Source of the DNA: Bacteroidales bacterium
GTDB taxonomy: Bacteria > Bacteroidota > Bacteroidia > Bacteroidales > UBA932
Assembly: GCA_017557535.1 (NCBI GenBank)
Contig: JAFYYM010000112.1
Span: 1 to 61,326, forward strand
Direction of reading: 5' to 3'
Length of the DNA: 61,326 bases
The notes below the pieces were generated by a model. That model did not search any database. It was not told the origin of the DNA and worked only from the letters and a program-made list of their open reading frames with translations. This document shows, in pieces, positions 1-61,326 of the stretch (the stretch's first letter is position 1; the number at the start of each line of letters is the position of its first letter). The translations under genes were made by a program, and so were the position numbers.

Positions 1-1122
1 CCGTTCGAGATCACCGCTCCTTACACTGAGAAGTTCGTCTGGACCGGCGACCATGACCTTGCCGGCTGGGGCAGCAACCTCGAGGCGGGTCCGGAGGATG
101 GCTTCGTCACCGCAGGTCTGTGTGAAGGCGATCTTGTCCGTGTCTACTACACTACTTACTCAGACTGGTGGCAGTTCAAACTTCAGGCTGGGCACTGGGA
201 TGCGATCAATCTGGAAACTCTTGACGGGGCAAATACTGTTTCCGCCAATAACGCTCCTTCCGGATCGCAATTCTTCTCATTCGAGGTCACTCCCGCTATC
301 TATTCCCAACTCACAAAGACTGGAGAAGGATGGGGGTTCTCATTCGTCATAAATGGTGAGGGCGCTAAAATTACTGGAATATCCTTTATCCACTTCGGTG
401 CAGTAGAGGAGAAGACCGCCATCTGGGAGGGCTCCCAGGTCGTTGATTGGAGTGGTGGAGCAGGAGAAGACAACAAGGCCATGACTGCTCTCTCATGGGG
501 TGGCTACGATTGGAGCACCGTTGAGGCTGGAACGAAGATCGTCCTTGAGTTCACTCCTACGGCTGATGAGGTTCAGATCCGTTTCTCCAATGGCTCCTGG
601 GCCGCTCATCCGGGCACTCCTGATCCTTATAAGCTCTATGGAGAGAGCAAACTCGAGATAGAGTTGACCAAGGAGATTCTGGACAACATGGTCGCTACCG
701 GCGGTCTCGTTATCACCGGCCAGGGCTATACCCTTACTGGAGTTTACCTTGTCACTACTGGAGAGATGGCTCCTGTTGGCACCCCTATTTGGGAAGGTTC
801 TCTCGAGGTTGACTGGTCCGGCGGCCTTGGTGACGACCATAAGGCTATGACAGCTCTCTCCTGGGGTGGCTATGACTGGAGCACAGTTGAAGCCGGAACT
901 ACCATCGTATTGGAGTTCACACCTACGGCTGACGAGGTTCAGATCCGTTTCTCCAACGGCTCATGGGCTGCTCATCCTGGCACCCAGGATCCTTACAAGC
1001 TCTATGGAGAAAGCTCACTCGAGATTGAGCTAACCCAAGCTATCCTTGATGAGATGATCGCTAATGGTGGTCTTGTGATCACCGGGCAGGGATATACCCT
1101 GACGGCTGTCATTCTCAAATAA
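1..1122 (+). CDS. Surface glycan-binding protein with repeated beta-rich modules (5' partial)
   Basis: The frame is open from base 1 to the TAA at 1120-1122, so the N-terminus lies outside the window. The visible 373 residues form three modules of about 122 residues. The last two are near-identical (IWEGS, VDWSGG, SWGGYDW and RFSNGSW in each); the first is a divergent relative with the same aromatic-rich pattern. No catalytic motif is visible. Trp/Tyr-rich tandem modules just upstream of mannanase lipoproteins fit a SusE/SGBP-like outer-surface protein that holds hemicellulose chains for the enzymes behind it. That role is inferred from context. It could instead be the C-terminal binding half of a glycosidase whose catalytic part is upstream. 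GH26 follows after 48 bp. Confidence 0.7.
   Translation, partial: PFEITAPYTEKFVWTGDHDLAGWGSNLEAGPEDGFVTAGLCEGDLVRVYYTTYSDWWQFKLQAGHWDAINLETLDGANTVSANNAPSGSQFFSFEVTPAIYSQLTKTGEGWGFSFVINGEGAKITGISFIHFGAVEEKTAIWEGSQVVDWSGGAGEDNKAMTALSWGGYDWSTVEAGTKIVLEFTPTADEVQIRFSNGSWAAHPGTPDPYKLYGESKLEIELTKEILDNMVATGGLVITGQGYTLTGVYLVTTGEMAPVGTPIWEGSLEVDWSGGLGDDHKAMTALSWGGYDWSTVEAGTTIVLEFTPTADEVQIRFSNGSWAAHPGTQDPYKLYGESSLEIELTQAILDEMIANGGLVITGQGYTLTAVILK
421..1119 (+). repeat. Tandem in-gene duplication, 366-bp unit
   Basis: Two consecutive units begin at 421 and 787 (IWEGS codons in both) and continue in register, for example the MTALSWGGYDW codons at 481 and 847. Similarity is high at both DNA and protein level, and many differences are synonymous, so the duplication is fairly recent or kept alike by conversion. 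Each unit encodes one binding module of about 122 residues. Confidence 0.85.
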
Positions 1123-1170
1123 CATTATTCCGGAGGGGGCTGACCCTCCCTCCGGGATCCAATTAAATAA

Positions 1171-2619
1171 ATGAAAATGAGGGAAGTACTGTCTTGCCTG
1201 CTATTGGTGTCAGTCTTGGCGATGTTGGTTTCTTGCGGTGGTGATGATCCTATCGCCCCGCAAGAGGATCCGGCACCTACTACGCTCACGTTGAGCCAGG
1301 AATCCGCGAGCTTTGGTGTTCAGGGCTCGGAATTGACGCTGACCGTGACTGCTCCTGCCAGGCCGTCCGTTACCGGGGCACCATCTTGGGTTACGGTCAT
1401 GGATGGTACTTTCAATCATTATAGCATTACATATACCCTGAAAGTAGCTGAAAACACGTCCTATGATCCCAGGACAGCGTCTCTGACCATTTCCGCGGGA
1501 AACCTGACAAAGACATTCACTGTTTCTCAGGCCGCGGCTCAGAAACCGGCGGAACCGGAAGAGCCGGAAGAGAAGCCAGATGATAAACCTCAAGAGGTTG
1601 ATATATCCAAGACTCTGGTGACAGAGAATGCCACTAATGAGGCCAAGGCGCTTTACGGGTACCTTCTCAGCCAATATGGAAAGAAGATTATCTCTTCGAT
1701 CATGGCGGATGTCAACTGGAACCATCGGGAGGCGGACAAAGTCAATTCTTCCACAGGAAAGTACCCGGCGATGAACTGCTATGACTTTATTCATATCTAT
1801 GTCCCTGAGAATAATTGGATTAACTACTCCGATTTAAAGCCTGTCACCGAATGGGCGGAGGCTGGTGGAATAGTGTCTCTGATGTGGCATTTCAATGTTC
1901 CCAAGAACGAGAGTGTCAAACTAAGCACTGACGGTAGCGGCGTGACCTGTACCCCGGGCGAGACCACATTCCGAGCGAAAAATGTGTTCTCACAAGGTAC
2001 TTGGGAGAACAAATGGTTTTATGACCAGATGGACAAGGTGGCGGCTGTGATCTTAGGATTGCAGGAAAAGGGGATAGCGGCCATTTGGCGCCCGTTCCAC
2101 GAGGCTGCCGGAAACGCGACCTGCAAGCAGCAAGCTTCCTGGACGACATCCTGGTTCTGGTGGGGTTATGATGGTGCTGATGTTTATAAGAAGCTTTGGG
2201 TAGCGATGTTCGACTATTTCGCGTCTAAGGGTATCCGCAACCTTATTTGGGTCTGGACCACACAGAACTACAACGGTGACTCCTCCAAATATAACCAGGA
2301 CAAGGCATGGTATCCCGGCGATGCCTACGTGGATATAGTTGCCAGGGACCTTTATGGCAGCACTGCTTCCGCTAATGCCACGGAATTCAATGAGATCCAG
2401 GCAACCTATCCGACCAAGATGGTGACCTTGGGCGAGTGTGGGACAGATTCCGGGGCCAATCCTCCAAAGGCTTTTGCCACAATCCCGTCGGTCTGGTCCG
2501 CTGGAGCGAAGTGGTCATGGTTCATGCCATGGTATGGATCGAATATGCCTGACACTTCGTGGTGGAGCGCGGCTTTGTCAAACTCTAATGTGATAACTCG
2601 TTCTGATGTCAAGTATTGA
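1171..2619 (+). CDS. GH26 endo-beta-mannanase lipoprotein with BACON-type module
   Basis: Signal peptide with lipobox LVSC (lipidated Cys22), then a BACON-like all-beta module at about residues 36-122 ending TVSQAAA, a Pro/Glu-rich linker at about 123-145, and a GH26 (beta/alpha)8 catalytic domain to the C-terminus. The acid/base is Glu311 in RPFHEAAG and the nucleophile is Glu422 in LGECGTD, the two GH26 glutamates. The aromatic patch WFWWGYDG after the acid/base is typical of beta-mannanases. It is predicted to be a cell-surface lipoprotein cutting beta-1,4-mannan or glucomannan. The next gene starts within a few bases of its stop, so the two are co-transcribed. A neighbouring GH130 and epimerase support mannan as substrate. 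Confidence 0.9.
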   Translation: MKMREVLSCLLLVSVLAMLVSCGGDDPIAPQEDPAPTTLTLSQESASFGVQGSELTLTVTAPARPSVTGAPSWVTVMDGTFNHYSITYTLKVAENTSYDPRTASLTISAGNLTKTFTVSQAAAQKPAEPEEPEEKPDDKPQEVDISKTLVTENATNEAKALYGYLLSQYGKKIISSIMADVNWNHREADKVNSSTGKYPAMNCYDFIHIYVPENNWINYSDLKPVTEWAEAGGIVSLMWHFNVPKNESVKLSTDGSGVTCTPGETTFRAKNVFSQGTWENKWFYDQMDKVAAVILGLQEKGIAAIWRPFHEAAGNATCKQQASWTTSWFWWGYDGADVYKKLWVAMFDYFASKGIRNLIWVWTTQNYNGDSSKYNQDKAWYPGDAYVDIVARDLYGSTASANATEFNEIQATYPTKMVTLGECGTDSGANPPKAFATIPSVWSAGAKWSWFMPWYGSNMPDTSWWSAALSNSNVITRSDVKY

Positions 2620-2623
2620 TAGT

Positions 2624-4216
2624 ATGGTAAATGTATTCAGACATCTGGCTTTGACGGCCATGCTTCTGACATTCCTTGGCTCTTGTGGCAAGGAACAACC
2701 GGAGCCTACGCCGCAGCCGGATCCGGCCCCGTCATCCATAACGCTGAGTTCCAACTCTTTCCAGGTAGCGCAGCCTGGTGAGAAATTGTCGTTGACCATC
2801 AAGGCGCCCGCCCGTCCAGTACTCACAGGGCTGCCTTCTTGGATAACTTATGTCGATGGGACATTCAACGCTTATTCCATTACTGTTGGACTGACAGTGG
2901 CCGCCAATGACACTTACGATGCCAGGACAGCGACTGTTACGGTAGCCTCTTCTGGAGCCTCCTCAGTAACCTTCACCGTCTCGCAGGCCGCTAAGGAGAA
3001 ACCTGTCGATCCTCCGACCCCTCCTTCAGGCGATAACGAAGCTTGGGCTTTGGCCAAGACACTAGGATTAGGCTGGAATATGGGCAATCATTTTGACGCC
3101 TACTACAACTGGCACTATATTGATGAGAGCGGGTTTGACTGGTACAATTATCCCAATGAGAAGGTATGGGACGGAGAGTTGGCCACTCCGGATACTTTCA
3201 AAGGCGTTAAAGCTGCGGGATTCACCAGTGTCCGCATCCCCGTGACATGGCTGAACTTTATCGGCAAAGCTCCTGAGTATAAGATTGACGAGACATGGTT
3301 GAATCGTGTGCATGAGGTCGTGGGTTTCGCACATGCTGAGGGACTGAATGTCATCATCAATACCCATCATGATGAGAACCATGGAGATGACCATTGGCTG
3401 GACATCAAGAACGCGTCTGTCAACAGCGCTGTGAATGAGACTATCAAAGCCGAGATAAAGGCGGTTTGGACCCAGATAGCCAACAAGTTCGCTGATTGCG
3501 GTGACTGGCTCATTATGGAGGGATTCAACGAGCTGAACGATGGTGGCTGGGGCTGGAGCGCTGAATTCCAAAGCAATCCTTCCCGTCAGTGCGATATCCT
3601 TAACGAGTGGAACCAAGTCTTTGTTGACGCTGTCAGAGCGGCAGGTGGGGAGAATGCCACCCGTTGGCTCGGTGTTCCGACTTATGCCGCCAATCCGGAG
3701 TTCACCAAGTACTTGAAGATTCCATCCGACAAAGCTGGTAAGGTGATGGTCTCCGTGCATTTCTATGATCCCTACGATTATACTATCGGAGACGCCCAGT
3801 ATTCTGACTGGGGCCACACTGGAGCTGTTGGCAAGAAGGCCAATGGAGGTGACGAGACCCACGTCAAGGAGGTATTCAGCAAATTGAACTCCGAGTATGT
3901 CGAGAAGAATATTCCTTGCTACATCGGTGAATTCGGCTGCTCGATGAGAGCCAAGTCCGACACCAGGGCGTGGAAGTTCTATCTCTATTACATGGAATAT
4001 ATCGTCAAGGCCGCGAAGACCTATGGCCTGCCGTGCTTCCTCTGGGACAATGGCGCTAAAGACACTGGCAAGGAGCAGCATGGTTATATTAACCACGGCA
4101 CTGGGGCCTACATTGGCAACAGCAAGGAGGTCGTGAATATAATCAAGAAAGCGTGGTTCACCGAAAGTGATGGGTATACTCTTGAGACTGTCTACAATTC
4201 GGCACCGAAGTTATAA
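2624..4216 (+). CDS. GH5 endo-glycanase lipoprotein with BACON-type module
   Basis: The start at 2624 gives a compact signal peptide with lipobox LGSC (Cys21), 4 bp after the GH26 stop. An in-frame ATG at 2606 would overlap that gene and lengthen the n-region. A BACON-like module (about residues 30-120, ending TVSQAAK) precedes the GH5 barrel. Catalytic residues: acid/base Glu303 in GFNELND and nucleophile Glu436 in IGEFGCS. INTHHDEN and VSVHFYDPYDY are the usual substrate-site strings. The motif pattern resembles subfamily 4-like beta-glucanases or xyloglucanases more than GH5_7 mannanases, but subfamily is not certain. Its BACON module looks related to that of the preceding GH26, suggesting shared ancestry of the N-terminal halves. 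Confidence 0.88.
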   Translation: MVNVFRHLALTAMLLTFLGSCGKEQPEPTPQPDPAPSSITLSSNSFQVAQPGEKLSLTIKAPARPVLTGLPSWITYVDGTFNAYSITVGLTVAANDTYDARTATVTVASSGASSVTFTVSQAAKEKPVDPPTPPSGDNEAWALAKTLGLGWNMGNHFDAYYNWHYIDESGFDWYNYPNEKVWDGELATPDTFKGVKAAGFTSVRIPVTWLNFIGKAPEYKIDETWLNRVHEVVGFAHAEGLNVIINTHHDENHGDDHWLDIKNASVNSAVNETIKAEIKAVWTQIANKFADCGDWLIMEGFNELNDGGWGWSAEFQSNPSRQCDILNEWNQVFVDAVRAAGGENATRWLGVPTYAANPEFTKYLKIPSDKAGKVMVSVHFYDPYDYTIGDAQYSDWGHTGAVGKKANGGDETHVKEVFSKLNSEYVEKNIPCYIGEFGCSMRAKSDTRAWKFYLYYMEYIVKAAKTYGLPCFLWDNGAKDTGKEQHGYINHGTGAYIGNSKEVVNIIKKAWFTESDGYTLETVYNSAPKL

Positions 4217-4222
4217 ATAATT

Positions 4223-5311
4223 ATGAATAAGATAGTTCCGTTGATTATTGTGTCTTTGGTTTTTTCAGCGTGCCCTCGTCCTCCCAAGGATCAGGACCTA
4301 TCATGGAAGCAGGTGACATTGTCCCGTCTTTTGGCCAGGGCCGATGCCGGGGAGATCATGTATGGCCATCAGGATGACCTGGTGTATGGTCATTCCTGGA
4401 AAGTCACGGATTGGAAAACAGACTCCCTGGATAGATCAGATGTCAAGGATGTCTCAGGTAAGTATCCCGCCATCGTCGGTTTCGATCTTGGCGGAATTGA
4501 ATTTGGGGACAGTGAGAATCTGGACGGGGTCCCTTTCGACTTGATGCGCAAGGCGGCTCTCAAGCATATAGCCCGAGGCGGGCAGGTGACTTTCTCATGG
4601 CATCCCCGCAATCCTTTGACCGGAGGGGACGCATGGGACATCTCATCAGCGGAAGTTGTGTCTTCCATTTTGGAAGGAGGTGAGCTTCACGAGAAGTTTC
4701 TCGGATGGCTGGACAAGGCTGCGGACTTCCTTAATAGCCTTAACGGGGCCGCGGTGATATTCCGTCCTTGGCATGAGAATATCGGCAGCTGGTTCTGGTG
4801 GGGAGGTAAGCTCTGCACCGCCGAGCAGTACAAGGCTCTTTACCGTCTCACAAAGTCCAGATTGGAAGAGAAGGGTGTGCGTAACCTGATATGGTGCTAT
4901 TCACCGAATGGCCCGATCAGCGCCGAGGAATACCTCTCACGTTATCCGGGAGACGATGTCGTGGACATTCTGGGGACTGACATCTACGAATATGTCGGAA
5001 ACGGAACCCTTGAGGAGGCTGGAGAGAGATATGTGGCACAAGTCAAGGAGATGCTGTCCATTGTTGAGACCATATCCAAGGAGAAATATAAGCTTATGTG
5101 CCTGTCGGAGACAGGGCTTGAGGGACTTGTGGACCCGAATTGGTGGACCGGAAGGTTGTATCCGGCGATAGAGGGTTTCCCTATCTGCTACGTGCTCACC
5201 TGGCGAAATGCCCATGACAAGCCTGAGCATTTCTACGCTCCATGGAAAGGCTTCCCCCATGAGGAGGATTTCAAGGAATTCAGTGAAAAGAAAGATATTG
5301 TGTTGCTATGA
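4223..5311 (+). CDS. GH26 beta-mannanase / mannobiohydrolase-like lipoprotein
   Basis: A second GH26 with a short signal peptide and lipobox FSAC (Cys17) but no BACON module; the catalytic domain fills the protein. Acid/base is Glu185 in [14 protein letters not shown] and nucleophile is Glu296 in CLSETGLEG. The early motif [13 protein letters not shown] is typical of GH26 enzymes such as the ManA mannobiose-producing mannanase of Bacteroides fragilis. Position directly before GH130 matches the known B. fragilis mannan cluster (GH26, transporter, epimerase, GH130). Probably periplasmic-facing or surface-anchored and producing mannobiose. Its stop overlaps the GH130 start as ATGA, implying translational coupling. 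Confidence 0.88.
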
Positions 5312-6471
5312 CTTACGAAGAGAGATTGAAGTGGCTCAAAGAGTCACATGAGCAGTTGTTGACGAAGAAGAATCATCCCATTGAGGGCAACGGGGTTTAC
5401 GAGAGGTATGCAAATCCTGTCCTGACGGCGGACCATGCTCCTTTGGCGTGGAGGTATGACCTTCATAAGGAGACCAATCCGTACCTGATGGAGCGTTTCG
5501 GCATACATGCCGCGTTCAATTCAGGCGCTATCAAGTTCGGAGGCAAATATGTCCTTGTGGCTAGAGTTGAGGGAGCAGACAGGAAGTCTTTCTTCGCTTT
5601 GGCGGAGAGTCCTAATGGAATCGATAATTTCCGTTTCCGTTCCCGTCCCGTGACTATGCCTGAATATGGTGAGCCTGCCACGAACATCTACGATATGCGC
5701 CTAACAGCGCACGAGGATGGTTGGATTTACGGAATCTTCTGCGTTGAGCGTAAGGATAAGGATCATCCTGGTGACCTTTCCGCGGCTGTGGCGAGCGCCG
5801 GTGTCGCCCGTACAAAGGATCTGGTCAATTGGGAACGCCTTCCGGACATAGAGTCTGTCAGCCAGCAACGTAATGTGGTGCTTCATCCCGAGTTCGTTGA
5901 CGGGAAATATGCCCTCTATACACGTCCCCAGGATGGTTTCATCGATGCCGGTAGCGGGGCGGGAATAGGTTGGGCTCTTGTGGACAGCATGGAACATGCC
6001 GTGATCACAGAAGAGAAAGTGTTGAGCCATCGTTTTTACCACACAATCAAGGAGAGCAAGAATGGCGAGGGCCCTCATCCGATCAAGACATCGAAGGGTT
6101 GGCTCCATCTCGCTCACGGTGTCAGGGGTTGCGCATCTGGCTTAAGATATGTCCTTTATCTATATATGACAGCCCTTGACGATCCATCGAAGGTTATCGC
6201 CGAGCCCGCGGGATTCTTTATGGCCCCGGAAGGCGATGAATATCAGGGTGATGTGATGAATGTCCTGTTCAGCAATGGCTGGATATGCGATCCTGACGGA
6301 AAGGTCTTCATCTACTATGCGTCATCTGACACAAGGATGCACGTCGCCACTTCCTCTGTGGACAGACTTGTGGACTATTGCCTCCACACCGCCCCTGACG
6401 GAATGCGGACAGGGACCTCTGTCGCGACCCTTAATAAACTCATAGATAAGAATTTGGGCGTAACAATATGA
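5308..6471 (+). CDS. GH130 4-O-beta-D-mannosyl-D-glucose phosphorylase
   Basis: 387 residues with no signal peptide, hence cytoplasmic. The five-bladed propeller family signature is clear: [30 protein letters not shown] and [13 protein letters not shown]. Asp129 in IYDMRL matches the general-acid Asp of GH130. Length and motifs fit GH130_1 mannosylglucose phosphorylase, which converts Man-beta-1,4-Glc plus phosphate to mannose-1-phosphate and glucose. The downstream epimerase supplies that substrate from mannobiose. Product Man-1-P could also feed the GDP-mannose enzyme at 19710-20804, which is an inference. Starts at the overlapping ATGA of the GH26 gene. Confidence 0.92.
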
Positions 6472-6480
6472 TTCCGGACC

Positions 6481-9273
6481 ATGAGGAGGTTGCTGTTCCT
6501 GTTTGTTTTCGCCCTTCTAGCCTTTCACGGTTGCTCTGACAGCCATTATAATGTGAGAGGGGATAAGGTCGATGTGAAGGCTGGATCCGTCTCAATCCGA
6601 CTCCAAGTTGTCTCCCCAGAGATAATCCGGGTCTCCGCGGTGCCTGAAGGTGTCCGCTTCCCCGAGAGGAAGAGCTTGGTTATAGTCCGTCAGGATGACG
6701 CCACTGACTTCAAGGTTTCTGTGGTTCGCGACACCGTGTCCGTGATCACTTCTGCTCTCACCGCTGAGGTATTGCCTGACGGTACACTGTGTTTCCTTGA
6801 TTCAGAGGGGAATATCCTCGCGGGGAATGGAAGGACTTTTTTTGAGCCGGTTGAGGTTGAAGGCAAGAAGGCGTATTCAGTTCAGACCAGGTTCTCATCC
6901 TGCCAAGATGAGTCTTTTTATGGTCTCGGTCAGCATCAGGCCGGTGAGTTCGACCATAAAGGCAAGAGTGAGGAACTATACCAGTATAACACCAAGGTGA
7001 GCGTGCCATTCGTCGTCTCTACAAAAGGCTATGGGGTGCTTTTCGACGCTTATTCATTGTCCCGTTGGGGGAATCCAGAGCCCTACAAGCAACTCGGGGA
7101 TATGTTTACCCTATACGACAAGGATGGTGTGAAGGGTGGATTAACCGGTACCTATAAGACCAGTGACGGGAAGACCCTTGTCCGTCGTGAGGACTCGCTC
7201 TATTTTGAGAACGAGTTTGTCATCAAGAACTTGCCCGAGATTCCCTTGAGCGGAGCCCGGGTTGAGTATGAAGGTTTCCTAGAGGCTCCGGAAACAGCTG
7301 ATTATCACTTTATCCAATATTACGCTGGTTTTCAGGAGACGTTCATCGGAGGTAAGGAGGTCATGCCCCGACTGTGGCGTCCGGCGTGGAATCCTAACAG
7401 TAAGAAATACACCTCTTCCCTCAAGAAGGGAGAGAAAACGCCTATCAAGATCATTTGGGATCCCGATGGAGATGTGTCCTATCTCGGACTCCGTGTCGCC
7501 TCTCTTCAAACTCCGGAAGAAGAAAGTGACTTGAGTTTCTGGTCTGAGTTTGAGCCAGGTGCTGATTTCTATTTCATTGCCGGCGGCGATTATGATGGAG
7601 TCATCACTGGCTACCGTAAGCTGACGGGAAAAGCGCAGGTGATGCCCAAATGGGTACTTGGTTTCTGGCAGAGCCGTGAGAGATATTCGACCCAGGATGA
7701 GTTGGTGGAAACGCTCTCCGAGATGCGCCGGAGACATATTCCCGTGGACAACATCGTCCAGGACTGGCAATATTGGAAAGACGACCAGTGGGGGAGTCAC
7801 CAGTTTGACCCTGAGCGTTATCCGGATCCGGAGAAGATGCTTGATGACGTCCATGGGATGAACGCCAGGTTCATGATCAGCGTTTGGCCGAAGTTCTACA
7901 CCAACACGGATAACTATAAGGAGCTGAAGGCCTCAGGTTACGCATACACCCATGCGGAAGAAGACGGGTTGAAGGATTGGCTTGGCCATGATCAGACGTT
8001 CTACGACGCTTATTCCGAGGGCGGAAGGAAGATGTTCTGGAGGCAGATGGACGACAATCTATATTCAAAATATGGCCGGAAGATCGATGCCTGGTGGATG
8101 GATGCCAGCGAGCCCAACCTGAGGGATTGCCTTCCGATGGATTATTTCAAATGGTTGCTCACTCCCAACGCTCTCGGGTCTTCAACCGAATATCTCAACG
8201 CCTATGCCCTTGTCAACGCTGACGCTATTTATAACGGCCAGCGCTCAGTGGATCCTGACAAGAGGGTTTTCCTATTGACGCGCAACGGCTTCGCTGGTCT
8301 CCAGAGGTATTCCACGGCCACATGGAGCGGAGACATAGGCACTTCGTGGACTGACATGAGAATGCAGATGCCTGCAGGACTTGATTATTCGATGAGCGGT
8401 ATTCCGTTCTGGGGCATGGACATCGGTGGTTTCTCAACGATGGGGAAATTCCACGACCCTTCCAACAGCGATGAATGGCAGGAACTGCAGACCCGTTGGC
8501 ATCAGTTCGGAACGTTTGTCCCCCTGTTCCGTACCCATGGCCAGTGGCCTCGTCGGGAACTTTGGAATATCGCTCCTGAAGGGTCTCCAGCATATGAGAG
8601 CATCCTATGGTATATGAGGCTCCGTTACCGGCTTATGCCGTACCTATATTCACTGGCCGGGGCAGTTCATTTCCAAGACTATACGATTATGCGGGGTCTT
8701 CCGATGGACTTCCCGGATGACCTGGCTGTCAGAGACCTTTCAGACCAGTGGATGTTCGGTCCGGCGTTCATGCCTTGCCCCGTCTCGGAATATAAGGCCC
8801 GAAACAGGGAAGTGTATTTCCCCGCAGGTGGCTGGTATGACTTCTATTCGGGGACGTATATCCCTGGAAATCAACGGCTGACAGTCAATGCTCCTTATGA
8901 GCGTATTCCTCTATATGTCAAGGCTGGCTCGATAGTCCCTTTGGGACCTTCGATGGAATGGTCGGATGAGAAACCCGCTGATAATATCCGTCTATACGTA
9001 TACGCCGGAGCTGATGCGGAGTTCACCCTCTACGAGGATGACGGCCTGACCTATGGCTATGAGAAAGGTGCGTTCTCCACAATCCAGTTCCGTTGGGACG
9101 ATGCCTCGAGGACACTCACGATCGGTGAAAGGGCCGGTGAGTTCCCCGGAATGCTCCAAGAGCGCAGGTTCACCGTGATTCTGGTCGAGCCTTCCAACCC
9201 TAAAGCTTATGATCCCGATGCGGATGGAAAAGAGGTGGATTATCGTGGAAAAGAGATAAAAACAATACTATAA
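6481..9273 (+). CDS. GH31 glycosidase (alpha-xylosidase-like) with PA14 insert, lipoprotein
   Basis: Lipobox FHGC (Cys18). The N-terminal GH31 beta-sandwich (Gal-mutarotase-like) includes YGLGQHQAGEFDHKG; a PA14-type beta-barrel is inserted at about residues 220-340 (GFLEAPETADYHF). The (beta/alpha)8 domain carries nucleophile Asp541 in WWMDASEPN and acid/base Asp618 in TWSGDIGTSW. The PA14 insert is characteristic of bacterial alpha-xylosidases acting on xyloglucan oligosaccharides, and the WMDASEP form fits this; alpha-glucosidase activity cannot be ruled out. In a mannan operon this suggests that side-chain-bearing glucan is co-processed. Nine bases follow the GH130 stop and its stop shares one base with the GH3 start. 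Confidence 0.87.
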   Translation: MRRLLFLFVFALLAFHGCSDSHYNVRGDKVDVKAGSVSIRLQVVSPEIIRVSAVPEGVRFPERKSLVIVRQDDATDFKVSVVRDTVSVITSALTAEVLPDGTLCFLDSEGNILAGNGRTFFEPVEVEGKKAYSVQTRFSSCQDESFYGLGQHQAGEFDHKGKSEELYQYNTKVSVPFVVSTKGYGVLFDAYSLSRWGNPEPYKQLGDMFTLYDKDGVKGGLTGTYKTSDGKTLVRREDSLYFENEFVIKNLPEIPLSGARVEYEGFLEAPETADYHFIQYYAGFQETFIGGKEVMPRLWRPAWNPNSKKYTSSLKKGEKTPIKIIWDPDGDVSYLGLRVASLQTPEEESDLSFWSEFEPGADFYFIAGGDYDGVITGYRKLTGKAQVMPKWVLGFWQSRERYSTQDELVETLSEMRRRHIPVDNIVQDWQYWKDDQWGSHQFDPERYPDPEKMLDDVHGMNARFMISVWPKFYTNTDNYKELKASGYAYTHAEEDGLKDWLGHDQTFYDAYSEGGRKMFWRQMDDNLYSKYGRKIDAWWMDASEPNLRDCLPMDYFKWLLTPNALGSSTEYLNAYALVNADAIYNGQRSVDPDKRVFLLTRNGFAGLQRYSTATWSGDIGTSWTDMRMQMPAGLDYSMSGIPFWGMDIGGFSTMGKFHDPSNSDEWQELQTRWHQFGTFVPLFRTHGQWPRRELWNIAPEGSPAYESILWYMRLRYRLMPYLYSLAGAVHFQDYTIMRGLPMDFPDDLAVRDLSDQWMFGPAFMPCPVSEYKARNREVYFPAGGWYDFYSGTYIPGNQRLTVNAPYERIPLYVKAGSIVPLGPSMEWSDEKPADNIRLYVYAGADAEFTLYEDDGLTYGYEKGAFSTIQFRWDDASRTLTIGERAGEFPGMLQERRFTVILVEPSNPKAYDPDADGKEVDYRGKEIKTIL

Positions 9274-11585
9274 TGAGAACAACTAAAACAATTCTGATTG
9301 TTATGGCAATTATGGCGGCGGCTTGCTCGCCGAAAAGTGGTGTGGCACCAGCCATCCCTGTTGACAAAGATGTCGAGGCTAAGGTTGAGTCTGTCCTCAA
9401 GAAAATGACTCTCAAAGAGAAGGCTGGCCAGATGGTGCAGCTCTCGATTGACACCATCACGGATGATACGAAACCTGAGATCGACCCTGTCAAATTGGAG
9501 AAGATCATAGGGGAGTATAAGGTGGGTTCAATCCTGAACCTCCTGAAGGATGTCTCCCTTTCGAGGGAGGGAACAGCCGCTTTCGTCCGTCAGATTCAAG
9601 ATAAATCCATGGAGTTGATCGGTATTCCCTGCATCTACGGATTGGACATGATCCATGGAGCATCATACCTAACCGATGGCTCCCTGTATCCGCAGGAGAT
9701 CAATCTGGGCGCGACTTTCAATAGGGACTACCCCAGGATGATGGGCGAGGCTCTCGCATATGAGACAAGGGCCGCCCAGGTGGCATGGGTGTTCTCCCCG
9801 GTGATGGATCTCGGACGTGACCCCCGCTGGCCGAGGCATTGGGAGAGTTGGGGAGAGGATCCCTACCTCCAGGCTGAGATGGCCCGCTCTGAGACTGAGG
9901 CGATACAGGGCGCTGACCCTAACCATATTGATCTTGAGCATGCGGCTGTGAGCATCAAACATTACATGGGTTATGGAGTTCCTCATACAGGAAAGGATCG
10001 CACACCTGCTTATATTGCACTCAATGATTTGAGAGAAAAGTATTTCCGTCCATTCAAGGAGTGTCTCCAAGCCGGCGCTCTCACCGTTATGGTGAACTCT
10101 GCCTCGATCAATGGCATTCCGACCCACGCCAATAAAGAACTTCTCACAGGGTGGGCCAAGGAAGAGCTCAATTGGGATGGCCTGATCGTGACTGATTGGG
10201 CGGACATCAATAATCTTTATACCAGGGATCATGTCGCTGCCGACAAACGGGAGGCTGTGGCCATGGGAATCAATGCCGGTATAGACATGATTATGGAACC
10301 TTATGATCCTGAGTGCGTTAATATAATAGTTGATCTTGCGGAGTCCGGTGATATCCCCATGTCAAGGATTGATGACGCGGTCCGTCGTATCCTTCGCCTG
10401 AAGGTCCGTCTTGGCCTTTTCGACAATCCTTCTTGGGATTATGATTATAAGGATTTCGGTTGCCAGCGTTTCGCTGACGAGTCTTACGCCGCGGCACTTG
10501 AGTCTGAGGTGCTGTTGAAGAACGAGGGAGGAATCCTTCCTCTGAAGGGAACCGAGAGAATCCTTGTGACAGGCCCTAACGCCAATTCGATGAGGACCCT
10601 CAACGGTGGTTGGAGCTACACTTGGCAGGGGGATGCTGACACCTTCGCTTCGGATCACAATACCATCCTGGAGGCTATCAGGAACCGTTTCCCTAATGTC
10701 AAGTATGTTCCAGCGATCGAATATGACCAGGAATGGGGTAAGTGGGAGAAGGAGCATGTGACCGGTATCTCAGAGGCAGTGGCGGCTGCCAGGACCTGTG
10801 ATGTGGTGATCGCCTGCGTCGGTGAGAACACTTATTGCGAGACCCCCGGTAACATGAACGACCTCAATCTCTCGGCTAACCAGAAAGACCTTGTCAAAGC
10901 CCTCGCAGCGACTGGTAAGCCGATCATCCTTGTGTTGAATGAGGGTCGTCCCAGGATTATCGGTGACATTGAACCCCTCGTGAAAGCCGTTGTGGATGTG
11001 ATGCTTCCGTCCAATTATGGTGGTGACGCTTTGGCTGCCTTGCTGTCGGGAGACGAGAACTTCTCCGGCAAACTGCCTTTCACATATTCAAAGCACATCA
11101 ATTCTCTCCACACTTACGACTACAAAGTCTCCGAGCATAATGAGACCATGGCTGGCTCATACAATTATGACGCTATCATGGATGTCCAGTGGCCTTTCGG
11201 CCACGGCCTGAGCTACACGACCTTCGAATACTCAGACCTGAAGGTGTCAGCTAATGATTTCTCTGCGGGGGATGTCCTCAAGGTATCCGTAAAGGTGGCC
11301 AACACCGGCTCACGCACTGGCAAAGAAGCTGTCCTTCTCTATAGCTCTGATATAGTCGCCTCGCTTATTCCTGACGTAAAGAGACTGAGAGGCTTCGAGA
11401 AGATCTCCCTTGCTCCAGGCGAGTCCAAAGTCGTTGAGTTTGAGGTTCCTGCCAAGGAGTTGGCATTTGTTGGTGCCGATGGGAAGTGGCGTCTTGAGAA
11501 GGGCGAGTTCCGTCTCTCATGCGGCGGGCAGGCAGCTATGGTCAACTGTCTTGAGACCAAGGTCTGGGATACTCCTAACATCTAG
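9273..11585 (+). CDS. GH3 beta-glucosidase-type lipoprotein
   Basis: Lipobox AAAC (Cys18). GH3 N-terminal TIM barrel with YGLDMIHGA, SWGEDPYL, KHYMGYG and nucleophile Asp308 in LIVTDWADINN; then the alpha/beta sandwich domain (LLKNEGGILPLKG) and a C-terminal fibronectin-III-like domain from about residue 655 (FGHGLSYTTFEYSDL). Length (770) is normal. Predicted exo-acting beta-glucosidase or beta-xylosidase removing single residues from gluco- or xylo-oligosaccharides in the periplasm. It begins at the A shared with the GH31 stop. Together with GH31 and GH5 it forms the glucan-directed half of the operon. Exact sugar specificity is not readable from sequence. Confidence 0.9.
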   Translation: MRTTKTILIVMAIMAAACSPKSGVAPAIPVDKDVEAKVESVLKKMTLKEKAGQMVQLSIDTITDDTKPEIDPVKLEKIIGEYKVGSILNLLKDVSLSREGTAAFVRQIQDKSMELIGIPCIYGLDMIHGASYLTDGSLYPQEINLGATFNRDYPRMMGEALAYETRAAQVAWVFSPVMDLGRDPRWPRHWESWGEDPYLQAEMARSETEAIQGADPNHIDLEHAAVSIKHYMGYGVPHTGKDRTPAYIALNDLREKYFRPFKECLQAGALTVMVNSASINGIPTHANKELLTGWAKEELNWDGLIVTDWADINNLYTRDHVAADKREAVAMGINAGIDMIMEPYDPECVNIIVDLAESGDIPMSRIDDAVRRILRLKVRLGLFDNPSWDYDYKDFGCQRFADESYAAALESEVLLKNEGGILPLKGTERILVTGPNANSMRTLNGGWSYTWQGDADTFASDHNTILEAIRNRFPNVKYVPAIEYDQEWGKWEKEHVTGISEAVAAARTCDVVIACVGENTYCETPGNMNDLNLSANQKDLVKALAATGKPIILVLNEGRPRIIGDIEPLVKAVVDVMLPSNYGGDALAALLSGDENFSGKLPFTYSKHINSLHTYDYKVSEHNETMAGSYNYDAIMDVQWPFGHGLSYTTFEYSDLKVSANDFSAGDVLKVSVKVANTGSRTGKEAVLLYSSDIVASLIPDVKRLRGFEKISLAPGESKVVEFEVPAKELAFVGADGKWRLEKGEFRLSCGGQAAMVNCLETKVWDTPNI

Positions 11586-11588
11586 GCG

Positions 11589-12791
11589 ATGGATCTGGTC
11601 TCGTTCCGGGAAGAAATACTGGCTGAGCTGGAAGGGGATATATTACCTTTCTGGCTCAGTCTTAAAGATCCGGATGGTGGTTATTTCGGAGAGGTCAAAT
11701 CTGACGGGACAATCTCGCCAGACGCTCCCAGGGGAGAGATACTGAATGCCAGGATAATATGGTCTTTCTCAGCGGCTTACGCTGCCCTTGGGAAAGAGTC
11801 TTATCTCTCGGCCGCCATTCATGCGAGTGATTGGTTCCTTTCTCACCTTGTTGATCCTGTCAATGGGGGAGTGTTCTGGAGCGCCTCAGCCTATGGCAAG
11901 CCTCTAGACACTAAGAAGCAACTGTACTCCCAAGCATTCGCCATTTACGCTTTCAGCGAGCTCTATAAGGTCACTGAAGACAAGGCGGTCCTTGAAGTCG
12001 CCACCGAGCTGTTCAGTATTATAGAGAACAAGTTCAGGGATAGGACGAATGGAGGCTATATCGAGGCGCTCTCGGAGGATTTCTCGCCTCTTGAGGACAT
12101 GTCCCTTTCGGCTCATGACATCAACGCCGACAAGACGATGAATTCTCATCTCCATCTCATGGAGGCGTATGCCAATCTCTACAGTGTCTGGCCTGATTCC
12201 TCACTTAAGAATGCTCTTGTTGAACTCATAAAGCTCACCTGCGAGAAGATAATCTCTCCCTCAGGGCATCTGTATTTATATTTCTCAAAAGACTGGACGG
12301 TTCTTCCTGGAGCTGTATCCTATGGCCACGATATCGAGACATCATGGCTTCTTCTTGAGTGCGCCAATGCGGTTGGGGATGCCCAGCTTATTGATTATGT
12401 CAAGCCATTTTGCCTCACTCTCGGAGCCGCCGGCAATGAAGGGCTGCTCTTTGACGGCTCAATGAGCTATGAACTTTTCCCTGACGGTGAGGCCGATCGT
12501 TCACGGCAATGGTGGGTCCAGGCTGAGACCGTAGTCGGCAATCTATGGCTCTGGAAGTATCACTCTGACCTTGAAGGACTTCCGAGGGCACTCCGCTGCT
12601 GGACCTGGATCAAGGCCCATTTGCTGGATTCTGAGGCGGAATGGGGTGAATGGTATTGGGGAACCCTGGACGACGGGCAGACCCCGGACACCGCCAATCC
12701 CAAGGCTGGTTTTTGGAAATGCCCCTACCACAACACCCGCATGTGCCTGGAGGCTCTCAAAACGCTTTGTTTTGTGGGTAAGTATGATTAA
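11589..12791 (+). CDS. Mannobiose/cellobiose 2-epimerase (AGE family)
   Basis: 400 residues without a signal peptide; an (alpha/alpha)6-barrel of the N-acylglucosamine 2-epimerase family. The conserved His residues are visible: His187 and His189 (NSHLHLMEAY), His247 (SYGHDIETSW) and His381 (CPYHNTRM). These match the catalytic histidines of cellobiose/mannobiose epimerases. The family interconverts the reducing-end glucose/mannose of beta-1,4-disaccharides. Next to GH130 the likely reaction is Man-Man to Man-Glc, as for ManE of Bacteroides fragilis. Starts 3 bp after the GH3 stop. Cellobiose could be a second substrate given the GH5/GH3 neighbours. Confidence 0.9.
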   Translation: MDLVSFREEILAELEGDILPFWLSLKDPDGGYFGEVKSDGTISPDAPRGEILNARIIWSFSAAYAALGKESYLSAAIHASDWFLSHLVDPVNGGVFWSASAYGKPLDTKKQLYSQAFAIYAFSELYKVTEDKAVLEVATELFSIIENKFRDRTNGGYIEALSEDFSPLEDMSLSAHDINADKTMNSHLHLMEAYANLYSVWPDSSLKNALVELIKLTCEKIISPSGHLYLYFSKDWTVLPGAVSYGHDIETSWLLLECANAVGDAQLIDYVKPFCLTLGAAGNEGLLFDGSMSYELFPDGEADRSRQWWVQAETVVGNLWLWKYHSDLEGLPRALRCWTWIKAHLLDSEAEWGEWYWGTLDDGQTPDTANPKAGFWKCPYHNTRMCLEALKTLCFVGKYD

Positions 12792-12802
12792 ATTTGCTTA
12801 CT

Positions 12803-14206
12803 ATGGCAAAGTTATCAGAGAAAATAGGTTATGGATTGGGGGACATGTCCTCCTCGATGTTCTGGAAGATATTCTCGTATTATCTTCCGATTTTTTATTC
12901 GGATGTCTTCGGCTTGAAGCCTGTCCATGCGGCGACCCTGCTGGGAGTCACGAGGTTATATGACGCTGTCTCTGACCCGGTGATGGGAATAATCGCCGAC
13001 CGTACCCAGACTAAGTGGGGGAAATACCGCCCATATCTCTTATGGCTGGCGATTCCCTTCGCTCTGATAGGAATCATGGCCTTTTATGTGCCGGATGCCT
13101 CTTATGGTATTAAGCATTTCTACGCGTATGTGGCTTATATCCTGATGATGACCGCCTACACCGCCGTTAATGTCCCATACGGGGCGATGCTCGGTGTGGT
13201 GACAGCGGACTCAAAGGAGAAGAGCGTATTCTCTTCTTTCAGGATGTTCTTCGCCTATATCGGCAGTTTCATAGCGATGGGAATATTCTGGCTCTTCGAG
13301 AAGTCCATCATAGGTTCCACCAACTCGGCTGGCAAGATGATAAAGGGTGTCGGGGACGCTGATCCCATGCAGTGGACTTCCATTGTCGCTGTCGTGGCAG
13401 TCATTTGCGCCATCCTCTTTGTCCTGTGCTTCCTGTTGACGAAGGAACATGTGAAGATCGAGCGCAAACCTCAGACAGAAGGTGGCTCATCGATCAAGGA
13501 CGACCTGAAAGCTCTTGTTTCCAACGGACCTTGGTGGCTGATGCTCGGTGCTGCCATCGGTCAGCTTCTTTGCGGCTCGATCAGAGGCGGAGCGGCCGCC
13601 TATTACTTCGCCAATATATTGGGTGCTAATATATTCCTCACTTGCGCCGTGTACCTGACTATCGGTGAGATCGGCCAGATGGCCGGAGTCGCTTTCGCTG
13701 TTCCTCTATCTGAGAAAATAGGCAAAAGGAACACTTTTATGTCTGCCATGGTGGCTGTTGTGCTGTTCAGTTCAGCCATATGGTTCATCCCGACCGGCAC
13801 CGCCGCAGGTATTTGGTGGCTTATTGTCCTTCAGATACTCATCAGTCTCGCGATCGGTGTCGCCGCTCCTCTGACTTGGAGTATGTTCGCTGACGTGGCG
13901 GATTATTCCGAGCTTAGAAACGGCTCTAACTCAACTGGTTTGATATTCTCATCATCTTCTATGGCCCAGAAGTTCGGAGGTGCCATCGGAGGTTTCCTGC
14001 TTTTGGCGCTGCTCGGCGTTTTCGGCTATAACAAAGATTTGGCGCTACAGGCTCCAAGGACCCTGAGCGCCATAAAAGCCATGATGAGCTTCATACCGGC
14101 GATAGGAGCTGCTCTCTCGATACTTGCGCTGTCGTTCTATCCTCTCACCACGAGTAAGATGAACGAGGTCCAGGCTGAGTTGAAGCAGAAGAGGGGAGAG
14201 GCCTGA
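12803..14206 (+). CDS. GPH-family sugar:cation symporter (mannobiose transporter candidate)
   Basis: 467 residues, about 12 hydrophobic segments, MFS-type GPH (glycoside-pentoside-hexuronide) family: EKIGYGLGDMSSSMFWK at the start, then the loop DPVMGIIADRTQTKWGKYRPY. Start chosen at ATG 12803, 11 bp after the epimerase stop, because MAKLSEKIGYG is the standard family start; a TTG at 12794 is less likely. Inner-membrane importer of mannobiose or related disaccharides, judging from the adjacent cytoplasmic epimerase and phosphorylase and the equivalent B. fragilis cluster. Last gene of the operon; it meets a convergent gene 6 bp later. Confidence 0.9.
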   Translation: MAKLSEKIGYGLGDMSSSMFWKIFSYYLPIFYSDVFGLKPVHAATLLGVTRLYDAVSDPVMGIIADRTQTKWGKYRPYLLWLAIPFALIGIMAFYVPDASYGIKHFYAYVAYILMMTAYTAVNVPYGAMLGVVTADSKEKSVFSSFRMFFAYIGSFIAMGIFWLFEKSIIGSTNSAGKMIKGVGDADPMQWTSIVAVVAVICAILFVLCFLLTKEHVKIERKPQTEGGSSIKDDLKALVSNGPWWLMLGAAIGQLLCGSIRGGAAAYYFANILGANIFLTCAVYLTIGEIGQMAGVAFAVPLSEKIGKRNTFMSAMVAVVLFSSAIWFIPTGTAAGIWWLIVLQILISLAIGVAAPLTWSMFADVADYSELRNGSNSTGLIFSSSSMAQKFGGAIGGFLLLALLGVFGYNKDLALQAPRTLSAIKAMMSFIPAIGAALSILALSFYPLTTSKMNEVQAELKQKRGEA

Positions 14207-14212
14207 TCTGGC

Positions 14213-14797
14213 CTATTTCCCGGCGATGCTGGCTAGTTCCTTGGCCAGTTTGTCAATCATGACGGTTCCGAAAACGACGTTCCCGTCAGGATCTATAAGG
14301 TACATGGAGGGAATCCAATTCACCTTGTAGTCTTGCGAGACCTGTGTCTCTTTCCATTTGGCTAACGGGCTGACATGAATCCAGCCAAGTCCGTTCTCCT
14401 TCACATAATCCCCCCACTTTTCTTTGTCGGTGTCAAATGAGACTCCGACAAAGGCCACTTTATCAGAGCCATATTTCTCCCAAAGGGATTTCACCTCGGG
14501 AGCATCCTTACGGCAATCCGGACACCATGATGCCCAGAAGTCAAGGACCACATATTTTCCGCGGAAGTCTTTCAGGGAGAGTTCCTTCCCGTCAAGTGTC
14601 TGGAGAGTGAAATCTGGAGCGGGAGTGCCCTTCGCCAGAAGATCTTTCGCATATTGGGCGTCAAGATCCTCTACACTCTCGGTGGTTGCGGCCTCATCCA
14701 CGGTCTTTTTGGGAGTCCTTTTGCATGAAGGCAAAGACAGGACGGCGATCAGCATCAGGACGACCGCGGAAGATTTGATTAAAGTTGCCTTATTCAT
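14213..14797 (-). CDS. TlpA/ResA-type thioredoxin-fold lipoprotein
   Basis: Lipobox LPSC (Cys25), then a linker and a redoxin domain from about residue 57 (PAPDFTLQTLDGKELSL). The active-site pair is Cys92-Pro-Asp-Cys95 in FWASWCPDCRK. The C-terminal part has NWIPSMYLIDPDG with the cis-Pro typical of thioredoxin folds. Membrane-anchored periplasmic disulfide reductase or peroxidase-like protein, perhaps for cytochrome maturation, although the ResB/CcsA genes are 26 kb away. Convergent with the sugar symporter. The string TATATTAGC lies about 20 bp upstream of the start on this strand. Confidence 0.88.
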   Translation of the reverse strand: MNKATLIKSSAVVLMLIAVLSLPSCKRTPKKTVDEAATTESVEDLDAQYAKDLLAKGTPAPDFTLQTLDGKELSLKDFRGKYVVLDFWASWCPDCRKDAPEVKSLWEKYGSDKVAFVGVSFDTDKEKWGDYVKENGLGWIHVSPLAKWKETQVSQDYKVNWIPSMYLIDPDGNVVFGTVMIDKLAKELASIAGK

Positions 14798-14850
14798 GTG
14801 TTCGTCTTTTAGTTTCCGCTAATATACAACAAAAACTGAATAAAAAACGG

Positions 14851-14858
14851 TATATTTG
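14851..14858 (+). promoter_or_regulatory. Putative -7 element TATATTTG
   Basis: A perfect Bacteroidetes TAnnTTTG -7 match ending 19 bp before the start codon at 14878, in an AT-rich divergent spacer. No clear TTTG is present at -33, so the call is moderate. It would drive the NMT1-like/SpoIIE gene pair. Confidence 0.45.
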
Positions 14859-14877
14859 AATCCAGATTTCTGATCAG

Positions 14878-15834
14878 ATGCGGCTCTCTCGTGTATTGTT
14901 CCTGACATTCCTTTTGATTCTCGCACTCCCTTCGGGTGTCGCGGGGCAGGAGGCTGACAAGCCTTTTGTCTTCTCACCGCAGTGGATGGCTCAGGCCCAG
15001 TTCGCCGGCTATTACGCAGCTCTGGAGAAAGGTTTTTATGATGAGGAAGGTGTCAAGGTGGAAATTGTCCATCCTTTCGCTACTCAAGATCTGAGGGAGC
15101 GTCTCGCTTCTGTTAAGGCGGACGCTGTAACCTTGCCTCTTACCGAAGCGATGAAGATGGTGGCTGGCGGTTACCCGTTAGTCAATATTCTGCAGACTTC
15201 AATGAATACCGCCCTTGCCATTGTTTCACGGAACGGCCAGGATCCCACTTCTCTGGGAAAGGCTAAGGTGTCGACATGGAGATCCGGGTACGACCAATTG
15301 GTCAGATGCATGGCTTCCGACATGGGATCCCGGTTCCAGTGGATTGAGGCTGCCAACCCTGTCAGCCTATTTGTCGCCGCCGCTGTTGACGCGACGGTGA
15401 CAATGACCTACAATGAGCTTCTCCTTATACAGCAGGCCGGGTTCAACATCGCTGGTGCCGGCGTGTTCAAACTCAAGGACCATGACCTCAATATACAGGA
15501 GGAAGGAGTGTACATGTCGCGTTCACATTATCTCAGCAACAAGGACCGGGCTGATCGTTTCGCCCGGGCCAGCAGGAGAGGATGGGAGTGGGTCGCTGAA
15601 CATCAGGATGAGGCCTTGGACATAGTCATGAAATATGTGAAAGAGTACCGTATCCCGACCAATAGAGTTGTTCAAAAGCTTATGCTCCAAGAGGTTCTGT
15701 CCCTTCAACTGGATTCAGGGTCTGGACAGCGGGCATTTGTATTAAGACCTGATATGGTTGATAAGGCTAATAAGATTCTTGTAGGAGGCGGCATGTTGAG
15801 CAGGGAAGTTAAAGTGGAGGAATTGCTGCCATGA
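14878..15834 (+). CDS. NMT1/THI5-like periplasmic substrate-binding protein
   Basis: Signal peptide of about 23 residues ending in VAGQ, then an SBP fold of the NMT1/THI5 (SsuA/TauA-like) group: FSPQWMAQAQFAGYYAA, LEKGFYDEEGVKVEIVHP, and later LPLTEAMKMVAGGYPLVNI. Family members bind small nitrogen or sulfur compounds or thiamine pyrimidine precursors. No ABC permease or ATPase is nearby. Instead the stop overlaps the start of a SpoIIE-type phosphatase (ATGA), so the protein may act as a ligand-sensing partner rather than a transport component. The ligand is unknown. Confidence 0.8.
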   Translation: MRLSRVLFLTFLLILALPSGVAGQEADKPFVFSPQWMAQAQFAGYYAALEKGFYDEEGVKVEIVHPFATQDLRERLASVKADAVTLPLTEAMKMVAGGYPLVNILQTSMNTALAIVSRNGQDPTSLGKAKVSTWRSGYDQLVRCMASDMGSRFQWIEAANPVSLFVAAAVDATVTMTYNELLLIQQAGFNIAGAGVFKLKDHDLNIQEEGVYMSRSHYLSNKDRADRFARASRRGWEWVAEHQDEALDIVMKYVKEYRIPTNRVVQKLMLQEVLSLQLDSGSGQRAFVLRPDMVDKANKILVGGGMLSREVKVEELLP

Positions 15835-17765
15835 GAAGATTGATTGCCCGCATACGCCAATCTTTCTCTGCTCGGCTGAGCCTTTGGGTAGTGTTCTTCG
15901 CGGCTATGGTTTTTCTCGCCGCTCAGGGATATGTGGCTTTGCTGGCCAGGCGTTCTGTCAGGGCGGAGGCTGTCAAGGGTGCCTCCCAGGTCCTTGAGAA
16001 CACTATACTGCGTCTTAACAGCATTATCGAGGATGTGGAAATTGCCGCTGATAACCTTGAATGGCTTGTCTATCGCAACCTTGACTCCCAGGATAGGCTA
16101 ATGGAATATACCCGGAGCACAGTTCAGGGTAATAGTTTCTTGCTGGGGTGTTCAGTATCGCTTGAACCGTATACCTTCAAGGGTGTCAAGTATTTCTCGC
16201 CATATTCCAACAAAACAGGAGATTCAGTCACTACTGTTCAGGAGGGGAGTGATGACTACCAATATTTCTACATGGATTGGTATCTTTTGCCCAAGCTTCT
16301 CCGCCAACCTTGCTGGACAGAGCCCTACAGTGACTGGGAGCTGGATGATGAGGTGTCTTTAGACACGGAGAGGACTATCTCATATTGCAAGCCACTGACT
16401 GACAAAGATGGCACTTTCATCGGAACCATCTCCCTGGACATATCCTTGGAATGGCTTTCAAGTGTGATTTCTCCTGTCAAGCCATACAAAAGGGCCTATA
16501 GCGTTATAATAAGCCGCGGGGGCACATACCTTGTCCACCCTGACCCTGACAAGCTGTTTTACCAAACAGTATTCACGGAGGCCATGTCCGACCCTGATCC
16601 GGAGTTGGTCGAATTGGGACATGCGATGCAGGAATGGGAAGAAGGCACAAGAGTGCTGGAGTTGGGCGGCGAGCGTTGCCTCGTGTTTTTCGAACCTATT
16701 AAGAGCACAGGTTGGAGCGCGGCGATTGTTTGTCCGGATAAAGACATATTCGGTGGGTTTAACCATCTCCGGAGAATCGGCCTTCTTATCGCTCTCTTTG
16801 GCCTCATGCTGATGTTCCTTGTCTGCTTCAGGGTGGTAGGAAAAACCATGAAGCCTCTAAAGGATCTGGCCGACCAGGCGAAGAATATCGCGGATGGCTA
16901 TTTCGACACTGTTCTTCCGCAAAACGACCGCCCGGACGAGATAGGTGTCCTGTCCAGGTCCTTCGCCAACATGCGGACATCCCTGGTCTCATATATAGAC
17001 GAACTGACCAAAACCACGGCTGCCAACACTCGTATCGAAGGTGAGCTTCAGATTGCCAGGAATATTCAGAAGGGAATGTTGCCCGGCGTGTTCCCTCCTT
17101 TCCCTGAGCGTGATGATGTCGACCTTTACGCATCCATGACTCCAGCGAAGGAAGTGGGTGGAGATCTTTATGATTTTTTCATACAGGAAGGCAGCCTGTA
17201 CTTCTGCATCGGTGATGTCAGCGGAAAGGGAGTGCCTGCCAGCCTTATAATGGCTGTGACCAGAAACCTCTTCCGGGTGATGGGACAGCAAGGGTTGCCG
17301 CCTGACGAGATCGCCGGACGACTAAATGAGATCATTTGTGAGGGCAACGAGCAGATGATGTTCGTCACTATGTTCATCGGGCGAATCAATCTTGATACCG
17401 GATTGATGGATTTCTGCAACTGCGGTCATAATCCTCCCGTGGTGATCTCCAAGAAAGGGAAAGCGAGTTTCCTCGAGAGTCTTTCTAATACACCTCTCGG
17501 AGTCCAACCCGGTTTCTGGTATGATAAGGAGACAATAAAGGACGTTAGGGGAACTGTTTTATTCCTCTATACTGACGGCTTGAACGAGGCGGAGAACAAG
17601 GAATACGAGCAATTCGGGAATGAGAGATTACTCGCTGTACTTAATGAGAATTCTTTCCCTGATGCGGAATCCGCTGTTAAAGGCATGGCTAAGGCTGTAT
17701 CAAAGCATGTCGGCAAGGCCGAGGCCAGTGATGACCTGGCCATGCTTTGCCTCAAGGTCGGATAA
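15831..17765 (+). CDS. Membrane sensor PP2C-type phosphatase (Cache-HAMP-SpoIIE/RsbU)
   Basis: 644 residues. TM1 at about 17-37, an extracytoplasmic Cache-like sensor domain to about 300 (SYCKPLTDKDGTFIGTISLD), TM2 at about 316-336, HAMP, a short coiled coil (IEGELQIARNIQKGMLP), then a SpoIIE/RsbU phosphatase. Metal-binding acidic residues are present: Asp445 in KEVGGDLYDFF, Asp462 in GDVSGKG, Asp634/Asp635 in SDDLAML. The family dephosphorylates anti-anti-sigma (STAS) proteins in partner-switching control. No STAS or anti-sigma gene is adjacent, so its target is elsewhere. Coupled by ATGA to the periplasmic binding protein, which probably presents ligand to the Cache domain (inference). Confidence 0.88.
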   Translation: MRRLIARIRQSFSARLSLWVVFFAAMVFLAAQGYVALLARRSVRAEAVKGASQVLENTILRLNSIIEDVEIAADNLEWLVYRNLDSQDRLMEYTRSTVQGNSFLLGCSVSLEPYTFKGVKYFSPYSNKTGDSVTTVQEGSDDYQYFYMDWYLLPKLLRQPCWTEPYSDWELDDEVSLDTERTISYCKPLTDKDGTFIGTISLDISLEWLSSVISPVKPYKRAYSVIISRGGTYLVHPDPDKLFYQTVFTEAMSDPDPELVELGHAMQEWEEGTRVLELGGERCLVFFEPIKSTGWSAAIVCPDKDIFGGFNHLRRIGLLIALFGLMLMFLVCFRVVGKTMKPLKDLADQAKNIADGYFDTVLPQNDRPDEIGVLSRSFANMRTSLVSYIDELTKTTAANTRIEGELQIARNIQKGMLPGVFPPFPERDDVDLYASMTPAKEVGGDLYDFFIQEGSLYFCIGDVSGKGVPASLIMAVTRNLFRVMGQQGLPPDEIAGRLNEIICEGNEQMMFVTMFIGRINLDTGLMDFCNCGHNPPVVISKKGKASFLESLSNTPLGVQPGFWYDKETIKDVRGTVLFLYTDGLNEAENKEYEQFGNERLLAVLNENSFPDAESAVKGMAKAVSKHVGKAEASDDLAMLCLKVG

Positions 17766-17769
17766 ACCA

Positions 17770-19365
17770 CTAATACTCGTCAATGGCGAGCTCCGAGCGG
17801 AACTTGTCGAGTTGTCTCTGCAGTCTGGCTATCCGACGGCGGTAACGCTTGTCACCATAGAGGTTTGTCATCTCGTCGGGATCCTTCTTGATGTCGAAGA
17901 ATTCGGAATAGTCTCCTTCCTCACCTCCATAGAAATGGATAAGCTTGTAGCGTTTGTCGGAGACTCCATCGTGTTTCAGGACATTGTGCTCTGATGGAAT
18001 GTCGTAATAGTGGTAGTAAAGGTACTTCCTCCACTTCCTGGGCTCTTTCCCTCCTTTCTGGATCACTGGAAGCAACGAGCGTCCGGACATCTGAGGAGGA
18101 GCTTGTATGCCTGCCACGTCAAGATATGTGGGGGCGAAATCCAAATTCTGGACAAGGGTATTCGACACCTTTCCTCCCTTCGCTCCAGGATAACGTATGA
18201 TAAGGGGAGTCCTGTATGACTCCTCGTACATGAACCTTTTGTCGAACCATCCGTGCTCGCCCATGTAGAAACCCTGATCAGAGGTATAGACCACTACTGT
18301 GTTCTCGGCAAGTCCGTGGGAATCAAGATATTCCAAGATTTCTCCGACAGAGTCATCCACGGAACGGATGCAGCGTAGATAGTCCCTGATGTAACGCTGG
18401 TATTTCCATTCCAACAGCTCTTCACCTTTAAGGTCACTCTCCAGGAATGCCTTGTTGCGCGGACCATATGTCGCCATCCACTTGGCGAGGCTCGTCGAGT
18501 CCATCCTCGAGAGCCCCAGTTCGAGCATGCCGCTGGTATGCTTCGCTCTGGTCGGTTCCTCCTCCAGTTCACGAAGCTTCAAGTCGTAGATCATGCTCAT
18601 GTCCTTGTCTATGGTCATGCGCTGTACCCTCTCAGCCTCACCTTTGCCGGAATAGTCATCGTGGAAGGTAGCGGGTAGGGGAAAGACCACGTCCTCGTAC
18701 AAGTCAAGATACTTGACGTCCGGAATCCAGTTGCGATGGGGTGCCTTGTGGTGGACATAGAGGCAGAACGGTTTGTCCTTGTCCCTATCTTCCAGGAATT
18801 TGATGGCGTGTTCTGTGATAAGGTCTGTGGCATAGCCCTCCTCAGGAATATACTCCCCATTGGACAAGTGGCTCTTGAAAACCGGAGAGTAATACTCTCC
18901 CTGGCCGTTCAGGATATAGTATTGGTCGAATCCCCTGGGCTCGCACAGCATGTGCCATTTGCCGATCATCGCTGTCTGGTAGCCTCCTTGATGGAGGAGC
19001 TCAGACACGAACGTGACAGTTGTGTCGATCACCCCTTCCAGAGTCCTTTGGCCACTTTGGTGGCTGTATAGACCTGTCATAAGGCATGCGCGGCTTGGTG
19101 TAGAGAGAGAGTTCTCCACATATGCCCTGTCGAATCGTATCCCTTCATCGGCGAGCCTGTCCAGATTGGGGGTAGGAGCCTGACGACTGAGCGGATGGCC
19201 ATAGGCGCTTATAGCCTGGTATGAATGGTCGTCCGTCATTATGTGGATGATGTTCAGCCTTTTGGCATCATTATTATCTTGAGCTTGAGCTATTTCCGGC
19301 GATAATGTGCCTGGGAGGGAGGCAAGAAGCAGGGCTCCTGAGAAGGCAAGTGGATTCTGTCTCAT
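17770..19365 (-). CDS. Secreted S1-family sulfatase (Ser-type)
   Basis: Signal peptide of about 29 residues (AQAQ). The alkaline-phosphatase-like sulfatase core is complete: metal site MTDDHSYQAISAYGH (Asp45, Asp46), and the formylglycine motif S-T-P-S-R at Ser88-Arg92 in NSLSTPSRACLMTG. Ser in the first position means maturation needs an anaerobic sulfatase-maturating enzyme (anSME), which is not in this window. The C-terminal part has DQGFYMGEHGWFDKRFMYEES and a DUF4976-like tail. Periplasmic desulfation of a host or algal glycan is likely; the substrate is undefined. Convergent with the SpoIIE gene, 4 bp apart. Confidence 0.9.
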   Translation of the reverse strand: MRQNPLAFSGALLLASLPGTLSPEIAQAQDNNDAKRLNIIHIMTDDHSYQAISAYGHPLSRQAPTPNLDRLADEGIRFDRAYVENSLSTPSRACLMTGLYSHQSGQRTLEGVIDTTVTFVSELLHQGGYQTAMIGKWHMLCEPRGFDQYYILNGQGEYYSPVFKSHLSNGEYIPEEGYATDLITEHAIKFLEDRDKDKPFCLYVHHKAPHRNWIPDVKYLDLYEDVVFPLPATFHDDYSGKGEAERVQRMTIDKDMSMIYDLKLRELEEEPTRAKHTSGMLELGLSRMDSTSLAKWMATYGPRNKAFLESDLKGEELLEWKYQRYIRDYLRCIRSVDDSVGEILEYLDSHGLAENTVVVYTSDQGFYMGEHGWFDKRFMYEESYRTPLIIRYPGAKGGKVSNTLVQNLDFAPTYLDVAGIQAPPQMSGRSLLPVIQKGGKEPRKWRKYLYYHYYDIPSEHNVLKHDGVSDKRYKLIHFYGGEEGDYSEFFDIKKDPDEMTNLYGDKRYRRRIARLQRQLDKFRSELAIDEY

Positions 19366-19399
19366 AATCTAGTTAATATGGTTCGCGCTAATATACTAT

Positions 19400-19447
19400 A
19401 AAAAACAAAGAATCCCCGCAACTTTCAAAGCTACGGGGATTCTTTGT
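19400..19447 (-). terminator. Intrinsic terminator of the tRNA-Lys pair
   Basis: A perfect 14-bp stem (19405-19418 with 19434-19447, arms ACAAAGAATCCCCG / CGGGGATTCTTTGT), a 15-nt loop, and a run of six T on the minus strand. The 5' arm begins at the tRNA discriminator base itself, so termination abuts the mature tRNA 3' end. Confidence 0.85.
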
Positions 19448-19519
19448 GCTCTGTTAGGGACTCGAACCCTAGACCCACTGATTAAGAGTCAGTTGCTCTA
19501 CCAACTGAGCTAACAAAGC
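19447..19519 (-). tRNA. tRNA-Lys (CTT)
   Basis: A 73-nt cloverleaf on the minus strand. Acceptor arms GCTTTGT and ACAGAGC pair fully (one G-T), the D-arm is GCTCAGTTGGTAGAGC, and the T-arm contains GGTTCGAGTCC. The anticodon arm is ACTGA-CTCTTAA-TCAGT, anticodon CTT. CCA is not encoded. Confidence 0.95.
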
Positions 19520-19543
19520 ATTTTAAAGAACGTGGCTCCTTAG

Positions 19544-19616
19544 TGAACCGTTCGGGGCTCGAACCCGAGACCCCAACATTAAAAGTGTTGTGCTCTACCA
19601 ACTGAGCTAACGATTC
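19544..19616 (-). tRNA. tRNA-Lys (TTT)
   Basis: A 73-nt cloverleaf on the minus strand. Acceptor arms GAATCGT and ACGGTTC pair with one T-G wobble, the D-arm is GCTCAGTTGGTAGAGC, and the T-arm contains GGTTCGAGCCC. The anticodon arm is CAACA-CTTTTAA-TGTTG, anticodon TTT. It lies 24 bp upstream of the Lys-CTT gene in the same transcript. Confidence 0.95.
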
Positions 19617-19653
19617 TTTCCAGTCGTTTCGGATCACTTCCGAATCGGGATTG

Positions 19654-19685
19654 CAAAGTTATATCCTTCGGGTGAAAAAACCAAA
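19654..19685 (-). promoter_or_regulatory. Promoter of the tRNA-Lys pair (TTTG-N20-TAACTTTG)
   Basis: On the minus strand a -33 TTTG (19685-19682), exactly 20 nt of spacer, and a -7 TAACTTTG (19661-19654), a full Bacteroidetes consensus. It ends 37 bp upstream of the first tRNA base, leaving room for a short 5' leader removed by RNase P. Confidence 0.65.
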
Positions 19686-19709
19686 TATTTTCGATTATTT
19701 TTTGCTTTT

Positions 19710-20804
19710 TTATCCATTCTCCGGGGCGGAATACTCCTTTATAAGCTGTTCTTCGGAGATGGGGCAGACTAGTGTGTGACCATCTTTGACCGCCACAATG
19801 TAGTCCTTCAGTCCGGACACCACAACTGTGCCCGCACCTTCGGCATGGACAAGGCACCCCTCACATCCGAAGACACGAATGTCCTTGCCTATGACCTTGT
19901 TATCTCCTTCTATGGCTTTAGCTGATCCTCCATCGGGGACGGGATCCTCATCAGGCATAGGAATGTGCTCCTTGATTGATGAGAAGCAACCAAGATCCGA
20001 CCATCCTAAGTCACTGGCTATCACGAATATACTCTTGGACTTCTCCATGACAGCGTAGTCGATGGAGATTTTCTCGCAAGTGGGGAAGAGTTCCCTGAGC
20101 GTCTCCTCTTCCTTCCATGAGCCGAAAGAAGCCGCTATCGAATCCATCACTCCGGCGATTTGCGGGGCATGCTTCCTGAGCTCGGCCATGATTGTCTTGC
20201 AGCTCCATACGAATATCCCGGCGTTCCAGAAATAATTTCCGGCGGCAATGTAAGACTCGGCTGTCTCGAGATCCGGTTTTTCCTTGAACTCACAGACCTT
20301 GACGATCTCATCGGGCTTTCTCTCCTCAGCATTGATATATCCGTAACCGGTCTCAGGCCGTGACGGCTCAATACCGACGGTGACTATTCTTTCGCTTCCC
20401 TCAGTGAAGTTGAGTGCTTTACGGATGGCGGCGGCGAACTTCTGGACATTTATCACGAGAGCGTCCGCAGGGGTCACGATAATGTTGGCGTCCGGATGTT
20501 TGGCGTTAATTTTCCAACAGGCGTATGCTATGCAGGGCGCCGTGTTCCTGGCTACTGGCTCAGCCAGGATCTGTTCCTCGGGAATCTCCGGAAGTTGTTG
20601 TTTGACTATATCTGTGTATGCCTCTGAGGTGACCACCCAGAAATTCTCGATGTCGCAAACAGGACGGAACCTGTCCACGGTCATCTGGATCATGGTTTTG
20701 CCTATTCCAAGGAGGTCTATGAATTGTTTTGGTTTCTCGGGGAGGCTGACTGGCCAAAGCCGGCTGCCGATCCCTCCCGCCATTATCACAACATGAGTGT
20801 CCAT
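19710..20804 (-). CDS. manC: Mannose-1-phosphate guanylyltransferase
   Basis: 364 residues with the nucleotidyltransferase signature at the N-terminus, MAGGIGSRLWPVS followed by PKQF (residues 8-28), then IVTPADALV and FWNAGIFVWS typical of GDP-mannose pyrophosphorylases. A short C-terminal beta-helix segment is present but no fused isomerase domain, so it is the single-function type. It makes GDP-mannose from mannose-1-phosphate and GTP in the cytoplasm for glycan and LPS synthesis. Mannose-1-phosphate is also the product of the GH130 enzyme in the same window; a functional link is only suggested. Confidence 0.93.
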   Translation of the reverse strand: MDTHVVIMAGGIGSRLWPVSLPEKPKQFIDLLGIGKTMIQMTVDRFRPVCDIENFWVVTSEAYTDIVKQQLPEIPEEQILAEPVARNTAPCIAYACWKINAKHPDANIIVTPADALVINVQKFAAAIRKALNFTEGSERIVTVGIEPSRPETGYGYINAEERKPDEIVKVCEFKEKPDLETAESYIAAGNYFWNAGIFVWSCKTIMAELRKHAPQIAGVMDSIAASFGSWKEEETLRELFPTCEKISIDYAVMEKSKSIFVIASDLGWSDLGCFSSIKEHIPMPDEDPVPDGGSAKAIEGDNKVIGKDIRVFGCEGCLVHAEGAGTVVVSGLKDYIVAVKDGHTLVCPISEEQLIKEYSAPENG

Positions 20805-20931
20805 GATTGGTCTAGTTTATCGTTCGGATTGTAAAATTAAAAAAAAAGGTGGATTTAAAAGGATTATTTTGTAAATTGGCATTGTGAAAATAACCCTAAC
20901 ACTTATTAATATCACTTAATAACAAAGCATT

Positions 20932-21624
20932 ATGAGAAAGTACATCGCTGAATGTATCGGGACATTCGTCCTGACGTTCCTCGGCTGCGCCACGGCTATG
21001 TTCGTGGGCTGCGGTACACCCGCCGGCCTTTTCGCCACCGCAGCTGCCTTTGGTCTATCGGTCATCGCAATGGCCTACACCATCGGAGGCATCTCTGGTT
21101 GCCACATCAATCCCGCCATCACCCTTGGAGTCGCCCTCTCCGGCCGTATGAGCTGGAAGGACGCCTGCGGCTACTGGTGCGGACAGATTGTGGGTGCCGT
21201 CGTCGCCGGAGCTCTCCTTCTCCTTTTCGCTAAGGTCATGACCCCTTCGGCCGCTTTCGCTGGCGCCAATCCTGCCGGACTTGGCTGCAACGGTGTCGCC
21301 GGAGCCGGTGGAGTCGGAGGCGCGTTCCTTGTTGAGGTCGTCGCTACCTTCCTGTTCGTCCTTGTGGTTCTCGGTACCACTGACGGCAAGGTCGGAGCTG
21401 GCAACCTCGCTGGACTCGCTATCGGTCTTACCCTTGTTCTGATCCACCTCGTGTGCATCAATCTGACCGGTACCTCCGTCAATCCCGCCCGTTCTATCGG
21501 ACCCGCCCTCTTCGCTGGTGGACAGGCCCTGAAGGATCTCTGGGTCTTCATCGTAGCCCCTCTCGTAGGTGGAGCTCTCAGCGCCATCGTCTGGTGCGCC
21601 CTCACCCCGAAGGAAGAGAAGTAA
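20932..21624 (+). CDS. aqpZ: Aquaporin Z-type water channel
   Basis: 230 residues with six membrane segments and both half-helix motifs: NPA at 60-62 (GCHINPAITLG) and NPA at 184-186 followed by Arg187 (GTSVNPARSIGPA). The Arg and the surrounding selectivity-filter pattern fit a water-selective aquaporin rather than a glycerol facilitator. Codon choice is strongly C-ending compared with neighbours, as expected for a highly expressed gene. Own terminator directly downstream. Confidence 0.95.
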   Translation: MRKYIAECIGTFVLTFLGCATAMFVGCGTPAGLFATAAAFGLSVIAMAYTIGGISGCHINPAITLGVALSGRMSWKDACGYWCGQIVGAVVAGALLLLFAKVMTPSAAFAGANPAGLGCNGVAGAGGVGGAFLVEVVATFLFVLVVLGTTDGKVGAGNLAGLAIGLTLVLIHLVCINLTGTSVNPARSIGPALFAGGQALKDLWVFIVAPLVGGALSAIVWCALTPKEEK

Positions 21625-21642
21625 TCATCCAAGCGTTGATAC

Positions 21643-21670
21643 AAGGCCGGCCAGTTGTGCCGGCCTTTTT
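21643..21670 (+). terminator. Intrinsic terminator of aqpZ
   Basis: A perfect 9-bp stem AAGGCCGGC (21643-21651) with GCCGGCCTT (21659-21667), 7-nt loop and T-run to 21670. It begins 18 bp after the aqpZ stop. Confidence 0.88.
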
Positions 21671-21724
21671 CGTTTTAATAAGGTTTTTCTTCTTACGTTC
21701 TGATATATTTTCCTATATTTGAAC

Positions 21725-23113
21725 ATGTTCGAGAAGATTGTATCCGTCATTAACAATGTCATTTGGAGTCCGGCACTGGTTGTCCTTCTGGTAGGAGCCG
21801 GACTGTATTTCTCCACACGCACCCGTTTTGTCCAAATCCGGCGTATTGGTCTCATGACCAGGCTGTTGTTCCGCAAGAGGGACAAAGACTCTGAGAAGAA
21901 AGGTGTTTCGTCATTCGAGGCTTTCTGCATCGCACTATCCGGAAGGGTCGGTACCGGGAATATCGTGGGAGTCGCCACCGCTATAGCTCTTGGCGGTCCT
22001 GGAGCCATATTCTGGATGTGGATAATCGCCTTTTTCGGCGCATCCACCGCCTATGTGGAGTCGACATTGGCCCAGATTTTCAAGTTCTCGCACCCAACCG
22101 GTTTCAGAGGTGGTCCAGCGACATATATTGAAAAAGGACTTAAGGCACGTTGGATGGGCATCCTCTTCGCTGTGGTGACCATAGTCGCCACCGGTCTTTT
22201 ACTGCCCACGGTCCAGTCCAACGGTCTTTCCGCCGCAGCCATGAACTCCTTCGGGATCAATCCTCTTATCTCCGGACTGGTACTGGCATTCATACTTGGA
22301 CTCGTTATCGTGGGAGGTGTCAAGAGAATCGCTAAGGCAGCCTCTCTGGTCACTCCGTTCATGGCGGTCGTGTATGTGTTGATTTCAATCTTGATTCTTG
22401 CTCTGAACTGGAAAGCGATCCCTGGACTGTTGTCACTTATAGTTCGGAACGCGTTCGGAGTCAATCCTTTATGTGGAGGTATCCTTGGGTCGACCATTAT
22501 GATGGGAGTAAAAAGAGGATTGTTCTCCAACGAGGCTGGGCAAGGTACAGGTGCGATTCCTTCGGCCTCCGCTGATGTAAAGCATCCTGCGGAGCAGGGT
22601 CTGGTCCAGGCTTTCTCGGTTTATGTCGATACCCTCCTGGTCTGCACCGCCACCGCCCTCATGATCCTCTCCGCCGGTACCTTCAATATTCTTGATGCCA
22701 AGACGGGGGAGATGCTCGTGGCAAACGACCCGGGTCTCGGCGCCAACTATGTCGGATATACCCAGGCGGCGGTCGACTCAGTGATCGGCGGCTTCGGAAG
22801 CATCTTTGTCAGCATCGCCCTGGCCTTCTTCGTGTTCACGACCGTGATGGCCTATTATTTCTACTCGGAGTCCAGTGTGATGTACCTGTGTAACATTAAA
22901 GAGGGTATTTCACCCAAAGTCGAGAAAATACTCATCAGGATCCTTCAAGTCATGATCCTGGGCTCTGTGGTTTTCGGGGCTGTGAAGGAAGCCAACACAG
23001 TTTGGACAATGGGCGACATAGGGGTAGGGCTGATGGCCTGGGTCAATGTCGTGGCCATTATCATCCTCGCTCCCAAAGCTTTCGCCGCCTTGAAGGACTA
23101 CGAGAAGCATTAG
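21725..23113 (+). CDS. Alanine/glycine:cation symporter (AGCS family)
   Basis: 462 residues, about 10-11 membrane segments. Family motifs include FCIALSGRVGTGNIVGVATA and FSNEAGQGTGAIPSA. Start at ATG 21725 (MFEKIVSVINN) preferred over a TTG at 21719. It imports alanine or glycine with Na+ or H+. A TATATTTG string (21714-21721) ends only 3 bp before the ATG, so either the transcript is nearly leaderless or the real promoter is elsewhere. Confidence 0.92.
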   Translation: MFEKIVSVINNVIWSPALVVLLVGAGLYFSTRTRFVQIRRIGLMTRLLFRKRDKDSEKKGVSSFEAFCIALSGRVGTGNIVGVATAIALGGPGAIFWMWIIAFFGASTAYVESTLAQIFKFSHPTGFRGGPATYIEKGLKARWMGILFAVVTIVATGLLLPTVQSNGLSAAAMNSFGINPLISGLVLAFILGLVIVGGVKRIAKAASLVTPFMAVVYVLISILILALNWKAIPGLLSLIVRNAFGVNPLCGGILGSTIMMGVKRGLFSNEAGQGTGAIPSASADVKHPAEQGLVQAFSVYVDTLLVCTATALMILSAGTFNILDAKTGEMLVANDPGLGANYVGYTQAAVDSVIGGFGSIFVSIALAFFVFTTVMAYYFYSESSVMYLCNIKEGISPKVEKILIRILQVMILGSVVFGAVKEANTVWTMGDIGVGLMAWVNVVAIIILAPKAFAALKDYEKH

Positions 23114-23123
23114 CATAATGGCC

Positions 23124-23741
23124 TTAGGCGGCCAATCCGAGCTTCATCAGGAAGTGGGTGATGATGTCAGGCCTAAGCAAGATGGGGAATAGGAAGCCAT
23201 AAACCGCTCCCCAGAAGTGGGCTGTGTGCCCGATGTTGTCCATATTCCTCTTGGCCATATACCAGCAATACAGCAAGTACAGGGGAGCGAAAATGTAACC
23301 TGGTACCGGAATAGGAATAAGGTAAATGTATATTCCCATTTTCGGCTCGAATAGTATAGACGCGAACAATACGGCGGAGACTGCCCCTGAGGCTCCCACG
23401 GCGTTGTAAGAAGGAGTGTCCTTGTATTTGATCAGATCACCGACAGTCGAGACCACGATAGCGCTGACGTAGAGTACAACGTAAAGGATCACTCCAGTCC
23501 TGGCCCCGAAGGCCGCCGCGAAATATTTCTCCACCACATCTCCGAAGAAATAGAGGGTCAACATGTTAAAGAACAGGTGTCCCCACCCTCCATGGACTAA
23601 GCCATAGGTTAACATTCTGTGCCACTGTCCCCGGTGGGCGACATTGTAGGCGTTGAATTTCAACGCATTGATGTCAAGAGAACCATAGAAGCAAAGAACG
23701 CTGACAGCGGCGGTGACAAGTATGATGATTATGGTCGCCAT
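23124..23741 (-). CDS. Rhomboid-family intramembrane serine protease
   Basis: 205 residues from ATG 23741 (MATIIIILVTA); an upstream in-frame start at 23789 would overlap the GH2 gene and add a non-hydrophobic tail. Six membrane helices. The HGGWGHLFFNM loop, catalytic Ser118 in GASGAVSAV and catalytic His175 in AHFWGAVYG form the rhomboid dyad. It cleaves membrane-protein substrates within the bilayer; substrates unknown. Four bases follow the GH2 stop, so both are probably co-transcribed. Confidence 0.9.
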   Translation of the reverse strand: MATIIIILVTAAVSVLCFYGSLDINALKFNAYNVAHRGQWHRMLTYGLVHGGWGHLFFNMLTLYFFGDVVEKYFAAAFGARTGVILYVVLYVSAIVVSTVGDLIKYKDTPSYNAVGASGAVSAVLFASILFEPKMGIYIYLIPIPVPGYIFAPLYLLYCWYMAKRNMDNIGHTAHFWGAVYGFLFPILLRPDIITHFLMKLGLAA

Positions 23742-23745
23742 GCGT

Positions 23746-26406
23746 CTATAGAGTTTTGCTTCCGGAATTCCATCCCTCGAAATAGACACTTGTCGAGGCA
23801 GGGGAACACGCTGCCGGCTTGATTGTTATAGTCTTGGAAGTCTTGGGAAGAAGGGTCACGAAATTGTCTGAATACATTGTACCGACAACCGGCTCCCCTG
23901 ATGAGTCCCTAAGCTGCAACCTGTTGAAAAACGCTATTTTAGAGGAAGTGTTTTTCAGAATCACTTCAATTGTGCCACCTGGCAGGACACGTTTTGTGAC
24001 CTTGACATTGGCCTTCGGCAAATCATTGAGGCTTTCAAAACCCGAGGTGCAGGGGCCGGTCACGGTTTTTGGCCCTTCGTAAGCGTCTTTCGACCTCCAG
24101 TAAAAGTTCTCGGACAGGGTCTGACGCCCTGTCCTGTCTGTAAGCGTGAGACAGATGAAATGGACTTGGGAGATGTCATCAGGAAAAACGAGGGTCAGCA
24201 CATCATCCAACGCCTTCTCCGCCGGAGCGTCCACAGGAATATCCCAGGACTTCACGAGTTTGCTTGAGAGGTTGTATAGTCTCGCTTGCAACCTGAGCGC
24301 TGGAACTGGCTCCGGACAATCATTTATGATGCTGACAGTATTCTTGAGGTAATCAAACTGAACGTGCAGAGGCTCAAGTGAATGCATCGTATGATAGAGC
24401 GAGGCGGTAGGCTCCAGGTAATAGTCCCACATCCTGGCGCAGACCTGGACATTGGGGCAGTTATGGTACCAGAAAAGGAGCCCTGAGCAGAAGCGGTCGC
24501 CGTCATCAAGACGGTTATAATTCCAGACTTCCCAGATGCTCTTTGAGTTCATCGCGCCTACTAGTTGCCCCTTACGGGCGTAGTCTTCTATGCTGGAGGG
24601 ATCCCCGTAGCAGCGAACCATGTCGTCATAGAGGGTGGTCATGAGGTGGAACCCGTTGCCGTCCAGATAGTTCCATGTGGGCTTATCAATCGGCCAGAGC
24701 TTGTCTTCAGGCATCATTTTCCTTAGAGTCTCGATCACGGGCAGTGTTGGGGCGCCATATTCAGGATTAAAGCCGTCCACCCTGCTACCGCGGTCAGATG
24801 CGGTGTTGGCATAGTGGCGCATAGGGTTGACCTGCTTGTAGGGGCTTCCGTCGTGGATGCCGTCGCATTCGGACTGCATCTGGTATGGACGGGTACCGTC
24901 GAGATGATCCAACAGGGAAGGAGTGCCGCTAACCTCGGTGCTCTCATTAGAGGCCACGTAGAACACTATTGACGGATGGTTGCGGATCCTCTTCACAGTT
25001 GAGGCGATATTGTTGAAATAGATTGACTTGTCATGTGGGTGGCGGGTGTCTCCTGTCATCCAGAACTCTTGCCAGACCATGATTCCGTATTCATCGCAGA
25101 GCTGATAGAAAAGGTCACTCTCCGCTATTCCTCCGCCCCATAATCTCAGGAAGTTTATTCCGGACTGATTCGTGTAGGCCAATTCGGTCCGCATTCTGTC
25201 ATCATTGGTCCGGAGCATTGCCTCAGGGATCCAGTTGCTGCCCCTGATGAACATGCGTTTACCGTTGATGATGAATACTTTAGACCCATCGGGAGTGTCA
25301 GTGGTGACTTGGACGTCCCTGATTCCGAAGGTCACTTCCTTGGAGTCCGAGACAGCCCCCCCGACAGAGACGGAGATCTTAAGCTTGTAGAGCTCCTGGG
25401 CGCCTTTGTTCTTTGGCCACCATAGCCGGGGATTCTTTATGACGAGCTGTGGATATTCCTCCGGTGTGAAAGTGATCAATGGTTCCTCGCCTCGTATCAG
25501 AGAGACTTCTTTTGAGAACGATATACCGGTGCCTTCGATCTCGCCACTCACAAGGCATTTAACAGGCGTGTTGTTCTGGAAACCGCTGGCTGGGTTGATT
25601 AGCTCAACGCTGATTGTCTCGCGGGCTTCATCGAAGACGGGGCGGTTGAGGGTTGACTTCACGAATGGGGATCTCAAGGCGACTGGGCCACTCTTAAGGA
25701 TCTCGACTGATTTCCAGATGCCGGTGTTGCGGTCACGGATACCGTCGTCGTATGAGAAGTCCCAGCCGACTGTCATGAGTTGGGTGGTGTTCCAGCCGAT
25801 GTCGCCGTCGCCTCCATTGCGATTCTCTCCCGGGGCTCCCCACGGCTTGGGCATGGTTGTCCCTGGAATATCCACAGGTCTCACCAGCGCGGCCAAGGCG
25901 TTATGCCCATCCTTGCTGACGAAGTCTGTGATGTCGATAAGGTCGTCGTTGAACATTCCTGCCATGACGCTGACCAGGTGGCCGTTCAGCCACCATTCGG
26001 CTCTGTAGTTAATTCCTTGTGGGTGAAGCCAGACTCGCTCTCCTTCTTTCAGGGCGGGGGTGTCGAATTCTGTCCTGAACCAATATGTCCAGAATTCCCT
26101 TCCTGTGTCTATGATGTCGGGGATCTTCTTCTCGGAGATTTTGTTGTTGGTCCCGTAATATGGCTCAGGGTACACTCCGTTCTTGACTAAGGACGTCAGG
26201 ACTGTCCCGGGCACAATGGCTTCCATCCAGGAGGAGTCGTCAAAACCGGCTGCCGACAACTCGGCTGCGGTGGCCCTTGTCTCAGATTCCTTGGCCATCT
26301 TCCACACGAACTTCCCGTCGTGCCCTAGTCTTGAATCGAGCGTCTGTCCCCATGACATGACGCCAGCTCCCAAAGCAATGATCGCTATAATGAACCTCTT
26401 CATCAT
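23746..26406 (-). CDS. GH2 glycosidase (beta-mannosidase / exo-beta-glucosaminidase type)
   Basis: 886 residues from ATG 26406, chosen because MMKRFIIAIIALGAG starts a normal signal peptide; the open frame continues upstream into the repeat block but has no leader character there. GH2 jelly-roll, Ig-like and TIM-barrel domains in order. Acid/base Glu488 in ASNESTE; probable nucleophile Glu549 in FNPEYGAP. RLWGGGIAESDLFY and MVWQEFW are typical of the beta-mannosidase/exo-beta-D-glucosaminidase branch. Exported, so probably trims exo-terminal mannose or glucosamine residues in the periplasm. Specificity is not certain. It is not contiguous with the mannan operon. Confidence 0.87.
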   Translation of the reverse strand: MMKRFIIAIIALGAGVMSWGQTLDSRLGHDGKFVWKMAKESETRATAAELSAAGFDDSSWMEAIVPGTVLTSLVKNGVYPEPYYGTNNKISEKKIPDIIDTGREFWTYWFRTEFDTPALKEGERVWLHPQGINYRAEWWLNGHLVSVMAGMFNDDLIDITDFVSKDGHNALAALVRPVDIPGTTMPKPWGAPGENRNGGDGDIGWNTTQLMTVGWDFSYDDGIRDRNTGIWKSVEILKSGPVALRSPFVKSTLNRPVFDEARETISVELINPASGFQNNTPVKCLVSGEIEGTGISFSKEVSLIRGEEPLITFTPEEYPQLVIKNPRLWWPKNKGAQELYKLKISVSVGGAVSDSKEVTFGIRDVQVTTDTPDGSKVFIINGKRMFIRGSNWIPEAMLRTNDDRMRTELAYTNQSGINFLRLWGGGIAESDLFYQLCDEYGIMVWQEFWMTGDTRHPHDKSIYFNNIASTVKRIRNHPSIVFYVASNESTEVSGTPSLLDHLDGTRPYQMQSECDGIHDGSPYKQVNPMRHYANTASDRGSRVDGFNPEYGAPTLPVIETLRKMMPEDKLWPIDKPTWNYLDGNGFHLMTTLYDDMVRCYGDPSSIEDYARKGQLVGAMNSKSIWEVWNYNRLDDGDRFCSGLLFWYHNCPNVQVCARMWDYYLEPTASLYHTMHSLEPLHVQFDYLKNTVSIINDCPEPVPALRLQARLYNLSSKLVKSWDIPVDAPAEKALDDVLTLVFPDDISQVHFICLTLTDRTGRQTLSENFYWRSKDAYEGPKTVTGPCTSGFESLNDLPKANVKVTKRVLPGGTIEVILKNTSSKIAFFNRLQLRDSSGEPVVGTMYSDNFVTLLPKTSKTITIKPAACSPASTSVYFEGWNSGSKTL

Positions 26407-26442
26407 AATCAATTTATAATAAACTGTTTCTATCGTCCGCTG

Positions 26443-26808
26443 GCGTTCCCCTCCGGGGTACCACGTCGACTGGACTACTCGCATCGGCCATGCTCGGCCG
26501 CTCGCTAACTCGGGCCTGACGGCCCTCAGACAGACGCTCGCCTCTGGCCGGCCTGGCCTTCGCTCGCTACGTCAATTCTCCTAGGCCCCCTTCGGGGACG
26601 CCACCGGACGGATGGAGACAAGTGACGAGGAGTCACCCCCTGGAGGACCTGTCCACCCCCGGACAGGGGCAGGGGGAGGGGCCCGACGACAGCGAGTCTG
26701 AGCGAGGCGAGGACGACGATGGCGTTGGGAGGGGCCGGAGTGAGCGAAGCGAACGGAGTTCCGACAGGGGGTGACTCCTCGTCACTAAGACACCCCGGAG
26801 GGGAGCGC
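26443..26808. repeat. GC-rich nested inverted-repeat block (intergenic)
   Basis: The 441 bp between the GH2 start and the upp stop hold no convincing gene. Outer arms GCGTTCCCCTCCGGGGT (26443-26459) and ACCCCGGAGGGGAGCGC (26792-26808) are inverted copies with one mismatch. Many shorter palindromes lie between. The block is visibly more GC-rich than flanking DNA and shares AGCGAAGCGA (26743-26752) with the inserts in metH and nfnB. It may be a stacked palindromic mobile element, and its transcript could fold into a very large structure between upp and GH2. Confidence 0.75.
26621..26786. repeat. Inner palindromic element with 22-bp perfect terminal inverted repeats
   Basis: Arms 26621-26642 and 26765-26786 are exact inverted copies of 22 bp (starting AGTGACGAGGAGTCAC), 122 bp apart; each arm itself contains GTGAC-GAGGA-GTCAC. 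The 3' part of the core (GGGGCCGGAG, AGCGAAGCGA, then TTCCGAC) resembles the core end of the metH elements. Confidence 0.75.
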
Positions 26809-26847
26809 TAGCGCCTGAGGCGAGCGCCAGCGCCCGAGTGGACAGGA

Positions 26848-27477
26848 TTACTTCGTGCCGAAGATACGGTCACCGGCATCACCGAGACCGGGGACGATGT
26901 AGGCGTTGTCGTTGAGGCAGTCGTCCACGGCGGCGGTGTAGATGTCCACGTCAGGATGCTCGCTCTGCACCTTCTTGATGCCCTCAGGCACACTCACAAG
27001 GCACATCAGCCTGATATTGGTGCAGCCCCTCTCCTTCAGCATCGCGATCGCGTCGCAAGCGCTGCCTCCTGTGGCCAACATAGGGTCTGTGACTATCACG
27101 AGACGATCCTGGATGTCCTCAGGAAGCTTGCAATAATAAACCACCGGCTTGTGCGTCTCCTCATTGCGGTACAAGCCAATATGTCCAACCTTCGCCACCG
27201 GGACCAAGGTCTGGAGACCCGCCACCATACCAAGGCCGGCGCGCAGGATCGGGACAATGGCCAACTTGCGTCCGGAAACTTCCTTGGCGGTCATCTTGCA
27301 GATAGGAGTTTCTATCTCAATGTCCTCGAGAGGGATGTCCCTCGTGACTTCATAACCCATCAGGAGTGATATCTCCTTGAGGAGCTCCCTGAAATCCTTC
27401 GATCCTGTGTTCTTGTTTCTCATGATGGTCAGTTTGTGCTGGACCATCGGGTGGTTGATAACATGCAATAAGCTCAT
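26848..27477 (-). CDS. upp: Uracil phosphoribosyltransferase
   Basis: 209 residues, full-length. Motifs: [26 protein letters not shown], the PRPP loop [12 protein letters not shown], and the C-terminal uracil-binding [12 protein letters not shown]. It makes UMP from uracil and PRPP (pyrimidine salvage). First base of the stop lies just outside the repeat block. A plain call with no unusual features. Confidence 0.95.
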
Positions 27478-27501
27478 GATTAATAATTTAAGTATTGATT
27501 A

Positions 27502-28581
27502 TTATAAGAATTCAACATCGGGGGATGGCTTGTTGGCGAATTGTTTCTGGAACTTCGCGAGAGATTTCTTCCTCCTTTTCTCAATATGCGACCGCAACTT
27601 AGTCTCCGCGGAATGGGACATGTTGGGGAATCGCTTTCTCAGGACTTTCAATCTATTGATTATGAACGCTTCGGTATGGCGCTCCCTCTTCTCGGCGTAG
27701 ATGTCATCGAAACCGATCATTATTCCGGTCTCAATCGCGTCACCGAGCTCGTCATTGATGCAAGAGCCAAGCATCTTCATTGACGCTGAAGTGTTGATGT
27801 ATGAGTTGACCAGAGGCGGGATATTCGTACCGAGTTTCCTCACGGCGTCTTTCAGCAACCTGTAATCCTTCTTGACATCGTCCTCGCGAAGCACAAGGTC
27901 CATGAGTCTGGGGTTGTCAGCTACCCTGATCTCTTTCTTGGGACGGACCAGACCTTCCGGATCCTTGAAATGCTTTTTCAGGAAATGAATGATAAGGTTC
28001 CTGGCAGTCTTGTCGTAGGAAGGGTAAATCGTCATTTTCCCAAGGAAATACAGCGTTCCCGGGTGGTGAAGAATGACGGAGGCGATTCCGTCCCAGAGAT
28101 TGTCCATCGTGAACACGGATTTCGCCCCGGCCTTTGAACTCTGATAATCAGGAGCCACAAATGAACGCCCCAGCTCCATGACGTGGGGGAGGTAGCGATT
28201 GATGAAATCGTCGGAGAAGCGGTAGAGATGGGAAGACGTGATATTGGGCTGTCCATCTTCCTTGAGGGTCACATCCTTGCCGAGGATGTAGCGGTAGCCA
28301 CCTATGATAGCCTCTGCCTCGGGATCCCAGACAATTAACTGACTGTATGGAACTTCCATCATGTCATACTCGTCCAGGTCCATGGCTTTGCCTGAGCTCG
28401 CCCCGGCTTCCCGGTATGACACCTCGCGCAGACGGCCAATCTCTCTCAGTGTGTTAGGAGAGTCTTTCCAGGACACGACATAAAGTTCATTTCCACCCTT
28501 GTTGGTATCCCCAAGCTTTTTATCAGGTGTAAGCTCCGCCTTGATCAAGGCGATGTCCACGGGATCGATGATCTTTTCCAT
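27502..28581 (-). CDS. GNAT/hemolysin-like acyltransferase, GlsB-like
   Basis: 359 residues. An N-terminal acyltransferase domain of the OlsB/hemolysin-like type is suggested by LREVSYREAGASSGKAMDLDEYD, IIGGYRYILG and VMELGRSFVAPDYQ. A basic C-terminal tail (RSHIEKRRKKSLAKF) is present. Homologues in Bacteroides (GlsB) N-acylate glycine in glycine-lipid synthesis, usually beside the O-acyltransferase GlsA. No such partner is adjacent here, so the exact substrate is uncertain. One base separates its start from the ettA stop, implying ettA-acyltransferase-upp co-transcription. Confidence 0.75.
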   Translation of the reverse strand: MEKIIDPVDIALIKAELTPDKKLGDTNKGGNELYVVSWKDSPNTLREIGRLREVSYREAGASSGKAMDLDEYDMMEVPYSQLIVWDPEAEAIIGGYRYILGKDVTLKEDGQPNITSSHLYRFSDDFINRYLPHVMELGRSFVAPDYQSSKAGAKSVFTMDNLWDGIASVILHHPGTLYFLGKMTIYPSYDKTARNLIIHFLKKHFKDPEGLVRPKKEIRVADNPRLMDLVLREDDVKKDYRLLKDAVRKLGTNIPPLVNSYINTSASMKMLGSCINDELGDAIETGIMIGFDDIYAEKRERHTEAFIINRLKVLRKRFPNMSHSAETKLRSHIEKRRKKSLAKFQKQFANKPSPDVEFL

Positions 28582-28582
28582 A

Positions 28583-30259
28583 TTAGTCCATCAATTTCTT
28601 GTACTTGAACCTCTTAGGCTCCACATTGCCGAGCCTGGCTTTCTTGTTCTCCTCGTACTCGGAGTAATTACCGTCAAAGAATACCACATTCCCGTCACCC
28701 TCGAAAGCGAGCATGTGAGTGGCGATACGGTCCAGGAACCAACGGTCGTGACTGATTACCACGGCGCAGCCGGCAAAACTCTCAAGGCCATCTTCCAACG
28801 CTCTTATCGTGTTGACATCCACATCGTTGGTCGGCTCGTCAAGGAGCAGGACGTTGCCCTCGTCCTTTAGCGTGAGGGCTAGGTGGAGTCGGTTTCGCTC
28901 GCCTCCTGAGAGGACTCCGCACAGCTTTTCCTGGTCTGCTCCCGTGAAATTGAACCGTGAGACCCAAGCCCTCGCGTTTATGTCCTTCCCGCCCAGGCGT
29001 ACCCATTCTGAATTACCTGCAATAGTCTCGTAGACAGATTTGTCAGGATCAATGCTCTTGTGCTGCTGGTCCACATAGGATATCTTGACAGTCTCACCGA
29101 TGTCTATCGTTCCGGAATCCGGATTCTCTATACCCATGATGAGCCTGAAAAGGGTTGTCTTTCCTGCTCCGTTCGGACCTATCACGCCAACGATTCCGGC
29201 AGGGGGGAGTGAGAATGAGAGATGCTCAAACAGCACCTTGTCCCCGAAAGATTTGGTCACGTCATTGAAGACAATGACTTTGTTGCCGAGTCTTGGACCA
29301 TTGGGAATGTATATCTCCAGATTCTTCTCTTTCTCCTTGGTGTCCGCGGACGCCAACTTCTCGTAGGCGCCAAGACGTGCCTTCTGCTTGGCCTGGCGGG
29401 CCTTCGGAGCCATTCTGACCCACTCAAGCTCATGCTCGAGGGTTTTGCGCCTGCGGCTTTCCTGTTTCTCCTCAAGGGCGAGTCGCTTCGTCTTCTGGTC
29501 CAGCCACGAGCTGTAGTTGCCCTTCCAAGGGATGCCCTCACCCCGGTCAAGCTCCAGGATCCATCCCGCCACATTGTCAAGGAAATAGCGGTCATGGGTC
29601 ACGGCGATTACCGTGCCCTTATACTGCCTGAGATGGGCCTCCAGCCACTGTATGCTCTCAGCGTCGAGGTGGTTGGTGGGCTCGTCCAGCAGAAGTACAT
29701 CAGGTTGCTGAAGCAACAGGCGGCAGAGAGCTACCCTTCTTCGCTCACCACCCGATAGAGTTGATGTGAGGGCATCGGGAGGGGGGCAGTTAAGAGCGTC
29801 CATCGCCCTCTCAAGTTTGGACTCTATTTCCCAGCCGCCAAGTTGTTCTATGGTCTCGGAGAGTTCCCCTTGGCGCTCGATCAACTTGTTCATCTGATCA
29901 TCATCCATGGACTCCATGAATCTCATGGATATCTCATTGTATTCGTTGAGGGCGTCCATCACATCCTGTACTCCTTCCTGGACGACCTCCAATACAGTCT
30001 TGGACGGATCCATCTGAGGCTCCTGCTCAAGGTAACCCACGGAATACCCGGGGGCCCACACGACCTCTCCCTTGTAGGACTTCTCCACACCGGCGATAAT
30101 CTTCAGCAAGGTGGATTTACCGGAACCGTTAAGACCGATGATGCCGATCTTGGCCCCGTAAAAGAAGGATAGGTAAATGTCCTTGAGTATGACTTTATTG
30201 TTGTTTGGGAGGGTCTTTCCGACCCCGCACATAGAGAATATAATGGTCTCGTCTGCCAT
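28583..30259 (-). CDS. ettA: ABC-F translation factor EttA
   Basis: 558 residues from ATG 30259 (MADETIIFSMCGVGK), preferred to an upstream ATG at 30298 that adds 13 unrelated residues. Two ABC domains without membrane segments: Walker A GLNGSGKST and GPNGAGKTT, signatures LSGGERRR and LSGGERNR, Walker B LLLDEPTNHLD and LLLDEPTNDVD. The P-site tRNA-interaction linker between domains is highly basic (KARQAKQKARLGAYEKL). ABC-F proteins of this class act on the ribosomal E site, linking elongation to energy state. Confidence 0.95.
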   Translation of the reverse strand: MADETIIFSMCGVGKTLPNNNKVILKDIYLSFFYGAKIGIIGLNGSGKSTLLKIIAGVEKSYKGEVVWAPGYSVGYLEQEPQMDPSKTVLEVVQEGVQDVMDALNEYNEISMRFMESMDDDQMNKLIERQGELSETIEQLGGWEIESKLERAMDALNCPPPDALTSTLSGGERRRVALCRLLLQQPDVLLLDEPTNHLDAESIQWLEAHLRQYKGTVIAVTHDRYFLDNVAGWILELDRGEGIPWKGNYSSWLDQKTKRLALEEKQESRRRKTLEHELEWVRMAPKARQAKQKARLGAYEKLASADTKEKEKNLEIYIPNGPRLGNKVIVFNDVTKSFGDKVLFEHLSFSLPPAGIVGVIGPNGAGKTTLFRLIMGIENPDSGTIDIGETVKISYVDQQHKSIDPDKSVYETIAGNSEWVRLGGKDINARAWVSRFNFTGADQEKLCGVLSGGERNRLHLALTLKDEGNVLLLDEPTNDVDVNTIRALEDGLESFAGCAVVISHDRWFLDRIATHMLAFEGDGNVVFFDGNYSEYEENKKARLGNVEPKRFKYKKLMD

Positions 30260-30295
30260 AGGTATGGTATCAGTGGGTGAGCGTTGCTGTACACA

Positions 30296-30303
30296 CAAAA
30301 ATA
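30296..30303 (-). promoter_or_regulatory. Putative -7 element TATTTTTG for ettA
   Basis: On the minus strand a perfect TAnnTTTG match, 36 bp upstream of the ettA start; no clear -33 TTTG at the usual distance. Confidence 0.4.
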
Positions 30304-30374
30304 ATGAATAATTCAGAAATAAATGCTATATTGTGAGACGGAATTGATAATAAAACAACTTCAGATACATTGAT

Positions 30375-31202
30375 ATGAGCCGTTTTCTATCCCTTGTCGC
30401 GACAACTCTCTTATCGCTTCTTATCTCTTTCCAATCCGGTGCCCAGATTCTGAATGGTCCTCACGGATCTGAGGACATGAAGATCGGGGTCGCTGGTTAC
30501 AGCTACCGCAACTTTTCCATTGACGAGACTCTGGCCATGCTTCAGAGCATGGATGTTAAGTACTTATCCATCAAGGACTGGTGGCTCCCTCTTGATTCCA
30601 CTAAGGAGCAGATGGACGAATTCAAGGCCAAGTGTGCCTCATATGGTGTTGATGGGTATATCCTAGGCCCCATTTACATGAAATCCAAGGCCGAGGTTGA
30701 CAGGGCGTTCGCATATACTGAGCGATATGGCATAAAGATGTTCATCGGTGTGCCGGATTACGATTTGATAGACTATGTGATAGCTAAAGTGGCGGAGACC
30801 GGCATCAAGGTGGCGATCCACACCCATGGCCCAGACGGTGCCGCTTTCCCGAGTATATACAAGATCATGGAACTCGTGAAGGATCCGTCACTCGGGGTAG
30901 GGTGCTGCCTGGACATGGGTCACTCGGTGCGTAGCGGCGAGGATATCGCCCAGATAGTCAAGAAGTACCATAAATGGATATATGATGTCCATATCAAGGA
31001 CGAGACCGCTCCATCGAAGGCAGGCCAGACTTGGGAGATGGGCAGGGGAGTGATTGACTACCGTCCTGTCGTCAAGGCTCTTCGCAAGGTGGGATACAAG
31101 GGCGTCCTCTCGCTCGAGTTTGAGAAGAGCGGTGACAACCCCCATCCTGGTGTCGCGGAGTCTATAGGTTACCTCCGAGGTATCCTTGACGGAACGAAAT
31201 AA
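30375..31202 (+). CDS. Exported sugar-phosphate isomerase/epimerase-like TIM barrel
   Basis: 275 residues: a signal peptide of about 24 residues (SGAQ), then an AP-endonuclease-2/xylose-isomerase-like barrel. Metal-site strings include IHTHGPDG, CCLDMGHSVRSGED, DVHIKDET and LSLEFEK. The fold covers sugar isomerases and epimerases and 3-keto-sugar-processing enzymes; the substrate is not readable. Export to the periplasm is common among Bacteroidetes members linked with glycan breakdown, but no glycosidase is directly adjacent. Confidence 0.8.
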   Translation: MSRFLSLVATTLLSLLISFQSGAQILNGPHGSEDMKIGVAGYSYRNFSIDETLAMLQSMDVKYLSIKDWWLPLDSTKEQMDEFKAKCASYGVDGYILGPIYMKSKAEVDRAFAYTERYGIKMFIGVPDYDLIDYVIAKVAETGIKVAIHTHGPDGAAFPSIYKIMELVKDPSLGVGCCLDMGHSVRSGEDIAQIVKKYHKWIYDVHIKDETAPSKAGQTWEMGRGVIDYRPVVKALRKVGYKGVLSLEFEKSGDNPHPGVAESIGYLRGILDGTK

Positions 31203-31335
31203 TCCAGACACCAACTTCTTTTCAACGCTATTCTTCCCACCACAGGCACTCGGTTGGTGGATTACGCGTCAGTTGGCTGCTGGGAAGGATCCCATGTGCA
31301 GACCTGGCTCCCTGTTTTGAAGTAAATTCCTGAAT

Positions 31336-33003
31336 ATGGTAAAGATATATTGCAAGAACACCGGTACCTCAAAGGAGTTCGTCGAGGGTGCGTATCTGAA
31401 GGACATAGCATCCGAGTTTGAGTTTGACAAGCCGTATGATATTCTGGCCGCCCTTGTCAACAATGTGGCACAGGGGCTCCGTTTCAAGGTCTATCACAAT
31501 CTTGATGTACAGTTCCTTGACTACCGCACCTACACAGGCCGCAATTTTTACTGCCGATCCCTTTGCTTCCTGTTGTATAAAGCCGTCAAGGATCTGTTCC
31601 CGGACAGTAAGTTGACAATACGCAGGCCCATCTCCAAAGGTTATTACTGCTCTGTCGATAAGGGTGACGGGACGGTGATAGATGCGGCTGATGTAGATGC
31701 CGTGAGGGCTAGGATGAGAGAGATTGTGGATCAGGATGTGCCTTTCAGACGCCATGAGGCCAGGGTGGAGGACGCTATCAAGACTTTCACCGCAATTGGA
31801 GCCATGGACAAGGTCAAGCTTCTGGAGACTTGCGGGGATGTCTATATCACATATTACACCCTTGGTGGGACAGCGGACTACTACTACGATGAGCTCGTTC
31901 CGAGCGCAGGCTACCTGAAGGCATGGGACGTGAGTTTTTATCGTGGGGGGATATTGCTGCGAGTCCCCGACAGGCACCATCCTGAGGATTTGGCGCCTTT
32001 CAGGGAGCAGCCTAAGACTTTTGATGTGTTCATCGAGTCACATCGCTGGAATAACATAATGCAGCTTGGCAACGTAGGGGACGTTAACGAGTCGATACTG
32101 AGCGGCAAAGCATCCGACCTAATCCAGATAGCCGAGGCATTGCAGGAGAAAAAGATAGTTCAGATAGCCGAGGAGATCGAGCGTCGCCACTCAGACCCTG
32201 CCGACCCATTGAGGTTAGTGTTGATCACAGGCCCCACAAGTAGCGGAAAGTCCACTTTCTGCAAGCGGTTGAGTATCCAACTCAAGGCCTGTGGACTCCA
32301 TCCCATCTCTTTCTCCACAGACGACTATTTTGTGAACCGGCTCGATACCCCGAGGCTCCCGGACGGTTCATTCGATTTCGATAATTTCGACACGGTGGAT
32401 CACGACTATCTCCAGAAGGATCTGCTCAAACTGCTTGCTGGAGAGGAGGTTGAGGTGCCGGAATTCAATTTTGTCACCGGATTGAGAGAGTTTAACGGCA
32501 AAAAACTCAAGCTCGCTGACAGGTCTATCCTCCTGATAGAGGGTATCCATGCGTTAAACCCGAAACTGACCGACAAAGTCCCGGATAACGAGAAGTTCAA
32601 GATATTCATTAACACCATCACCTCCATCTCCCTGGACTCCCACAACTGCATTCCGACTAGTGATAACCGCCTGCTGCGTCGCATCGTCAGGGACTTCCTC
32701 AAGGGTGCTTTCACCGCCCGTGAGACTATCTCCAACTGGCCTAATGTGCGACGCTCCGAGGTTAAGTGGATTTATCCTTTCCAGGAAGAGGCGGATGTGC
32801 TCTTCAACTCGGCTTACCTCGCCGAGTTCGCGGTCCTGAGGACCCAGGCAGAGAGAATCCTGGCCACGGTCCCTAAGAATTGTAAGGAATACAGTGAGGC
32901 TCACAGGCTTCTGATGTTCCTTCATTATTTCGTGCCGGTCTCCGATAGGGAGATACCTCTGAACTCACTGATGCGAGGTTTCATTGGAGGCGGAAGTTTT
33001 TGA
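31336..33003 (+). CDS. Nucleoside (uridine-like) kinase with N-terminal TGS/SAD-like region
   Basis: 555 residues. The N-terminal ~230 residues resemble the TGS and second additional domain of threonyl-tRNA synthetase (GLRFKVYHNLD; RHEARVEDAIKTF). The C-terminal half is a uridine-kinase-like P-loop domain: GPTSSGKST at 299-307, then STDDYFVNR and LLIEGIHALN. This two-part architecture is a known Bacteroidetes/Clostridia nucleoside kinase type. It phosphorylates nucleosides in the cytoplasm, probably for salvage. Function of the tRNA-synthetase-like half is not established. Confidence 0.88.
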   Translation: MVKIYCKNTGTSKEFVEGAYLKDIASEFEFDKPYDILAALVNNVAQGLRFKVYHNLDVQFLDYRTYTGRNFYCRSLCFLLYKAVKDLFPDSKLTIRRPISKGYYCSVDKGDGTVIDAADVDAVRARMREIVDQDVPFRRHEARVEDAIKTFTAIGAMDKVKLLETCGDVYITYYTLGGTADYYYDELVPSAGYLKAWDVSFYRGGILLRVPDRHHPEDLAPFREQPKTFDVFIESHRWNNIMQLGNVGDVNESILSGKASDLIQIAEALQEKKIVQIAEEIERRHSDPADPLRLVLITGPTSSGKSTFCKRLSIQLKACGLHPISFSTDDYFVNRLDTPRLPDGSFDFDNFDTVDHDYLQKDLLKLLAGEEVEVPEFNFVTGLREFNGKKLKLADRSILLIEGIHALNPKLTDKVPDNEKFKIFINTITSISLDSHNCIPTSDNRLLRRIVRDFLKGAFTARETISNWPNVRRSEVKWIYPFQEEADVLFNSAYLAEFAVLRTQAERILATVPKNCKEYSEAHRLLMFLHYFVPVSDREIPLNSLMRGFIGGGSF

Positions 33004-33027
33004 TATTCATTAAAATAAGTAATAGTT

Positions 33028-33999
33028 ATGGTTCTACCTCACAACCAAAGGACCGGGAATGAGTCCATTGTCTATTTCACCCGGGACCTGTCTTCCAAGG
33101 GCCTGATCAAGGCTTATGAGAAAGTGTGCGGGAATATCTCCGGCCGAGTCGGAGTGAAACTTCACACCGGTGAGAAAAAGGGACCTAACATAATCCCTCG
33201 CGGATGGGTCAAGAAACTCATCGAGAAAGATTTGCCTGATGCCACCATCATCGAGACTAACACGTACTACGAAGGTGACCGTTATACCACAGAGCTTCAC
33301 AGAGAGACCCTTAAGGTCAACGGCTGGACATTCTGTCCTGTTGACATCCTCGACGAGGAAGGTACTGTCAATCTTCCTGTAGTCGGTGGCAAATGGTTCA
33401 AAGAGATGTCTGTGGGAAGCCATTTGCTTAATTACGATTCATTGGTCACCCTTACCCATTTCAAAGGCCACACAAATGGCGGATTCGGCGGAAGTGACAA
33501 GAATATCGGCATTGGTTGCGCTGACGGCAGGATAGGGAAGGCGTGGATCCACACGACTCCTGGTCAGCCGGACCAGTGGGACATTATCGAAGAGGAGTTC
33601 ATGGAGAGGATGACGGAGTCCACCAAGGCCACTATCGACCATTTCGGGAAAAAGGTGACATATGTCAATGTGATGAGGAATATGTCCGTTTCCTGTGACT
33701 GCGAGGGTCTTGAGGCCGAGCCTGTCGTGACTCCGAATGTCGGCATTCTTTCCTCGACCGATATCCTGGCCATCGACCAGGCTTGTATCGACATAGTATA
33801 CGCTATGACCGAGAAACAGCATCACGATCTTGTGGAAAGGATTGAGTCCCGACACGGTCTCAGGCAGCTTTCCTACATGAAGGAACTCGGGATGGGCAAC
33901 GACAGGTACATCCTCATAGACTTGGACAATGGTGGCAGGCGTATGACGGTGAAAGAGGCCGTCAAGGGCTTGAAGCCGTTTGTGCTTCACGGCAAATGA
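33028..33999 (+). CDS. DUF362 domain protein
   Basis: 323 residues, no signal peptide and no ferredoxin-type Cys cluster. The DUF362 signature is visible in VGVKLHTGEKKGPNIIPRG, LTHFKGHTNGGFGGSDKNIG and DILAIDQACIDIV. The family is often fused to or encoded near Fe-S proteins, but this copy is the plain domain, with only a Cys-rich SCDCEG at about residue 227. Its stop overlaps the GH127 start (ATGA), so they are translationally coupled. Function unknown. Confidence 0.82.
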   Translation: MVLPHNQRTGNESIVYFTRDLSSKGLIKAYEKVCGNISGRVGVKLHTGEKKGPNIIPRGWVKKLIEKDLPDATIIETNTYYEGDRYTTELHRETLKVNGWTFCPVDILDEEGTVNLPVVGGKWFKEMSVGSHLLNYDSLVTLTHFKGHTNGGFGGSDKNIGIGCADGRIGKAWIHTTPGQPDQWDIIEEEFMERMTESTKATIDHFGKKVTYVNVMRNMSVSCDCEGLEAEPVVTPNVGILSSTDILAIDQACIDIVYAMTEKQHHDLVERIESRHGLRQLSYMKELGMGNDRYILIDLDNGGRRMTVKEAVKGLKPFVLHGK

Positions 34000-36050
34000 T
34001 TGTCAAGAGGTTTCTGGCGCCGGTGGTGGCGGCCCTGTTCATCTGTTCTGTCGCCGGTACTGTGACATGCGATGGAATGCCTCGGCATCAGCGACCCATA
34101 AAGCCTGTGGCTGAGCCACTTCCGCTTTGTAAGGTCCGTCTTGCGGGGAATAATCGCCTGACATCCAACAGGGATCTTGACATACGCGCGATTCTCTCAT
34201 GGGACGTGCGTAAATTCCTGTACAATTATCTTGATACTTACGGTCTGGACACTTCCGGTTGCCCAAAGCCCGATGGTTGGGACTCAGTGGACACAAAACT
34301 TAAAGGCCACGGGACCGGCCATTATATGTCAGCGCTGGCGCTGGCGTACTCCGGTTGTGATGACCCGGCGATTAGGGACAGCCTTATGGTCAGGATAAGG
34401 AAAGTGGTTGACTGTCTCCGGGAATGCCAGGAAAGGACTTTTGTATATGACTCGACTCTTGACCGTTACCTTGAGGCGAGAGATTACGCTCCCGAGGATG
34501 AACTCCGGGAGATGAAGGGGACCTGGGACGCATTCGACGAGTATAAGAAGCATTATTCCGAATATGGCTACGGCTATCTTAACGCCATTCCTGCCGCGCA
34601 CTGTGCGCTTGTGGAGATGTACAGGCCATATAATAACTCGGATTGGGTATGGGCTCCTTATTATGTCGTACACAAGCAGCTGGCGGGACTGATTGACATA
34701 GCGTCTCTCGTGGACGACAAAGCTGTCGCTGGAAAGGCGTTGAAGATTGCCGAAGATATGGGCTTATGGGTCTGGAACCGGTTGAAGTACAGGACTTTCG
34801 TTGATTCTTCCGGCACCCGGGAATCACGTCGTTCCGTCCCCGGGAACCGCTATGAGATGTGGAACATGTACATCGCCGGGGAAGTTGGCGGGATGGAAGA
34901 GTCCCTCTCAAGGTTATCGATGATGGTCCGTGACAAGGTATCTAGGGAGCGTCTGTTAGAGGCCGCCGGATTCTTTGACAGCCCGGCTTTTTTCGAGCCT
35001 CTCTCCCGTAACGAGGACTCTATCCATGGCCGTCATGCCAACCAGCATATCCCTATGATTATTGGAGCCTTGATGAATTATCGCGCCGGGGGATCGGGGG
35101 AATACTACGATATCGCCCGCAACTTCTGGGACTTTGTCCAGGACCGCTACCTATATGCCACTGGAGGCGTGGGGGACTCTGAGATGTTCAGGGAGCCATA
35201 CACTCAGATGGCCAGCATGATCTCTAGCCGGACTCCGGAGATTAATGAGACTTGCTGTGCCTACAATCTGGCCAAACTCACCAAGGATTTGAACTGCCTG
35301 GATCCGGATGATGCCCGTTATATGGATTATTATGAGCGGGTTCTGTACAACCAGATAGTCGGTTCGATCCATCCTTCAGAATACAAGGTGACTTACCAAT
35401 ACGCGGTTGGGCTCAATGCCTCGAAGCCGTGGGGAAACCGGACTCCCCAGGAGTCATGTTGTGGAGGGACAGGGGCTGAAAACCATGTCAAGTATCAGGA
35501 AGCCGCGTACTTTGTCTCTAAGAAAACTATATGGATTGGCTTATACTTGCCTTCCGAGGCGACGTGGGACCGTCATAGGGTGACTTTGTCGCAGGAGTGT
35601 GATTGGCCTGCCGAGAGATCTGTGATACATGTGAAAAAGGGGAGGGGGAGATTCACCATGAAGCTTCGGGTGCCGTATTGGGCGGTTGATGGCTTTGACA
35701 TCAAGCTTAATGGCCGTTCCATGTCTTCCGATTATGTTCCCGGGAGCTATTTTGAGATTCCTCGCCGCCGATGGACCAGACGTGATTCCGTTGAGATCAT
35801 AATGCCTTTTGTACAGCGCATTGAATATGGCCCGGATCCAGTCTCACTACCCGGTTCTGACAAACCCGAGCGCCTCGGAGTCCTGATGCGCGGTCCATTG
35901 GTGATGGCCGCGGTCGGCATCAAGGAATGGGATGAGGCTGTCTTGCAAATCGGCCATGATGGCGAGCCGGATACTTCCGGTCTTGACCTTATTCCCGATT
36001 TTCAAGCCGACACCTCCGTGACTCATTACCTTCGGGTTTTATCCGATTAA
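33996..36050 (+). CDS. GH127/GH146-like beta-L-arabinofuranosidase
   Basis: 684 residues with a signal peptide whose lipobox-like Cys lies at about residue 25 (TVTC). The (alpha/alpha)6-barrel DUF1680 domain shows GHGTGHYMSALAL and the metal/catalytic Cys set: Glu418 and Cys420/Cys421 in EINETCCAYNL, and Cys488/Cys489 in ESCCGGTGAENH. These match the Zn-cysteinate site of HypBA1, where a Cys is the nucleophile. It removes beta-L-arabinofuranose from plant glycans such as pectin side chains or extensins. It stands alone from the mannan operon and is coupled to the DUF362 gene. Confidence 0.88.
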   Translation: MIVKRFLAPVVAALFICSVAGTVTCDGMPRHQRPIKPVAEPLPLCKVRLAGNNRLTSNRDLDIRAILSWDVRKFLYNYLDTYGLDTSGCPKPDGWDSVDTKLKGHGTGHYMSALALAYSGCDDPAIRDSLMVRIRKVVDCLRECQERTFVYDSTLDRYLEARDYAPEDELREMKGTWDAFDEYKKHYSEYGYGYLNAIPAAHCALVEMYRPYNNSDWVWAPYYVVHKQLAGLIDIASLVDDKAVAGKALKIAEDMGLWVWNRLKYRTFVDSSGTRESRRSVPGNRYEMWNMYIAGEVGGMEESLSRLSMMVRDKVSRERLLEAAGFFDSPAFFEPLSRNEDSIHGRHANQHIPMIIGALMNYRAGGSGEYYDIARNFWDFVQDRYLYATGGVGDSEMFREPYTQMASMISSRTPEINETCCAYNLAKLTKDLNCLDPDDARYMDYYERVLYNQIVGSIHPSEYKVTYQYAVGLNASKPWGNRTPQESCCGGTGAENHVKYQEAAYFVSKKTIWIGLYLPSEATWDRHRVTLSQECDWPAERSVIHVKKGRGRFTMKLRVPYWAVDGFDIKLNGRSMSSDYVPGSYFEIPRRRWTRRDSVEIIMPFVQRIEYGPDPVSLPGSDKPERLGVLMRGPLVMAAVGIKEWDEAVLQIGHDGEPDTSGLDLIPDFQADTSVTHYLRVLSD

Positions 36051-36084
36051 TTATTTAAATTCGCGTAAGAATAATTCCAAGTTA

Positions 36085-36459
36085 ATGAAACAGATAAGCA
36101 CTGATAAGGCTCCGGCCGCGATAGGACCGTACAGCCAAGCGATCTCTCATAATGGTATGGTTTTCGTCTCAGGACAGCTTCCCATCGACCCTGCGACAGG
36201 CGTGTTTCCCGAAGGTGGTGTTGAGGCTCAGACAAGGCAGTCTCTCACAAATATCAAGTCGATTCTCGAACAGGCGGGCTCCGGGATGGATAAGGTCATA
36301 AAAACAACAGTATTACTGGCGGACATGGGGGATTTCACCGCCATGAACGGCGTGTATGCGGAGTTCTTCTCCCAGCCATATCCCGCTCGTTGCGCCTTCG
36401 CTGTCAAGACCCTTCCTAAAGGTGCGCTTGTTGAGATAGAGTGCGTCGCCGTGGAATGA
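36085..36459 (+). CDS. ridA: RidA family enamine/imine deaminase
   Basis: 124 residues, full-length. Typical strings: APAAIGPYSQAI near the N-terminus, FVSGQLPIDPATG, and PARCAFAVKTLPKGALVEIE with the conserved Arg and Glu. It hydrolyses reactive 2-aminoacrylate-type intermediates from PLP enzymes. The stop overlaps the next ABC transporter start. Confidence 0.95.
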   Translation: MKQISTDKAPAAIGPYSQAISHNGMVFVSGQLPIDPATGVFPEGGVEAQTRQSLTNIKSILEQAGSGMDKVIKTTVLLADMGDFTAMNGVYAEFFSQPYPARCAFAVKTLPKGALVEIECVAVE

Positions 36460-38210
36460 TCAAGACGATTCTTGGCAAGGTAGGGCGGTACAAGACGGCC
36501 GCCGTGCTAACCCCGGTCTGGACCACGGCTGAGGTGATTATGGGAGTGCTGATCCCCTATGTTACGGCATCCCTTATTGACAAGGGAATCAGCGCCGGTA
36601 ATATGCCCGAGGTTTATAGATACGGTGGTCTGATGCTTCTGATGGCGTGCTTCAGTACACTTTTCGGGATACTTGCCGCGCGTTTCGCCGCATATTCATC
36701 TACTGGACTGGCCGCTAATCTCCGGGAGGCCATGTACACCAACATCCAGAGGTTCTCTTTCTCGGATATCGACAAATACTCCACAGCAGGCTTGGTCACG
36801 AGGATGACCACGGATGTGAGCAATATCCAGGGAGCCTTCCAGATGCTTCTCCGCATAAGTTTCCGGGCCCCTCTGAACTTGGTTTTCAGCCTATTCATGT
36901 GCTTTTTCATCAATGGGAGGCTCAGCGTCATATTCCTCATCGCGATGGTGATTCTGAGCACCTGCCTTTTCTTCCTGATCAAGCGCGCCTCAAAACTCTT
37001 CGTCCAGATATTCGAGAAATATGACGGCCTGAATGGGGTGATCCAGGAGAACATCTCCGGAATCAGGGTCGTGAAGGCCTTCGTCAGGGAAGATCATGAG
37101 CTAAGCAAGTTTGATAAGGCCGCTCTCTCACTCTACAACCTCAATGTGAAGGCGGAGAGCCTGATGGCCCTGAACCACCCGGTCATGAACCTGGTGGTGT
37201 ACGGCTGCATCATCTCGCTATCTTGGTTCGGCGCCCATTACATAGTAGGCGGCACGCTCACGACAGGTCAGCTCACATCTTTGTTCGCCTACATCATGAC
37301 CTTGATGTCTTCATTGATGATGCTTTCTATGATCTTCGTCCAACTTACCCAGAGTGCCGCGAGTGGCAAGAGGGTGGCGGATGTCATCAACGAGGAGCCG
37401 GACATGTACGACCCTGAGAATCCTGTAAAGGAAGTGAAAGACGGGAGCATTGATTTCAATGATGTCTATTTCGCCTACACCAAAGGTGGCGATTATGCAT
37501 TGGAAGATATTGATTTTCACATCAATGCAGGGGAGACTATTGGCGTGATTGGAGGAACCGGCAGCGGTAAGTCCAGCCTCGTTTTCCTGATTTCCAGGCT
37601 TTACGATGTTTCTTCGGGCAGTGTTAAGGTCGGTGGAGTTGATGTGCGTGAATATGAGATGGAGGCTCTCAGGAACCAGGTTGCAGTGGTCCTTCAGAAA
37701 AGCGTCCTATTTTCCGGAACCATACTGGAAAACCTTCGCTGGGGCCGGGAGGATGCCACTCTTGAGGAGTGCGAGGAAGCTTGCCGTCAAGCGTGCGCCG
37801 ACGAGTTCATCTCTCAGATGCCTGAAGGCTATAACACCTACATAGAGCAGGGGGGCACAAATGTCTCAGGTGGTCAGCGTCAGAGAATATGTATCGCCAG
37901 GGCGCTCCTGAAGCGTCCTAAGGTGCTGATATTGGACGATTCCACATCTGCTGTCGACACAGCCACAGACTCGCATATCCGGCAGGCGATATCAGGGAGA
38001 ATCGAGGGCTTGACGAAGATAATCATCTCTCAGAGGATTCTGAGCATCAAGGATGCCGACAGGATCATTGTTATGGATGACGGTCGTATAGTGGCCTTTG
38101 ACACCCATGAGAACCTCTTGAAGACCTGCGAGATATACAAGGATATCCACGAGATGCAGACCTCGGGCGGTGAGGCGGATTTCGACGAGAAAAAGGAGGT
38201 GGCGGCATGA
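36456..38210 (+). CDS. ABC exporter half-transporter with degenerate NBD
   Basis: 584 residues from ATG 36456, overlapping the RidA stop; an upstream in-frame ATG at 36441 is less likely. Six-TM domain then an NBD: Walker A GGTGSGKSS (366-374), canonical signature VSGGQ (470-474). The catalytic base position is Asp495 instead of Glu (LILDDSTSA) and the switch His is Gln526 (IIISQRI). This is the degenerate partner of a heterodimeric exporter with the following gene, to which it is coupled by ATGA. Substrate (lipid, peptide or drug) unknown. Confidence 0.9.
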   Translation: MIKTILGKVGRYKTAAVLTPVWTTAEVIMGVLIPYVTASLIDKGISAGNMPEVYRYGGLMLLMACFSTLFGILAARFAAYSSTGLAANLREAMYTNIQRFSFSDIDKYSTAGLVTRMTTDVSNIQGAFQMLLRISFRAPLNLVFSLFMCFFINGRLSVIFLIAMVILSTCLFFLIKRASKLFVQIFEKYDGLNGVIQENISGIRVVKAFVREDHELSKFDKAALSLYNLNVKAESLMALNHPVMNLVVYGCIISLSWFGAHYIVGGTLTTGQLTSLFAYIMTLMSSLMMLSMIFVQLTQSAASGKRVADVINEEPDMYDPENPVKEVKDGSIDFNDVYFAYTKGGDYALEDIDFHINAGETIGVIGGTGSGKSSLVFLISRLYDVSSGSVKVGGVDVREYEMEALRNQVAVVLQKSVLFSGTILENLRWGREDATLEECEEACRQACADEFISQMPEGYNTYIEQGGTNVSGGQRQRICIARALLKRPKVLILDDSTSAVDTATDSHIRQAISGRIEGLTKIIISQRILSIKDADRIIVMDDGRIVAFDTHENLLKTCEIYKDIHEMQTSGGEADFDEKKEVAA

Positions 38211-40207
38211 GCTCAAGTCAAAATACCCAAAAGATGCCGACAGGTGGCAGGATGAGAGGGGGAATGAGAGAGCCGCACATGTCCCGGGAGGATCTCAAAA
38301 AGAGTCTCGGCAAAGGCTCCACTGTATGGAGGCTTTTCGGCTTCATATTCAAGAATTACAAGATCAGATTCGGGGTCGTGTTGGTCTGCATTGTGATCTC
38401 GGCGCTGGCTACTCTTGCCTCTTCGCTATTCACAAAGACTCTCATTGACGACTATATCTCGCCTCTACTCACTCAGGCGGTGCCGGATTTCTCTCCCTTG
38501 GCTGTCGCTTTGGCCAAATTGGCCGCAGCGCTTCTGTTAGGTGTCGCCGCTTCATATTCCTACAACCTGATCATGATCTTCGTGGGGCAAGGAACCATGT
38601 TGAAGCTCCGCCAGAGCCTATTCTCCCACATGGAGGATCTGCCTCTGAGCTATTTCGACTCCCATTCCCACGGAGACATCATGTCGGTTTACACCAACGA
38701 CGTTGACACCCTGCGTCAAGTGATAGGAAATACTGTCCCCAACTTGTTCCAATCATTGATCACGCTTGTCTCCACATTTGTCTCGATGATAGTGCTCTCG
38801 ATTCCTTTGACCCTGGTCTCCATCTTGATGGCCGCCCTGACGGTCAAGGTGACCACCGGCCTCGGAAAGCTCTCCAGAGCCCATTTCGTGGAGCGTCAGA
38901 AGGCGTTGGGGGCTGTTAATGGTTTTATTGAGGAGATGGTCTCAGGGCAGAGGGTTGTCAAGGTTTATTGCCATGAGAAGAAGGCTGTTGAGGATTTCTC
39001 ACTCTTGAATGACCATCTTCGCTCCAGCGCATACAACGCGAACAAGATAGGTAGCATGGTGATGCCGATCAACGGCAATATCGGCAATCTTGGATATGTC
39101 CTCACGGCCGTGGTCGGCGCCCTTATCGCCATAGGTGGTCTGACCGCTTGGTATATGTCGGGAATAGGAGGATCCGTCCTTACCCTCGGTACTTTGGTGG
39201 CTTTCCTATCGCTCCAGAAGAACTTCACTAGACCGATATCGAGTATCTCCAATGAGATCAACTCCATCGCCATGGCATCTGCCGGAACAGACAGGGTCTA
39301 TGGCCTCTTGGATGAGCGACAGGAGATAGATAATGGCAAAGTCACCCTCGTCAACTCCACTGTCGCCCCCGATGGCTCCCTTGTCGAGTCTCCTGACCGC
39401 ACCGGCACATGGGCCTGGAAGGCGAAGGCAGGTCTGACAGAGCCTACCTTCGACGCCGAAGAGTTGGTGCCTCTGCAGGGACTGGTGAGTCTGAAGGATG
39501 TGGATTTCAGTTATGTGGAGGGTAAGCAGGTGCTGTTCGACATCACGCTGACTGCATATCCCGGCCAGAAAATCGCCTTCGTAGGCGGTACCGGAGCGGG
39601 TAAGACGACCATCACCAATCTTATCAACCGTTTCTATGAGATCCAGGAAGGAACCATCACATACGATGGTTTTGACATACGGGATATTGACAAAGACTCC
39701 CTGAGGCGAAGCCTCGGGATAGTCCTGCAGGAGACACGTCTTTTCTCGGCCTCTGTGCTTGACAATATCCGTTATGGCCGCCTGGACGCCACAGATGAGG
39801 AGTGCCGCGAAGCCGCCAAATTGGTTTACGCTGATTCTTTCATCCGCCGTCTTCCTAAGGGTTATGATACCATTCTCGCCGCTGATGGAGGCAATTTGTC
39901 GCAGGGAGAGAGGCAGCTGCTGGCTATAGCCAGGGCAGCTGTGGCCAATCCGCCTGTGCTGATTCTTGATGAGGCCACATCGTCGATTGACACCCGTACC
40001 GAGAAACTTATCCAGCGTGGTATGGACTCGCTGATGAAAGGCCGTACCACCTTCGTGATCGCCCATAGGCTTTCGACTGTCCAGAACGCCAACTACATCA
40101 TGGTTATGGACCACGGACGCATAATTGAGCGGGGACGTCACGACGAGTTGCTCGCCCAAAAGGGCAAGTATTATGAGTTATACACGGGTAATCAGATTAA
40201 TACTTAA
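38207..40207 (+). CDS. ABC exporter half-transporter, catalytic partner
   Basis: 666 residues: a cytosolic N-terminal extension, six TM helices, a linker of about 50 residues (about 370-420, VTLVNSTVAPDGSLVES), and the NBD. Walker A GGTGAGKTT starts at residue 460, the catalytic Glu589 is in LILDEATSS and His620 is in IAHRLSTV, all intact. Its signature LSQGE (564-568) is altered from LSGGQ, as expected for the motif facing the partner's degenerate site. Heterodimer with the preceding gene. Confidence 0.92.
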   Translation: MSSSQNTQKMPTGGRMRGGMREPHMSREDLKKSLGKGSTVWRLFGFIFKNYKIRFGVVLVCIVISALATLASSLFTKTLIDDYISPLLTQAVPDFSPLAVALAKLAAALLLGVAASYSYNLIMIFVGQGTMLKLRQSLFSHMEDLPLSYFDSHSHGDIMSVYTNDVDTLRQVIGNTVPNLFQSLITLVSTFVSMIVLSIPLTLVSILMAALTVKVTTGLGKLSRAHFVERQKALGAVNGFIEEMVSGQRVVKVYCHEKKAVEDFSLLNDHLRSSAYNANKIGSMVMPINGNIGNLGYVLTAVVGALIAIGGLTAWYMSGIGGSVLTLGTLVAFLSLQKNFTRPISSISNEINSIAMASAGTDRVYGLLDERQEIDNGKVTLVNSTVAPDGSLVESPDRTGTWAWKAKAGLTEPTFDAEELVPLQGLVSLKDVDFSYVEGKQVLFDITLTAYPGQKIAFVGGTGAGKTTITNLINRFYEIQEGTITYDGFDIRDIDKDSLRRSLGIVLQETRLFSASVLDNIRYGRLDATDEECREAAKLVYADSFIRRLPKGYDTILAADGGNLSQGERQLLAIARAAVANPPVLILDEATSSIDTRTEKLIQRGMDSLMKGRTTFVIAHRLSTVQNANYIMVMDHGRIIERGRHDELLAQKGKYYELYTGNQINT

Positions 40208-40230
40208 CTTCAAGTTTATATAAAACGAAC

Positions 40231-41124
40231 ATGACATTATTTAAAAAACCTTGGAAACTGTCGGACGGGTTCTTGTTCGGCGGCTTTCTGGTCCTTGTGG
40301 GCTTAATTGTCCAGATAGCCCTCGGACCAGTGAATTGGGGGCTTCTAGGCGCCCCGATTAATCTTATCCTCTTGGGGGTGTTCCTGGCTTTCGTGATCGC
40401 GGCTTTCTTCCTTAAGAAGCGGTCAGGCTTCTTCGCCTGGCTTGGTTCCCCAGCCGCAGCTGTCCCGTCAATAGCCTGGACCCTGGTCATGACCATAGTT
40501 ATGGGACTGACAGCTCAAATCCCTTCAAAGGGCTGGCTTGGGAACATGACGTCGTTCTGGCCGTTTGTGCTTTGTTACATCTGGCTGACAGCGGTTGTCG
40601 GCCTGGTCGCTCTCAACCACATAACCCGCCTAGGGAGATCATGGAAGGAGATACCGGCTGTTCTCAATCATTTGGGCCTTTTCGTGACCCTCGTATGCGC
40701 CACATTAGGCAGCGTCGATAAAAGGGAACTGATGATGACATTGCATGAGGGCGACACGGTGTCCTCTGCCGAGACAGAGGATGGAACTTCTTATGATACG
40801 GGCATTTCGGTGCGTCTGGATGACTTCACGATGGAGACATGGCCAAACGGGATGCCGAAGCGCTTCGCCTCAGATGTGTCGGTTAAAGGAAAGACCGGGA
40901 AGGAGACATCAGCCGTCATCGAGGTCAACAAGCCTTTGAAGATAGAGGGATGGAAGATGTACCAATACGGCTATGATGAGGAAGCCGGGGTTGAGGGCAA
41001 GATGAGCATCCTTCAGTTGGTTAAGGACCCCTGGCTGCCTCTGGTGTATCTTGGGATATTCACAATGATAGCCGGGGCATTTCTTATGATGATTGTCGGT
41101 TTTAGAAGGGAGGAAGTGAAATGA
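40231..41124 (+). CDS. Cytochrome c biogenesis protein ResB-like
   Basis: 297 residues with TM helices at the N-terminus (residues about 10-65), two central helices and one C-terminal helix. NHLGLFVTLVCATLGSVDKRELMMTLHEG and the beta-rich soluble region with DDFTMETWPNGMPKRFASDV fit a ResB/Ccs1-type protein. It works with CcsA in system II cytochrome c maturation, delivering and holding heme and apocytochrome on the periplasmic side. The stop overlaps ccsA (ATGA). Confidence 0.85.
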   Translation: MTLFKKPWKLSDGFLFGGFLVLVGLIVQIALGPVNWGLLGAPINLILLGVFLAFVIAAFFLKKRSGFFAWLGSPAAAVPSIAWTLVMTIVMGLTAQIPSKGWLGNMTSFWPFVLCYIWLTAVVGLVALNHITRLGRSWKEIPAVLNHLGLFVTLVCATLGSVDKRELMMTLHEGDTVSSAETEDGTSYDTGISVRLDDFTMETWPNGMPKRFASDVSVKGKTGKETSAVIEVNKPLKIEGWKMYQYGYDEEAGVEGKMSILQLVKDPWLPLVYLGIFTMIAGAFLMMIVGFRREEVK

Positions 41125-41900
41125 GTTGGGACAGTTTCATTTATTTCGCTGCCGCTGCGGTGATCCTATGGGCGTTGGGCGCTGCCCAAGCCTGGTTCGG
41201 CAAAAGAACGTCGGCCATCATTAATTACAGTCTCGGGATATTGGTGTTCTTTTCCTTTATCCTGGCGATGTGGATAAGCCTCGAGCGACCGCCGCTCCGG
41301 ACGATGGGGGAGACCAGGCTGTGGTATTCTTTCTTCCTCGCGGTAGCGGGAATGATAGTCTATTGTCGCTGGAAATACAAGTGGATACTCTCCTTCAGCG
41401 CAATAATGTCGCTCGTCTTCATAATCGTCAACCTGCTGAAGCCTGAGATTCATTCGAAAAACTTGATGCCGGCGCTCCAGAGCCCTTGGTTCGCTCCCCA
41501 CGTGATTGTCTATATGTTCTCATATGGCATGCTCGGAGCTGCCACCCTGATGGCTTTGTACGTTCTCGTGTTCAAGAAAGAGAAGACATCAGCGGAGGAC
41601 ATCTCCACAGCCGATAACCTTGTGGCCACCGGCATGGCGTTCTTGACTTTCGGAATGCTGTTCGGTGCCCTGTGGGCTCAAGAAGCCTGGGGAACATATT
41701 GGGCTTGGGATCCCAAGGAAACTTGGGCGGCTATCACTTGGATGGCCTATCTGCTGTATGTCCACTTCAGGATAGCCAGACCCAAAGATTGGGCAAACGC
41801 CATGTGGATTCTGATCCTCGCGTTCGTCTGTCTGCAGATATGCTGGTGGGGAATAAACTACCTTCCTTCAGCCCACGCCACATCAGTTCATGTCTACTGA
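41121..41900 (+). CDS. ccsA: Cytochrome c biogenesis protein CcsA/ResC
   Basis: 259 residues with eight hydrophobic helices and the heme-handling WWD-type motif WGTYWAWDPKETWA (about residues 191-205). Conserved His residues flank it (APHVIVYMFSYG and SAHATSVHVY). Heme-transfer subunit of system II cytochrome c synthase with ResB. The last 7 bases overlap a convergent protease gene. Confidence 0.9.
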   Translation: MSWDSFIYFAAAAVILWALGAAQAWFGKRTSAIINYSLGILVFFSFILAMWISLERPPLRTMGETRLWYSFFLAVAGMIVYCRWKYKWILSFSAIMSLVFIIVNLLKPEIHSKNLMPALQSPWFAPHVIVYMFSYGMLGAATLMALYVLVFKKEKTSAEDISTADNLVATGMAFLTFGMLFGALWAQEAWGTYWAWDPKETWAAITWMAYLLYVHFRIARPKDWANAMWILILAFVCLQICWWGINYLPSAHATSVHVY

Positions 41901-42664
41901 TCATCAGGACGGTCTGACCAGTCGTGATTGACATCATAGCCATTTGAGCGAACTGATCGGCTCGAGCCGACGTATTCGTTATTCGCGGCCTCATCAAGGA
42001 TCCTGCGACGTGTTTTCTTGAACAGCCAGAAGCAGAATGCTATAAGAACTAATGTGATAAGCAGCGACAACGCCTCGTTGAGCTCGCTGAAGAAACACAA
42101 CGTGTCATACACACCGTGAAGGATTACCGGATATAGCCACATCTTGATGGCCGCGCCCTCGTATTCCTTGCCATGGAAGTGATATTGGGAGTAGTAGTAA
42201 CCCATGGTCACAGCGAAAGCGAAATGCCCGGGAACGGCGAATAGTGCCCTTGAGAAAGCCACATCCACCCACGCCGCCCCGGCGCTTATGACATAGATGA
42301 TGTTCTCGAAAGCGGCGAAACCAAGGCCCACGGTTGTGGCGTAGACAATGCCGTCGTAACGCTCATCGAACTCCTGACAATTACGAAGCAAGAGCCAGAG
42401 CATCAATAGCTTCGCTGATTCCTCCGGAATAGCGGCCCCAAAAAAGGCGATTCTCACAGCTTCACCCAAAGTGGCGGGCTCAGTAGTGTAAAAGCCCATG
42501 TTGAGCAGGGGACCGGAGATGAGGGTCGAGGCGAGGGCTGCCAGACCGCCATAGCAGAAACCTTTGAATATCAACCTTGTAGGTTCGGGTTCAGTGTCCT
42601 TATGGTAGACGTACCACATAAGGATCAAGGCAGGGGCCACGGCGGCGATGGTCAGCATCAACAT
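41894..42664 (-). CDS. PrsW-family intramembrane metalloprotease
   Basis: 256 residues, about eight TM helices. The glutamyl/metal motifs of the family are present: PEESAKLLMLW (EExxK), AFENIIYV and HFAFAVTMGYYYS. Family members cut membrane proteins, such as anti-sigma factors (PrsW of Bacillus). Substrate unknown. Its stop lies inside the convergent ccsA end; two bases separate its start from the nfnB stop. Confidence 0.88.
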   Translation of the reverse strand: MLMLTIAAVAPALILMWYVYHKDTEPEPTRLIFKGFCYGGLAALASTLISGPLLNMGFYTTEPATLGEAVRIAFFGAAIPEESAKLLMLWLLLRNCQEFDERYDGIVYATTVGLGFAAFENIIYVISAGAAWVDVAFSRALFAVPGHFAFAVTMGYYYSQYHFHGKEYEGAAIKMWLYPVILHGVYDTLCFFSELNEALSLLITLVLIAFCFWLFKKTRRRILDEAANNEYVGSSRSVRSNGYDVNHDWSDRPDDQ

Positions 42665-42665
42665 A

Positions 42666-44171
42666 TCACTTGTTCTTTAGGTAATCGTCAATCGCCTTGG
42701 CAGCCTTTCTTCCGGCACCCATCGCCAGGATAACAGTAGCCGCCCCAGTCACAGCGTCACCTCCGGCGAATATTCCTTCGCGGGTAGTGCGCCCATCCTC
42801 GTCGGCGACGAGTCCGCCCCTGCGTGTCGCCTCAAGACCTCCTGTGGTTTTGACAATAAGAGGGTTGGGCGCTGTTCCTAGGGCCATTATCACAGTCTCG
42901 GTCGGGATCTCGAACTCGGATCCTGGAATAGGGACAGGGGAGCGGCGTCCGCTCTCGTCTGGCTCGCCCAGTTCCATACGGATGCATTTCAAAGCCCGAA
43001 CCCAGCCGTTCTCGTCGGCGAGAATCTCAACAGGATTGGTAAGCATCTGGAAATCAATACCTTCTTCCTTGGCGTGATGGACTTCCTCCTTTCTGGCGGG
43101 AAGCTCCACCTCGGTACGGCGGTAGATGATGGATGTATCAGCTCCGAGTCTCAGGGCAGTTCTCGCCGCATCCATGGCGACGTTTCCTCCTCCGACAACA
43201 CAGCACTTCTTACCCGCATGGATAGGGGTAAGATAATCCTCCCTGAAGGCCTTCATCAGATTGTTCCGGGTCAGGAACTCATTGGCTGAGAACACACCGT
43301 TCAGATTCTCTCCGGGAATGCCCATGAACTTCGGAAGCCCGGCACCTGTCCCAACGAACACTGCCTCGAAACCCTCGTCATCCATCAGGCTGTCTATCGT
43401 GACTGTACGGCCAATAATAACATCAGTTTCAATCTTGACTCCCAATGCTTTAACCTCATTTATCTCACGCTTTAGTACAGCATCTTTCGGAAGCCTGAAC
43501 TCGGGGATTCCATATTCAAGGACGCCTCCAGGTCTGTGGAGAGCCTCGAAAATCGTGACATCGTAACCCCATTTGGCGAGGTCAGATGCGCAAGCCAGTC
43601 CGGCAGGTCCGGAACCGATAATGGCCACTTTGTGGCCATTATCGGTTCCCTTATACCCCCCTGCACCCCCGAGGGGGACTGTCCCCAAACCTTCGGTCTG
43701 GGCCCCCGCATCTTTCATCCCTCGCATCGCTCGGGATTCCGATGCTGCAGCTGATGCCGCATTCGTCGCTTCGCTCCTCAGAACCTCCGATTCAGTGGCA
43801 GTGTGGTCGGCCACGAAGCGCTCGAGTTTGCCGATGGCCACAGGCTCGAATTTGACACCCAGCACGCAGCTGCCTTCGCACTGTGTCTCCTGAGGGCAAA
43901 CGCGGCCGCAAACGGCGGGAAGTGAGGAATCCTCACTGATGACCGAGGCGGCTCCCTGAATATCACCCTCTTTGACCTTAGCTATGAATTCGGGAATCTT
44001 GATGCTGACCGGACATGCCGCGACGCAGCGTGGATTCTTGCAATGGAGGCACCTGCTGGCCTCCAACATCGCCTCCTCGAGGTTATAACCATAACATACT
44101 TCCTCGAAATTATGCGCGCGTACCTTGGGATCCTGCTCCCTGACGGGTACTCTTGGGATTCTCTCTGCCAT
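42666..44171 (-). CDS. NfnB / glutamate synthase small-subunit-like oxidoreductase with in-frame insert
   Basis: 501 residues. An N-terminal Fe-S region (CLHCKNPRCVAACPVSIKIP; CGRVCPQETQCEGSC) is followed by two Rossmann domains (KVAIIGSGPAGLACASD; KCCVVGGGNVAMDAART) for FAD and NADPH. Directly downstream of an NfnA-like gene, it fits the NfnAB transhydrogenase that couples NADH, NADPH and ferredoxin; a stand-alone NADPH-glutamate synthase is the alternative. Residues of about 128-182 are a Gly/Ala-rich stretch (SESRAMRGMKDAGAQ, GTVPLGGAGGY) not expected in the family, ending in a perfect DNA hairpin. Confidence 0.88.
   Translation of the reverse strand: MAERIPRVPVREQDPKVRAHNFEEVCYGYNLEEAMLEASRCLHCKNPRCVAACPVSIKIPEFIAKVKEGDIQGAASVISEDSSLPAVCGRVCPQETQCEGSCVLGVKFEPVAIGKLERFVADHTATESEVLRSEATNAASAAASESRAMRGMKDAGAQTEGLGTVPLGGAGGYKGTDNGHKVAIIGSGPAGLACASDLAKWGYDVTIFEALHRPGGVLEYGIPEFRLPKDAVLKREINEVKALGVKIETDVIIGRTVTIDSLMDDEGFEAVFVGTGAGLPKFMGIPGENLNGVFSANEFLTRNNLMKAFREDYLTPIHAGKKCCVVGGGNVAMDAARTALRLGADTSIIYRRTEVELPARKEEVHHAKEEGIDFQMLTNPVEILADENGWVRALKCIRMELGEPDESGRRSPVPIPGSEFEIPTETVIMALGTAPNPLIVKTTGGLEATRRGGLVADEDGRTTREGIFAGGDAVTGAATVILAMGAGRKAAKAIDDYLKNK
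43611..43649. repeat. Perfect 18-bp hairpin inside nfnB
   Basis: Arms GGAACCGATAATGGCCAC (43611-43628) and GTGGCCATTATCGGTTCC (43632-43649) are exact inverted copies with a TTT loop. On the coding strand one arm is the conserved Rossmann codons for VAIIGS; the other is its inverted copy, encoding GTDNG at the end of the inserted segment. Short palindromes (CCCCCGAGGGGG, GGGGACTGTCCCC) follow within the insert. Confidence 0.9.
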
Positions 44172-44172
44172 A

Positions 44173-45015
44173 TCACTTCACGAATTTAGCTTTAACTTCC
44201 GCCTCCTCGGTCTTGTACTGACCGAGCCTTCTCATCGCCTCATCGAAGTCCACGTCGTAGCCGTTGAACTCGGGGCCATCGACGCATGCGAACCTTGTCT
44301 TGCCTGCGACTGTGACCCTGCAGGCTCCGCACATTCCGGTTCCATCCACCATCAACATGTTAAGGCTCACGTCGATGGGGATATTAAGCTTCTTGCAGGT
44401 CAGGGTCGCGAATTTCATCATGATCATAGGTCCGATCGCGACGGCCTGAGTGTATTCCTTACCTTTGGCGACCAAGTCCTCCAGGCAAGCCGTACCGACT
44501 CCGTGGAATCCAACGCTGCCGTCGTCTGTGCAGAGGTAGAGGTTGTCGCAAGCGCTTCCAAGCTCCTCGGTGTAGATCAGAAGGTCCTTAGTCCTGGCTC
44601 CGATAATCACGTCGACGGCGATTCCTCTATCGTGCAGCCACTTGGCTTGGGGATACACAGGAGCGGTGCCGAGACCTCCGGCTATGAATATATATTTCTG
44701 GCCTTTCAGCTGCTCCTCACTCATTCCCATGAAGGCTGAGGGGTTGCCGAGTGGGCCGACCACGTCGCGGAAGAAGTCTCCTTCCTCTTTGGCGATTATC
44801 GCCGCGGAGGAAGCTCCTATGAGCTGGGTGACGATTGTCACTGTCCCTTCTTCCCGGTCGTAGTCACTGATTGTCAATGGAATTCTCTCGCCTTCTTCGT
44901 TCGCGAGGACGATGAGAAACTGTCCTGGTTTTGCCGCCTTTGCGATTCTCGGCGCTGACACTACCATCTTGCAGATATTCGGTGTCAGCATCTCTCTTTT
45001 CAGGATTTTGAACAT
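44173..45015 (-). CDS. NfnA-like FAD/NAD(P) and [2Fe-2S] subunit
   Basis: 280 residues of the PyrK/dihydroorotate-dehydrogenase-electron-transfer type: FAD domain (KPGQFLIVLANEEGERIPLT), NAD domain (IAGGLGTAPVYPQ) and a C-terminal [2Fe-2S] site (GTGMCGACRVTV then ACVDGPEF). One base from nfnB. Together they would oxidise reduced ferredoxin with NADH or NADP in anaerobic redox balancing, consistent with a ferredoxin-dependent 2-oxoacid oxidoreductase 10 kb away. A strong promoter match lies upstream. Confidence 0.88.
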   Translation of the reverse strand: MFKILKREMLTPNICKMVVSAPRIAKAAKPGQFLIVLANEEGERIPLTISDYDREEGTVTIVTQLIGASSAAIIAKEEGDFFRDVVGPLGNPSAFMGMSEEQLKGQKYIFIAGGLGTAPVYPQAKWLHDRGIAVDVIIGARTKDLLIYTEELGSACDNLYLCTDDGSVGFHGVGTACLEDLVAKGKEYTQAVAIGPMIMMKFATLTCKKLNIPIDVSLNMLMVDGTGMCGACRVTVAGKTRFACVDGPEFNGYDVDFDEAMRRLGQYKTEEAEVKAKFVK

Positions 45016-45071
45016 GGTTTAGTTAATCCTTTACGTTCTGAATTGGTTGTTAGTCACACTGAATGTGGGCA

Positions 45072-45103
45072 CAAAAATAACGAATTCCCGATTAATATTC
45101 AAA
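45072..45103 (-). promoter_or_regulatory. Promoter of nfnAB (TTTG-N20-TATTTTTG)
   Basis: On the minus strand -33 TTTG (45103-45100), 20-nt spacer, -7 TATTTTTG (45079-45072). It ends 56 bp upstream of the NfnA start. A second TAnnTTTG (TATATTTG, 45107-45100) overlaps the -33 box. Confidence 0.55.
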
Positions 45104-45160
45104 TATAAAGAATGAAGCGGATTCAGGTTAAAAATCGCCCCTAAAAGCCTTAACAAAAAT

Positions 45161-45175
45161 GTTATAACATATAAC
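45161..45175. promoter_or_regulatory. Palindrome GTTATA-ACA-TATAAC, possible operator
   Basis: A symmetric site in the AT-rich spacer between the metH end and the nfnAB promoter, overlapping a second perfect palindrome ATGTTATAACAT (45159-45170). It lies about 58 bp upstream of the promoter. A regulator site is possible, but no cognate protein can be named. Confidence 0.3.
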
Positions 45176-45216
45176 ACCTTTGTTTTATAGATTAATTTTC
45201 AATGATGTTTTGTGAG

Positions 45217-48200
45217 CTAAAGAAGATGGCCGAGAAAACGGGATTTGTCCGGCTCTGACATCCCTCTCCGGGTGGCATATCGGTCTATCGCGGCCTTGTC
45301 GAGGTGGCGTATCTCGGGGTAAGAAGCATTCTCGTGAAAGAATATGAGGCCGCAGATGCATGCTTCAGGAATCATGGCACAACTGTCGAGTAGGGTGATC
45401 CCCAGCTTTTCCGAGCTCGGAAGTAGCCTTAATATATCCCGTTTGAGTGTATGATCCGGACAGCTTGAGTACCCGGCGGCGGGCTTGATGACCTTAGCAT
45501 CGGAACCCTCAGGCAGGAAGCTGATCAAATAATTGTCAAGCCACTCGGAAGCCGCCTCAGCCAGCGTCAATGTGACAGCCCTACGGACAGACTCGTCAGA
45601 GGAGGCGGTGGAGTCCATGACGCTTATCGCGAACATTCCGACAGGGGATTCGAAACCGTATTCCACCGGTGCCACAAAATCGGCGAGAGAAAGGCCTCCA
45701 GGCTGCCTGAACATCGGTAACCGGTATTCCTCCGATACGATGTCGTCACCTTCGCTGTGGGCGGTGTCAAACCTCGCGGATAGTGTGATCCGGCATCCTC
45801 CTTGGGCTTTCATTCTCTCAATAACGTCTTTTGCTTCCGCCATTAACACCTTCTTCTCAAGGTGGTCAGCATTATTCTTGACTCCGAGTATGGTGAAAAA
45901 CAGTCCCCAGTCAAAATACTCTTCAATACGGCTGACGTCGAGCCTATCCGACGGGATGTTACGGAACGGGTTACCATTGATGAAGCTTTGTGGTGGGAAT
46001 GCCGCGGAGGTTTTCGCTGAAGATTCTGCCGCCATTTTGCGCTTTGATGCCTCGTAAGCTTCCCTTAGTGCCTTTTGTCTCTCATGCTCAGTCGCTTCCG
46101 TAGCTTCGGGGTCTGAGATAAGCTTATTGGCAAGAACGGCTGATGCCGAAGCGTCTGACCCATAAAACACGTGCTTGTAAAGCGGGGCTAGCTTGACGGC
46201 TGTATGTACGGCGGATGCCGCTGCGCCTCCGACAAGTAGTGGGATAGAAAGCCCCTTGGCGGCCATTTCTTTGCAGAGTTCCTCCATCTGGTAGAGGGAA
46301 GGAGTGATAAGTCCACTCACGCCGATGATTTGGGCGCCGGTCTCAGCGGCTTTCTCCAGTATGGTCTCTTTGGGCACCATGACTCCAAGGTCTGTCACGT
46401 CGAACCCGTTGCAGGTGAAGACTATTCCGGTGATATTCTTCCCAATGTCGTGGACATCGCCCTTCACTGTGGCGAAAAGTGCCTTGGGTCTGTTTGAGAC
46501 ATCGGATCGCTCTGTTTCAAGGTAAGGTTGGAGCATCTCCACCGCGGCTTTCATGGTCCTGGCTGACTTTACGACTTGCGGCAGAAACATTTTCCCGGCG
46601 CCGAAGAGTTCGCCGACCTTTGCCATGCCATCCATCAGAGGGCCGTCTATGACCTTGTAGGCCTCACTATATTTCGCGAGACACTCCTTGATGTCATCCT
46701 CAAGCCTGGACGAGTCTCCCTTAACCAGAGCCCTTTCAAGACGCTCCTCGACGGAGGGAGTATTAGTGAGTCCGGACACTGCCACCCTCGGCACGTTAAG
46801 AGGGGGGACCGGAGCGGAGCATTGCGACGCGAGCGGTGGGGCCGAGCGAAGCGAGGCGTCCGGACCACCAATACTCCCTCCGTCGGGGGAGATGATGTTC
46901 TGGGCATAGGTGATCAGGCGCTCGGTGGCACCAGGGTCGGTATCCAGAATCACATCCTCAACCCTTCGCAAAAGCTCGGGTTCAATCTCGTCATAGATTT
47001 TAAGCATCCCAGGGTTGACGATACCCATGTCCAATCCAGCCTTTATGGCATGGAAAAGGAAGACACTGTGCATCGCCTCCCTGACCGTGTTGTTGCCTCT
47101 GAAAGCGAATGAGAGATTTGATATACCTCCGGATGTCCTGCATCCGGGCAGGTTCCTCTTTATCCAACGGACGGCCTCGATAAAGTCAGCCCCATACCTG
47201 GCGTGCTCGGGAATACCTGTACCGACAGGAAGCACGTTGACATCAAATATGATGTCAGTCGGGGAATAGCCGGCTTTTTCTATAAGGAGTGAATATGCTC
47301 TCTGGCAGATGGCTATCTTCCTGTCGAAAGTTGTGGCCTGCCCTTCCTCGTCGAAAGCAATGACTATTACTGCTGCACCTAATGCTTTTATCTCACGTAC
47401 TTTACGCAGGAATACCTCTTCTCCTTCTTTAAGTGAAATAGAGTTGACGACGCACTTCCCTTGGGCGTTTTTCAAGCCGGTCACAAGAGTGTCCCAGTGG
47501 GATGAGTCAATCATGATCGCGGCCTTGGCCACTTCCGGCTCTGCTGCTATGTGGCGGAGAAACTTCTCCATCTCAAGGCGTGAGTCCAGCATGGCGTCGT
47601 CCATGTTGATGTCAATGACGGTCGCGCCGTTCTCAATCTGCCCGGCTGCGACCCGCAGAGCCTCCTGGTAGTCTCCTGCGGCTATGAGCTTGGCGAACTT
47701 GCGGGACCCCGCCACATTGGTCCTCTCGCCTATATTCGTAAAGTTCCTGCTCCGGTCTATCTCCACGCACTCCAACCCGCTGATGTATAACGGCTTACCA
47801 GCACTATCCCCGATGGAGGTGTTGGTGAGTCCGGACACTGCCACCCTCGGCACGTTAAGAGGGGGGACCGGAGCGGAGCTGTGCGACGCGAGCGGTGGGG
47901 ACGGGCGAAGCGAGGCGTCCGGACCACCAATAGCCTCCATCGGGGAGAAAGATGGAATGGTCCTGGGACGGAGGTGGCGGATCGCGGCGGTGATGGCCGC
48001 GATGTGGGCCGGGGTGGTGCCGCAGCAGCCTCCGACGATATTCACGGAACCCTGCAGAGCCATCTCCCGGATCGCCGAGGCAGTTACCTCAGGAGTCTCA
48101 TCATATGCCCCCATGGCGTCCGGAAGGCCGGCATTTGGGTAGCAACTCACGGCACCCTCGACGAATCGCGCCACTTCCGCTATGAGCGGAACCATGTCTT

Positions 48201-48873
48201 TGGAACCTAACGAGCAGTTTAGCCCGAAAGAGATGGGGGAGCAATGCTGGATAGAGCGGTAGAATGCCTCAGGGGTCTGTCCAGTGAGAGTCCTTCCTGA
48301 CTTGTCTCCTAAAGAGACGGAGATCATTATACCTGGGCCACCCCATTCAGGGAAGAGGCGTGAGTAGGCGTAGAGAGCCGCTTTGGTGTTAAGCGCATCG
48401 AAACAAGTTTCTATCAGTAGCAAATCCACCCCGCCGGTGACGAGCCCCTTGATCTGATCCTCGAAGGCGTTGGCCATCTCGTCGAAAGAGTACGGCCGGA
48501 ACACCGGATCCTCTATGTTCTGGGGCAGGGTGAGCGACTTGCCGGTCGGACCCACGCTTCCGGCCACCCAGACTTTCCGTCCAGCCTTGTCAGCAGCCTT
48601 CCTGGCAATTCTCGCCGCCGCCTCCGCCATGTCGGCAGCTTTGTCGGCAAATCCTAGTTCTGCCTGCGATATCTTATTGGCTCCGAATGAGTTGGTTGAG
48701 ATTATATCAGCTCCTGCTTTAATATATTCGGAATGAATATCCTCCACGACTCCGGGATTTGTGAGATTGATAAGCTCGCTGTTTCCCTGAAGGCCCCGGC
48801 TCTGGAGAACCGTGCCCATAGCCCCGTCCAGGACGAGTATCCTTTCCCTTAAAGCTAGCCTGATGTCGTCCAT
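45217..48873 (-). CDS. metH: Cobalamin-dependent methionine synthase with two in-frame palindromic inserts
   Basis: 1218 residues. Homocysteine domain 1 to about 305 with zinc Cys283/Cys284 (GGCCGTTP) and GLNCSLG; pterin-binding domain from about 360 (FTNIGERTNVAGSRKF); cap and B12 domains with the cobalamin motif DVHDIGKN; C-terminal AdoMet activation domain (GYSSCPDH). It methylates homocysteine from methyl-THF. Two nearly identical Pro-rich segments, about residues 310-356 and 663-709 (both containing SAPVPPLNVPRVAVSG), lie exactly between domains and come from a repeated palindromic DNA element. The frame is intact, so the enzyme is probably functional. Follows metF after 3 bp. Confidence 0.95.
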   Translation of the reverse strand: MDDIRLALRERILVLDGAMGTVLQSRGLQGNSELINLTNPGVVEDIHSEYIKAGADIISTNSFGANKISQAELGFADKAADMAEAAARIARKAADKAGRKVWVAGSVGPTGKSLTLPQNIEDPVFRPYSFDEMANAFEDQIKGLVTGGVDLLLIETCFDALNTKAALYAYSRLFPEWGGPGIMISVSLGDKSGRTLTGQTPEAFYRSIQHCSPISFGLNCSLGSKDMVPLIAEVARFVEGAVSCYPNAGLPDAMGAYDETPEVTASAIREMALQGSVNIVGGCCGTTPAHIAAITAAIRHLRPRTIPSFSPMEAIGGPDASLRPSPPLASHSSAPVPPLNVPRVAVSGLTNTSIGDSAGKPLYISGLECVEIDRSRNFTNIGERTNVAGSRKFAKLIAAGDYQEALRVAAGQIENGATVIDINMDDAMLDSRLEMEKFLRHIAAEPEVAKAAIMIDSSHWDTLVTGLKNAQGKCVVNSISLKEGEEVFLRKVREIKALGAAVIVIAFDEEGQATTFDRKIAICQRAYSLLIEKAGYSPTDIIFDVNVLPVGTGIPEHARYGADFIEAVRWIKRNLPGCRTSGGISNLSFAFRGNNTVREAMHSVFLFHAIKAGLDMGIVNPGMLKIYDEIEPELLRRVEDVILDTDPGATERLITYAQNIISPDGGSIGGPDASLRSAPPLASQCSAPVPPLNVPRVAVSGLTNTPSVEERLERALVKGDSSRLEDDIKECLAKYSEAYKVIDGPLMDGMAKVGELFGAGKMFLPQVVKSARTMKAAVEMLQPYLETERSDVSNRPKALFATVKGDVHDIGKNITGIVFTCNGFDVTDLGVMVPKETILEKAAETGAQIIGVSGLITPSLYQMEELCKEMAAKGLSIPLLVGGAAASAVHTAVKLAPLYKHVFYGSDASASAVLANKLISDPEATEATEHERQKALREAYEASKRKMAAESSAKTSAAFPPQSFINGNPFRNIPSDRLDVSRIEEYFDWGLFFTILGVKNNADHLEKKVLMAEAKDVIERMKAQGGCRITLSARFDTAHSEGDDIVSEEYRLPMFRQPGGLSLADFVAPVEYGFESPVGMFAISVMDSTASSDESVRRAVTLTLAEAASEWLDNYLISFLPEGSDAKVIKPAAGYSSCPDHTLKRDILRLLPSSEKLGITLLDSCAMIPEACICGLIFFHENASYPEIRHLDKAAIDRYATRRGMSEPDKSRFLGHLL
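46749..46885 (-). mobile_element. In-frame palindromic element, metH copy A
   Basis: About 137 bp with inverted terminal arms (46749-46777 and 46858-46885; inner part TCCGGAC, outer part CGACGGAGGGAGTATT) around an 80-nt core (46778-46857). The core differs from copy B at 4 of 80 bases, yet the outer arms are unlike those of copy B and match each other. It encodes about 46 residues between the pterin and cap domains of MetH. Confidence 0.82.
47808..47945 (-). mobile_element. In-frame palindromic element, metH copy B
   Basis: About 138 bp. Arms 47808-47836 and 47917-47945 share outer sequence CCCCGATGGAGG and inner TCCGGAC; the core 47837-47916 is 95% identical to copy A. Same orientation and same reading frame as copy A. 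It lies between the homocysteine and pterin domains. All four core differences change the amino acid (P/S, S/A, H/Q, S/C). Confidence 0.82.
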
Positions 48874-48876
48874 CGC

Positions 48877-49791
48877 CTAGAAGCACTCCCTTAAGATCCC
48901 GACGACATTGGCGGTCTTTCCCATAGTATAGAAATGGACTGCGGGAGCGCCGCTCGCAAGTAGCTCCTTGCACTGGGCCTCACACCACTCCTGACCGATC
49001 CTGTAAACAGCCTCCTTGTCGTCCTTATGAGCTTCCAGCTCCTTGGTAAGGATGGCCGGAATATCGATTGAGAAGGTCTCGGGAAGGGTGCTCAGTTGCT
49101 TGTATGTTGAGAGAGGCTTCAATCCCGGTATGATGGGGACGGTGATGCCGGCCTGCCTGCAGCGGGCGACATATTCGTGATAGACCTTGTTGTCGAAAAA
49201 CATCTGAGTCACCATATAATCCGCCCCGGCATCCACCTTCCGCTTCATGTTGGCTATGTCATCCTCCAGATTCGCAGCCTCGAAATGCTTTTCTGGATAG
49301 CATCCGACGCCGATGTTGAAGAAACCCTCGCAGCCGTTCTCCTTTTCGAAGCGGCGGATCGCGGCGACCAGCTCATCGGCATGGGAGTACCCTCCCGGGA
49401 CTGGCTGGAAGCGTCTTTCACCCGTGAGGCAATCTCCCCGGAGGGCCAACACGTTGGAAATATCCATGAACTTAAAGTCCTGGAGCTGGAACTCGATTTC
49501 CTCCGCGGTCGCCCCTCCGCAGATGATGTGGGGGACGACATTGACCTTGAACTCCGACTGGATGGCTCCGCAGACCGCTGTCTCGCTTACGCGTTTCCTG
49601 ACTAAGCGTCTCTCAAATGAGCCGTCAGGACGCTCTTTGAACTCCACCTCATCCCTATGGCAGGTGACATTGATGTATCTGGGATTAAACTCCATGAACT
49701 GCCGGATCTCGTCCAGCAGTTCAGATTTGGTCATTCCCTTAAGAGGGGGCACAATCTCCAAAGAGACGTATGGTTCTTTCCTGTTATTCAA
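48877..49791 (-). CDS. metF: 5,10-methylenetetrahydrofolate reductase
   Basis: 304 residues, single TIM-barrel domain. VSLEIVPPLKG near the N-terminus, YINVTCHRDE, NVLALRGD, GVGCYPEKHFEA and GADYMVTQMFFD are the usual flavin and folate sites. It makes methyl-THF, the methyl donor for the MetH encoded 3 bp downstream. No regulatory domain, as in other bacteria. Confidence 0.95.
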   Translation of the reverse strand: MNNRKEPYVSLEIVPPLKGMTKSELLDEIRQFMEFNPRYINVTCHRDEVEFKERPDGSFERRLVRKRVSETAVCGAIQSEFKVNVVPHIICGGATAEEIEFQLQDFKFMDISNVLALRGDCLTGERRFQPVPGGYSHADELVAAIRRFEKENGCEGFFNIGVGCYPEKHFEAANLEDDIANMKRKVDAGADYMVTQMFFDNKVYHEYVARCRQAGITVPIIPGLKPLSTYKQLSTLPETFSIDIPAILTKELEAHKDDKEAVYRIGQEWCEAQCKELLASGAPAVHFYTMGKTANVVGILRECF

Positions 49792-49823
49792 ATCCGCTTT
49801 ATTTTTCCCAAATATAATGATTT

Positions 49824-51110
49824 TCAGATTGTTTTGAAAGCTTGGTCGAGATCGGCGATGATGTCGTCTATGTGCTCCACGCCGATTGAAAGCCTAATGG
49901 TCGTTTGGGTGATGTGTTGCTGCTCAAGTTCTTCCGGCGTCATCTGGGAGTGGGTCGTGGAGGCTGGATGGATCACGAGGCTCTTCACGTCAGCCACATT
50001 GGCGAGAAGGGAGAAAATCTTCAAGTTATCTATGAACTTCCAAGCGTCATCCTTCGTTCCCTTTATCTCGAAAGTGAATATCGATCCTCCACCATTAGGG
50101 AAGTACTTGTTGTACAAGTGATTGTCAGGGTGACTCGCGAGTGACGGGTGGTTTACTTTGGCCACCTTCGGGTGCGATTCGAGATACTTCACGACCGTGA
50201 GGGCGTTCTGGACATGCCGCTCGATTCGCAGTGGTAGTGACTCGACTCCCTGGAGCAGGATCCAAGCCGAGAGGGGACTCACGCACGCTCCGGTGTCCCT
50301 GAGGATAACGGCCCTGATCCTCGTGACAAAGGCTGCGGGGCCGGCCACGTCAGCGAATACCGCGCCATGATAGCTTGGATCTGGCTTGGCGATGGAAGGA
50401 TACCTGTCCGCATTCTTCTTCCAGTCGAACTTTCCTCCGTCCACAATGACGCCTCCCAGTGTGGTACCGTGGCCACCGATGAATTTCGTGGCGGAATGAA
50501 CCACTATATCCGCACCGTGTTCCAGAGGCCTGAATATCAGCGGGGCGAAAGTGTTGTCCACTATAACCGCGATCCCGTGCTTATGTGCGACCTCCGAAAT
50601 TCCCTCAAGGTCAGTTACATCGGAGTTGGGATTGCCGAAAGTCTCGGCATAAATCGCTTTCGTGTTCGGTTTTATGGCTTTATCAAGAGCTTCCAGATCA
50701 TTAACTCTCAATATGGTGCTGGTTATTCCCTGGGTGGAGAGAGTGTGGGTGATCAGGTTGAAGGAGCCGCCATAAAGGTTATCCGCGGCTATGATGTGGT
50801 CGCCTTCCCGGGCGATGTTTTGAAGCGCATAGGTCACAGCCGCCGCGCCGGAGGCCACTGCCAGGGCAGCCACACCGCCTTCAAGGGCGGCAATCCTGGT
50901 CTCGAACACGTCCTGGGTCGAGTTGGTGAGGCGTCCGTATATGTTGCCTGGGTCCCTGAGTCCGAACCTGTCTGCCGCATGCGCGCTGCTATGGAAAACA
51001 TAGGATGTGGTCTGGTAGATTGGAACCGCCCTGGAATCGCTTACTGGGTCCGGTGTCTCCTGCCCCGCATGTATCGCCAGGGTCTCGAGATGCAGTTTAG
51101 TCTCACTCAT
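49824..51110 (-). CDS. metY: O-acetylhomoserine sulfhydrylase
   Basis: 428 residues from ATG 51110 (MSETKLHLETLAIHAGQ); an ATG at 51143 would add 11 residues without homology. Cys/Met-metabolism PLP fold with Lys209 in HSATKFIGGHG, YGRLTNSTQDVFE and AETFGNPNSDV. The length with the insertion near DWKKNADRYPSI fits the OAH/OAS sulfhydrylase branch rather than cystathionine synthase. It makes homocysteine from O-acetylhomoserine and sulfide, feeding MetH. First gene of metY-metF-metH; an Lrp-type regulator is divergent. Confidence 0.93.
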   Translation of the reverse strand: MSETKLHLETLAIHAGQETPDPVSDSRAVPIYQTTSYVFHSSAHAADRFGLRDPGNIYGRLTNSTQDVFETRIAALEGGVAALAVASGAAAVTYALQNIAREGDHIIAADNLYGGSFNLITHTLSTQGITSTILRVNDLEALDKAIKPNTKAIYAETFGNPNSDVTDLEGISEVAHKHGIAVIVDNTFAPLIFRPLEHGADIVVHSATKFIGGHGTTLGGVIVDGGKFDWKKNADRYPSIAKPDPSYHGAVFADVAGPAAFVTRIRAVILRDTGACVSPLSAWILLQGVESLPLRIERHVQNALTVVKYLESHPKVAKVNHPSLASHPDNHLYNKYFPNGGGSIFTFEIKGTKDDAWKFIDNLKIFSLLANVADVKSLVIHPASTTHSQMTPEELEQQHITQTTIRLSIGVEHIDDIIADLDQAFKTI

Positions 51111-51175
51111 GATGTCGCTAATTTGAAAGTTCATTTTCCGCAAAGTTAAACCCGTCAGGAAATGATTCCAAGATA

Positions 51176-51207
51176 CTTGTGAAATTTGGATAATTTTACT
51201 AAATTTG
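51176..51207 (+). promoter_or_regulatory. Putative promoter (CTTG-N20-TAAATTTG)
   Basis: -33-like CTTG at 51176-51179, 20-nt spacer, -7 TAAATTTG at 51200-51207, 59 bp before the Lrp start. The spacer to metY is AT-rich and could hold sites for both genes. Confidence 0.4.
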
Positions 51208-51266
51208 TGATTGTTGCAATGAAATTATTCCAGAATTATTTCGGATGATTCGGAAAAACAGATTAT

Positions 51267-51746
51267 TTGTCTATGAATGGATTGGATGAGAAAGACGTCG
51301 CTATCTTAAAGGCATTGCAGGAGAATGCTGACGTCACTAATAAGGAACTGGCTGCCAAGGTGCATCTATCTCCCACACCGGTTTTCGAAAGGGTCAGACG
51401 ACTTCGTGAACAGGGCTATATCAAAAAGGTGGCTGCTGTGCTTGACGCGGATAAATTGGACTGCTCTTTCGTGGCTTTCTGCTTCATCAAACTCAAACAG
51501 CACACTTTCGAGAACGCCACGACTCTGATGGAGGCTGTCCGGGATATCAGCGAGGTAGGTGAGTGCTATAACATATCCGGTGACTATGACTTTTTGATGA
51601 AAGTCTATGTCTCCAGCATGAAGGAGTACCAGAGGTTCGTATTGAGGATCATGGGTGACCTTGATTGCATCGGGGGATTGAACAGTTTCTTCGTAATGGG
51701 TGAGGTCAAGGGTGGATCCGGTATTCCCGTGAGGGTCATCAAATAG
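51267..51746 (+). CDS. Lrp/AsnC-family transcriptional regulator
   Basis: 159 residues. N-terminal winged HTH (residues 5-55: LDEKDVAILKALQENADVT, then FERVRRLREQGYI) and a C-terminal RAM effector domain (VGECYNISGDYDFLMKV). These respond to amino acids. Divergent from metY by 156 bp and upstream of the branched-chain amino acid module, so methionine or BCAA control is plausible but not shown. Confidence 0.93.
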   Translation: MSMNGLDEKDVAILKALQENADVTNKELAAKVHLSPTPVFERVRRLREQGYIKKVAAVLDADKLDCSFVAFCFIKLKQHTFENATTLMEAVRDISEVGECYNISGDYDFLMKVYVSSMKEYQRFVLRIMGDLDCIGGLNSFFVMGEVKGGSGIPVRVIK

Positions 51747-51754
51747 TCGAAGTT

Positions 51755-52441
51755 ATGGAGATCAAGCCTATAGCATATTTCAGGTCCCCGTTTTCCGGGA
51801 AGTTCGGTATCCCACGTCAGGCGGGGCTCGTCCCGGATTTGCGGGGCAGCATTGTATTTGAGCCTGGGTTTCGTTCCGCTGAAGCTCTCCGTGGTCTGGA
51901 AGACTTCGACTATATTTGGCTTATCTGGGAATTCTCCGCTAATCAAGCGCCCGATTCCTTCCAGGCTACCGTGCGTCCGCCAAGACTTGGAGGGAATCGG
52001 AGAGTGGGGGTGTTCGCTAGCCGGTCACCGTTCAGGCCCAACTCCTTGGGGCTATCTTCAGTACGATTGGAATCTATTGATTATGAGGCGAAAGGATCTG
52101 ACGGGAAACCGATAGGCCCGGTGATCAATGTCCTTGGGGGGGACTTGATGGATGGTACTCCAATCTATGACATTAAGCCATACGTCGAATATGCCGATTC
52201 CCATCCTGGAGTACAATCCGGTTTCGTCGATGTCACCAACTGGGAGCCACTTGAGGTGGTGTTCCCGGATGGTCTTGAGAATCGGGTGCCGGATATCGAG
52301 ACTCTGCGGGAAGTTCTCTCCCTCGATCCAAGGCCACATTACCAAGATGATCCGTCAAAGGAATACGGGATGAGTTTCGCCGGGAGGGAAGTGCGTTTCA
52401 GGGTGGAAGGCCGTGTTCTTACCGTAATCTCAATTGGGTAG
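51755..52441 (+). CDS. trmO: tRNA N6-threonylcarbamoyladenosine methyltransferase
   Basis: 228 residues of the TsaA/YaeB (TrmO) family: IAYFRSPFSGKFGIPRQAG, LEDFDYIWLIWEF, RVGVFASRSPFRPNSLGLS and MDGTPIYDIKPYVEYADS. It methylates t6A37 in tRNA-Thr using AdoMet. Eight bases after the Lrp stop, so probably co-transcribed. Confidence 0.93.
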   Translation: MEIKPIAYFRSPFSGKFGIPRQAGLVPDLRGSIVFEPGFRSAEALRGLEDFDYIWLIWEFSANQAPDSFQATVRPPRLGGNRRVGVFASRSPFRPNSLGLSSVRLESIDYEAKGSDGKPIGPVINVLGGDLMDGTPIYDIKPYVEYADSHPGVQSGFVDVTNWEPLEVVFPDGLENRVPDIETLREVLSLDPRPHYQDDPSKEYGMSFAGREVRFRVEGRVLTVISIG

Positions 52442-52499
52442 AAGAAATATTGATTTTTTCTGTTTTCGGGTCTTGATTGTTACGATTTTTGACAAATTC

Positions 52500-52531
52500 C
52501 TTGAAAATTATGAAAAAATGTAATATATTTA
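52500..52531 (+). promoter_or_regulatory. Putative promoter of butyrate kinase operon
   Basis: CTTG at 52500-52503, 20-nt spacer and TATATTTA at 52524-52531, ending 19 bp before the start at 52551. One mismatch to TAnnTTTG. Confidence 0.4.
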
Positions 52532-52550
52532 AACCCGATAAAGATCGGAA

Positions 52551-53684
52551 ATGAAAGGGAATATATTGATAATCAACACCGGTTCCACAACCACGAAGTT
52601 GGGCTATTATTCAGACGGATCAAGGGTTTTTGACGAGAAGCTCGAGCACACCGCTTCCGATGTCGCGAAATACAAGTCCATTATGGACCAGTCCGACATG
52701 CGTCGTCAAGCGATCAAAGACTTTATGGGCTCCAGAGGTATTCCGCTTGAAGAAGTCGATATCGTGATGGCGCGTGGTGGACTTGTCACCCCTGTTATTA
52801 CAGGTGTGTACAATGTCAATCAAGACATGAGGGATGTTCTCTTTAGTGGAAGGGATGGAGTTCATGCCTGTAACCTCAGCGCTATCCTGGCCGATGACAT
52901 AGCCCAAGAGATCAATGATATTCGCTCAGCAAAAGGCCTTGAGCCCCGTTTCGGGGAGACAACGGCATATATCGCCGATCCCCCGATGGCCGATGAAATG
53001 CTGCCTGAGTGCCGTATGGGAGGCATCCCTGAGTTTACTCGCAAGACCTTGTTCCACGCCCTCAATTCAAGAGCTATTGTTCGCCGGTACCTGAGGGAGC
53101 ATGGCAAAACTGTCAACGATGTGACAGTTGTCGTTGCCCACATGGGTGGGGGAGCCACCATCTCACTTCATCGTAACGGCAAGGTGATAGATGTGAACCA
53201 CGGCCTGGGTGGTGATGGCCCGATCACCCCTGAGCGTTGCGGCTGCTGTCCTCCTTTTGACCTCATTGACATGTGTTTCAGCGGGAAATATACCAAGGAG
53301 GAGATTAAACTCAAACTTGTCGGAAGGGGAGGCGCTGTGGCTTATTTCGGTACCAACAGCATGGTGGATGTCGAGAATATGGCCGCAGATGGCAACGAGC
53401 TTGCCATAACCTTCCTCAAGGCATATGTATTGAATATTTGCAAGTACATCGCCGCCATGTCTGCCACCGCGGACGGCAAGGTGGATGCGATTCTTCTCAC
53501 TGGAGGGATTGCCCACAGCAAGAAGATCATGAATGACATCAAGGCGAAGATCGGTTTCATAGCCCCTGTCGAGGTTTTCCCTGGCGAGGATGAGATCGCG
53601 AGTCTCGCTGAGAATGGCTATCTGATCCTGGATGGCAAGACCAAGATCCACACTTACAACAAAGACAGGATCATCGAAGATTGA
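52551..53684 (+). CDS. buk: Butyrate / branched-chain fatty acid kinase
   Basis: 377 residues of the ASKHA acetokinase group: phosphate-1 motif INTGSTTTKLGYY, VVVAHMGGGATIS and ILLTGGIAHS. The butyrate-kinase version is indicated by ARGGLVTPVITGVYNVN and DPPMADEM. It interconverts acyl-phosphate and fatty acid with ATP. Beside a branched-chain aminotransferase and a VOR-type enzyme, isobutyrate or isovalerate is the likely substrate. The partner phosphotransbutyrylase is not in the window. Confidence 0.92.
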   Translation: MKGNILIINTGSTTTKLGYYSDGSRVFDEKLEHTASDVAKYKSIMDQSDMRRQAIKDFMGSRGIPLEEVDIVMARGGLVTPVITGVYNVNQDMRDVLFSGRDGVHACNLSAILADDIAQEINDIRSAKGLEPRFGETTAYIADPPMADEMLPECRMGGIPEFTRKTLFHALNSRAIVRRYLREHGKTVNDVTVVVAHMGGGATISLHRNGKVIDVNHGLGGDGPITPERCGCCPPFDLIDMCFSGKYTKEEIKLKLVGRGGAVAYFGTNSMVDVENMAADGNELAITFLKAYVLNICKYIAAMSATADGKVDAILLTGGIAHSKKIMNDIKAKIGFIAPVEVFPGEDEIASLAENGYLILDGKTKIHTYNKDRIIED

Positions 53685-53707
53685 CACTCAATTTAAAACC
53701 ACATAAT

Positions 53708-54754
53708 ATGCCAAATATAGATTGGAATAATCTCTCATTCAGCTACACCAGGACCAGGACTATCGTCTTCAGCCACTGTGTGGATGGTAAGTGGGAGGCG
53801 CCTGTCGAGACCGAGGACTTCAATTTGGTTCTCAATCCATTCGCCGGGGTTTTCCATTATGCGCCTTCCTGTTTTGAGGGTCTTAAGGTCTTCCGTGGCG
53901 TTGACGGCAGGATCAGGATGTTCCGTCCGGACATGAACGCCAAGAGGATGGAGAGCGGCGCCAGATATCTTGACATGCCTTTCCCGTCTGAGGAGTTGTT
54001 CGTAGACATGTGTATCCGCTGTGTTCTGGGAAATATGGAGTTCATCCCTCCATATGAGGCCTCCGGGGCATCGTTGTATCTGAGACCCGTCCTTTTCGGC
54101 TGGAATCCCCAGCTTGGTATCCGCTCAGCCAAAGACGTCATGTTCGTGGTGATGTGCTCACCGGTCGGGACATATTCCGGCGATAAGAGCTTGACTCCGG
54201 CCACAGCGGTGCTGTCCAGGAATTACGACCGTTCGGCGGCGTTAGGATCTGGAGGATTTAAACTTGGCGCCAATTACGCTCAATCGCTTCATGCCTATAA
54301 CGTGGCTCATAACAGCGGGTACCGCGAGCTCCTGTTCCTGGACTCATCTACCAAGACAACGATTGAGGAATTCGGATCTTCCAATTTTTTCGCCATCAAG
54401 GGTGACACCTATATCACGCCAGCCTCTTACTCAGTCCTTCCGTCAATTACCAACGACAGTCTGAGGACTGTGGCGAGGGATATGGGAATGAGTGTGGAGA
54501 TGCGTCCTGTTCGTGTTGAGGAACTGGCCGATTTTGATGAGGTTAATTCATGCGGCACCGCGGTTGTGATTACCCCCATCTATTCCATAGACGACAAGCC
54601 GGCGCTTGAGAGCCCGGAGGTGACGAGACGATATACTTTTGGCTCCCCTGAGAAATGCGGGGAGAAGAGCGAGAAGCTGTACCGTAAGATCATAGGAATC
54701 CAGAAAGGTCTTGAGCCCGATCCGAGGGGATGGTGTATATTCATTGACGAGTAG
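53708..54754 (+). CDS. ilvE: Branched-chain amino acid aminotransferase
   Basis: 348 residues from ATG 53708 (MPNIDWNNLSF); a TTG at 53681 is not preferred. Class IV PLP fold with Lys185 in GSGGFKLGANYA, HYAPSCFEGLKVFRG and SCGTAVVITPI. It transaminates valine, leucine and isoleucine to their 2-oxo acids. It lies 23 bp after buk and upstream of the 2-oxoacid oxidoreductase, forming a reversible BCAA to branched fatty acid route. Confidence 0.93.
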   Translation: MPNIDWNNLSFSYTRTRTIVFSHCVDGKWEAPVETEDFNLVLNPFAGVFHYAPSCFEGLKVFRGVDGRIRMFRPDMNAKRMESGARYLDMPFPSEELFVDMCIRCVLGNMEFIPPYEASGASLYLRPVLFGWNPQLGIRSAKDVMFVVMCSPVGTYSGDKSLTPATAVLSRNYDRSAALGSGGFKLGANYAQSLHAYNVAHNSGYRELLFLDSSTKTTIEEFGSSNFFAIKGDTYITPASYSVLPSITNDSLRTVARDMGMSVEMRPVRVEELADFDEVNSCGTAVVITPIYSIDDKPALESPEVTRRYTFGSPEKCGEKSEKLYRKIIGIQKGLEPDPRGWCIFIDE

Positions 54755-54757
54755 GAG

Positions 54758-55033
54758 ATGGCAGGGCTGGATGCCATAGAGGTTGTTCTGCGGGATGGGA
54801 AGGTTGATGAGGCCATCAAGCTTCTCCTGGAGTTTATCTCCACCACCGAGATTCCGTCCGACAAGGCATACTACTTGCTGGGAAACGCCTACCGGAAAAA
54901 AGGAGACTGGCAAGGGGCTATCAACAATTACCTCGAGGCGATGGCGATAAATCCGGACAGCCCGGCCAGGAACGCCTACGCTATCGCTAATGACATCCTG
55001 GACTTCTACAACAAGGATATGTACAATCAGTAA
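54758..55033 (+). CDS. Small TPR protein
   Basis: 91 residues, with two to three TPR helices (KAYYLLGNAYRKKGDWQGAI, then YLEAMAINPDSPAR). No signal peptide. It lies 3 bp after ilvE and 22 bp before the ferredoxin subunit, so it belongs to the same operon. It probably helps assemble or hold the oxidoreductase complex; this is inference. Confidence 0.85.
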   Translation: MAGLDAIEVVLRDGKVDEAIKLLLEFISTTEIPSDKAYYLLGNAYRKKGDWQGAINNYLEAMAINPDSPARNAYAIANDILDFYNKDMYNQ

Positions 55034-55055
55034 TATTAATCATAAACAAGGTATT

Positions 55056-55286
55056 ATGGCAAGAATGAAAGGAGCGACCGTTGTCGATACAGAGAGATGC
55101 AAGGGCTGCAATCTCTGTGTCGTCGCATGTCCGCTTGACGTCCTCGCTCTCACGAGCAAGGAAGTGAACCGCAAAGGCTACAATTACGCCCATGAGGTTC
55201 TCTCTGACACCTGCACCGGCTGCGCCTCATGCGCCACGGTTTGCCCGGACGGGTGTATCACCGTTTACCGTCTTAAAACCGAGTAG
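55056..55286 (+). CDS. 2-oxoacid:ferredoxin oxidoreductase, ferredoxin (delta) subunit
   Basis: 76 residues from ATG 55056. Two [4Fe-4S] motifs: CKGCNLCVVACP and CTGCASCATVCP. Too short for the longer open frame that begins at 54990 inside the TPR gene. It passes electrons from the TPP subunit to external ferredoxin. Confidence 0.93.
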   Translation: MARMKGATVVDTERCKGCNLCVVACPLDVLALTSKEVNRKGYNYAHEVLSDTCTGCASCATVCPDGCITVYRLKTE

Positions 55287-55290
55287 AGCT

Positions 55291-56370
55291 ATGGCAGATC
55301 AGGAAATCACTTTGATGAAAGGCAATGAGGCGATTGCCCACGCCGCGATCCGCTGCGGTTGCGACGGCTATTTCGGCTATCCTATCACCCCACAGTCCGA
55401 GGTGTTGGAGACTCTCGCTGAGCAGAAACCATGGGAGACCACAGGTATGGTGGTGCTTCAGGCGGAGAGTGAGGTCTCGTCGATTAATATGGTGTATGGT
55501 GGGGCATGTACCGGCAAGAAGGTCATGACTTCCTCTTCCAGCCCCGGAGTCAGCCTGATGCAGGAAGGTATCTCTTATATGGCGGGAGCCGAGCTTCCGG
55601 CATTGATCGTCAACGTCATGCGTGGCGGCCCTGGCCTCGGCACGATCCAACCCAGCCAGTCGGATTATTTCCAGGCTTGCAAAGGCGGTGGCCACGGTGA
55701 CTATCATTTGATTGTCCTTGCTCCTGCCTCTGTTCAGGAAATGGCTGATTTTGTGGACCTTGCCTTTACTTTGGCGTTCCGCTACCGTAATCCGGCCATG
55801 ATTCTGGCAGACGGTGCTATCGGCCAGATGATGGAGAAAGTCGTCCTTCCTCCGTTCAAGCCTCGTCGCACTGAGGAGGAGATAATCAAGGAGTGTCCTT
55901 GGGCTACAACTGGCAGGATCGGCGGTAGGAAACCTAATATCATCACCTCTCTGGAGCTCCGTTCAGAGGAGATGGAGGTGATCAATCTTCGCATCCAGGC
56001 CAAGTATCGTGAGATTGAGGCCAAAGAGGTCCGTTACGAGGAGTTCATGTTGGATGACGCTGAATATGCTATTGTGGCTTTCGGCTCAGCTGCCCGTATT
56101 GCCAAGAAGAGCATTGAGATCGCCCGTGCACAAGGTATAAAGGTCGGCCTTCTCCGTCCGATCACTCTCTGGCCGTTCCCTACCAATGAGGTCAAGGCGC
56201 TCGCGAGCCGGGTGAAGGGTATTCTCTCACTTGAGATTAACGCCGGCCAGATGGTTGAGGATATCCGCCTGGCGGTTGAGGGTGCCGTGCCTGTCCGTCA
56301 TTTCGGTCGTCTTGGAGGTATCATTCCTGATCCCGACGAGGTTGTCGAAGTCCTTAAAAGTTCATTCTAA
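55291..56370 (+). CDS. 2-oxoacid:ferredoxin oxidoreductase alpha subunit (VorB-like)
   Basis: 359 residues from ATG 55291, 4 bp after the ferredoxin stop. Pyrimidine-binding and transketolase-C-like domains: CDGYFGYPITPQSEVLE, SEVSSINMVYGGACTGKKVMT, SSPGVSLMQEGISYMAGAELP. Matches 3-methyl-2-oxobutanoate (VOR) type enzymes more than pyruvate ones. Works on branched-chain 2-oxo acids, CoA and ferredoxin; 2-oxoglutarate is an alternative. Confidence 0.9.
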   Translation: MADQEITLMKGNEAIAHAAIRCGCDGYFGYPITPQSEVLETLAEQKPWETTGMVVLQAESEVSSINMVYGGACTGKKVMTSSSSPGVSLMQEGISYMAGAELPALIVNVMRGGPGLGTIQPSQSDYFQACKGGGHGDYHLIVLAPASVQEMADFVDLAFTLAFRYRNPAMILADGAIGQMMEKVVLPPFKPRRTEEEIIKECPWATTGRIGGRKPNIITSLELRSEEMEVINLRIQAKYREIEAKEVRYEEFMLDDAEYAIVAFGSAARIAKKSIEIARAQGIKVGLLRPITLWPFPTNEVKALASRVKGILSLEINAGQMVEDIRLAVEGAVPVRHFGRLGGIIPDPDEVVEVLKSSF

Positions 56371-56382
56371 ATCCGGAAAGAC

Positions 56383-57156
56383 ATGACAAGAGAAGAAATC
56401 ATAGAGAAAGGCCAGTTGGTTTACAAGAAGCCGACCCTCTTGAACGATACCCCTATGCACTACTGCCCTGGCTGCAGCCATGGTGTGGTCCACAAACTGG
56501 TTTCCGAGGTCATCGAGGAGATGGGGATGACAGATAAGACGATAGCTATCTCCCCTGTGGGATGCGCTGTGTTCGCCTACAAGTATATCGACGTTGACTG
56601 GCAGGAGGCTGCCCATGGAAGGGCCCCGGCATTGGCTAGCGCGACTAAGCGTCTCTGGCCAGACAGGCTTGTGTTCACATATCAAGGTGACGGCGACCTC
56701 GCCTGCATCGGTACCGCTGAGACCATCCACGCTCTCAACAGGGCGGAGAATATCACCATCATATTCATAAACAACGCCATCTACGGCATGACCGGAGGCC
56801 AGATGGCCCCGACCACGCTGCTTGGCATGAAGACCGCCACCTGCCCCTACGGCAGGGAGGTCAAGCTTCATGGCTATCCGCTGAAGATAACTGAGATAGC
56901 CGCCACCCTTGATGGCACCTGTTACGTGACCCGTCAGGCGGTTCACACCGTGGCTGCCATCAATCGGGCCAAGAAGGCCATCAGGAAGGCTTTCGAGTAC
57001 TCTATGCAAGGTAAGGGCTCCAATCTTGTAGAGATCGTCTCGACTTGCAATTCCGGCTGGAAAATGAGTCCGGAGAAGGCCAATAAATGGATGGAAGAGA
57101 ATATGTTCGAGTTCTACCACCTTGGAGACCTCAAAGACACTGGTGCTGACAAATAA
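56383..57156 (+). CDS. 2-oxoacid:ferredoxin oxidoreductase beta subunit (TPP-binding)
   Basis: 257 residues. The TPP motif YQGDGDLACIG and NNAIYGMTGGQ are clear; the N-terminal CPGCSHG and GCAVFAYKYIDVDW are typical of KorB/VorA subunits. It carries the thiamine cofactor and decarboxylates the 2-oxo acid. Twelve bases after the alpha subunit. Confidence 0.92.
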   Translation: MTREEIIEKGQLVYKKPTLLNDTPMHYCPGCSHGVVHKLVSEVIEEMGMTDKTIAISPVGCAVFAYKYIDVDWQEAAHGRAPALASATKRLWPDRLVFTYQGDGDLACIGTAETIHALNRAENITIIFINNAIYGMTGGQMAPTTLLGMKTATCPYGREVKLHGYPLKITEIAATLDGTCYVTRQAVHTVAAINRAKKAIRKAFEYSMQGKGSNLVEIVSTCNSGWKMSPEKANKWMEENMFEFYHLGDLKDTGADK

Positions 57157-57168
57157 ATCGACAAGACC

Positions 57169-57711
57169 ATGACAGAAGAGATTATAATCGCCGGATTCGG
57201 AGGACAGGGAGTCCTCTCGATGGGAAAGATATTGGCATATGCCGGTCTTATGGAAGGCAAGGAGGTCACTTGGATGCCGGCTTACGGGCCTGAGCAGAGA
57301 GGTGGCACGGCCAATGTGACAGTTATTGTCAGCGACTCTCCGGTGTCCTCGCCGATCCTCTCAAGCTATGACACCGCTATAGTGCTCAACCAACCCTCGC
57401 TTGAGAAATTCGAGCCGAAGGTGAAGCCTGGCGGCACGTTGATTTACGACGGATATGGGATTCCCGAGCCCCCGACCAGGAAGGATATCGATGTGTTCCG
57501 CATTGACGCCATGGACGCCGCGGCGGAGATGAACCTTATCAAAACATTCAATATGATTGTTTTGGGAGGCTTGCTGAAGATTCATCCGGTAGTTGGGATT
57601 GAAAGTGTCCTCGCGGCTTTGAGGAAGACCCTTCCGGAGCGTCATCACCACCTTATCCCGAAGAATGAGGAGGCCATCCGTAAGGGAATGGAGATAATCA
57701 AAAAACTCTAG
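57169..57711 (+). CDS. 2-oxoacid:ferredoxin oxidoreductase gamma subunit
   Basis: 180 residues: AGFGGQGVLSMGKILAYAG and MPAYGPEQRGGTANVTVIVSD are the diagnostic gamma-subunit strings. Completes the four-subunit complex (delta-alpha-beta-gamma order). The last 14 bases overlap the convergent receptor gene. Confidence 0.92.
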   Translation: MTEEIIIAGFGGQGVLSMGKILAYAGLMEGKEVTWMPAYGPEQRGGTANVTVIVSDSPVSSPILSSYDTAIVLNQPSLEKFEPKVKPGGTLIYDGYGIPEPPTRKDIDVFRIDAMDAAAEMNLIKTFNMIVLGGLLKIHPVVGIESVLAALRKTLPERHHHLIPKNEEAIRKGMEIIKKL

Positions 57712-59731
57712 TGTAACTCACTGAGGGTATAACCGGAAGGAAACTTATAGTTTTTAGAGAGCCCGGACCTGGGTCATCGTCCCCTTGGATAGAGATGACA
57801 AGGTTCGGGTTCTTTCTGTTATATGCGTTATAGACCCCGAAACTCCAAATGACCTCTCCTATACGTCTGTTCTTGTGGTGATTGGCACTGAGATCCAGCC
57901 TGTGGCTTGGAGGAAGACGGTGGTTCCCCCTCTGAGGCATGCTTCCGTCTTCTAAAGGGATTGTCACTGCGCCTCCTGAAGAATAAGTCCAAACCGCTCC
58001 CACGTCCCATCCGTTTCCTATAGTCTCGTTGAGAACCACGGACAAGTTGTGGCGGCTGTCATGCCGGCTGGGGAACCAGTTTCCTCCGCTGATCGTCCCG
58101 TCCTGGAAACGTCTCTCGCTTTTAGACAGGGTATAACCGATCCATCCTTTTGTTTTTCCTGTTGTCTTCCTGACCAAGAACTCCATCCCCATAGATCGTC
58201 CGAGACCTGAGGCTACCTCGTCTTCCCAAGCTTCGAAGTCGTCGATAAACATCACGCCATCCTTGTATTCAAGGATATTGCTGGATGACTTGTAATAGGC
58301 CTCCAGTGAGATTTCCAGGCCTTGCGTGACATGATAACCCACTCCTAAGGAGAGTTGGTCGGAGACAACAGGTCTTACTCTTCCTGTGACCGGTACGATC
58401 AGGTCTACTGGTAGAGCTGCCACAGGGGATGATAGTTGGTGGAGGTATTGGGATACTCTAGAGAATGAGAGAGTGGTTCTGACCTTATTTGACGGGATGG
58501 CTGTCACCGAGATTCTGGGTTCCGGGGTCAGTCTCGCTGTGCCTCCTGTGCTGAAAAAAGATAATCTTAGTCCGGAATTAATTATGAGCCAACTGCTTGC
58601 TGTAAAACCATCCTCCAGATATAAAGATGTCTCGAGTCCCTTGATAATTGTCCTGTCAGTATGTCCATCCAGCATGTCAGCTTCGGGAGTGAATTTGTGC
58701 CGTATGGTCTCAGCTCCGAATCTGATGTCACGTCCCTTTTTGCCGTCAAACCTGAAATCCGCTTTAGCCAGGAGATCGTCCAAACCTGTTCGCAAGCTTT
58801 CACGTTTGGTTCCGGTAGTCTTGTACCCCATTCCCGTGGAGTATCCGCTGAAGGCCAAGATTATATCTGACGAGAGACCTCCGTTCCAATTCTTTCTCCA
58901 TGAAGCTGAAGCCATTGATGAGCCCCAGGAAACGTCGGTCTTGGATCCCTCTTCCTTGTAATAGAGATTGTCTTTGCTGGAGAAGTAGCTGACTGATAAT
59001 AAGTTCCTATCATCAATCTTATTCTCCACTTTGGCATGGAGATCATGGAAATGGAAGTTTCCAGTGACCTTGAAAGCCCGTAGAGCACCGTCCATCAGGA
59101 GGGTATGCATTCCTCTTCCGCTGACTGAATATGAGATGTTTCTCTTGGAATTCAGCCCTTGAAGGTGAAGCTTGTCGCTTAATGGCCCTATGCCCAGGCA
59201 CCCGGAGAAATTCCTTCCAAAGTTGGTGGAAGAGAACGGATCTGTGGACTGTATCTCCAGGATACTGGACGCGCGGCCTCCGAATCTTGCCGGGAATGCT
59301 CCCTTGTGGATGATAACTTCACCGATGGCCTCGCTTTGGAACGGCGAGAAAAGCCCGAGAATATGCCCTTGTGTATAAACCTCGACACCGTCGAGGAGGA
59401 TCAGGTTCTCATCAGCACCTCCTCCCCGGACTATCATTCCGGACAAGCCTTCCGTAGCGGCTTGTATGCCTGGAAACAGCTGCAGGGTCTTCACGAGGTC
59501 CGGGTCACCGAGCAAAGCCGGAATCTCCTTGACCATTCCCGCCGTGATTAGCATTGAGCCTGTTCCGTCAGACCTTGGTCTCACTCTCGCTGAGATAACA
59601 GACTCTTTTATCGTGAGTGTTGTGTCAACGGCTTCCTGGGCGACTGCTTGAGGGCAGAGGATCATCATCGCTATCGCATAGGGGAGAGCCACGGGAGTGT
59701 GGAGAAGAGTGAAGTTTCTCATGTCTGTCAT
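57698..59731 (-). CDS. TonB-dependent outer-membrane receptor
   Basis: 677 residues: signal peptide (AVAQ), then a plug domain (LVKTLQLFPGIQA, MIVRGGGADENLILLDGVEVY, FPARFGGRASSILEI) and a 22-strand barrel ending in aromatic Phe. ATG 59722 (MRNFTLL) is an alternative start. No N-terminal carboxypeptidase-like domain and no SusD partner, so it is unlikely to be a glycan SusC; metal complex or other small-ligand uptake is possible. TATATTAG-like DNA (CATATTAGCC) lies just upstream. Confidence 0.87.
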   Translation of the reverse strand: MTDMRNFTLLHTPVALPYAIAMMILCPQAVAQEAVDTTLTIKESVISARVRPRSDGTGSMLITAGMVKEIPALLGDPDLVKTLQLFPGIQAATEGLSGMIVRGGGADENLILLDGVEVYTQGHILGLFSPFQSEAIGEVIIHKGAFPARFGGRASSILEIQSTDPFSSTNFGRNFSGCLGIGPLSDKLHLQGLNSKRNISYSVSGRGMHTLLMDGALRAFKVTGNFHFHDLHAKVENKIDDRNLLSVSYFSSKDNLYYKEEGSKTDVSWGSSMASASWRKNWNGGLSSDIILAFSGYSTGMGYKTTGTKRESLRTGLDDLLAKADFRFDGKKGRDIRFGAETIRHKFTPEADMLDGHTDRTIIKGLETSLYLEDGFTASSWLIINSGLRLSFFSTGGTARLTPEPRISVTAIPSNKVRTTLSFSRVSQYLHQLSSPVAALPVDLIVPVTGRVRPVVSDQLSLGVGYHVTQGLEISLEAYYKSSSNILEYKDGVMFIDDFEAWEDEVASGLGRSMGMEFLVRKTTGKTKGWIGYTLSKSERRFQDGTISGGNWFPSRHDSRHNLSVVLNETIGNGWDVGAVWTYSSGGAVTIPLEDGSMPQRGNHRLPPSHRLDLSANHHKNRRIGEVIWSFGVYNAYNRKNPNLVISIQGDDDPGPGSLKTISFLPVIPSVSYTRVF

Positions 59732-59792
59732 TGGTTTGTGGCTAATATGAAGAAATTTCGCTCATTTTCTTCGACATAGGAGGGGTTTTTAT

Positions 59793-59800
59793 TAAATTTG
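59793..59800 (+). promoter_or_regulatory. Putative -7 element TAAATTTG
   Basis: A TAnnTTTG match 53 bp before the start at 59854 in the divergent spacer; no clear -33 box. Confidence 0.35.
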
Positions 59801-59853
59801 CATAATAGGCGAATAACTTTTTTCTCAATCTTTTTGTTTTTACACATAGACAC

Positions 59854-61326
59854 ATGCGTCATAGACACAAGATATTACCATTCCTGCTGGCTATAGTCCT
59901 TCTATTCGTGCCCTCAATGAGATCGGGGGCCGTTTTCAATGAGCGTGACATCGCGAGGACGCTTCATGTGCTGCGCTATGAGCTATCCAAGGCATACGCT
60001 GAAATGGAGAAGAGCCAGGCCGGTTTTGAGGCCAGGAAGCTTCAGCAGCATGAGGCTTTGATCAAACTGGTCAAGGACTGTGATGAGCTGTCGCTTATGC
60101 TCTATTCCCAAAAGCAGGATTTCACTTTTGACCTCACTTACGCTCTCCAGCAGGTCACGGACCAGTACCATCATTTCACGGATACGAAGGTACCTTTCGA
60201 TAACATCCTGAATTATTTCGATGTCGAGATTGACCGCTATGACCGTCTGATCAAGGCGTTGAAGATCATTCCTCCTGAGATGATGGAGGTCGCGGACAGT
60301 GTGGTCCCATCACTGCTCGGAGCCCTGGCGATGACCTTGCACATAACCGCTTTCGTTGACCTCCAACTCCCTTCCGGGACCGAGGTCGCCGATGACGGGG
60401 AGCAAGACCAGCCTTTGTTTGATTTCCAGCTCGACAGCGCGGCCCAGATTGACAGGGACAGCTGTATTTTCTATGCCACCCGACTTCTTGACATGTTCAC
60501 CGACATCAGGTGGAATATGGTGCAGGATAAGGAGTATTACGACAAGACGGATAATCGGCTCAGCGAGGCGTACCACTATGCGCAGGAGCGTTACAAGCAG
60601 GTCCAGAAGAGGATATTCGTTGATGGACATGGAGCGTATTGGACTGTCCTTCCCCATCTCCGCCAGTATTCCTCAAGGGCCATAGGAGACTTCAGGGACA
60701 AGTATTCCAAGGATTTCCACGGTACGACTGTACAAAGTGAGTGGAGAGGACCTATCGTCATCGCTTTCTCATTCATCATACTCATCTACCTTGCCCTGGC
60801 GGCTTTTTTGAGCTGGCTTATCACAAAGGGGTTAAAAAAGAAAGTTGGGTTTTTCAAGTCTGAAGGCTTCGCCAGCCGTGAGAGGGGATTCTTGATGCTG
60901 GCTTCGATCATCCTTTTCGTGATCCTGGTCGGGCTGGCCCGTTTGTCCCCGAAGATAGGCAATCATTTCTTCATGATGGCCTCTTCGCTTCTCCTTGAAT
61001 TCTCACTGCTGCTGGCTGCCTTACTTATCTCTTTACTCATAAGGCTTTCAGGTGAGCAGATCGACAGGGGAGTGCGTGCCTATATCCCTGTGATGGCTCT
61101 TGGACTCCTGGTCATAACCTTCAGGATAATATTCATCCCCAACAGCCTGATAATCCTTGTTTTCCCTCCTCTTCTGCTGATTTTCCTCCTATGGCAGTGG
61201 GGGAGCATGGCGAAGAACGCACCCTATCTCTCAAAGGCTGACAATACCCTTATCGGTATATCGTTGTTCGTGACCACTGTCACCTTGATCATGTCTTTGG
61301 TGGGTTACTCTCTAATGGGTCTTCAG
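59854..61326 (+). CDS. Probable mechanosensitive (MscS-type) channel, N-terminal part (3' partial)
   Basis: Open from ATG 59854 to the end of the window without a stop (491 codons). Signal peptide-like start (MRHRHKILPFLLAIVLLF), a helical periplasmic domain of about 280 residues (HVLRYELSKAYAEMEKSQ), then five to six TM helices from about residue 300. Long N-terminal periplasmic helical domain plus many TMs before the pore is the layout of large Bacteroidetes MscS/MscK-like channels. The MscS core itself is not in the window, so the call rests on layout only. Confidence 0.6.
   Translation, partial: MRHRHKILPFLLAIVLLFVPSMRSGAVFNERDIARTLHVLRYELSKAYAEMEKSQAGFEARKLQQHEALIKLVKDCDELSLMLYSQKQDFTFDLTYALQQVTDQYHHFTDTKVPFDNILNYFDVEIDRYDRLIKALKIIPPEMMEVADSVVPSLLGALAMTLHITAFVDLQLPSGTEVADDGEQDQPLFDFQLDSAAQIDRDSCIFYATRLLDMFTDIRWNMVQDKEYYDKTDNRLSEAYHYAQERYKQVQKRIFVDGHGAYWTVLPHLRQYSSRAIGDFRDKYSKDFHGTTVQSEWRGPIVIAFSFIILIYLALAAFLSWLITKGLKKKVGFFKSEGFASRERGFLMLASIILFVILVGLARLSPKIGNHFFMMASSLLLEFSLLLAALLISLLIRLSGEQIDRGVRAYIPVMALGLLVITFRIIFIPNSLIILVFPPLLLIFLLWQWGSMAKNAPYLSKADNTLIGISLFVTTVTLIMSLVGYSLMGLQ

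Follow-up and report, generated by a model that had tools for sequence, protein, structure and literature searches.

In-frame palindromic elements in metH and other conserved genes of one Bacteroidales lineage

The metH gene and its two palindromic inserts

The window, i.e. the whole stretch of 61,326 nt analysed here, carries on its minus strand metH, the gene for cobalamin-dependent methionine synthase (45217..48873), as a single open frame of 1218 codons (1218 aa). The adjoining ORFs at 48877-51143 resemble, judged from their translations, metF and a gene for O-acetylhomoserine sulfhydrylase, so that this would be a methionine gene cluster. metH is the host of two copies of a 140-nt element, each consisting of an 82-nt core between two 29-nt arms that are largely complementary to each other. 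Copy 1, the first in coding order, occupies 47807..47946 in the linker that joins the first MetH domain to the second; in plus-strand coordinates, its core lies at 47836..47917 and its arms at 47807..47835 and 47918..47946. Copy 2 (46748..46887) lies in the linker preceding the cap domain, with the core at 46777..46858 and the arms at 46748..46776 and 46859..46887 (all on the plus strand), and has same-site copies in the relatives G296, G041 and G188. An earlier, sequence-only reading had placed the two palindromes at 46749-46885 and 47808-47945, close to these borders, and had counted 76 matches in 80 core positions, in agreement with the identity of 0.951 between the two 82-nt cores. It was also right that both share the frame of an uninterrupted gene: both encode ...SAPVPPLNVPRVAVSGLTNT... 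in the metH frame, the peptide being ASLRPSPPLASHSSAPVPPLNVPRVAV for copy 1 (minus strand, as read by metH) and ASLRSAPPLASQCSAPVPPLNVPRVAV for copy 2.

Within metH, the two copies form a direct repeat of 114 nt (46760-46873 and 47819-47932; 95% identical). The inverted arms of copy 2 (46746-46768/46866-46888) are 91% complementary, and those of copy 1 (47798-47836/47917-47955) 72% by an ungapped measure. That the repeat exceeds chance is confirmed by the best E-values of a 137-nt query in its own genome (1e-66 against itself, 3e-46 against the second copy in metH) and by the predicted fold of copy 2 with flanks (156 nt; -90.7 kcal/mol), which lies 7.7 standard deviations below 200 shuffled sequences (z -7.7). 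No Rfam family matched 46600-48100 at E up to 1. Elsewhere in the window, a tandem pair of 300-nt repeats (415-1080; 77% identity) that is open in one frame and contains the recurring motif TALSWGGYDWSTVEAGT looks ordinary.

The inserts lie between folded MetH domains, as had been proposed: residues 309-361 (insert 1) and 660-706 (insert 2) replace stretches of 6 and 17 residues, respectively, of the methionine synthase chain in PDB 9ssp. An AlphaFold2 model of residues 290-730 (33 aligned sequences; mean pLDDT 69.7) has a confident barrel, next to which pLDDT falls below 50 at fragment residues 1-97, 376-401 and 405-414, a range that takes in insert 1 and the greater part of insert 2; the low values at the N-terminal end of the fragment are weak evidence, because the modelled fragment is truncated there.

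MetH is present at E 1e-100 in 165 of 300 genomes of the genus. Alignment with relatives, represented by 11 sequences examined at base level (of which G211, G276 and G258 stop before or within site 2) and by 32 orthologues, supports the description of the segments as inserts, both being absent from most of these sequences. At site 1, an intact core was found in 0/11 relatives; remnants are present in G048 and G188, the latter with another palindrome inside, and left-arm words persist in G211, G296, G089 and G041. At site 2, the core is plain in G296, G041 and G188 and composite in G048, while G161 carries another palindrome and G089 the arms alone. Inspection of site 2 by eye in the 32 orthologues, a set from which G188 is absent and in which G211 falls short of the site, revealed the core in two of them (L040, L072) and a composite only in L077. 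The core of copy 2 is more similar to that of copy 1 (0.951) than to those of its same-site orthologues (at most 0.889). The two metH copies therefore look mutually converted, which suggests conversion or replacement within metH.

Copies, reading frame and range of the element

A search of the own genome (3.38 Mb, 139 contigs) with the 137-nt query gave 28 matches, two of which are the element's own arms. The others mark 26 places including both metH copies, 21 of them matched over at least 60 nt; outside metH there are thus 24 places with the core (19 over at least 60 nt), and many copies lie in frame inside conserved genes, as would be expected for the repeated element that the sequence-only reading had postulated. 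In a sample of the genus, the core was detected in 24 of 61 genomes, the own one included (E 1e-3; with at most 15 candidates scored per genome, copy numbers are floors). It occurs in 5/149 genomes and 3/25 genera of a family sample (E 1e-6) and in 1/198 genomes of an order sample, namely the own one. As far as these samples go, the range of the element is one family. An exact pattern search of genome_contigs gave at least 114 stretches from many separate assemblies; the 80 titles among the matches listed refer to rumen, omasum, horse faeces and similar sources and to Bacteroidales, Bacteroidia or Rikenellaceae, with no rickettsial record among these 80. Phages and plasmids gave no match to the element, nor did IMG/VR by exact pattern.

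An nhmmer profile built from 19 copies and run over 282 loci gave 206 matches, corresponding to 182 unique copies (identical context counted once); 140 of these were long enough, and after removal of 19 near an edge 121 were left for placement relative to ORFs. A spanning ORF surrounds 94 of the 121 copies, in 39 gene clusters, and 27 lie outside, although the pooled fraction is biased by 48 copies that come from gene-targeted or other regions. Taken by source, spanning ORFs contain 16/19 copies of the own genome (0.83 for random windows), 31/54 copies of the pattern-scan loci (random windows 0.81) and 47/48 copies of the remaining set. The element thus does not shun genes in its own genome, whereas in the pattern-scan loci it lies in them less often than random windows do.

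One representative per cluster was scanned for domains; 25 clusters had a Pfam match, and metH was added via its PDB match. Judged from the Pfam matches, the host genes include fmt, aroC, ispH, ispE, pdhC, rsmF, ftsK, argD, trmB, ksgA and polA. In L169, one of the 26 matched clusters, the element lies upstream of the domain. Among 93 phased copies (one further copy was unphaseable), 82 are in phase 1, 41 in plus and 41 in minus orientation, and 11 are in other phases. Within the matched clusters, phase 1 accounts for 77 of 80 phased copies (39 plus, 38 minus); since clusters contain orthologues, phased copies are not independent, and counted by cluster majority phase 1 prevails in 24 of 25 matched clusters. 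The 13 clusters without Pfam match have phase 1 in 5 of 13 copies. In phase 1, stops are largely missing from either strand of the core, and the encoded peptides are hydrophilic and resemble linkers (TATLGTLRGGTGAERSEASGG or ASLRSAPPLASxSxAPVPPLNVPRVAV). A second frame with few stops is present on each strand (CHPRHVKRGDRS or PLLTCRGWQ type) and is hardly ever used by real genes.

The alleles of relatives at 14 sites are all in frame and open (82/82; 71 were settled at first and 11, in trmB and ftsK, with longer flanks), with lengths at a single site varying by up to ~230 nt.

The same hotspots harbour five other short repeat families (L013, L024, L008, L009 and L010 with relatives; for example GGCAAGTCCGGACCGTGGACGCC..., GCGTCCATCCTCGCTCCGCTGCGGCTGAGTACGG, GGCGGCAATGCGCCTGGGCGG... 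and CATCCTGAGCGAAGCGAAGGATCT), each with blastn matches in 10 to 28 fetched loci and none in the window; alleles carrying them are in frame as well. The alleles of L012 (aroC) and of L134 and L151 (ispE of G089 and G041) resemble an older element cut by in-frame deletion, and in the aroC of L012 a second element lies beside the remnant. These remnants look like the result of turnover at fixed hotspots.

Pairing of the arms and inversion

Over all copies, the arms have a median length of 29 nt (interquartile range 27-31, n=137). Going outward from the core, the paired fraction is 0.58-0.83 at nucleotides 1-10, 0.92-0.97 at 11-19 and 0.79-0.90 at 20-26, and falls to 0.2-0.4 from nucleotide 31 on (the values inside the arms are inflated by optimisation of the side-to-side alignment). 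Base conservation between copies amounts to 0.30-0.66 at nucleotides 3 to 28. In 62 of 121 copies, comparison of the flanks from 14 nt outward gave a match to the own partner that exceeds the 99th percentile for mixed partners. The 69 copies that have an 82-nt core and enough sequence on either side align without gaps, and in them 18 arm pairs were chosen after sequence inspection, all varying on both sides; 83.1% of their cells are paired, compared with 54.9% after shuffling and 30.7-49.4% after sliding, and their covariation score is 0.719 versus 0.233 shuffled and at most 0.241 slid. Unaided, RNAalifold returned the long stem together with three core hairpins, with compensated changes in 25 of 41 pairs. 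Changes could also be followed by strict pairing of copies at the same site (65 copies whose arms contain no gaps; 71 pairs entered the count and 15 were excluded for unlike arms): of 199 changed arm pairs, 126 differ on both sides and remain paired, 10 differ on both sides and no longer pair, and 63 differ on one side. The sequence of the arms is nearly free, and their complementarity is kept. Mismatches and asymmetries of the inner arm persist between species, e.g. in rsmF, which suggests that copying between the arms is incomplete or that a bulge is kept by selection.

Assigning copies to the same site by the similarity of the protein on either flank yields 126 pairs at 18 sites. Both orientations occur, between species, at 12 of these 18 sites, with plus/minus counts of 4/5 in pdhC, 3/3 in fmt, 4/2 in ftsK and 1/6 in rsmF. 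In pairs of opposite orientation, asymmetric arms swap together with the core in 47 of 59 cases, stay in place in 2 and tie in 10; in pairs of the same orientation, they are in place in 61 of 67, swapped in 4 and tied in 2. The rsmF copies of G211 and G000 carry arms that are almost exact swaps of each other and consist of sequence unique to that site, which fits an inversion there rather than a second insertion from elsewhere. The occurrence of both orientations at 12 of 18 sites, with arms that swap with the core, thus argues that the element inverts in place. Core identity differs little between same-site copies (mean 0.890) and copies in different genes of one genome (0.878).

Origin of the element and comparison with known systems

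We explain these data by a translated family of ~140-nt, probably non-autonomous mobile palindromes that has spread in one Bacteroidales lineage, and assign this explanation as a whole a probability of about 0.8. Each copy would form a long stem of two ~29-nt arms closed by the conserved 82-nt, cloverleaf-like core, and would be translated wherever it is located in a gene. Surviving insertions would be those that lengthen the gene by a multiple of three, in a single codon phase, and whose protein tolerates an added loop; this phase would be the one that survives because both strands of the core can be read through in it and give linker-like peptides. After insertion, the two arms would evolve as a pair, inversion between them would leave the frame intact, and decay would proceed by in-frame deletion. 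The peptides of the element, judged from the open frames, are probably made, tolerated and present in the mature proteins. The element itself would be mobile and move as a folded strand, with an enzyme presumably acting on the folded hairpin, and the likeness of the arms may be due to copying templated by the hairpin or to selection acting on the stem. Counting against the explanation are the nearly equal core likeness at one site and within one genome, the low share of genic copies in the pattern-scan loci, the persistent mismatches of the inner arm and a search for a mobilising enzyme that yielded none. Insertion is deduced from repetition, because for no empty site could a later deletion be set aside. 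In this context, inverted target duplication was considered as the source of the arms from apparently empty alleles of aroC (G041, G188), citG and argD, which could equally be deletion products.

Maintenance of the element through flipping by a recombinase, as a switch between two protein versions (phase variation), would account for the two orientations at 12 of the 18 sites with at least two copies, for the movement of the arms with the core and for the fact that both orientations are open in the same phase. Intragenic invertons, with inverted repeats within a gene and a middle part found in both orientations, have been described (Chanin et al., cited in the accessible text of PMC11868660) and are similar in these respects. 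However, the copies form a repeated family with one core, and the arms vary from site to site and are unrelated between sites, so that no common recombinase site is seen; moreover, the hosts are mostly housekeeping enzymes and the peptides resemble neutral linkers. We regard such a switch as unlikely. An ordinary MITE or REP-type repeat that lies in genes by chance, an improbable explanation in our view, would likewise be short, palindromic, present in many copies and devoid of an enzyme of its own; the 27 of 121 copies outside a spanning ORF, the presence of Y1 transposases in all eight carriers tested and TA near both arm ends in 22/138 copies (control 0.10) would fit it as well. Nevertheless, REPs are extragenic by name and the element sits in genes, and we know of no MITE or REP family in which phase lock and free but paired arms are features. 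Furthermore, MITEs mostly produce target duplications, according to the accessible part of PMC2229807, whereas shared direct k-mers of at least 7 at the arm ends, indicative of direct target duplication, were found in 0/138 copies here (control 2.3%). The Y1 transposase (PF01797) was also tried as a candidate mobiliser and rejected: among 18 genomes searched at E 1e-3, it occurs in 8/8 carriers but also in 5/10 genomes without a core match in the genus sample. Of ten Y1 loci, only one has a core match, more than 900 nt from the ORF, and the flanks carry other repeats; the element here thus does not flank the RAYT (Y1) genes. At L283-L292, these RAYT-like Y1 transposase genes are flanked by distinct palindromes of their own, e.g. 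GCATGGTAGATTCTACCATGC.

A removal or bypass of the hairpin at the level of RNA or ribosome, which would make the frame irrelevant to the protein, could draw on the very stable long stem that joins the flanks (-90.7 kcal/mol). We consider it very improbable, as a bypassed insert would require neither frame nor phase, yet the 82 orthologous alleles are without exception open and in frame, and 77 of 80 copies share one codon phase. Hardly credible, finally, are the views that the segment is an ancient functional linker shared by MetH and other proteins, or that it arose as an error of metagenome assembly. Site 2 is indeed occupied in several close relatives, and the genomes are mostly fragmented assemblies; however, the same DNA lies in unrelated genes in two orientations, site 2 is empty of the core in most of the 32 orthologues, and the copies in the own genome, the matches in many separate assemblies and the strict same-site pairs already contradict both.

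The mobile, translated palindrome favoured here resembles most the Rickettsia palindromic elements (RPEs), which are 100-150 bp palindromic repeats, some of them in frame in conserved genes, shared at the same locus by related species, with one site used by different RPE groups (accessible text of PMC3767692 and PMC2229807). Like RPEs or their Wolbachia equivalent, the element is a palindromic repeat, of 140 nt and at 26 places in its own genome, inserted in frame into pre-existing conserved genes; for an unstructured or surface placement, metH alone supplies linker positions and low pLDDT. The differences are that it belongs to another phylum, that its arms are nearly sequence-free yet covary, that its codon phase is locked and that it occurs in both orientations with swapped arms. 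The comparison draws on published descriptions of RPEs. The element works, by analogy, like an RPE, and membership in the same family is not claimed; the equivalence suggested by the sequence-only reading accordingly applies to behaviour and not to family assignment, and that reading had not included the paired free arms, the phase lock or the inversion.

Other coding palindromes are named in the accessible part of PMC2996958, namely PARCELs and repeats of the archaeon Methanocaldococcus jannaschii and of Wolbachia. The element shares with the M. jannaschii repeats and PARCELs that the palindromes are coding; PARCELs, as far as that text goes, are amphipathic tandem repeats linked to membrane or unknown proteins, whereas most copies here are single inserts in housekeeping enzymes. 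In the mitochondria of Nematomorpha, coding inverted repeats are translated on both arms and kept together, as is proposed here; both arms there encode conserved protein segments, and a repeated core is not mentioned in the accessible portion of the source (PMC6649704). Translated selfish palindromes have been described, in the literature covered, mainly for Rickettsia and Wolbachia, and no such elements of Bacteroidales were named in the titles and abstract openings searched, a coverage that leaves most subscription papers outside.

More tentatively, and on balance doubtfully, the element could represent a new class of mobile elements defined by structure and not by end sequence. Its conserved cloverleaf core would generate or maintain a 29-bp stem wherever it is located, for example by snap-back copying that templates one arm on its partner or on the target (an inverted target duplication), and, being readable both ways, the element would sit and flip in essential genes harmlessly. 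If so, several unrelated repeat families at the same hotspots may move likewise. Three questions can be tested with a large and diverging family of this kind, shared at the same sites by many genomes of gut and rumen Bacteroidales. One is how such elements get into genes when no enzyme for this is known; another is how two coding arms remain complementary although they vary almost freely in sequence; the third is how new disordered segments arise in conserved enzymes. The family also gives a caution, in that the domain linkers of these proteins can be derived from repeats.
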